Notes under the pieces: model-generated
Seen by the model: the letters and a program-made list of their open reading frames with translations, nothing else
The model's database searches: none
What the model was told of the DNA's origin: nothing
Shown here: piece by piece, positions 1 through 27,355 of the stretch
How positions within the stretch are numbered: position 1 is the first letter of the stretch
How the letters are laid out: every line of letters begins with the position of its first letter
Position numbers and translations under genes: made by a program
Source: a virus
DNA: 27,355 nt
Virus record (IMG/VR): IMGVR_UViG_3300036768_001740
Span: 1-27,355 of that record
Reading direction: 5' to 3' (one strand)

Positions 1-335
1 AACTCGTCCCGCCAGCTCTCCCAGCTCGCATGCCGGATCAGCTGGCCGGTCGGCCTGACATGAGTGTACACCGGTTCCCGGTCGAGCGGCAGGCGATGCT
101 CGGCGAAACACCTCTGCCCGGCCGCGAACACGTACCGCCGGAGCCCATCGTCGGTGCCCTCCTCGCGGTAACGACGCCCAGACCGGCGGATGTCGGCCCG
201 GAGCGCCTCGAAAATCGCGTCATCCGGGTCCAGGCGGATTTCCCAGCCGAACAGATAATGCGGGCAGTCAACCTCCTCGCAGGTCGCGGGGCGCCAGTGC
301 GTTGCCAGCGGGCGAGAGAGGGAGAACCGCTCCAT
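1..335 (-). CDS. Phage tail-region protein, 3' end missing (runs off the left edge)
   Basis: The frame begins at the ATG whose first base is position 335, which overlaps the tail-tube stop as TGATG, and stays open for 111 codons to the left edge, so the C-terminus is outside the window. The product starts MERFSLSRPLATHWRP and has CEEVDCPHY at about residues 19-27 and GQRCF near residue 77, so three cysteines are spread through a hydrophilic protein. Proteins of this look are common immediately after the tail-tube gene in actinophage-like siphoviruses, but I know no assigned function. Position suggests a tail-assembly role, before the tail chaperones. The overlap suggests translational coupling to the tube gene. 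The reading frame is solid and the function is unknown. Confidence 0.75.
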   Translation of the reverse strand, partial: MERFSLSRPLATHWRPATCEEVDCPHYLFGWEIRLDPDDAIFEALRADIRRSGRRYREEGTDDGLRRYVFAAGQRCFAEHRLPLDREPVYTHVRPTGQLIRHASWESWRDE

Positions 336-1078
336 CACAGCACCACCGGCTCGCGACTGAACACCAGCACGAACTGCAGGCCGGAAAACGTCCCGGTCGC
401 CCGGGCCCTGACCCAGCGTTTGACGGCAGCCGTCGGAGTCGCGGAGCGCAGAACATACCCACCCGGGGCAGCCAGACCGGTGAACGATGCCCCAGAGAGG
501 GCCGCCCATGGGTCAGCGCCGCCGTTGTCGTCGGACTGTTCGACCACTACCGTCGGGCTGCCGGAGGTCAGGCCAACGACCTGCAGATATGCAGACCAGC
601 CCGTTGACGACGCCGCCCCGTTGTCAAGCCCTGTCAAGGCCCCAGCCGAGCCCAGAGTCGAAATGCCTGCGGTCAGCTGGACGCCCCAGTCGAGCCCATA
701 ACCGGCCGCGCCCTGACACTGGACAGTTCCGGTCAGAGCACCGCCCGCCTCGCGCGTCCAGTCATAGTTGACCTGCCGCACGACTGCCCCGGCAGCGGGC
801 CTGCCGAGCCCCGCACCGCGCAGATACGTGACGACCCGCTCGCCCGGTGTCCGATGGTTAGCCGCGGCGGCATGCAGGCGGCCAGCCCCCGAGTCCCAAT
901 AACCGGTAAACGTGATGGACACATCTGCCAGCCCGTAAATGCGCTCCCGCGCCTCGGAGGGCAGAGCGGTTACATCCAGCACATCAGAGGGGAACGAGAG
1001 GGCAGAGATGCCGCCGATGTCGGCGCTGATGTCAAACCCGCCCACTAACAGGCGGTCTCCCAGTCCGGACTGTTTCAT
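335..1078 (-). CDS. Major tail tube protein (likely)
   Basis: This 247-residue product follows the tail-terminator gene with an ATGA overlap, the usual place of the major tail protein in HK97-like siphoviruses. It has the look of tube proteins: alternating beta stretches, few charges and many Gly, Ala, Ser and Thr. An N-terminal GDRLLVGGFDISADIG segment is typical of actinophage-type tube proteins. Residues about 150-247 form a second beta-rich part (VVVEQSDDNGG and a Trp-containing end) that resembles a C-terminal decoration domain. It would polymerise into hexameric rings that form the tail tube around the tape measure. The call rests on position and composition, with no catalytic motif to confirm it. 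Confidence 0.72.
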   Translation of the reverse strand: MKQSGLGDRLLVGGFDISADIGGISALSFPSDVLDVTALPSEARERIYGLADVSITFTGYWDSGAGRLHAAAANHRTPGERVVTYLRGAGLGRPAAGAVVRQVNYDWTREAGGALTGTVQCQGAAGYGLDWGVQLTAGISTLGSAGALTGLDNGAASSTGWSAYLQVVGLTSGSPTVVVEQSDDNGGADPWAALSGASFTGLAAPGGYVLRSATPTAAVKRWVRARATGTFSGLQFVLVFSREPVVL

Positions 1079-1560
1079 GGCGCGATCACCTCCGCCTCGT
1101 AATCATCGATGAGGACGTCAAACTGGACGATATGGTACACCGGAGACGTCCCGCTGGACACTGCCGGGTCGAGGAGTGGGCCGGTGGTGCGGATCGCCGG
1201 GGTCAGCTTCAGGTCTGTGACCGCCCCGCCCAGTGTCGAGTCGCCCCGCAGCTGGGTCTTGACAGCCCGGACTGTGTCAATAATCTCCGATTCCAGCTCG
1301 GCATATAGGGCACGACTGGGCCGGACGACCCATGCCAGCGCGACCACGAACCGGTGCGTGACCATGATGTTGCCGAGCGTCTCGCGCTCCGTGTCCTCGC
1401 CGTCCCACCAGACGTAGGCCGCCCGGTCGACATCGGTCGCACCCACCGGAACCCCGGGCACGACCGCCATCAGGCGCGGACCGCCCATCGGCCGCAGTTG
1501 AATCGCGACACTCTGCAGGGCGCCCACCAGCGCATTGACGACCTCGGTCGTGTCAATCAT
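1075..1560 (-). CDS. Tail terminator / minor tail protein (likely)
   Basis: The 161-residue protein lies between the HK97 gp10-like gene and the tube gene, where siphoviruses encode the tail terminator that caps the tail and joins the head. It starts MIDTTEVVNALVGAL, an N-terminal helix, followed by a beta-rich middle and a long helix around residues 88-108 (LYAELESEIIDTVRA). This alpha/beta pattern fits the gpU-like family. The start overlaps the upstream gene by 8 bases (ATGATTGA) and the end overlaps the tube gene as ATGA. The name is inferred from gene order and size. Confidence 0.65.
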   Translation of the reverse strand: MIDTTEVVNALVGALQSVAIQLRPMGGPRLMAVVPGVPVGATDVDRAAYVWWDGEDTERETLGNIMVTHRFVVALAWVVRPSRALYAELESEIIDTVRAVKTQLRGDSTLGGAVTDLKLTPAIRTTGPLLDPAVSSGTSPVYHIVQFDVLIDDYEAEVIAP

Positions 1561-2074
1561 TGAGCGCCTTTACCAGCTGGGCGACCGCCTGCGCCGCGGC
1601 GTATCTGCGCCGCAGCTCAGTCGATGTTCGTCCAAAGAAGTTGCGCTGCTTGCCGAGTTTCCGGCCGCCCCGCATGCCGTAGGCCAGCCACGCCCGGGTC
1701 GGGCGCGATGAGTCGGATCGCAGAACCCGGCGCTGCCAAACAGTCCTGGTCCGGGTCTGCCCGCGGCGGTTAATGTAGGTTTCAGTCCCGGCCCGACGCA
1801 CCGACAGCACCCCGCCCCACACCGCAGTCGGGAGGATGACGGCGTAACCGGCGGCGGCCTCGCTCCGCCGGACATGGCGGGCAGTGACCGAGTTGATGGC
1901 CTGCCCAGTCCGGCGAACCCCCATCGCCTCCATCTGGTTGCGCATGATTTCAGCCCCGACCCCGGCATAGTCGGCGATCAGCACAGCCGCGCCCTGCGCG
2001 AGAGCCCGCCTAGAGTGCTGAAACAGCGGGCCCGACATGCGTATGTCCTCAAGGGAGATCTTGACGACACTCAT
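1553..2074 (-). CDS. HK97 gp10-like head-tail joining protein
   Basis: The start is taken at the ATG at 2074, which overlaps the connector stop (ATGA). A longer open frame to 2125 lies inside the upstream gene and is unlikely to be used. The 173-residue product is strongly basic toward the C-terminus. It carries GVRRTGQAINSV (about residues 66-77), the segment with small and basic residues typical of HK97 gp10-like proteins, and ends in an Arg/Ala-rich helix (ELRRRYAAAQAVAQLV). In the family this protein helps complete the neck between capsid and tail. Order connector - gp10-like - terminator - tube is the usual one. Confidence 0.7.
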   Translation of the reverse strand: MSVVKISLEDIRMSGPLFQHSRRALAQGAAVLIADYAGVGAEIMRNQMEAMGVRRTGQAINSVTARHVRRSEAAAGYAVILPTAVWGGVLSVRRAGTETYINRRGQTRTRTVWQRRVLRSDSSRPTRAWLAYGMRGGRKLGKQRNFFGRTSTELRRRYAAAQAVAQLVKALND

Positions 2075-2892
2075 GCCAGCGCCACCTGCCGATACGGGGC
2101 GAGCGCGGCGACGACTGCCCGCCACGGGGGAGTGCTCCTGATTCCTCCCGCGTCAACACCATGCTCGGTCAGAACAACCGAGCCCTGCCACCCGGCAGAG
2201 TCGTTCCACGCAGTGACTGCCAGCCACGAAAGCAGGGCGCGCTCAAGGTCTTCCGGTGGGGTCAGCACCCGGATCGGAGCGGCCGAGTGCGCCGCAGCCG
2301 TCGAGCCATTCACCGCCCGGGTGACGGTCAGGGTCGTCGGCGAGGCCGCGGTGACCTCCAGCCACTCCGAGCCCATCTCGATCGTGTCCCCCGGGTAAAT
2401 GAGCCCGGCCGTGCCCGCCGGGACTGTGACCGTGTCACCCGACAGACCGACAGACCCGGTCACCCCGGTGTCTGCCCGCCCCCACGAAGGGCCCCAGATG
2501 CCATGCAGGCGGGTCCAGTAACGGGGCCAAGTCTGCACGCGAGCATCCGGCAACAGCCGGACTGCCCGATAGCCGACATGGGGCACCGATGGCAGCTCAA
2601 ACTGCCAGTCGGTGCCCTCGGTCAACTCGATCTCCGCCGAGGCCCAGCCATAACCGAGGTAATCGATCGACTGGGCAGGCCGGGGAAGGAACATGACTGC
2701 CGGATCGCCCCGCGACACCACCGGCCGAGGGACCCGGATGGTGCGAATCTCCGGATACAGCGGATATCCGGCCATCGCGTCAATCTGCCGACTCATCTGC
2801 CGGGCGAGGTCGAGCAGCCGGGCGTCGTCATCGACGCCCTCCGGCAGCCCGAGTTGTCGCCGCAGCGCGGGGAGTCGGGAGTAGATGGTCAC
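2071..2892 (-). CDS. Head-tail connector with an inserted beta domain
   Basis: This 273-residue protein has an N-terminal helical part (LPALRRQLGLPEGVDDD..LLDLARQMSRQIDAMAGYP) and a C-terminal helical part (PEDLERALLSWLAVTAWN), as in gp6/gp15-type connectors that bind beneath the portal. About residues 145-210 form an inserted beta module with the repeating pattern GDTVTVPAG, YPGDTIEMGSEWLEVTAA, TLTVTRAVNGSTAAAH. Such inserts are known in connector proteins of actinophages, probably as a surface decoration. It starts at GTG 2892, overlapping the upstream stop (GTGA). The Shine-Dalgarno site is weak, so translation probably depends on coupling. The family call is from pattern and position. Confidence 0.65.
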   Translation of the reverse strand: MTIYSRLPALRRQLGLPEGVDDDARLLDLARQMSRQIDAMAGYPLYPEIRTIRVPRPVVSRGDPAVMFLPRPAQSIDYLGYGWASAEIELTEGTDWQFELPSVPHVGYRAVRLLPDARVQTWPRYWTRLHGIWGPSWGRADTGVTGSVGLSGDTVTVPAGTAGLIYPGDTIEMGSEWLEVTAASPTTLTVTRAVNGSTAAAHSAAPIRVLTPPEDLERALLSWLAVTAWNDSAGWQGSVVLTEHGVDAGGIRSTPPWRAVVAALAPYRQVALA

Positions 2893-3086
2893 CGCTGGCG
2901 CGCCCCTCGAACCGGCCTGGTCGCTTCGCTGCGCTCGGGCTGCCCGGCGCCCTCGTCGGGAACGAAGACGCCGGGCGCGTCGCGCATCAGGAACTCGGCG
3001 AACTCTGGCTGGACATCGATGACCTGCCCCTCGTCGTAAGCAAGGGGACCGGCCCGATACCGTGAAACGACCCGCAGACGCGTCAT
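2889..3086 (-). CDS. Small head protein of unknown function
   Basis: A 65-residue gene sits one base after the capsid stop and overlaps the connector start. It begins MTRLRVVSRYRAG and continues YDEGQVIDVQPEFAEFLMRD, the pattern of the short post-capsid proteins of many siphoviruses (a strand, a GQVIDV turn, then a helix). The last 20 residues are Arg- and Glu-rich and probably disordered. No function is established for these proteins; an accessory role in head completion is inferred from position. Confidence 0.65.
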   Translation of the reverse strand: MTRLRVVSRYRAGPLAYDEGQVIDVQPEFAEFLMRDAPGVFVPDEGAGQPERSEATRPVRGARQR

Positions 3087-3087
3087 G

Positions 3088-4578
3088 CTAGTCGCTCGCC
3101 ACGTTGTAAACGCCAGCCGCGACGTCAGCGCCCCACCGGGTGAACGCCTGCCGCGTGTAGACCTCGATGAGGAACTGGTCGGTCCGCTGGATGCGGTCGA
3201 TGAACAGCTGGAACCCGCGGTAGTTGCCGCGCAGCCAGCCCCGCGGGTTGACGATGCTCAGCTGGCCGAGCGTGTTGTTGGTCGCCGTCGCCGACAGTTT
3301 CCCGTCGGCTTCCGTCTTCGGCGCGTAGGCCGGGGCGATGATCGGGACGCCGCCGATCGAGGCCAGCTGGCCAGTCACGATGGTGGCGCCCGGGCCGAGT
3401 TTATCGACCGTCACCACCTCGGGCAGGCTGAGGAGCTTGTTGTAAAGCCCGGGGTTGCAGACGATGCGCAGGTTGCCGGGGTCGGTGCCCCAGTCGATGT
3501 TGTCGATGGTGTTGACCGAGTTGTTGGCGCCGTAGAGCTTCGCCCGGGCCTGATAAACCATGGCCGCGGTGATGGCGCCGCCAGTCCCGTTGACGCCGTT
3601 CGCCGGGTCGTCCACCAGCCAGTAGTGCCGGATGCCGTCCCACGCGAGGTAGTGCCGGGTGTCGGCCGGGTCGGCATCGTCGCTGTTGATGTTGCCGGTC
3701 GCCGCGTTCGTCTCGTCGCCGTTGTAGACGGCGGAGGCGAGATGCAGCGCGTACGAGATGCCCAGTTTCGTCCGGAGCATGTCGGCGAACGCGACGATCG
3801 AGTCCTCGCTGAGTTCGGCGCTCCAGATGGTCTGGATGGTGAACTTCTTGGCGGTCAGCGTCCGGCGGCCAGTCCCCACCTTGCTGTCCGGGTAGGGGGT
3901 GGCGTTCGACGTGGTCGACTCGCCGACGAGGAACATCTCGGGCAGAGCGCCATCGATCGGCACGTATACCGTCGGCGCGCCCATCTGGATCTCAGGGATC
4001 GACTGGAGGAGCCCATCCGAGCGCCGCGCGGCCTCCCAGAGCGTCGAGACGTACTGCGCGCCCACCAGCTCGGCGCCGTAGCCGGTCTCCTGAGTGTCCA
4101 TCGCGCGAGTCCGGGGAGTCCGGGCCATCGCGTCATCGACGCCCTCGGCGACGATGCGGGGCGGCGCCATATGCTCGAACAGGTAAGCCCGCCAGGTCGC
4201 CTTAAGCTCGTCGCTCATCTCCAGCCGCAGCGGCTGAACCGAGAGCCGGTTGGCGCCGTCGAACAGCATGCCGACAAGCTCGAGGTTCGCCCGAACCCGG
4301 CGCCGGTTCTCGTCGAGCGAGGCGGAATCGTCCCACCAGCGGGACTCGATCGCGTTGCGCATCGAGTCGAGCGGGTTCACGCTGCCCGGCAGCATCTGCG
4401 GGTCGCGCTGCACCGGCGCCGCCTGAGTGCGCAGCACCTCCACAACCTCGGCGATGCGGGAGACCGCCTCGCTCGTCTGGGCCAGGAGCGCGTCGGTGCG
4501 GGTGGTCACCTCAGACACGCTCTGGCGGACTGCATCCGCGACCGCGGACGCCGCCTCAGTCACCTGTCCTTCAGTCAT
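3088..4578 (-). CDS. HK97-fold major capsid protein with N-terminal scaffolding (delta) domain
   Basis: This 496-residue protein directly follows the prohead protease and is preceded by a strong AGGAGGGG site. The first 60 or so residues (MTEGQVTEAASAVADAVRQS, then SEAVSRIAEVVEVL) are helical and heptad-like, as expected for a delta domain that replaces a separate scaffold and is removed by the protease. The rest follows the HK97 pattern: an N-arm, an E-loop region near residues 190-240 (GAPTVYVPIDGALPEM), a long spine-helix region (SEDSIVAFADMLRTKLGISY), a peripheral-domain segment, and a C-terminal TRQAFTRWGADVAAG strand. It is long for the family, with an Asp/Asn-rich insertion around residues 300-330 (NSDDADPADTRHY). 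No scaffold gene is visible, consistent with the fused delta domain. Confidence 0.88.
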   Translation of the reverse strand: MTEGQVTEAASAVADAVRQSVSEVTTRTDALLAQTSEAVSRIAEVVEVLRTQAAPVQRDPQMLPGSVNPLDSMRNAIESRWWDDSASLDENRRRVRANLELVGMLFDGANRLSVQPLRLEMSDELKATWRAYLFEHMAPPRIVAEGVDDAMARTPRTRAMDTQETGYGAELVGAQYVSTLWEAARRSDGLLQSIPEIQMGAPTVYVPIDGALPEMFLVGESTTSNATPYPDSKVGTGRRTLTAKKFTIQTIWSAELSEDSIVAFADMLRTKLGISYALHLASAVYNGDETNAATGNINSDDADPADTRHYLAWDGIRHYWLVDDPANGVNGTGGAITAAMVYQARAKLYGANNSVNTIDNIDWGTDPGNLRIVCNPGLYNKLLSLPEVVTVDKLGPGATIVTGQLASIGGVPIIAPAYAPKTEADGKLSATATNNTLGQLSIVNPRGWLRGNYRGFQLFIDRIQRTDQFLIEVYTRQAFTRWGADVAAGVYNVASD

Positions 4579-5141
4579 TCTGCCCCTCCTGTGAGCAACA
4601 TTGATGCGGCCTCCCGCAGGACGCGGGCGAGCTCGTTATGCTTGGCCGGGGGTGGGAATATCTCGGCCAGCGCACGGCCGTTCGCCCGCTGGACAAGGGC
4701 CCCAGGGTCAGCGGGGACGGCCACATAACTGACCTCCAGCAGCTCGTGCCCCCGGACGAACACGAGCACCTGCTGACCGTCGATGTTTCGCCACTCGGTC
4801 TCGCCGGGGCGCCATCGCACGCTGGTAGCGTTGATGAACCCGGCGCGGATTTTCCGGAGGATGACCGCGGCAAGCGGGTCGGCATCGTCGAACTCGTGGA
4901 CCTGCACCAGCTCGTTGCCGCGGACCTCCGTGCTGATGGCCCGGGCGATCGGCAGGCGGCTGGAGTCGTCATGGCCCCAGAGTACCACCGGATTGCTGAC
5001 GTAGGAGTCGAGCACCCAGCCATCGGCCCGGATGATGGCCCCGTCACGGGCGACGTTTTCCGTGGACACCACCGCAGTGACGATGGGGGCCTCCGGATCG
5101 GTCGCCCTGACCGTGCCGCGGACGAGGAGCGTTTCTGTCAT
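4575..5141 (-). CDS. HK97-family prohead protease (S78)
   Basis: The 188-residue serine protease cleaves the delta domain from the capsid protein during maturation. The family signatures are present: VVSTENVARDGAII near residues 24-37, the catalytic histidine in LWGHDDSSRLPIA (H57), and the catalytic serine in ATSVRW (S107). A region with ELLEVSYVAVPADPGA (about 133-148) matches the conserved EVSxVxxPAnp box. It starts at the ATG that overlaps the portal stop (TGATG), with a GGAGGG site, and overlaps the capsid start (ATGA), so portal, protease and capsid are probably coupled in translation. Confidence 0.93.
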   Translation of the reverse strand: MTETLLVRGTVRATDPEAPIVTAVVSTENVARDGAIIRADGWVLDSYVSNPVVLWGHDDSSRLPIARAISTEVRGNELVQVHEFDDADPLAAVILRKIRAGFINATSVRWRPGETEWRNIDGQQVLVFVRGHELLEVSYVAVPADPGALVQRANGRALAEIFPPPAKHNELARVLREAASMLLTGGAE

Positions 5142-6283
5142 CAGCTGCCCTCCAGCGCTGGCATGTCCTCCAGCTCGCGGATCTCGTTTACCGTCAGGGC
5201 GCCCAGTCCCGCGAGAGCGGTGTAGTAGTGGACCCGTTGCTCGGAGTTTCCACGCAACAGGCCGCGCAGGTCAAATTTAGCATATTGCGCGGCGGGAAGC
5301 AGCTCATCACTCAACGCCTGTTCAATCCGAGCGATCCACGGCTGCAGACTCAGCTGGGTAAACTGGATCATCCGGTCCTGCACGTTGGCGTAGGTGAGCG
5401 AGGCACCCTCTGCCCCGGCGCCGATCATCTCCGGCGGGACTCCGAACACCCGGGCGATGTCCACCACCTCGAAACGGCGGGTGTCGATCGCCTGCATGTC
5501 GTCCGGCGAGATGGCCACCGGTTTCCAGTTGGCCTCGCGGTTCAGAACAAGCACGGAGCGCCGGTCGCCATGCCGGGCCTCGAACTCAGCGGCGATGCGG
5601 TCGGCCTCCTCCTGCGTGATCCGGTCGGCGATGGTCAGCACGCCGGAGGGGATGCCGCCGCTGCCCATGATGCGAGCGGCCGACTGGGCCGAGAGGTATG
5701 CAGTCCGGATCGAGGTCGCGGCCACGGCGATCGGCGAGACTCCCGAGATGCCGTCGAGAGTCAGGCCCCGGATGTGCAGGATGTTCCCGCCCTGCGACCA
5801 GCTCAGCTGCGGAGTCGTGCCGTCGATGACGTAGGTCATCCGGCCCTGAGAGTCGCGGCCGCCGATGGTCACCCGGCTACTGTCGAGCGGCCAGAGTTCG
5901 GCCGGGCGGCGGCCCGAGATGTTGGCGGCCGGGGCGACGTAGATGAACGCATTGCCCTCCAGGACCGCATGGGCGATCGCGCCCTCCCAGAACTCAGTCC
6001 GGGTCATCTCGGGGTTCGGGCGCCGCCAGAGGAACTCCGTGCTCGGGGTCCGCATCAGGATGCGGCCGCCCGCCCGGGTCCGCTCGTAAACGTGCAGGGG
6101 CAGAGCGGCGATGGTTCGGGAGATCAGCGAGACGCAGGCGTAAACCGCGGCGACTCGCATGGCGGTGTCCACCGTGACCAGCTCGCCGTCGGCGGCCCTG
6201 CCGCCGAATGCCGAGGTCAAGAGGGCCAGGAGGGGGTTTGAACTGCCCCGGGGCGGCGCAGCTCGGAATGCCCGCCAAATCAC
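5141..6283 (-). CDS. HK97-family portal protein
   Basis: The 380-residue protein forms the dodecameric DNA-entry ring. It has the family landmarks: YACVSLISRTIAALPLHVYER (about 50-70), a LWRRPNPEMTRTEFWE segment, NAFIYV, ELWPLDSSRVTI and the C-terminal VFGVPPEMIG followed by ANVQDRMIQFTQLSLQPW. The start is a GTG at 6283 with a GGGAGG site, overlapping the stop of a 48-residue gene (GTGA). It ends with a helical, acidic tail. Length and order are normal for the family. Confidence 0.93.
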   Translation of the reverse strand: MIWRAFRAAPPRGSSNPLLALLTSAFGGRAADGELVTVDTAMRVAAVYACVSLISRTIAALPLHVYERTRAGGRILMRTPSTEFLWRRPNPEMTRTEFWEGAIAHAVLEGNAFIYVAPAANISGRRPAELWPLDSSRVTIGGRDSQGRMTYVIDGTTPQLSWSQGGNILHIRGLTLDGISGVSPIAVAATSIRTAYLSAQSAARIMGSGGIPSGVLTIADRITQEEADRIAAEFEARHGDRRSVLVLNREANWKPVAISPDDMQAIDTRRFEVVDIARVFGVPPEMIGAGAEGASLTYANVQDRMIQFTQLSLQPWIARIEQALSDELLPAAQYAKFDLRGLLRGNSEQRVHYYTALAGLGALTVNEIRELEDMPALEGS

Positions 6284-6426
6284 GACGTCCTCCCGAGCAA
6301 CACCGAGTACCCGACGGCAGTCAATCCAGCCGCGACGATAGCAGCTGGCGGGTAAATCTGCCAGAGACCGACATGGGCAGTGATGACTCCGGCCAGTTCG
6401 AGCGACCCGAGGAGGAACCTAGACAC
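6280..6426 (-). CDS. 48-residue membrane protein between TerL and portal
   Basis: A short frame from GTG 6426 overlaps the end of the terminase gene by 8 bases, and its TGA overlaps the portal GTG. The product has two hydrophobic stretches, FLLGSLELAGVITAHVGLW (about 4-22) and PPAAIVAAGLTAVGYSVLL (about 26-44), joined by a short polar turn and ended by GRTS. It therefore looks like a two-helix hairpin membrane protein. Tiny membrane proteins at this position occur in other siphoviruses, with no assigned role. The exact tiling between two real genes, with start-stop overlap on one side, is the main support. It fills what would otherwise be the largest gap in the head operon. Confidence 0.72.
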   Translation of the reverse strand: MSRFLLGSLELAGVITAHVGLWQIYPPAAIVAAGLTAVGYSVLLGRTS

Positions 6427-7960
6427 TCGCCACCGCCATTACCAGCCGCCCGGAGGTCGGCTGGAGGAATTCGAGCCCGTAAACGCCGTGAATGGCAGCC
6501 ATGGCTGCGTCGATTCTAGCACCATTGGACGACTTAACGATCGCCTCGCCGCCTCTTGTGGTGCTCTTGACCGTCGCGCCCATCACATGGCGCCGAAATG
6601 CGGGCTCGGACCAGTGACACCGGCCCTCGGCGATGTACTGGCGCAGCACCGCGGTCGCCCTGGCCCGCCGAGCGCCCTGTTGCCAGACCTCCTCGACTGC
6701 CAGTCCCTCCTCGGCCAGCTGTTGCTGGATCAGCCGGGAGTGCCACGGGTCGAAAATGGCCCCGCTGGCGCGCAGCTCTGCGTAGCGGCGCATGATGTGG
6801 TCGAGCACCTCGGCCACCGGCAGCTCCCAGCTGAAGTCCAGTCGCCCATCGGGCAGTCTGGACGGCTCCCAAACCCGTACATCCACCCAGAGACAGGGCC
6901 CGGAGGTGTGACCGCATGGCCGCCCTGGGCCGTTTCGCAGCTGGACCGCCGCCACGGCGGTCGCATCCCGGCTCTCGGAGAGGTCGACTCCGAGGAAAAC
7001 CGGCTCGTCCGGCGAGAACTCGACCTGTTGCACCCGGCCCTCATCGAGCCCGGCGGCATCGACCCACGGGACATCGCCCTGCCGGACCCACTGGTTGAGG
7101 TAAAACCGGCGGAACGCGGCCTCCGGAATGGTCGCCAACTCGGCCCGGTAGAACCCCTCCGACACGATGACGCCGTAACTGGGCGAGGCGAGCCGCCACA
7201 TGGCCGGGTCGCGATGGTCGCAGCCGTCCGGCGCCTGCCACCACCGGAAGAGGAACCCAGCCTCGCGCATGGCGTCGTGCCCACGCTCCTCCAGCTCCCG
7301 CCCAAGGAGGTAAAGCTGGCCGCACCGGCTCTGTTCGAGGTCGGCCCCGGCAGTCGTGATGGCGATCTGGAGCGGCTGGCGGCGGGCGCCGGAGCCCGTC
7401 ACGAGGGCCTGCCACATCTCCTCTTGCTGGCCGACGCCCCATGCGTGCAGCTCGTCGAGGATGACCCCGTGGATGTTCAGGCCGTGTTTCGTCGACCCCT
7501 TGCCGCTCAGCCGGTGGAGCGCCGAAAACGGGTCGCCCCGGGAGGCGATGACGTTCCGGGATGGCACCTCACAGAGCGCCGAGAGGGGCGGCGTCATGGC
7601 CATACGGCGGGCCGCCTCAAACACCACGTCGGCCTGTTCCTCGCTGGCCGCGGCGCAGTACACTGCGGCCGAGGGCTCGCCGTCTGCCAGCGTCAGGTAC
7701 AGCGCGAGCGCGGCGGCCAGCTGGGACTTCCCTGATTTACGGGGCAGGCCGATGAGTGCGCGGCGATAGATCCGCAGGCCAGTCCCCGGGTCGACCTCGA
7801 ACAGCTCATCGACCAGCTCGCGCTGCCATGGCATCAGCCGGAACGGGCGGCCAGCCCACTCGGCATCGGACAGGCGGCAGAGCCGCTCGATGAACCGCCT
7901 GACGAACGGGCCCTGCGAGTGAAACTCGCGGCCACGGACAGTCACCCTAGGCCAGTCCAT
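6419..7960 (-). CDS. Terminase large subunit
   Basis: The DNA-packaging motor, 513 residues counted from ATG 7960, which has a GAGGAGG site and overlaps the TerS end. A TTG start at 7978 is possible but less likely. ATPase motifs are seen in order: Walker A GLPRKSGKS (71-79), Walker B VILDE followed by LHAW (166-174), and the coupling motif TTAGAD (202-207). The RNase H-like nuclease acidic residues are in FLGVDLSESRDAT (D326), IFDPWHSR (D404) and ARIDAAMAAIHG (D484). The set fits the phage Terminase_1 family. It would cut concatemeric DNA and feed it through the portal. Confidence 0.95.
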   Translation of the reverse strand: MDWPRVTVRGREFHSQGPFVRRFIERLCRLSDAEWAGRPFRLMPWQRELVDELFEVDPGTGLRIYRRALIGLPRKSGKSQLAAALALYLTLADGEPSAAVYCAAASEEQADVVFEAARRMAMTPPLSALCEVPSRNVIASRGDPFSALHRLSGKGSTKHGLNIHGVILDELHAWGVGQQEEMWQALVTGSGARRQPLQIAITTAGADLEQSRCGQLYLLGRELEERGHDAMREAGFLFRWWQAPDGCDHRDPAMWRLASPSYGVIVSEGFYRAELATIPEAAFRRFYLNQWVRQGDVPWVDAAGLDEGRVQQVEFSPDEPVFLGVDLSESRDATAVAAVQLRNGPGRPCGHTSGPCLWVDVRVWEPSRLPDGRLDFSWELPVAEVLDHIMRRYAELRASGAIFDPWHSRLIQQQLAEEGLAVEEVWQQGARRARATAVLRQYIAEGRCHWSEPAFRRHVMGATVKSTTRGGEAIVKSSNGARIDAAMAAIHGVYGLEFLQPTSGRLVMAVASV

Positions 7961-8441
7961 CGTCGATGTCCTCCTCAAACGGCTCGCGCAGCATGGCCAG
8001 CACCGCCTGCGCGGGGTCCTCGCCCGGCTGGACGCGCAGATACTGGCGCCCGCGTGGCGTGATGCCGAACCGCTCTTCCCATTCGGCCAGAGCCCGGCTC
8101 AGCTGGGCGACCCGAGCGTAAAGCGGATTCAGTCGGGGCGGCCCAGACCCGGCCTTTACGACCGGGGAGGCCGCGCAGTAGAACGAGAGCCGCTCAAATT
8201 CGTCGATGTCCTGCATCCAGCGCTGCAGGGCGTATGCGTCGGCGACCGGGTCGATGAGCCGGGCCACCGACGACCGCCAGAGTTGGGCCCAGAAGTCCCT
8301 CGCGGCCCGCCGGTCGCCGGTATCTGCCAGCGGAAACGGCGGGATCTCGCCCTCCGCCTGGGCGATTTGGGGCGCCGACGGGGCCCGCCCGCCCGCGGTG
8401 TTGGACAGCAGAGTGAGGGGTGTTCGCGCGCGGCCCGGCAT
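7947..8441 (-). CDS. Terminase small subunit, P27-like
   Basis: This 164-residue gene lies directly upstream of TerL. Its C-terminal half has NPLYARVAQLSRALAEWEE followed by FGITPRGRQYLRV, the pattern of P27-type small terminases (a helical oligomerisation region and then the G[IL]TPxxR element). The N-terminal 60 residues are Pro/Ala-rich and probably disordered, followed by a helical segment (RDFWAQLWRSSVARLIDPVADAYALQ). It starts at ATG 8441, overlapping the HNH stop as TAATG. It is expected to recognise the packaging site and regulate TerL. Confidence 0.85.
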   Translation of the reverse strand: MPGRARTPLTLLSNTAGGRAPSAPQIAQAEGEIPPFPLADTGDRRAARDFWAQLWRSSVARLIDPVADAYALQRWMQDIDEFERLSFYCAASPVVKAGSGPPRLNPLYARVAQLSRALAEWEERFGITPRGRQYLRVQPGEDPAQAVLAMLREPFEEDIDDGLA

Positions 8442-8806
8442 TACGCGGCTCCCGGGGGATTTGGTATGCGCGGCGAATCGAGGGTGCGGCCCTCTCCGTG
8501 CGGGGACCCCTTAAAAAACGGGCAGCGCCCGGTGAGGTTCCGTTCGGCGCAGACCGTTCGGAGGTTCGAGGGGTCATCGCTGCCGCCCTGCGACCGGGGG
8601 ATGATATGGTCGACGTGATGGTGGCGAGGGTGCGGGCATGGTCGGCCGCAGAAGACGCAACGGTGACCGTCGCGTTCGAGAACGGCGGGAACGATGCGCA
8701 TCGACCAGTCCCAGCCGCGGGGCGCACCGCGCTGGCGGCACCGGGGGCAGCGCTGGCCAGCGAGGAGGATGCGGCCGCAGTGTTCGCAGCGGCGGATGGC
8801 TGGCAT
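8441..8806 (-). CDS. HNH endonuclease with N-terminal zinc ribbon
   Basis: The 121-residue protein carries an N-terminal zinc ribbon (CEHC at 7-10 and CPRC at 20-23), then CVFC (50-53) and the HNH core HHHVDHIIPRSQGG (62-75) with DPSNLRTVC (78-86). HNH proteins beside the terminase genes are common in HK97-like phages, where they assist cos cleavage and packaging. The usual second CxxC before the final motif residue is changed here: CAERN instead of CxxCH or CxxCN, with another Cys at residue 95 that may substitute. It starts at ATG 8806 with a GAGGGGAG site. It is the first gene of the packaging block, 51 bases after the preceding gene. Confidence 0.9.
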   Translation of the reverse strand: MPAIRRCEHCGRILLAGQRCPRCRQRGAPRGWDWSMRIVPAVLERDGHRCVFCGRPCPHPRHHHVDHIIPRSQGGSDDPSNLRTVCAERNLTGRCPFFKGSPHGEGRTLDSPRIPNPPGAA

Positions 8807-8857
8807 CAGTCTCCCCTCAGCTGCACGGTGTCATCGTACTCGCGGGCCGAGAATCGA

Positions 8858-9328
8858 TTAGCCCAAGGTTGCATCTGAACCCTCCGTGAAGTCAGCATAC
8901 CACCGGCGCAGCGTCTCTGCGGCCAGAGTACGGTCGGTGACAGTGATAGTCAGCGACCGTGCGGTCCCGGCCATCATGGCGCCGGAGCCGTCGGTGACAG
9001 CGAGGAATTGCCGGACCAGTCCACGCACGTGCTGGGTGGCGCCTGCCAGCTGATGGTTGACCTGGACAGGTTCACCGAGCGGGGCGGCCTCGATGATGGC
9101 GAGGGCCCGTTCCAGCGCGGCATCGGCGGCAACCATGAACGGACGATACCGGCTGCGGGTCGTCGCGGTGCCGCCATGTACCCGCCACCAATGGATGCCG
9201 CAGAGCCCATCGAACCGGCTGGGGCGGTGATATGAGTCGTGCTCGCAGGGGCGCTCGGGCGGGGCCGGGGGCAGGTCGAGTGACCAGCCCAGCCGCACAT
9301 CCCGGCGACCGACATCAACCCATGCCAC
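8858..9328 (-). CDS. WVDVGRRDVRLG-family zinc-finger-like protein, left-arm copy
   Basis: I take GTG 9328 as the start, giving VAWVDVGRRDVRLG and a 156-residue product; longer open frames run into the preceding gene. After a Pro-rich linker comes a possible metal site: C28, H34, C43 and H46, in the context GLCGIHWWR. The middle is helical (AALERALAIIEAAPLGEPVQVNHQLAGAT) and the end has SLTITVTDRTLAAETLRRW. All three parts recur in the same order in the gene at 17103 on the other strand, so the two are paralogues. The finger resembles the Cys-Cys-GxC-His element of some phage DNA-associated proteins, but no function is known. It lies between the helicase group and the packaging genes. Confidence 0.75.
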   Translation of the reverse strand: MAWVDVGRRDVRLGWSLDLPPAPPERPCEHDSYHRPSRFDGLCGIHWWRVHGGTATTRSRYRPFMVAADAALERALAIIEAAPLGEPVQVNHQLAGATQHVRGLVRQFLAVTDGSGAMMAGTARSLTITVTDRTLAAETLRRWYADFTEGSDATLG

Positions 9329-9332
9329 CCCG

Positions 9333-9584
9333 TTACAGCTCCCGCTCGACATGGCCGTTGATGCGCCACTTGTACGGCCCGCCCGGGGCATCGCAGTACA
9401 GGGCGCCATACACCCGGGGCCGCGGCCAGCCATCCTCGAACATCAGCTCCAGCCACGCCCCTCCAGCGATGACAGTCAGCGCGGCAGCCGGGTCGTCAAT
9501 GGTCGGCGGGTCAACGGCCAGGTCGCCGCCACTAAGGGCCAGGACGGCTTCCATGATGGTCATGCGTCCATCGTCGTCAGGCAC
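9333..9584 (-). CDS. Small unknown protein
   Basis: An 83-residue product starts at GTG 9584 with an AGGAGG site and overlaps the helicase stop by 8 bases (GTGCCTGA). An ATG seven codons in is an alternative start. The sequence is acidic in the middle (GGDLAVDPPTIDDPAAALT) and ends with aromatic residues in a beta-like pattern (LELMFEDGW, VYGALYCDAPGGPYKWRING). The FEDGWPRPRVYG pattern does not match a family I recognise. It is coupled to the SNF2-like gene, so a role alongside the helicase is possible but not shown. Confidence 0.65.
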   Translation of the reverse strand: MPDDDGRMTIMEAVLALSGGDLAVDPPTIDDPAAALTVIAGGAWLELMFEDGWPRPRVYGALYCDAPGGPYKWRINGHVEREL

Positions 9585-10938
9585 AGAACACCTCCTCATG
9601 TCGGCGGGTGATTTCCGCCGCGATCTCCTCGATGATGTCGCCCTTACGCTCGAGCGTCCGGGCGATGCGCTCGTCAACGGTCCCGCGGGCGAGCAACCGG
9701 TAAAACGTCACCGGGCGGGTCTGGCCGGGGCGCACGAGCCGGGCCAGCGCCTGCTCGTAATCGCCGTAGGAGTACGTCAGCGAGTACCAGACGGCGTAGG
9801 CCGCCCGGACGAGCGAGATGCCGACTCCACCGCTCCGGGTTTGGACTGCGAGGATGCGGGGTCCGTCGGGGGCCTGCCATTCGGCCAGCTGGTTGATGCC
9901 GCCCGACAGCTCCGCCGACGTGGTGCCCAGCTCGCGGGCAACCTCATGCACTGTGGCGAGGTCGCGCCTGAACTGGCAGAACACCACCAGCGGCTCGCTC
10001 GGTGGGAGTTCTTCGATCAGCTCGCGCAGCGCCTCGCGTTTCGCGTTGCTGACCTGCACCGGGTTGCCCTCGTCCGATGGCAGCCAGCCGCCTGTTAGCT
10101 GTTGCAACCGGAGGAGCATCGTCAGCACCGACGACACGCTGACCCGCTCGCCCTCGCCGATCGAGGCGACCATCGACGAGGCCAGCTGGTGGTACGCCCG
10201 CAGGGCGCCGGGCTCCAGTTGAACCGGGATGTCGACCACGATCGAGTCGGGGCGTTCCAGATGCGAGACGTCGACCGGGAACGTGACCCGGGAGAGCCGG
10301 GCCTCGAAATCCGACAGATTCCTGTACCCGACGATGTTGCCGAGGCCGAATCGCCCGGCGATGGTGTACCGGGCGAGAAACGCCGTGTAGGCCGGGGGGA
10401 ACACCTCGGGGCGGCAGGCCCGCAGCTGGGCCCAGACATCGTGCGGGCCCTGCGGCATCGGGGTGCCGCTCAGGAGTAACACCGCCTGGGCCTGCCGCCG
10501 CAGCCGGGCCGCGTATCGGCTCGAGCGTGAACTGGGCGATTTAAGCCGCTGGGACTCGTCCCAGATGACTACGTCCCACTCGGTTCGGGCGAGAGTGTCA
10601 CCCAGCGGCGCGCGCCAGACCGCATCGTAGTTGCTCAGGACGATGCCGCCCTGTTGGGCGACCTGCAGGGCCCGGGCGGCGCGTTTGACGATCGGCCCGG
10701 TCCACGCATCGATGACCGGCGGGTGGTCGGGCCACCACCGGCCCAGCTCGCGCTGCCATGCGGGCAGGACTGCCAGCGGGGCGGTAATCAGCGCCCGCTT
10801 CGCCTCGCGCTGGCGCATGTACTCGATGGCGATCCGCGTCTTGCCGCCCCCCATGGCGACATGTAGCAGGCCGCCCGCCTGTTGTTCCGGCGCCGCCAGC
10901 CAGTCGAGGGCGCGGCGCTGGTGGGGCCAGAGATCCAT
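9577..10938 (-). CDS. SNF2-like superfamily 2 helicase/ATPase
   Basis: ATG 10938 follows a strong GAGGAGGTGA site, so this is taken as the start (453 residues). SF2 motifs appear in order: PHQRRALDWL (5-14, Q-like), Walker A MGGGKT (29-34), TAPLAVLPAWQREL (52-65), DESQ (127-130), LSGTPMPQGP (156-165), FCQFRRDL (320-327), RSGGVGISL (368-376) and QALARLVRPGQTRPV (396-410). The final GQ-containing motif is the SNF2 hallmark. Such proteins translocate on double-stranded DNA. In phages they often sit near VRR-NUC nucleases, and here a VRR-NUC gene is divergently transcribed across the shared control region. A role in replication, recombination or overcoming bound proteins is inferred. Confidence 0.93.
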   Translation of the reverse strand: MDLWPHQRRALDWLAAPEQQAGGLLHVAMGGGKTRIAIEYMRQREAKRALITAPLAVLPAWQRELGRWWPDHPPVIDAWTGPIVKRAARALQVAQQGGIVLSNYDAVWRAPLGDTLARTEWDVVIWDESQRLKSPSSRSSRYAARLRRQAQAVLLLSGTPMPQGPHDVWAQLRACRPEVFPPAYTAFLARYTIAGRFGLGNIVGYRNLSDFEARLSRVTFPVDVSHLERPDSIVVDIPVQLEPGALRAYHQLASSMVASIGEGERVSVSSVLTMLLRLQQLTGGWLPSDEGNPVQVSNAKREALRELIEELPPSEPLVVFCQFRRDLATVHEVARELGTTSAELSGGINQLAEWQAPDGPRILAVQTRSGGVGISLVRAAYAVWYSLTYSYGDYEQALARLVRPGQTRPVTFYRLLARGTVDERIARTLERKGDIIEEIAAEITRRHEEVFCA

Positions 10939-10956
10939 GCTCACCTCCTCGCCCAC

Positions 10957-10985
10957 AGCCTAGCAGGGGCCTCGCCCTCCGTCAA
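10957..10985 (-). promoter_or_regulatory. Possible leftward promoter of the SNF2 operon
   Basis: On the minus strand, TTGACG (10985-10980) and TAGGCT (10962-10957) are separated by 17 bases, matching a sigma70-type promoter at the -35 and moderately at the -10. The start site would fall near 10950, leaving a very short leader before the GAGGAGG site of the helicase gene. The flanking hairpin and repeat array lie just upstream, where a regulator could act. The -10 match is only three of six, so the call is tentative. Confidence 0.35.
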
Positions 10986-10986
10986 A

Positions 10987-11010
10987 CTAGGCCCGTCAGG
11001 GCGGGCCTAG
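10987..11010. promoter_or_regulatory. Perfect inverted repeat CTAGGCCCG-N6-CGGGCCTAG
   Basis: Nine-base arms are separated by TCAGGG. There is no T-run on either strand, so it is not a classical terminator. The right arm runs into the first unit of the adjoining repeat array (TAGTTCGGA at 11008), and the left arm lies next to the putative -35. It may be an operator or a structured element of the control region. Confidence 0.6.
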
Positions 11011-11058
11011 TTCGGATTTAGTTGGGAATAGTCAGGATTTAGTCGGCATTAGTTGGGA
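11008..11058 (+). repeat. Left array of five direct repeats, consensus TAGTTGGGA
   Basis: TAG begins at 11008, 11019, 11029, 11040 and 11050, a spacing of 11, 10, 11 and 10 bases, one turn of the helix. The units are TAGTTCGGA, TAGTTGGGA, TAGTCAGGA, TAGTCGGCA and TAGTTGGGA. The regular phase would place bound proteins on one face of DNA. The stretch is clearly richer in A and T than its surroundings. It could be an operator for cooperative regulators or an iteron-type replication origin. Confidence 0.85.
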
Positions 11059-11097
11059 TTCCGGCCATTTCGGCGCGAGGGGCGAAAATCTCCAGAT

Positions 11098-11146
11098 ACC
11101 CAACTATCCCAACTAATCCCAACTAAATCCTGACTAATCGTGACTA
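11098..11146 (-). repeat. Right array of five repeats, opposite orientation
   Basis: The reverse complements of the units, with CTA at 11104, 11113, 11123, 11134 and 11144 (spacing 9, 10, 11, 10), read TAGTTGGGT, TAGTTGGGA, TAGTTGGGA, TAGTCAGGA and TAGTCACGA on the minus strand. Together with the left array they form a large dyad around a centre of about 39 bases (11059-11097). The array overlaps a GTG at 11140 that would otherwise extend the nuclease frame, which argues for a downstream start of that gene. Confidence 0.85.
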
Positions 11147-11223
11147 TCGATGCGAGCCATCCGTTTGAGTCATGGGCCCGCGAGGGGGCCGCATACGGCA
11201 TCGCGACGGCCAGAGGGGCAGTC

Positions 11224-11667
11224 ATGGCGCTGATGATGGCAGGGGTTGCGCGCCATGTCAACGATGATCTACGCTGGCGGCCGATGCCCAGCGAGAGAGC
11301 CATCCGGCGGGCCATCCACGAGGCGCTGACGGCGCGGGGCGCCGCGCTGATCAGCACGACCGGGGCCTACGGCGGGGCGGGCCTGCCGGACTACGTCGCC
11401 TGTTACCGCGGCCGGTTTCTGGCCATCGAGGTCAAGCGCCCAGGCGGGCAGCCGACTCCGCTGCAGAGTGTCTGGCTGGAGCGCGTCCGGCAGGCCGGGG
11501 GCATCGCAATCGTGGCACGGTCCGCCGACGAGGCGGTCGCAGCAATCCAGTACATCGAGGAGGTCACACATGACGGATATCGGGGAACTGGCAGCCCGGT
11601 TCGAGGCGGTGGTACGCGAGAAACGCCGCCTCGAAACGGAACTCCGGCAGGTCACCCAGCTGGCTGA
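11224..11667 (+). CDS. VRR-NUC domain nuclease
   Basis: The start is taken at ATG 11224 behind AGAGGGG; ATG 11284 is the other candidate, and GTG 11140 is rejected because it lies inside the repeat array. The product has the PD-(D/E)XK core of VRR-NUC proteins: GGAGLPDYVACYRGRFLAIE then VKRPGG, with the catalytic D of LPD, E of IEVK and K of VKR, and the family's trailing QPTPLQSVWLERVRQAGGIAIVARS. These are structure-specific nucleases found stand-alone in phages, usually near helicases. The last 30 or so residues overlap the next gene by 98 bases in another frame and are Gly/Arg/Pro-rich, unlike the domain. They may be non-conserved read-through. Confidence 0.88.
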   Translation: MALMMAGVARHVNDDLRWRPMPSERAIRRAIHEALTARGAALISTTGAYGGAGLPDYVACYRGRFLAIEVKRPGGQPTPLQSVWLERVRQAGGIAIVARSADEAVAAIQYIEEVTHDGYRGTGSPVRGGGTRETPPRNGTPAGHPAG

Positions 11668-11971
11668 CCAGCTGGAGGCCGAGGTCGTGGACGCGATGAG
11701 TTCTGCGGGGCTGCAGAACCTCAGCACCGCGACATCCACCATCTACCTCGCCAACGAGGTCTGGGCGAGGCCCATCGACGAGGTTCAGGACATTCTGGTC
11801 GAGCGTCTGGATGCAGAGGGGCTCGGCGACATCGCCCGCCGTCGCGTTCAGACGCAAACGCTCAGCGCGATCATCCGGTCGCACCTCGACCTGTACGGCG
11901 AACCGCCCGCATGGGCGGAGGGTGTCGTCATCATCACGAACCGGCCAAGGGCGCGGGTGAGGGCGCGCTGA
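11570..11971 (+). CDS. Coiled-coil phage protein of unknown function
   Basis: ATG 11570 has an ideal GAGGAGG site and gives 133 residues. The N-terminal part is a coiled coil (ELAARFEAVVREKRRLETEL and on to LADQLEAEVVDAM). Then follows LSTATSTIYLANEVWARP, and later VQTQTLSAIIRSHLDLYGEPP, two short motifs that recur together in small phage proteins of the replication/recombination block. The C-terminus is Arg-rich. I know no verified function. It lies between the nuclease and the primase group, is preceded by an unusually long overlap, and is followed by a start-stop overlap. Confidence 0.72.
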   Translation: MTDIGELAARFEAVVREKRRLETELRQVTQLADQLEAEVVDAMSSAGLQNLSTATSTIYLANEVWARPIDEVQDILVERLDAEGLGDIARRRVQTQTLSAIIRSHLDLYGEPPAWAEGVVIITNRPRARVRAR

Positions 11972-12048
11972 TGGCCACCATGCTGGTGCAGGCGATCCTC
12001 ATCGCCGCAGTCGTCATCATCGGAATCGACACACTGAGGAGGTTTTAG
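11971..12048 (+). CDS. 25-residue hydrophobic peptide (candidate)
   Basis: A tiny frame starts at the ATG that overlaps the previous stop (TGATG) and ends in TAG two bases before the next ATG. The peptide reads MATMLVQAILIAAVVIIG then IDTLRRF: a single hydrophobic helix with a basic C-terminal end, as in one-pass membrane peptides. The strong AGGAGG site of the next gene lies in its last codons. It fills the gap exactly and has the coupling geometry seen throughout the operon, but at this length chance cannot be excluded. Confidence 0.5.
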   Translation: MATMLVQAILIAAVVIIGIDTLRRF

Positions 12049-12050
12049 CC

Positions 12051-12722
12051 ATGGCAGACATCGAACCCGTCACCCCGCGCCCCATCGCCGCCGCCACCCG
12101 GTACGGCATGGAGGACATCCTCGCCCCGGGCGAACGCCCTGGGCTGGCCGACCTGCCCCGCCTGCGCATCCCCGCGGGCGGCGGCACCACATGGGAGCTG
12201 CCGACCGGCGAGGCGGTTAAGGCTCTCGACGTCATCATCATCCATCGGCAGCTGACCCGCGCGTACTGGGCGACCGCGTTCGACGGCGGCAGCGAGCCGC
12301 CCGCCTGCGCCAGCGACGACGCAGTCACCGGCGTCGGCGACCCGGGCGGCAGCTGCGCCACCTGTCCAAACGCGCAGTTCGGCTCGAGCGGACGCGGACA
12401 GGCCTGCCGACTCATCACCCGGCTGTTCATCGCCCGGGCGCCTGGCCAGTTCCCCATGCTGCTCGCCCTGCCACCGTCGGCCGCGGCGGTCGCCCGGCAG
12501 TACATCGTCAACACCTTGATCGCGACTGGCCTGCCTTACTGGGGGCTCCGGACGACCATCACGCTCAACCGGGTCCAGTCGGCTGGGGGCGTGACGTACA
12601 GCGTTCCGACGTTCTCGGCCGGTAGGGCGCTGGAACCTGACGAGCTGACCGAGGTCGAGGCGATGCGCTCGGCGCTCATCCCCGCACTCTCGACACTGAG
12701 GGCGGGGACCGATGCCGTCTGA
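12051..12722 (+). CDS. Cys-rich phage replication-region protein of unknown function
   Basis: This 223-residue protein contains four cysteines arranged as C86, C102, C105 and C119, in PPACASDDAVTGVGDPGG followed by SCATCPNAQFGSSGRGQACR. This is a likely zinc-binding module. It is a recurring but uncharacterised family of phage proteins found beside primase genes. The motif around YW then CxSxD then CxxCPxxxxGS and GxxC is what I recognise. The rest is an alpha/beta protein with ALPPSAAAVARQYIVNTL near residues 139-156. It has a GAGGAGG site and overlaps the primase start by 11 bases, so a role with the primase or single-stranded DNA is inferred only. Confidence 0.75.
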   Translation: MADIEPVTPRPIAAATRYGMEDILAPGERPGLADLPRLRIPAGGGTTWELPTGEAVKALDVIIIHRQLTRAYWATAFDGGSEPPACASDDAVTGVGDPGGSCATCPNAQFGSSGRGQACRLITRLFIARAPGQFPMLLALPPSAAAVARQYIVNTLIATGLPYWGLRTTITLNRVQSAGGVTYSVPTFSAGRALEPDELTEVEAMRSALIPALSTLRAGTDAV

Positions 12723-14241
12723 GCGACTGGAAGCCGCCCTCAAGTACTTCGATCTGGGCCTGTCGGTCGTCCCAGCCGCGTGGCCCATCATCTCCGAGAC
12801 GGGTGAGGTCCGGTGCTCGTGCGGGCGGATGGCCTGCGCGAGCCCGGGCAAGCACCCGCTCATCCCGTGGGCCGCGTACCAGCGGATGCGGGCGCCCCGC
12901 GAGAAGGTCATCGAGTGGTGGGGGCGGCGCTGGCCGCAGGCAAACATCAGCATCGTCACCGGCGCGGTTTCAGGGCTGGTCGTCATCGACGTCGACCCCG
13001 GCCACGGCGGCGACGAGTCACTGGCCGATTTGGAGCGCGATCTGGGCCCTCTGCCGGACGGCCCGCGGGCAATCACCGGCGGGGGCGGACTGCACTTGCT
13101 CTTCCGGCACCCCGGGGGCGCCGAGATCCAGAGCCGGGCGGGCTGGCGGCCGGGGATTGACATCCGGGCTGACGGCGGGCAGATTATCGCCCCGCCATCA
13201 ACCCATGCCAGCGGCCGCCCGTATGGCTGGGAGGCCGAGCGGGCGGTGTACGAGATCGACATCCCGGCCCTGCCCCCGGCGTACCTCGCCGACATCCGGC
13301 GCCATGCCCCCATCGAGCGGCACGGTGCCGAAGGCATCGAGGGGCTGCTAACTCGTCACTGGCCAGAGGGCGAGCGAAACGGCAACCTGACCCGCGTGGC
13401 GGGCTGGCTGGTAGCAACCCACCGCGATGACCCGTTCGAGGTGCAGGCACGCCTGCACGAGATTAACGAGCGGCTCTGCATGCCTCCCCTGCCCCGGGCT
13501 GAGGTCGAGACGATCCTGAGGTCGATCTGGCGGCGGGACCACGAACAGCGCGAGCTGCGCGAGTTAACCGGCATGGACCCGGTCACTCCGGAGGAGCTGG
13601 ATGAACGCCCAGGCCTGTCCGAGGACGACATCGCCACGCTCACCCCGTCGCAGCGGAGCGAGCTTGTGACCATGGCGTGGACACAGGCGGGCCTGCCGGT
13701 TCCGGTCCGGCGCATCATCGCATACGAGGCGCCGGAGGGGGTCGAGTGGCACATCGCGCTGGAAGACGGCCGCGAGGTTTCCATCGGGGCTGACCTGCTG
13801 TCACAGCTGGCTGTCCGGCGCGCGGTCGCTAACGCGACGGGTTACATCATACCCCAGCGGGACCGGGGCGACTGGGAGGCGTTTGCCGCCCGGCTGCTGA
13901 TCCTCGCCGAGCGCATCGAGGCCCTGCCGCCCGGCGCTGAACAATGGAACAGCTGGGTCGAAATGCTCATCGCCGAGCGCGGCGTTTCGGACGGCGACCT
14001 CGACCTGCCGACCGCAACGGAAGACCTCATGCGGCGCGGCTCGGTTGTCCGGCGGACCGTCGGCGGCAACGCATACCACTGGGTCGCGCTGGGCCGCCTG
14101 CTTGTCTGGCTGGAAGTGCGGCTGGGGCTGCGCATTCACCAGCGGACAGCGGCCACGTGGGCGCGGCAGGCCGGGTGGGAACCGGCCACGTGGAACGACG
14201 CCGAGGGAGCTGGCTGGCGCGTCTGGAGGAAGCGATGCTGA
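12712..14241 (+). CDS. Prim-pol (archaeo-eukaryotic-type) primase
   Basis: This 509-residue protein has an N-terminal AEP prim-pol domain. Visible are a CxC..C..H cluster (C35, C37, C42, H48), VVIDVDPGHGGDE with metal-binding D93 and D95, ITGGGGLHLLFRHP with H128, and GIDIRADGGQIIAPPSTHAS (148-167). A PriCT-like domain follows at about 225-285 (ERNGNLTRVAGWLVATHRDD, then RAEVETILRSIW). The last 200 or so residues show no P-loop, so the helicase usually fused to such primases is absent. The neighbouring UvrD-like helicase may supply it. The domain makes primers and can act as a DNA polymerase. No separate replicative polymerase gene appears in the window. Confidence 0.9.
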   Translation: MPSERLEAALKYFDLGLSVVPAAWPIISETGEVRCSCGRMACASPGKHPLIPWAAYQRMRAPREKVIEWWGRRWPQANISIVTGAVSGLVVIDVDPGHGGDESLADLERDLGPLPDGPRAITGGGGLHLLFRHPGGAEIQSRAGWRPGIDIRADGGQIIAPPSTHASGRPYGWEAERAVYEIDIPALPPAYLADIRRHAPIERHGAEGIEGLLTRHWPEGERNGNLTRVAGWLVATHRDDPFEVQARLHEINERLCMPPLPRAEVETILRSIWRRDHEQRELRELTGMDPVTPEELDERPGLSEDDIATLTPSQRSELVTMAWTQAGLPVPVRRIIAYEAPEGVEWHIALEDGREVSIGADLLSQLAVRRAVANATGYIIPQRDRGDWEAFAARLLILAERIEALPPGAEQWNSWVEMLIAERGVSDGDLDLPTATEDLMRRGSVVRRTVGGNAYHWVALGRLLVWLEVRLGLRIHQRTAATWARQAGWEPATWNDAEGAGWRVWRKRC

Positions 14242-15800
14242 CGCGCGTCATCGGGCCGCCCGGTACTGGGAAAACGTCCTGGGTGCAGTCGTTCGTGGCT
14301 GGCCTGCCCCACCGGTCGCTGTTGCTCGCCTCGCACACACGCACTGCGGCGCGGGTGCTGGCCGCCCGGATCGATGATGTAAATCCGGAAGCGATTGGAA
14401 CCCTGCATAGCCATGCATACCGCGCGCTGGGCCGTCCGTCGGTGGCCGAGGCCGGGAAACTGGCGAGGGAGTGGAACCAGCGCGCGCCCCGGGACGACTG
14501 GCGGATCGGCGCCGAGCGCGACCCTGGAGACCCGCTCGGGACCGAGTCGCGTGAGGGCGAGCTGTTCGCCGAGTTCCAGCGGTGGCGCGAGTCGGCGGCG
14601 CCGGATGCCGACCCGCCGCCGCGGTTCGCGGCGCTCGCGCGGGCATGGGCCGAGTTCAAGGCCGAGCACGAGGCCATCGATTTCGTTGACATGCTGACGC
14701 TGCCGGTTCGCCGGGGACTGCCGCCGCCGCTGCGGCCAGCGGTGCTCATCGTCGACGAGGCGCAAGACCTCACGCCCGCGGGCTGGGCGCTGGTGCGGCA
14801 TTGGGCCCGGTTTGTCGACGAGGTCGTGGTGGCCGGTGACCCGGCCCAGACGATCTACGAGTGGGCCGGGGCCTCCCCGGCCCCGCTGTTTGAGGAAGGC
14901 TGGCACGAGCTGTTACTCGACCGCAGTTACCGCCTACCGGGCGAGGTGCACCGGTTCGCCGAGTCGCTGTTGCTGCAGCACTCGGGCCCGATGTCGCGCG
15001 GCCGGTGGTATCGGCCGCGGCCAGAGGACGGCGAGGTCAGGCGCGCAGGTTTCCGGCTGCGTGAAACCGACAGTGTGATCCGGCTCGTTCAGGAACTGCC
15101 CGGCACGACCATGGTGCTGACGACCTGCGGTTACATGCTGCGCCCGCTGATGGCTGCGCTGCGGGATGCCGGGATGCCGTGGTGGAACCCTTACCGCCGG
15201 GCCGACACCTCTCTCAACCCCCTGCGCGAGGAGGTCGGCGAGGGGCGCATCAGCACGGTGTCGCGGGTGCTGGCGTTTCTGCGCCCTCACCCCGAGGTTT
15301 GGGGCGACGACGCCCGGCTCTGGAGCGGCGAGGACTTCGCGATCTGGCTGCGGATGCTGCGGGCCGACCAGTTCGCGGAGCGCGGCGCGCGTGACCGCCT
15401 GCTAGCAAACCCGCCCGCCCTGAACATCGACATGGTCGCGGACGCGCTGGTTGACGAGGCCCGGGCCGGGATGGCCGACCTGCGGCTCGACTGGCTGGCC
15501 CAGGCGTCGTTACGCGAGTACCGCGGCACCATCGAGTTCATGGCGGCGATCGCCCGGCGCGGCGGGTTCGGCCGCCTGCGTCAACGCCCCCAGCTGATCC
15601 TCGGCACCATCCACAGCGTCAAGGGCGGCGAGGCCGACAACGTGGTCATCTCGCCGGACCTGTCGCTGCAGGGCGCCGAGTCGCTGGCGACCCGGGCCGG
15701 GCAGGATGCCATGATCCGGCTGATGTACACCGGGGTGACCCGGGCGCGCGAGCGGCTGGTGATCCTCGAACCGAGCGGTCGACTCGCATGCGGCCTGTAA
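14235..15800 (+). CDS. UvrD/Rep-like superfamily 1 helicase
   Basis: The start is ATG 14235 with a GGAGG site; the ATG overlaps the primase stop by 7 bases. The 521-residue product has SF1 motifs: GPPGTGKT (7-14), LASHTRTAARVLA (31-43), TLHSHAYRAL (56-65), VDEAQDL (173-179), GDPAQTIYEWAGA (201-213), LDRSYRLP (228-235), TIHSVKGGEADNVVI in the C-terminal third, and YTGVTRARERLVIL near the end. These are the full UvrD-family set, with a shorter insert (2B-like) region than in UvrD. It unwinds or translocates 3' to 5'. It is encoded with the prim-pol, so a replicative or recombination role is likely. Confidence 0.93.
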   Translation: MLTRVIGPPGTGKTSWVQSFVAGLPHRSLLLASHTRTAARVLAARIDDVNPEAIGTLHSHAYRALGRPSVAEAGKLAREWNQRAPRDDWRIGAERDPGDPLGTESREGELFAEFQRWRESAAPDADPPPRFAALARAWAEFKAEHEAIDFVDMLTLPVRRGLPPPLRPAVLIVDEAQDLTPAGWALVRHWARFVDEVVVAGDPAQTIYEWAGASPAPLFEEGWHELLLDRSYRLPGEVHRFAESLLLQHSGPMSRGRWYRPRPEDGEVRRAGFRLRETDSVIRLVQELPGTTMVLTTCGYMLRPLMAALRDAGMPWWNPYRRADTSLNPLREEVGEGRISTVSRVLAFLRPHPEVWGDDARLWSGEDFAIWLRMLRADQFAERGARDRLLANPPALNIDMVADALVDEARAGMADLRLDWLAQASLREYRGTIEFMAAIARRGGFGRLRQRPQLILGTIHSVKGGEADNVVISPDLSLQGAESLATRAGQDAMIRLMYTGVTRARERLVILEPSGRLACGL

Positions 15801-15805
15801 AGAGT

Positions 15806-15831
15806 GATGGGGCGCTTCGCAGCGCCCCATC
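15806..15831 (+). terminator. Strong hairpin after the helicase gene, possible terminator
   Basis: An 11-base perfect stem, GATGGGGCGCT / AGCGCCCCATC, closes a 4-base loop (TCGC). It lies six bases after the helicase stop and is followed by CTCCCTG rather than a T-run. It separates the replication operon from the methyltransferase and could stop or attenuate transcription, or stabilise an mRNA end. Directly after it a GAGGAGG site occurs with no usual start codon in range. Confidence 0.55.
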
Positions 15832-15886
15832 TCCCTGAGGAGGTCCTGACGGCTCAGACCCGAGAACATGATGGCGCACGGAGGGC

Positions 15887-17113
15887 ATGATGGCAAGAGA
15901 CGGCGACGAGAAGGTCGACTGGGACTGGCTGGCAGCCACGTACGCGCTGGGCGGCTGGCGCATCACCGGCGTCCGGGCGACCGGAACGCGTGACCGGCAG
16001 GAGCTGACGCTGACGCTGGAACGGGACGTGTCCGTCGGCATGCCAGCGTTCACTGCCGCAAGCCTGTTTGCAGGCATGGGCGGGTTTTCGCTCGCTTTCG
16101 CGCGGGCAGGTTTCTCGGTGATATGGGCAAACGAACTGGACAGATGGGCTGCGGCGACGCACCGCGTTAATTTCCCCAGCACTCGGCTGATCGAGAAATC
16201 GGTCACTGAGCTTTCAGTAGCTGCCGATGGTCTCGCCCCGGTGGACGTGCTGACAGCCGGGTTCCCGTGCCAGCCCTTTTCGGTCGCCGGAGCTAAGAGA
16301 GGATTCAACGACCAGAGGGGCAGGCTCTTCTTCGAAATCACGAGGATCCTCGCCGAATTCGGCGAGGCGCGGCCGAAGATAGTAATTCTGGAAAATGTCC
16401 CCCACCTGCGTACGCACGATTCCGGCCGGACATTCGCCGAGGTCACGGCGGCGTTGCAGGGCGCCGGTTACTGGTTCGACCCGGGGCGGCATGCCGCTGT
16501 GCTCAATGCAGCCGTGCATGCCGGTATTCCCCAGAATCGTCCCCGGCTTTTCATGGCTGCGGTGAGGTCAGACCTATTCCCGAGAAACGATTTCCGGCTG
16601 CCAGTCGCACGTGTGGCGCTCCGGCCGCTCGATGAGTTCCTCGACACTGCGGAGCCGGTCGACCATTGGCACTACTTTCCTCCCGACTCGAAATGGGTTG
16701 CGCTGTTTGAACAGGCCTCCTCAGCGACCCCCGGCAGCAGGATTTTCCAAATGCGGAGGACTTACGTGAGGGCGATAAAGCGCGACGTAGCCCCAGCCAT
16801 GCTGGCCTCGATGGGCGAGGGCGGGAATAATCATCTGGTTATCCGCGACAGCCGTGGGTATCGGCGGCTGACGGTCGAGGAATGCATGCGTCTCCAGGGC
16901 TTTGATCCAGTCGGTTTTCGGTTCCCGACTGAGGTTTCCCGGAGCCAGCAGTACAAACAGATCGGGAACGCTGTACCGGTGCCGCTGGCGAGAATGCTGG
17001 CAGAGGAAGCCATGAGGATCCTCGCGCCGTCACAGCGGCTGGACATCATCCCAGCCGACTGGGAGGGATTCGAGGACGAGCTGGCAGTGTGGAGGGGCCG
17101 CCATGTGGGTTGA
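15887..17113 (+). CDS. Orphan C5-cytosine DNA methyltransferase
   Basis: The 408-residue protein has nearly all C5 methyltransferase motifs: I ASLFAGMGGFSLAF (58-71), IV AGFPCQPFSVAG (124-135, catalytic C128), VI ILENV (167-171), VIII QNRPR (216-220), IX RRLTVEECMRLQGF (326-339) and X QYKQIGNAVPVPLA (355-368). The target-recognition part between VIII and IX is about 100 residues. A 50-residue N-terminal extension precedes motif I. The GGAGG site sits 2 bases from ATG 15887 and 5 from ATG 15890, so either may be used. No restriction enzyme is adjacent, so a protective or regulatory role is likely. The gene is visibly less GC-rich than its neighbours, suggesting recent acquisition. Confidence 0.94.
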   Translation: MMARDGDEKVDWDWLAATYALGGWRITGVRATGTRDRQELTLTLERDVSVGMPAFTAASLFAGMGGFSLAFARAGFSVIWANELDRWAAATHRVNFPSTRLIEKSVTELSVAADGLAPVDVLTAGFPCQPFSVAGAKRGFNDQRGRLFFEITRILAEFGEARPKIVILENVPHLRTHDSGRTFAEVTAALQGAGYWFDPGRHAAVLNAAVHAGIPQNRPRLFMAAVRSDLFPRNDFRLPVARVALRPLDEFLDTAEPVDHWHYFPPDSKWVALFEQASSATPGSRIFQMRRTYVRAIKRDVAPAMLASMGEGGNNHLVIRDSRGYRRLTVEECMRLQGFDPVGFRFPTEVSRSQQYKQIGNAVPVPLARMLAEEAMRILAPSQRLDIIPADWEGFEDELAVWRGRHVG

Positions 17114-17639
17114 TGTTGGTCGCCGGGACGTTCGACTGGGCGACAGCTGGCACGACATGGCGCCGGAACCGCCTGGGCCAGTTCAACCCTGCCGGGCCAG
17201 CGGGTGCGATGCGCCGGGAGCCCACGAGGGGCTCTGCGGGCCGCACTTCTGGCGGGATACCGCATACGAGCGGCAGCGAGTTGAACTCCCCGCCACTGCG
17301 CCGCCGATGCCGACTGCCATCCCGCCGCAGTATGCCCGTCTGGCCGAGGCGTACGTGCTGGCCGCCGATTTGCTGGCCCGCCTGCCGGAGCGGCGCTGGG
17401 TGTTGTTGAACCGCGAGCTGGACGTGTCTGCCCCGGTGCTCCGGCGCGTCCGTACCATCGTCTCGATCGCGGCCGGGCTGCCGGACTCCGGGCTCGGGCT
17501 GCAAACCGATGGGCAGTACAGGGTCATGGTGTCCGACCGGGACGCCGCTGTCCGGGCCCTCGAACAGGCCGCTCTGAACACGCATTACTGGCGGCAGGCG
17601 CTGGCCCATTTACACGCGGCAGAATCTGCCATACGATAG
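17103..17639 (+). CDS. WVDVGRRDVRLG-family zinc-finger-like protein, right-arm copy
   Basis: The ATG overlaps the methyltransferase stop by 11 bases and gives 178 residues. It opens MWVDVGRRDVRLG, the same run as the minus-strand gene at 8858, and has C30, C35, C45 and H48 in the context GLCGPHFWR, a Cys-Cys-Cys-His set. The helical middle (YVLAADLLARLPERRWVLLN) and the end (YRVMVSDRDAAVRALEQAAL) also match in order. A zinc finger that binds nucleic acid is a reasonable guess. The downstream promoter and palindrome overlap its last codons (17609-17637). Confidence 0.78.
   Translation: MWVDVGRRDVRLGDSWHDMAPEPPGPVQPCRASGCDAPGAHEGLCGPHFWRDTAYERQRVELPATAPPMPTAIPPQYARLAEAYVLAADLLARLPERRWVLLNRELDVSAPVLRRVRTIVSIAAGLPDSGLGLQTDGQYRVMVSDRDAAVRALEQAALNTHYWRQALAHLHAAESAIR
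17609..17637 (+). promoter_or_regulatory. Promoter with palindromic operator upstream of the XRE operon
   Basis: TTTACA (17609-17614) and TACGAT (17632-17637) have a 17-base spacer, five and four matches to the sigma70 boxes. The spacer contains the palindrome GGCAGAATCTGCC (17618-17630), arms GGCAGA and TCTGCC around one A. A protein bound there would block polymerase. Transcription would start near 17644, about 20 bases before the ATG at 17665. The whole element lies in the 3' end of the preceding gene. Confidence 0.7.
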
Positions 17640-17664
17640 GGACAGAACATCGAGGAGGTCCACC

Positions 17665-17982
17665 ATGGAATGGTCAATCAGCCAAGCTGCCATCGGTGCG
17701 GCGACGCGTGCGGCGCTGCCGCTGTTGTGCTCTCCGCTCGACTCAGCCGAACTGCGGCGCAGAGCCGACGGGGCGCTGGCCGAGGCGCTGGGTATGCTGG
17801 CGGCAGAGCTAGATGCGTACCCAGTGCATGGGCTGCCGCCGCGCTCTGTCGCAGCCCGGCGCCAGATAGGACGACGGCTGCTTTACATCGCGGCTGTTTC
17901 GTCCGACGAGACCAAGAGCCCGGCTGCGCGATACATGGAAATCGCCCAGGCGTTCGGGCAGATTCGGGGGTTGCTGTTGTGA
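17665..17982 (+). CDS. Unknown helical protein, first gene of the XRE operon
   Basis: A 105-residue, mostly helical protein starts behind GAGGAGGTCCACC. It has ELRRRADGALAEALGMLAAELDA (about 29-51) followed by SVAARRQIGRRLLYIAAVSS, suggesting a compact alpha bundle. I recognise no domain. It ends with a GTGA overlap on the XRE gene, so the two are co-translated from the palindrome-bearing promoter. A partner or target of the regulator (including a toxin-like role) is conceivable but nothing in the sequence shows it. Confidence 0.7.
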   Translation: MEWSISQAAIGAATRAALPLLCSPLDSAELRRRADGALAEALGMLAAELDAYPVHGLPPRSVAARRQIGRRLLYIAAVSSDETKSPAARYMEIAQAFGQIRGLLL

Positions 17983-18161
17983 CTCCCGAGGAGGTCCGTG
18001 AGTATAGGGCCCGTTATGGCCTGTCCCAACCAGAGCTGGCCCGGCTTCTTGGGCTGGCCGAACGCACCGTCCGGGCATGGGAGCGGGGAGAGTGGCCTGT
18101 CCCGCAGGTCGCCGTCCTCGCCATGCGTGAACTGGCGCGCGGGCTGAAGGTAAAGATTTAA
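17979..18161 (+). CDS. Small XRE-type helix-turn-helix regulator
   Basis: A 60-residue protein from a GTG overlapping the previous stop (GTGA) is almost entirely one Cro/C1-type domain. It reads VTPEEVREYRARYGLSQPEL then ARLLGLAERTVRAWERGE. The LSQPELARLLGLAERTVRAWE core is the classic HTH: a Q at the start of helix 2 and a W-E in the recognition helix region. No oligomerisation or protease-sensitive domain follows, so it is Cro-like or antitoxin-like rather than a lambda-CI-type repressor. The identical palindrome in the promoters at 17609 and 18170, one on each side of its operon, is the obvious candidate target, giving autoregulation plus control of the next gene. Confidence 0.88.
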   Translation: MTPEEVREYRARYGLSQPELARLLGLAERTVRAWERGEWPVPQVAVLAMRELARGLKVKI

Positions 18162-18169
18162 ACTGGCAG

Positions 18170-18201
18170 TTGACATCACCGGCAGAATCTGCCACTATTG
18201 T
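18170..18201 (+). promoter_or_regulatory. Second palindrome-bearing promoter
   Basis: A perfect -35, TTGACA (18170-18175), is followed by GGCAGAATCTGCC (18181-18193), base-for-base the palindrome found at 17618. The -10 is either CACTAT at 17-base spacing (18193-18198, weak) or TATTGT at 20-base spacing (18196-18201). It would serve the gene at 18250. The palindrome sits between the boxes as in the first promoter, so both are likely under one regulator. Confidence 0.65.
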
Positions 18202-18207
18202 GACTGC

Positions 18208-18223
18208 CCCCGCCGGAGCGGGG
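18208..18223 (+). promoter_or_regulatory. Leader hairpin before the gene at 18250
   Basis: CCCCGC and GCGGGG flank CGGA in the presumed 5' leader, followed by GAGGAGGG. There is no T-run. The GGGG arm could instead pair with the CCCCC at 18231-18235 just before the ribosome-binding site, so two alternative folds are possible. Regulation of translation is only a suggestion. Confidence 0.35.
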
Positions 18224-18249
18224 AGCCTAACCCCCGAGGAGGGACTCCG

Positions 18250-18612
18250 ATGGCAACCCCCACTACCGCAGCCGAGACCGCAAGCGCGCTCAACTGGGCG
18301 CGCACGGCCTGGGCCCTCACCACCGAAGGCCCGGATGGCATCCGGGTCGAACTGGCCGCCGATGGTGGCCACAAGGCCATCGTCTCGCTCGCCCCGGAGG
18401 GCGGGATGGCCATCCTGACCGATGGCTACAACCTCGGCGCTCGCATGCTGGCCGCTGACTGGGCGGCCGCGGTGTATGCCCTGCGGGCAGCACTCGCCCG
18501 CCGTGCAATCCCAGCGATGCGGGGCAAGCACATCATCGCCCTCTGGGAGGGCGACAAAATCACCGCCTCTGTGGTGGTGACGCTCTCCCGGCTCGGCGAT
18601 GGTGCGGCCTAA
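18250..18612 (+). CDS. Unknown 120-residue protein under the palindrome promoter
   Basis: The start follows CCCGAGGAGGGACTCCG. The protein has three beta-like stretches (GIRVELAADG, HKAIVSLAPEGGMAILTDGY, and KITASVVVTLSRLG) with a long Ala-rich helix between the second and third (ADWAAAVYALRAALARR). There is no signal peptide or membrane segment. I do not recognise the family. It is the first gene after the XRE operon and carries its own copy of the candidate operator, so it is likely co-regulated with that operon. Confidence 0.68.
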   Translation: MATPTTAAETASALNWARTAWALTTEGPDGIRVELAADGGHKAIVSLAPEGGMAILTDGYNLGARMLAADWAAAVYALRAALARRAIPAMRGKHIIALWEGDKITASVVVTLSRLGDGAA

Positions 18613-18671
18613 ATCTGGGTCGAGTTCGGCGCCGATGGCGCAGTCGGTCGTGGTCGGTTTGAAATCTGCTA

Positions 18672-18692
18672 CGGGGATGCTTGACATCCCCG
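18672..18692 (+). promoter_or_regulatory. Hairpin in the 99-base gap before the membrane-protein gene
   Basis: CGGGGATG and CATCCCCG form an 8-base perfect stem around CTTGA, ending about 20 bases before the ATG at 18712 and just upstream of its GGAGG site. The gap between 18613 and 18711 holds no gene that I can see. A half-match to the upstream palindrome (AATCTGC, 18663-18669) lies in front of the hairpin, but no convincing -35 and -10 pair accompanies it. Confidence 0.45.
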
Positions 18693-18711
18693 GCAAATCA
18701 GGAGGTGTCAC

Positions 18712-19200
18712 ATGTCGGATAAACCAACGCACACATGGAACCCGGAGACGGTCAGCTTCATGTGGGAGCTGTTCCGCGACTGGCCCAGCCGCCAGCTGGA
18801 GGGGTGGGCCGCCATCGAAGCGAAAGCCAACCAAATCTTCGGTGTTGGCGGTGTCGTTTTTGGTCTGACTGCCCTCGCGCTGCCGAGCCAGGGCTGGGCC
18901 GCCTGGCTGCTGGTACCTGCGCTTCTCTGCTTCGTCGTCCTTTCGTACGCGGCGGTGCTGGTGAACTGGCCCCGGCAGTTTGTGAACCCGTTCGGTCCGA
19001 AGACGCTGCTCGACGAACACTTCGACACCGAGCTTTCGGAGCTACGCTACGCGCTGCTCTGCTCTCTGGCAGACAACGCAGACCTGCAGAACGCGACGAT
19101 TCAGGAGGAGAAGGGGCGGTGGCTGCGGGTTGCCATCGCTGCATTCTTCGGCGAAGTGCTCTTCACCACTCTCTGGGTGGCTACAGCTGCTTTGTCGTAG
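18712..19200 (+). CDS. Three-helix membrane protein, possible exclusion or effector protein
   Basis: The 162-residue product starts behind AGGAGG. A polar N-terminus (about 40 residues, rich in Trp) contains EAKANQIFGVGG at the start of the first membrane segment (about 42-57). The second segment is about 64-84 (AWLLVPALLCFVVLSYAAVLV), then a cytosol-type stretch with DEHFDTELSELRYALLCSL and NATIQEEKGRWL, and a third segment at about 139-160. The order D/E-x-KA before helix 1, a middle soluble stretch, then an N..K segment before the last helix resembles membrane effectors of cyclic-nucleotide defence systems (PycTM/SLATT-type). The likeness is by eye only. A host-takeover, superinfection-exclusion or lysis role is equally possible. 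It converges with, and overlaps, the lysis gene. Confidence 0.75.
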   Translation: MSDKPTHTWNPETVSFMWELFRDWPSRQLEGWAAIEAKANQIFGVGGVVFGLTALALPSQGWAAWLLVPALLCFVVLSYAAVLVNWPRQFVNPFGPKTLLDEHFDTELSELRYALLCSLADNADLQNATIQEEKGRWLRVAIAAFFGEVLFTTLWVATAALS

Positions 19201-19667
19201 TCGGTCGTTAACGGCCAGCAACTCCACCCGCCCGACCCGCCCCATCTCCCGCGGCGTTCCAGCACACGGAGCGCCGTGGCCGCGTTTACGACCGGGTCAT
19301 CCCATCGCTCCAGCGGCAGGCCGACCGCCGGGAACCAGCCGGTCCATAACTGGAACAGGCCGACTGACCGACCGGAATCCCCAACAGCGCCTGGGCTCCA
19401 GCGCGACTCGCACCACGAAACAGCCAGCGCCTCGTCAACAAGCTCGTCTGGCCAACCGGCCAGCCGCAGCACCTCGCGCATCTGCGCCTCGGTCAACTGC
19501 GCGGGCCATGGCGTGGCCTCCGGCTGCGGGTCGATGTCCAGCGGCGCCGTCACCCATGCAGGCGCCGGAGTGGCCGTAACGATGCCCGGCGGGGCTGGCA
19601 ACTCTGCAGGCGCGCCGCACCCGGCCAGCACCACAGCCGCAGCCAGCGCCGCGGCCCACCGGCTCAG
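19101..19667 (-). CDS. Lipoprotein transglycosylase (SLT/lysozyme-like), apparent CTG start
   Basis: Only a CTG at 19667 starts the frame at a sensible place: it overlaps the previous stop as CTGA and has GGAGG five bases upstream. It yields MSRWAAALAAAVVLAGCG, a lipoprotein signal with lipobox LAGC (C17). A GTG start further in would remove most of the signal. A Pro-rich linker (about 18-58) precedes a lysozyme-like domain with AVSWCESRW (catalytic E87) and SVGLFQLW (101-108), ending GGWSCWP. It would cleave peptidoglycan glycan strands while anchored by a lipid. The last 36 residues are antisense to the membrane-protein gene for 100 bases and look non-conserved. A TAA lies just past WP in a shifted frame. 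Confidence 0.75.
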   Translation of the reverse strand: MSRWAAALAAAVVLAGCGAPAELPAPPGIVTATPAPAWVTAPLDIDPQPEATPWPAQLTEAQMREVLRLAGWPDELVDEALAVSWCESRWSPGAVGDSGRSVGLFQLWTGWFPAVGLPLERWDDPVVNAATALRVLERRGRWGGSGGWSCWPLTTDYDKAAVATQRVVKSTSPKNAAMATRSHRPFSS

Positions 19668-19870
19668 ACCCGCCTCCGTCGGCGCCGCGGCTCGTTAACC
19701 ACGCGCCTCCGCACCGCCTCGTCACGCGCAGCCAGCCAGCGGTCAATCTGGTCCGGACCGAACACGAGCCCGTAATCGCGGTCCGGCTCGCCCTCCAGCG
19801 TGACGTACTCGGCCTCTCCGCTCGCGACATCGAGCCAGACCGGCACCCGGACAGACACGCGGTCCGTCAC
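19664..19870 (-). CDS. Small unknown protein with Arg-rich tail
   Basis: A 68-residue product starts at GTG 19870, overlapping the holin-like stop (GTGA). It has a beta-like N-terminus (DRVSVRVPVWLDVASGEAEY), then YGLVFGPDQIDRWLAARDEA, and a C-terminal RRRVVNEPRRRRRR tail. It lies between the holin candidate and the lipoprotein gene. No family is recognised; a lysis-module accessory is only inferred from position. Confidence 0.65.
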   Translation of the reverse strand: MTDRVSVRVPVWLDVASGEAEYVTLEGEPDRDYGLVFGPDQIDRWLAARDEAVRRRVVNEPRRRRRRV

Positions 19871-20034
19871 TGCACCGCCCTCTGTGCACGCCCGATGGCG
19901 TACCCGGCGCCGCCGCCGAGTAACACGGCGACGGCAGTGTCCTCGACCGACGAGTCGATGATGCCCGCCTGCCGCATCGCGCCGATGGCGACGATGATGG
20001 CAACGGTGATGAGGGTAGCCATGGTTGGGGTCAT
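19867..20034 (-). CDS. Holin-like 55-residue membrane protein
   Basis: ATG 20034 follows AGGAGA at six bases. The product has one strong hydrophobic helix, MATLITVAIIVAIGAM (about 5-20), a polar turn with RQAGIIDSSVED, and a second, weaker segment TAVAVLLGGGAGYAIG (about 34-49) ending in a basic tail. Size, two segments, charged end and position beside two muralytic enzymes fit a holin or antiholin. The sequence itself is not diagnostic. Confidence 0.65.
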   Translation of the reverse strand: MTPTMATLITVAIIVAIGAMRQAGIIDSSVEDTAVAVLLGGGAGYAIGRAQRAVQ

Positions 20035-20051
20035 GTTCGTTCTCCTATGTT

Positions 20052-20729
20052 TTACCAGCGCGCGTAGATGTGCGGCACGGTGCCGACGCCCTGCGATGTC
20101 GGGTCAGACGTCACGGGAGAGGTCAGAGCGGCGTCCGCGTTGAAGAGGTGGTTGACGCGGTTGTTGCCGCCAGTGGCGATGCCAAACGCGACCGGGCCCG
20201 CAGCGCCGCGGAGCGTCGGGTTAGCCGAGCACCGCAGCGCCACCCAGTAGAGCCCGGGCTGCAGCGTGATGTTGACGGCGCCCGAGACGACGCCGGTCGC
20301 GCCGGTGTTCAGGCCCGAGACGTACGCCAGCCGCGTGCCGGGCCGCTTAGATGTGCCGTCAGCCGCATAGATGGCGACCTCCGCAGTGCCAGCCGCCGCG
20401 GTCGACACCTCAATGCCCAGGGCGGTTACGGTGATGGCCTGCAGCACCGGGAACATGACGAAATAGCAGCGGCCGGAGGTAACGGCGATGGTCGTCCCGG
20501 CGCCGGTGAACGGCCAGAGACAGCGCCAGCTGGCCGATGGGTTCGGCAGAAACGGCGCCATGAAGAACATGCCGAGCGCGTCGAGCACGCCGCCATCGGC
20601 GACCAACAACGAGGCGCTCCCGTCTCCCACCCACAGCCTGCGCTCGGCGAGGTTGACGGCGGGCTCGCCCGCGAGCAGCCCGGTCGGGCTGCCAGCAGTC
20701 GTGCGCCGCCGCAGCTGGATGATCGGCAT
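20052..20729 (-). CDS. Tail fibre / receptor-binding-type protein
   Basis: The 225-residue protein begins MPIIQLRRRTTAGSPTGLLA then GEP, followed by ERRLWVGDGSA. This short N-terminal module (QLRR...LAGEP...WVGDG) occurs at the start of many phage fibre proteins and resembles the N-terminal part of major tropism determinants. The remainder is beta-rich with few charges (VAIYAADGTSKRPGTRLAYV, then NITLQPGLYWVALRCS), suggesting a jelly-roll-like carbohydrate-binding head. A similar N-terminal module starts the next gene upstream. No reverse transcriptase or other diversity-generating element is visible. Confidence 0.72.
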   Translation of the reverse strand: MPIIQLRRRTTAGSPTGLLAGEPAVNLAERRLWVGDGSASLLVADGGVLDALGMFFMAPFLPNPSASWRCLWPFTGAGTTIAVTSGRCYFVMFPVLQAITVTALGIEVSTAAAGTAEVAIYAADGTSKRPGTRLAYVSGLNTGATGVVSGAVNITLQPGLYWVALRCSANPTLRGAAGPVAFGIATGGNNRVNHLFNADAALTSPVTSDPTSQGVGTVPHIYARW

Positions 20730-20732
20730 GGC

Positions 20733-21185
20733 TTAGAACGTCCCGCCGTCCACGACGTTTACGCTCAGAGTGACGTAAGCGTTGCCGGAGTCCTTCGTCC
20801 AGCTGAGCCCCGCGCCCATTCGGATGACGCCGTCGGTGCCATCGGTGCCCCAGATGTACCCGGCAGTCCCGCCAGCCACCACGGCCACCTTCTCGTCGGT
20901 CGACGAAGGCGGGATGTTAAGGGCTGATTTGAGGTCCTGAACTGTGATTTTCTTCTCTTTTTGCCCTGTTGCGCTCTGGTCGTGAATGAGGAGCAAATCG
21001 TTTGCGAGGTCGACAGCACCGATCGCCGCCAGCTGGTCGACGGCCGGGGTCGCCGGGGCGACCGTGGTGGCGTCGACGGCAACGTGGAACGTCCTCCGGT
21101 CGGTCGTCCAAATCGGCTCGCCCGCGAGGTTGCCGGTGGACGGGATGTTGTTGAACGCGCCGCGCCGCAGCTGAATACGTGCCAT
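20733..21185 (-). CDS. Tail fibre-like protein with shared N-terminal module
   Basis: A 150-residue product starts behind TAGGAGGTAAAGC. It begins MARIQLRRGAFNNIPSTGNL then AGEP, the same module as the protein at 20052, followed by a domain with DQLAAIGAVDLANDLLLIHD and ITVQDLKSALN, and beta strands ending in NVVDGGTF. The C-terminal DGGTF is repeated exactly at the end of the next upstream gene, which suggests that the two were part of one protein family or one duplicated end. It is probably a minor tail-tip or fibre component. Confidence 0.68.
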   Translation of the reverse strand: MARIQLRRGAFNNIPSTGNLAGEPIWTTDRRTFHVAVDATTVAPATPAVDQLAAIGAVDLANDLLLIHDQSATGQKEKKITVQDLKSALNIPPSSTDEKVAVVAGGTAGYIWGTDGTDGVIRMGAGLSWTKDSGNAYVTLSVNVVDGGTF

Positions 21186-21195
21186 GCTTTACCTC

Positions 21196-21330
21196 CTAAA
21201 ACGTCCCACCATCGATGATGGGCGGCGAGTAGACTGCACCTGCGCCGATGGTCAATCGGACCCGGTTGCCGCTGGCGTCCACCCGCGCCACGGGAATCTG
21301 GGCGCGGATGGTGATCCGGTGCTGACTCAT
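21196..21330 (-). CDS. 44-residue fibre-associated protein
   Basis: Start ATG 21330 overlaps the upstream stop (ATGA). The short protein reads MSQHRITIRAQIPVARVDAS then GNRVRLTIGAGAVYSPPIID and ends GGTF. Three beta-like stretches and the exact C-terminal DGGTF of the next gene make it a small structural protein or a trimmed fibre end. Its TAG is part of the Shine-Dalgarno site of the gene at 21185. It is below usual gene-finder size, but tiling and the shared ending support it. Confidence 0.65.
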   Translation of the reverse strand: MSQHRITIRAQIPVARVDASGNRVRLTIGAGAVYSPPIIDGGTF

Positions 21331-21629
21331 GCGATGACCCCCTCGCTAATCGTAATGTACCCCATCAGGAGCATATGAACGTCGCCCACGAGCATGACGT
21401 ACGCCTCGTACGCGTATCGCCCCGGCTGCGCGGTCGCGGTCTGGCTGGGCGTAAGCCGCAGCCGCAGCCGGTTGACGTCCGGCCCGGTAATGACCTGCGC
21501 CGAGACGGGCAGGTCGCATTCAACCGAGGCAGTCGCACCGGTGAGGTCGAGCCCCTCCACGTCCGCCAGCACCTCCATGGTCGTGCCCCGGTAAACCGTC
21601 AGGTCAAAGATGCCAGGCTGAACGCTCAT
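21327..21629 (-). CDS. Small tail-tip protein with beta-sandwich-like fold
   Basis: The 100-residue product has GIFDLTVYRGTTMEVLADVE and then GLDLTGATASVECD. This YRGTT...DLTGA pattern recurs in small phage baseplate or fibre-associated proteins, often the N-terminal part of upper-baseplate-like proteins. The remainder is beta-rich (RLRLRLTPSQTATAQPGRYAYE). It overlaps genes on both sides by 4 bases. Role is inferred from position between the fibre and tail genes. Confidence 0.65.
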   Translation of the reverse strand: MSVQPGIFDLTVYRGTTMEVLADVEGLDLTGATASVECDLPVSAQVITGPDVNRLRLRLTPSQTATAQPGRYAYEAYVMLVGDVHMLLMGYITISEGVIA

Positions 21630-21880
21630 CCCGCGGCCTCCCGTATCAACGCATCCGGGACCTCACGCTCCAGCCGCTCACGCACCCGCTGCCAGATGCG
21701 CTCGCGGGTGCCGGGAGGGATGTCGAGGGCAGCGCGGAACAGGCCGACGTTCCGGCGGCCCGACTCGGTAATCCTGACTGCCAGCCGCTCGGCGTCCTCA
21801 TGATCGGCGACATCGAGGACGTACCAGCGCCCATCAGCCTCCCACGTAAGGACCCAGCACTCGGCGGCGTCAGTGGCCAT
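21626..21880 (-). CDS. Unknown 84-residue protein
   Basis: The start is ATG 21880, inside the end of the upstream gene (11-base overlap); a longer open frame to 21997 is shadow. It has WVLTWEADGRWYVLDVADHE (about 8-27), then AERLAVRITESGRRNVGLF and a long basic/acidic helix RERIWQRVRERLEREV. No family is recognised. It lies between the TM coiled-coil gene and small tail-tip genes. Confidence 0.6.
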   Translation of the reverse strand: MATDAAECWVLTWEADGRWYVLDVADHEDAERLAVRITESGRRNVGLFRAALDIPPGTRERIWQRVRERLEREVPDALIREAAG

Positions 21881-22217
21881 TGGAACGCGCCTCCATCTGC
21901 CCGAGGATGGCCATCTGTTGCCGCTGGAGGTCAAGCAGCTCGCGCTGGGCCCGCACCAGCTCGGCCTGCTGCTGCGACACGCGCTCCAGCTGGTCACCGA
22001 TCGCCCGCATCCGCTCGGAGGTCTGCTGGGTCAGCTGCAGCAGCATCTGGCTGAGCTGGCCGTAGGCGTTGAACACCGTCTGCGCATCGGCAGTGGTCAC
22101 AGTGCCGCTCTCGCGGCGGCGCTGCGTGCGCGCCTGCAGCCATGCCGTCGCCAGCGTCACCAGCGCGCCGGTGAGCGCAGAGACGAGGCCGACGAGAGCG
22201 GTCAGCTGGAGCGACAT
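21870..22217 (-). CDS. Membrane-anchored coiled-coil protein
   Basis: This 115-residue product has one N-terminal membrane segment (LQLTALVGLVSALTGALVTLA, about 3-23), a basic stretch (QARTQRRRES) and then a long heptad-like coiled coil rich in Gln (LSQMLLQLTQQTSERM, QLERVSQQQAEL, LLDLQRQQMAIL). With the endolysin just upstream, an i-spanin-like or other lysis accessory role is possible, and so is a tail-assembly role. The start is ATG 22217, with GGGGAGG nine bases upstream. Confidence 0.7.
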   Translation of the reverse strand: MSLQLTALVGLVSALTGALVTLATAWLQARTQRRRESGTVTTADAQTVFNAYGQLSQMLLQLTQQTSERMRAIGDQLERVSQQQAELVRAQRELLDLQRQQMAILGQMEARSNGH

Positions 22218-22220
22218 GCG

Positions 22221-22892
22221 TCAGAACCTCCCCGACAGCACCGGTCTGCCGTCTGGCCCGTGTGTGTGCGTGATGAGCTGCCGCTGCGTCTCGGCCAGCC
22301 CCTGCAGCACGATGGTGTCGCTGGCAGTCAGCTGGCGCGCCGCGATCAGGGCCTCGGCGACCGACTGGAAATCAGCGCCGGTCGGGGGCCCGAACAGCAC
22401 GGTCGCCACCCGCAGCAACAGCTCGCGCTCATCGGCAGTCATCTCGTCCTCCTCCCCCGGCATGCCGGGCGTGTAATAGGCAAGAGGGTCCCGGTTACGC
22501 CCCGGGTCCCGCGGAAACAGCCATGTGTCGCACATCTGCCAGTGCAGGTGCGGCCCTGTGACGAACCCGGTCGCGCCGGACAGCCCGAGTTGCTGGCCGG
22601 TCTGCACATCGTCCCCGGGCCAGACGTCGGCCCGGCTCAGGTGGGCGTAAAGCGTGATCCAGCCGTCGGCATGCTCGATGGCGACGGCCGTGCCGAACGA
22701 GCCGTCGTTGTATGGCCTGATGACCCGGCCCGGGGCTGGTGCGTACACCGGCGTGCCGGTCGGGCAGCCGAAATCCACTCCGAGGTGCAGCCATTCGCGG
22801 CTGCCGTCGCGGTACGTCTCGCCGAACCGGCCGGTAATGGGCCAGCGGTCGTCAACGGGCAGGCGGCGGAAACGGACCTGGGGCTCGCCCAT
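22221..22892 (-). CDS. M23-family peptidoglycan endopeptidase (endolysin)
   Basis: The 223-residue protein has an N-terminal M23 zinc peptidase domain: WLHLGVDFGCPTGTPVYAPA with H36 and D40 (HxxxD), LYAHLSRADVWPGD with H84, and GPHLHW with H115 and H117 (HxH). The spacing of these boxes is normal. A helical C-terminal part (ERELLLRVATVLFG, EALIAARQLTASD) may bind the wall or mediate dimerisation. It would cut peptide cross-links of peptidoglycan. There is no signal peptide, so release would rely on the holin candidate. ATG 22892 is chosen over GTG 22895 because GGAGG then sits at normal spacing. Confidence 0.92.
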   Translation of the reverse strand: MGEPQVRFRRLPVDDRWPITGRFGETYRDGSREWLHLGVDFGCPTGTPVYAPAPGRVIRPYNDGSFGTAVAIEHADGWITLYAHLSRADVWPGDDVQTGQQLGLSGATGFVTGPHLHWQMCDTWLFPRDPGRNRDPLAYYTPGMPGEEDEMTADERELLLRVATVLFGPPTGADFQSVAEALIAARQLTASDTIVLQGLAETQRQLITHTHGPDGRPVLSGRF

Positions 22893-23269
22893 CACTGCAC
22901 CTCCGTGGGGCCGAGCGAAGCCTCCAGATCGCGAAGGGCGCGGTCGACCTGCAGGATGATCGCCATCGCGGCCTCGGTGTCGCCGCGGAGGAGAGCGGCC
23001 TCAAGGTCCCCGCGCCGCGACTCGACAATGGCCCGGCGCTGGTCGGCCAGCACAACGACCGGGTCGCCCTGTCCGGTCTGCAGCTCGGCGACCGGGCGGA
23101 ACGGACGGGCCTGCACGGGGTCCCACGCGTCGCCGGGGCCAGCTCCCCACTCGTCCTCGACGACCAGATGCCCGGGCAGCTCGATGGGCAGCTCGGGGTC
23201 GATGAGGATTGCGTTGACGACCCGCTGCGTCTGCGGATCGACGATGATGGCGCGGCGCGGCCCGCTCAC
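22892..23269 (-). CDS. Tail fibre assembly-like small protein
   Basis: The start is GTG 23269, overlapping the glycine-rich fibre stop (GTGA), with GGAGGTGATC upstream; a longer open frame is shadow of the glycine-rich gene. The 125-residue product has AIIVDPQTQRVVNAILIDPE (about 7-26), HLVVEDEWGAGPGDAWDPV and a C-terminal helical part (AAMAIILQVDRALRDLEASL). The pattern of an N-terminal strand pair and an acidic middle followed by a helix resembles small proteins that follow fibre genes. Function is inferred. Confidence 0.6.
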   Translation of the reverse strand: MSGPRRAIIVDPQTQRVVNAILIDPELPIELPGHLVVEDEWGAGPGDAWDPVQARPFRPVAELQTGQGDPVVVLADQRRAIVESRRGDLEAALLRGDTEAAMAIILQVDRALRDLEASLGPTEVQ

Positions 23270-24108
23270 AGGATCACCTCCACGACGGCCAGGCCGTTGG
23301 CCCCAGCGCCCCCCGCTCCCGCGGCGCTGCCGTTCAGTGCGCCGCCGCCCCCGCCGCCAGCGCCGCACGGGAATGCGCCGCTCCCGCCTGCAGCCCCCTG
23401 CCCTCCTCCTCCGCCTCCTGCGCCGACGGTGGGGCCGTCCTGTCCGGCCACGCCCGCGCTGCCGCCCGGGGAACCGCCGCCGCCAGAGGCGAACCAGCCA
23501 CGGCGTCCCCCAGCGGTCCCGTGATACGAGCCGCCGCCTCCGCCGCCTCCGCCGCCACCTCCGAGTATGCTCCCGCCGCCCCCGCCGATGCTGCTTGAGC
23601 CGCCGTTAGACCCGCCGCCGCCGCCCCACGCGCCAGGGCCACCGGAGTTGGCCCCCGAGCCGCCACGAACGTCGGGCATCACACCAGAGGCACCGCTGAT
23701 CGTCGACCCAACTCCGCCGACGCCATTTGCTGACGTCGTCGCCCCGTTGCCCTTGCCTCCGCCCAGGGCGGACGCGAGATCGCCGAACGACGTCATGCCC
23801 CCATCGGCACCTGATGTGCCACCGGAGTTATCCGCTGCCGCTCCGGCTCCGCCTGCGCCGCCTGCGCCGACGGTAACGACGACAGACGACGGCACGAGGT
23901 AAGCAGGCAGCTCGACCTCCATGTACCCGCCGCCGCCACCACCACCGCCGCCATACGCGGCGGTGCTGCGCGCACCGCCGCCTCCACCTGCCCCACCGGA
24001 CCACAGGCGGACGATGACCAGCTTAGCCCCGGCGGGCTTGGTCCACGTTCCGGACGTCGTGAATACCTGTACAATCCGGTCGCCAGAGGGGAACCGCGAA
24101 ACCGGCAT
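23266..24108 (-). CDS. Glycine-rich tail fibre / receptor-binding protein
   Basis: The 280-residue protein starts MPVSRFPSGDRIVQVFTTSG with TWTKPAGAKLVIVRLWSGG, the common start of polyglycine fibre tips, then is dominated by runs of Gly interrupted by Ala and Ser, and ends GLAVVEVIL. Gly-rich domains of this sort form polyglycine-II sandwiches in phage adhesins. The DNA has a strong GGT/GGC triplet periodicity, which makes the region prone to slippage. There are almost no charged residues in the Gly tract. It is probably the main variable adhesin. Confidence 0.82.
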   Translation of the reverse strand: MPVSRFPSGDRIVQVFTTSGTWTKPAGAKLVIVRLWSGGAGGGGGARSTAAYGGGGGGGGGYMEVELPAYLVPSSVVVTVGAGGAGGAGAAADNSGGTSGADGGMTSFGDLASALGGGKGNGATTSANGVGGVGSTISGASGVMPDVRGGSGANSGGPGAWGGGGGSNGGSSSIGGGGGSILGGGGGGGGGGGSYHGTAGGRRGWFASGGGGSPGGSAGVAGQDGPTVGAGGGGGGQGAAGGSGAFPCGAGGGGGGALNGSAAGAGGAGANGLAVVEVIL

Positions 24109-24440
24109 CAGAACTGCCTCACGCCAGAGATGATGAGGATGTCGAGCGCGTTGGCTGCCCCGGCCTGACCGCGGAGTTTCTGGCCGCCGGTGAGCCGGAC
24201 GTCAAACTCCAGCACTCCAGACGGGTCGATTGACACATCGTGGAGACGCCGGGCCAGCTCGGTGTTGCTGCCGTCGGTGACACTCACCCGCAGCGTGGTC
24301 GCCGACGTCGAGCGGTTGGTCGCAGCCACCCGGACCTGCAGCACCTCGCCCGTCGGAACGGTGCCGATGATGTCGGCCATCGACGTCCCAAGTCCGCTGA
24401 TGGGCGGGCCACCGGTGTAGATCTCGCGCGCCACTAGCAC
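24108..24440 (-). CDS. Small tail-tip/fibre protein
   Basis: The start is uncertain: GTG 24440 is chosen, GTG 24434 and 24449 being alternatives, all near the upstream stop. The roughly 110-residue product has VAREIYTGGPPISGLGTSMA, then DIIGTVPTGEVLQVRVAATN and beta-rich repeats with DVSIDPSGVLEFDVRLTGGQ. It is probably a beta-sandwich domain. It lies between the paralogue pair and the Gly-rich fibre, so it likely belongs to the adsorption apparatus. Confidence 0.62.
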   Translation of the reverse strand: MLVAREIYTGGPPISGLGTSMADIIGTVPTGEVLQVRVAATNRSTSATTLRVSVTDGSNTELARRLHDVSIDPSGVLEFDVRLTGGQKLRGQAGAANALDILIISGVRQF

Positions 24441-24697
24441 CACCCCCACATGGCGAGGTACTCGTCAGGCACGACGCTGCCCCATGCGGGCATTCCACCG
24501 GATACCAGCAACACCTGCCCGCTCGTCCCGATGGCGAGCCGCTGCAGCGCGTGTGCGCCGGTCGCGACGATGAGATCCCCGGCCGCCTGGACCTTTGCTG
24601 GCCCGGTCTCGGCGAGGTTGCCCTCGATCCGGTTGAGGTCTGCATCGCCGACGATGTCGCCTGTCGCCCAGTCCGTCTTCGGTGTCTGCCAGCTCAT
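24434..24697 (-). CDS. Tail-tip protein, tandem paralogue A
   Basis: The start is ATG 24697, overlapping the upstream stop (ATGA). The 87-residue product has MSWQTPKTDWATGDIVGDAD, then LNRIEGNL, QAAGDLIVATG, LQRLAIGTSGQVL and GMPAWGSV. The same motifs in the same order appear in the gene upstream, so the two arose by tandem duplication. The DLNRIEGN motif is common in small phage fibre-base proteins. Confidence 0.72.
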   Translation of the reverse strand: MSWQTPKTDWATGDIVGDADLNRIEGNLAETGPAKVQAAGDLIVATGAHALQRLAIGTSGQVLLVSGGMPAWGSVVPDEYLAMWGWC

Positions 24698-24972
24698 CTG
24701 TACGCCTCCGTTGGCGCCCACCATCTCGGCAGGGCGAGGTCCTCGGATGGGTCTGGCTGCGGCGCGGCGGCCCATGCCGGGGCGCCGGACACAACCGTGA
24801 GCGCCTGCCCGCTGCTTCCGATGGGCAGACGGGCGAGGGCGCCGGGCCCAAACCCAGTAAACAGGTCACCGGCAGATTGCGCAACCCCCGCCTCGGTGGC
24901 GTCGAGTGCGCCCTCGATCGCATTAAGGTCCGCCGCCGTCACGTTCTCAGGGCTTCGCCAGACGTACGTCAT
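24694..24972 (-). CDS. Tail-tip protein, tandem paralogue B
   Basis: The 92-residue product begins MTYVWRSPENVTAADLNAIE, then QSAGDLFTGFG, LARLPIGSSGQALTV and GAPAWAAAP, matching its downstream neighbour. Its start lies three bases from the stop of the large hub gene, so it belongs to the same operon. The two copies differ mainly in the C-terminal 20 residues (here Pro- and Trp-rich). Confidence 0.72.
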   Translation of the reverse strand: MTYVWRSPENVTAADLNAIEGALDATEAGVAQSAGDLFTGFGPGALARLPIGSSGQALTVVSGAPAWAAAPQPDPSEDLALPRWWAPTEAYR

Positions 24973-24975
24973 ATT

Positions 24976-26724
24976 TCACCCCCCGGGGATGCAGACGAGG
25001 CGCTGCGTCAATCGCCCCTCCAGGCGCGTTTCGATGCGCTCGATGACCCAGTGATCGCCCTGCCAGCTGATGCCGTCGCCTGGCTCGAGCCGCAGGTCGC
25101 CGCGCCAGTCGAGCACCAGCCGCGACCGCGGCGATTTGCGCTCGGCGAGCAGCCGGTCGGCGAGCGCCTGCGCCTGGGGCTGCGACTGGACGAGCAGGTG
25201 GTCGATCCTCAACACCCGCTCACCGTACCGGATGGTCGCCAGCTCGTCCTCGGCCACCGCCTCCGCCTCAAACTGCCGCTGCAGCACCTGCCCGCTGACC
25301 GTAATGGATGCCGCCCCGCTGCCGCTCACCTTCCCGGCCCAGCGGCATGGGCTGTCCTCGATGGTCGACACGAGCGTGCAGCCGGTCAGCTGCACCGAGC
25401 GGTTACGCGCCGGGTCGGCCCAGCTAAGGGAGATGACCTGCTGACCAGAGAGCGTCCCGCTCCACTGCGCCAGTTGCGCCGACGACGCCAGCTGCAGCGG
25501 CCCCCAGCGCACGACCACCCGAGTCGCCAGCCGCTGGTCGTCGATCGGCCGCTCGGCAGCGTAGACGTCCGACGGCGAGATGGTCAGCCACGACGACGGG
25601 GTGCCGAGGCGACGCACGACCAGCCGCCCGGCAGAGTCGGTGAGCACGGTCAGGTCGAGCGGCACGACCAGCGCCGCCAGCGCCGGGCGCACCCGCTGGG
25701 CGGGGAGCGACGCCCACGGCAGCACCTCACTGTCGAGCGCCGTGTCGACCACCCACAGTGATGATGGGATGTCGGCGAGGATCGCCCGCACCACGTCGCC
25801 GACGCTGATGTTCTGGGTCGGCTGCAGCCCGGCGAATTCGCGGTCAATAAGAAGGCTGACCACGTCCTCCGCCCGCAGGTCGAGCCGCCCGCTTTGCTGG
25901 CGGCGTGCAGAGCGCGTCCACATCGGCGGCAGATGCATGAGGTCCAGACCGGCCGGGCCGACGCTCGCCTGCAGACGGGCTGGCTGCCGCATCAGCCGCT
26001 CCTCCAGTTCGGGCAGGTCGCTGGTGCCGAGTACCTGCACCGCGGTTTCGTCGGCCGACAGTTCGCCCGCCTCGCTGATGACCTCCTGCAGATGGCTAAC
26101 GCTCACCAGCTGCGAGCCGGTCCAGCGAACGGTATCAACCGCCGAGGCCTCGACCACCCGGACCCGCTCGCCCTGCGTCCAACCGGTGATGGTGACGATC
26201 AGCTGGTCGGCGAGCACAGGCGCCGACGGAAGCTGCACCGTCTGGCGGTGATGGCCACCGCCGGTCACGGTCGCCACAGTCGTGCCGCTGAGTTTGAGCA
26301 CGGCCGACCACGCGGTCGGCTTGCCGGGCCAGCGATCATCTGCGGCGACTGTCACGGCCACCGCCTCGCGGGGCGCTGGCCACGTAACGGTGATGACTGC
26401 AGGCGGAGTGAGCGTGTTGCCGGAGCCGCCGACGTAGCCGGTATCGCCCCACGCACCCATCTGCTGCGCCCCGTCAGAGGGCGCGACTCCCCAGTCGGCC
26501 GAGCCGACCACCCACTGCCCGAGCACCGCGTAGCGCCGCGGCACGCCGGTGAGCCCGTCGATAAGCTGCGACGTATGCGAGATTCGCGGCAGCGTCCAGC
26601 TGATCGTCACCGGCGGGGGCGGATCGAGCGGATACAGGCCGCCGAGCACAAGCTCAGCCTCCGCCTCCAGCTGGCGCACCGTGGCAGCCATCGCCGCGAC
26701 ATGGGCCGTTGACGCGTCCCGCAC
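24976..26724 (-). CDS. Large tail-tip (baseplate hub/tail-associated) protein
   Basis: The 582-residue protein starts at GTG 26724 immediately after the preceding TAG, behind GAGGAGG. It is beta-rich, with a central part (LEERLMRQPARLQASVGPAG, DVVSLLIDREFAGLQPTQNI) and a C-terminal region (RLVLDWRGDLRLEPGDGISW, VIERIETRLEGRLTQRLVCI) typical of hub or tail-associated proteins that close the tail below the distal tail ring. It lies two genes after the tape-measure end, the expected place. No peptidase motif is visible, so a cell-wall-cutting activity cannot be claimed. Confidence 0.75.
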   Translation of the reverse strand: MRDASTAHVAAMAATVRQLEAEAELVLGGLYPLDPPPPVTISWTLPRISHTSQLIDGLTGVPRRYAVLGQWVVGSADWGVAPSDGAQQMGAWGDTGYVGGSGNTLTPPAVITVTWPAPREAVAVTVAADDRWPGKPTAWSAVLKLSGTTVATVTGGGHHRQTVQLPSAPVLADQLIVTITGWTQGERVRVVEASAVDTVRWTGSQLVSVSHLQEVISEAGELSADETAVQVLGTSDLPELEERLMRQPARLQASVGPAGLDLMHLPPMWTRSARRQQSGRLDLRAEDVVSLLIDREFAGLQPTQNISVGDVVRAILADIPSSLWVVDTALDSEVLPWASLPAQRVRPALAALVVPLDLTVLTDSAGRLVVRRLGTPSSWLTISPSDVYAAERPIDDQRLATRVVVRWGPLQLASSAQLAQWSGTLSGQQVISLSWADPARNRSVQLTGCTLVSTIEDSPCRWAGKVSGSGAASITVSGQVLQRQFEAEAVAEDELATIRYGERVLRIDHLLVQSQPQAQALADRLLAERKSPRSRLVLDWRGDLRLEPGDGISWQGDHWVIERIETRLEGRLTQRLVCIPGG

Positions 26725-27093
26725 CTAGACCTCCTCAAACTCGATCTGGACGTCGGCCCACCACCAGCGCTGCGCGGCGCTGTCCCACTTACTGCGCCCG
26801 GCGGCGAGCCCGCGGTTGACCAGCTGAGGGATGGCGGAGATGGTCACCGTTCCACCAGGCTCTTCCCAGCTCAGCTGCACGACGCGGAACGGCGTCAACA
26901 CGCCCTGGACCGCCTGCATGTCGGCGGGCGAGAGCACTGTCCACTGAACACGCACATGACGCTTAGTTGCGCGATAGTCGACATGCAGCGTTCCATCGAG
27001 GCCGCGGGCCGAGTCAGCCAGCACCTGCGGCAGGACGATGACCGATGCAGGCGACGGGAGAGGGTTGCCATCAACCCGGAAATCGGCGGTCAC
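26725..27093 (-). CDS. Distal tail-like protein
   Basis: The 122-residue product follows the tape-measure C-terminus with a GTGA overlap and precedes the hub gene. It is beta-rich (LHVDYRATKRHVRVQWTVLS) with RVVQLSWEEPGGTVTISAIP and a Trp-rich end (AQRWWWADVQIEFEEV). Size, position and the beta-rich fold with a long central strand fit the small distal tail protein class that starts the tail tip. The name rests on gene order. Confidence 0.65.
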   Translation of the reverse strand: MTADFRVDGNPLPSPASVIVLPQVLADSARGLDGTLHVDYRATKRHVRVQWTVLSPADMQAVQGVLTPFRVVQLSWEEPGGTVTISAIPQLVNRGLAAGRSKWDSAAQRWWWADVQIEFEEV

Positions 27094-27355
27094 AGTGTCA
27101 CCCCCTGCCGCTCGGCCTCAGCCCGGAGGTTAGGCAGAATGGCCCGCGCGATCTGCCGACCGTCGATCTCGACGCTGACCTGCAGCGGCTGAGACGAGCG
27201 ATAATAGGTGGTCGTCTGCGGCGGGCCACTCCACGGCTGCGGCGTCATGCTGGCAGCCCACTGTTGCGGGGTCATGCCCTGAACACTCTGCGCCATGCTC
27301 GGGTCGACCCACGCCTTGAGCGACTCGACCCAGACGAGCCGCTGACCGTTCGCCC
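27090..27355 (-). CDS. Tape-measure protein, C-terminal fragment (5' end off the right edge)
   Basis: The frame is open to the right edge, so only about 87 residues are present and the start lies outside. It ends SSQPLQVSVEIDGRQIARAI then LPNLRAEAERQGVTL, the pattern (VSVxIDGRxIARAV...LRxExxRxGV) seen at the C-terminus of many tape-measure proteins. Before it is a Gln/Pro/Thr-rich stretch (MTPQQWAASMTPQPW). Position before the distal tail gene agrees. An internal ATG at 27296 could be taken for a start, but the frame continues upstream. Confidence 0.75.
   Translation of the reverse strand, partial: ANGQRLVWVESLKAWVDPSMAQSVQGMTPQQWAASMTPQPWSGPPQTTTYYRSSQPLQVSVEIDGRQIARAILPNLRAEAERQGVTL

Follow-up and report, generated by a model that had tools for sequence, protein, structure and literature searches.

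In phage 186, Apl binds as monomers to five to seven short direct repeats with a spacing of 10-11 bp, located at attP and between the early promoters. Its binding to single sites is weak, the cooperativity between neighbors is strong, and the early promoters are repressed (PMC7498355). Filaments similar to those of Apl have been described for RdfS, P2 Cox and BldC (PMC11963761). In plasmid pLS20, the HTH protein RcoLS20 recognizes an 8-bp motif in two operators at divergent promoters, OI, where the lower strand carries it, and OII, where most copies are on the upper strand; binding is cooperative, with looping over a short spacer (PMC4207663). In the lactococcal Ceduovirus (c2) phages, the replication origin is found in the non-coding region between the divergent early and late gene blocks (PMC7150918).

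We have studied an array of short repeats in a 27.4-kb virus record, the whole of which is hereafter called the window. Direct reading of positions 11008-11146 confirmed the array as a real feature. It holds ten copies of a TAGTYRGSA-like sequence (Y = C/T, R = A/G, S = C/G), of which the first five are on the plus strand and the remaining five on the minus strand (Table 1). Most likely, it is a cooperative control switch whose general type is known but whose arrangement is unusual, and it possibly serves also as a replication start. To our knowledge, there are few descriptions of control regions for phages from this part of the tree.

Layout and conservation of the array

The forward 9-mers are TAGTTCGGA (starting at 11008), TAGTTGGGA (11019), TAGTCAGGA (11029), TAGTCGGCA (11040) and again TAGTTGGGA (11050), with steps of 11, 10, 11 and 10 bp. 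The minus-strand copies end at 11106, 11115, 11125, 11136 and 11146, with steps of 9, 10, 11 and 10 bp. The unit spacing is thus 9-11 bp, with a mean of 10.25 bp, which corresponds to the one-helical-turn repeat of the Apl/Xis/Cox-type operators. The two arms form a near-perfect mirror about base 11077, the sum of forward start and reverse end being 22154-22156 for every pair, and their inner TAGT cores are 53 bp (5.05 turns) apart. By arithmetic, all ten TAGT centers fit a 10.5-bp periodicity with deviations of +0.5 to -1.5 bp, which places the ten units on one face of the helix. A preliminary description of this DNA had reported five units facing five across a center of about 39 bases, which we could verify, and a spacing of 10-11 bases, which failed for the single step of 9. 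Its proposal of helical phasing agreed with our data, the ten TAGT cores lying within ~2 bp of one face.

Table 1. Coordinates in the window of the array units and of neighboring genes, promoter-like sequences and candidate binding proteins.
Feature	Position	Strand	Sequence or description	In the relative
Cysteine-rich protein, candidate binder	8858..9433	-	Leftward unit; paralogue of 17103-17639	
SNF2-type helicase	9577..10938	-	First leftward gene (annotation)	
Predicted leftward sigma70-like promoter	10957..10985	-	TTGACG-N17-TAGGCT, TG before -10; consensus match	TTGACA-N17-TAGTCT; TG also present
GC-rich hairpin	10985..11012		AACTAGGCCCG-TCAGGG-CGGGCCTAGTT; overlaps forward unit 1, lies beside leftward promoter	Stem retained, loop altered
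Forward unit 1	11008..11018	+	TAGTTCGGATT	TAGTCAGGATT
Forward unit 2	11019..11028	+	TAGTTGGGAA	TAGTTGGGGT
Forward unit 3	11029..11039	+	TAGTCAGGATT	Same
Forward unit 4	11040..11049	+	TAGTCGGCAT	Same
Forward unit 5	11050..11060	+	TAGTTGGGATT	Same
Center between inner 9-mers	11059..11097		39 bp	59% identity, equal length
Reverse unit 1	11096..11106	-	TAGTTGGGTAT on minus strand	TAGTTGGCTAT
Reverse unit 2	11106..11115	-	TAGTTGGGAT on minus strand; base 11106 common with reverse unit 1	Same
Reverse unit 3	11115..11125	-	TAGTTGGGATT on minus strand	Same
Reverse unit 4	11126..11136	-	TAGTCAGGATT on minus strand	TAGTTGCGATT
Reverse unit 5	11136..11146	-	TAGTCACGATT on minus strand	TAGTCGCGATT
VRR-NUC nuclease	11224..11667	+	First rightward gene (annotation); start codon and Shine-Dalgarno-like sequence by eye	
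Possible second leftward promoter	11233..11261	-	TTGACA-N17-CATCAT, inside VRR-NUC gene start	Retained
Cysteine-rich protein, candidate binder	17103..17639	+	Rightward unit; predicted winged-helix-like C-terminal domain	
XRE-type HTH protein, candidate binder	17979..18161	+	About 60-62 aa, GTG start; near end of rightward unit	

The seven exact matches to TAGTYRGSA in the window all fall within the array. When one mismatch was allowed, 33 matches were obtained (15.0 ± 4.0 in shuffles), ten of which are located in the 139-bp array. A one-arm phased-chain statistic was not significant (observed value of 3, reached in 7 of 60 shuffles), and a two-arm count of near-copies, independent of the motif, was used in its place. 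This count was 7 in a 260-bp segment and did not exceed 5 in any of 500 dinucleotide shuffles of that segment. It also reached 8 for a coding repeat in a Gly-rich tail gene and 7 in one of 12 whole-window shuffles, so that the near-copy count alone is no proof of function. We consider the conservation of the layout in a relative to be the stronger evidence.

The only relative found that spans the array locus, IMGVR_UViG_3300028735_000025 (~90% DNA identity), has all ten units at unchanged spacings and a spacer of identical length. The TAGT core is identical in all units of the two genomes (20/20 units, 40/40 bases). Identity was 82/90 (91%) over the unit 9-mers, 52/67 over the left flank and 23/39 over the center, with the coding blocks being 86-91% identical (blastn). 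The changes within units stay mostly near the consensus, and unit 1 shifts toward it (TAGTTCGGA to TAGTCAGGA). When units were paired with their mirror partners, the score was below the permutation mean, with 108 of 120 permutations being at least as good. The variants thus follow the consensus and not the mirror partner, which fits independent binding sites. A spacer of fixed length and free sequence fits bridging or phasing. Loss of the array or of its phasing in close relatives had been put forward as a sign of chance or of a non-functional remnant; the one relative carries the array with the same phasing. The depth of this conservation is shallow, since the array is carried by two closely related genomes only.

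Searches of phage and plasmid records returned no DNA similarity to the array region. Array-pattern scans of IMG/VR viral contigs retrieved the known relative only, plus tandem repeats in unrelated phages, and a mirrored control pattern was found in 17 stretches vs. 13 for the real one. As the control was as frequent as the array pattern, we claim no wider family. Terminase relatives at 36-52% identity (L011-L015, L057-L059 and others) showed no such array where their flanks reach; the neighboring genes of L012 and L014 differ from those of the window, and more distant relatives cover the terminase and not the array region, or have other gene orders. Six whole metagenome-assembled genomes holding terminase relatives, mostly Chloroflexota, gave no array match. 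The nearest cellular relatives of the terminase come from Chloroflexota and related metagenome genomes (52% at best), and from the terminase relatives alone the host would be Chloroflexota-related. In an unrelated phage contig (L007:566-610), a tandem array of the 11-bp TAGTCAGGGAA lies directly downstream of a tyrosine integrase gene and is possibly an attachment-site arm array.

Transcription units, promoters and candidate binding proteins

The annotated rightward genes all lie within 11224-19200 and comprise VRR-NUC, DUF7307, a PHROG 23155 protein, Prim-Pol, a UvrD-like helicase, a C5 methylase, a cysteine-rich protein and the HTH protein. Leftward, the annotation comprises SNF2, the cysteine-rich paralogue, HNH, the terminase and the genes for structural and tail proteins, an M23 peptidase among them. 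These genes extend from 10938 down to position 1, continue via a 4.3-kb tape-measure segment present in the relative, and then run from 27355 to about 19200. This segment bridges the window ends 1 and 27355 in the relative and carries a 1210-residue tape-measure-like gene in leftward sense. It follows from this joining that the map is circular or permuted, with the array as the sole point at which the two units diverge. The window is therefore a nearly complete genome, permuted or circular. The initial placement of the array, between the SNF2-like helicase and the VRR-NUC/primase operons, thus coincides with the only divergent junction.

Two insertions were observed along the way. A C5 cytosine methylase domain lies in frame within the gene at 15887-17113, flanked by gene parts 15887-16045 and 17003-17110; in the relative, the corresponding ORF of 80 aa is intact (L083:2930-3169), and L012 has an insert-free homologue. 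The cysteine-rich gene of the relative is separated from HNH by an insert of 2.8 kb (L083:10206-12995), absent from the window, in which ParB-nuclease-like and PAPS-reductase-like proteins were recognized by eye.

The leftward unit is preceded by a conserved promoter-like sequence (10985-10957) that lies ~19 bases upstream of the start codon of SNF2; the interval contains a good Shine-Dalgarno-like sequence. The array lies upstream of this predicted promoter, at about -58 to -196, and not over it. Simple steric repression would therefore need spreading, or the array would be an activator site. An extra inverted TAGT is found in the left half of the adjacent hairpin, beside the -35 box. The second candidate promoter (11261-11233) would transcribe leftward through the array; its conservation means little, as it lies in coding sequence. 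No rightward promoter recognizable in both the window and the relative was found, suggestive of an activator-dependent or non-standard rightward promoter. Directly after the HTH gene, at 18170-18198, there is a promoter-like TTGACA-N17-CACTAT with TG (CAGTAT in the relative).

Regarding the candidate binders, the two cysteine-rich paralogues share the motif WVDVGRRDVRL. The C-terminal domain of the modeled cysteine-rich protein had pLDDT values mostly of 81-92; the best VIA Z was 6.4, with none above it, and no Foldseek match was obtained at E < 0.001, which makes its winged-helix reading tentative. The predicted C-terminal structure of Prim-Pol had a pLDDT of 50. In the window and the relative, both of which may be incomplete records, we found no match to tyrosine integrase (PF00589) and none over cut-off to the excisionase-type HTH_17 (PF12728), for which a sub-threshold match occurred inside the XRE protein only. 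Ribbon-helix-helix proteins (PF01402) had no match in either genome, and no initiator-type gene or family for replication was recognized.

Probable operator function and rival explanations

On balance, we lean toward the array being a cooperative operator, situated in the one region that controls the phage genes in both directions. The cooperative operator already suggested as one reading of this locus is compatible with our data, the one-face phasing and the layout being kept in the relative. With one site per turn and all sites on one face, the binding protein is expected to line up as adjacent protomers, and the opposed orientation of the two groups suggests that their filaments meet or bridge. 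The binding protein, its cooperativity, the bridging and the sign of regulation are inferred. The TAGTYRGSA sites would be occupied, with one protomer per helical turn in each arm, by a small DNA-binding protein that the phage itself probably encodes. Both groups of five protomers would then lie on one side of the DNA and face each other over a spacer of ~3.7 turns, which they would probably bridge or bend. Occupancy would set the relative activity of the two units, the rightward one for replication (VRR-NUC, Prim-Pol, helicase) and the leftward SNF2-terminase-structural one. Less in keeping with an operator are the position of the array upstream of the recognized leftward promoter, the lack of a rightward promoter recognizable in both genomes and the shallow conservation. 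If the operator reading is true, all genes of the roughly 32-kb phage are governed by one 139-bp element, whose regular site layout would lend itself to quantitative tests of cooperativity and bridging. The array would then be a compact, testable control hub; it is also a defined candidate origin.

A replication origin is a serious rival, since the Ceduovirus origin lies at a comparable junction and the array is AT-rich; we nevertheless hold it to be unlikely. An initiator, possibly Prim-Pol or an unrecognized protein, would load on both arms and open the DNA, and the site may double as an operator. The array is indeed richer in AT than any other 139 bp of the contig (46% vs. 69% GC), it adjoins the replication unit, and the permuted contigs give a circular map. 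However, AT-richness is also found in promoter regions, and the center between the arms is GC-rich (66%), leaving no obvious unwinding element there. An iteron origin had been the other reading suggested initially; typical iterons are 17-22 bp, unlike the 10.5-bp spacing observed here, and no initiator family was recognized. GC skew, proposed earlier as a check for an origin, changed sign with gene strand and did not mark a replichore. It was negative in 1-5.5 kb and in 19.2-27.4 kb, and the latter range is partly within the would-be rightward replichore, so that an origin gets no support from skew. A combined reading, in which the mirrored array is a dual-purpose hub where one bridging complex would fire replication and divide the circular genome into two opposed units, seems to us decidedly improbable.

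The arms could also act as RNA or single-stranded DNA, by folding into a long hairpin in a leader transcript, which we judge very unlikely. The fold energies were at z about -8 on both strands, the promoter-like sequence 11261-11233 would provide a leftward transcript of the array, and 28 of 32 stem pairs are the same in the relative. Such folding is, however, expected of any inverted array. Comparison of the two sequences gave no compensating pairs in the arm stem, two one-sided changes and two broken pairs, and mirror partners did not match preferentially; these two observations make the hairpin less likely as the functional form. No Rfam family exceeded threshold, and the microRNA matches, far below it, reflect the inverted arms.

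There is little to commend packaging recognition (pac/cos) as the role of the array. SNF2 is indeed followed by HNH and terminase genes of the same orientation, but pac/cos sites are usually in or beside the small terminase gene, ~2.6 kb from the array, which lies within a promoter region. It is most improbable that the array is an attachment-site arm array for excisionase and integrase, since neither genome gave a tyrosine integrase or an HTH_17 match over cut-off, even though excisionases bind direct repeats one turn apart. The same holds for a centromere-like partition site of a plasmid prophage, as in R1 parC, where ten direct repeats flank a promoter (title of a reference cited in PMC9426499): the repeats here are opposed, the annotated genes include no ParA, ParM or tubulin-like gene, and neither genome has a ribbon-helix-helix match that could stand for the adjacent ParR of ParMRC systems.

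Comparison with known systems

The cooperative operator that we favor resembles those of Apl in having short units repeated at about one turn. It differs from the Apl/Xis/Cox type in orientation, the Apl sites being one-directional between the convergent pR and pL, whereas here two opposed groups of five lie at divergent units. Neither an integrase nor a recognized Apl-like gene or winged-HTH excisionase-like protein was found in the two possibly incomplete records.

As in Ceduovirus, the array occupies a non-coding region between divergent gene blocks; the sequence and the phage group are different, and the origin role is here that of a candidate only. R1 parC also has ten repeats of roughly 11 bp, which flank a promoter. 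Unlike here, the parC repeats are direct and accompanied by parM and parR genes, neither of which was found here.

In pLS20, as here, a single motif forms two opposed arrays at divergent transcription units. The arrays of that type are bridged by a tetrameric HTH regulator, for which the XRE-type HTH gene of the window would be a candidate counterpart. The earlier statement that the mirrored 5+5 arrangement matches no named element was thus too strong, the pLS20 arrays being opposed but less regular (PMC4207663). They comprise four and seven motifs, with one motif reversed and one overlapping a promoter core, and are separated by a 75-bp spacer (PMC4207663), whereas the array described here has five units on each side, almost perfectly mirrored across 39 bp.
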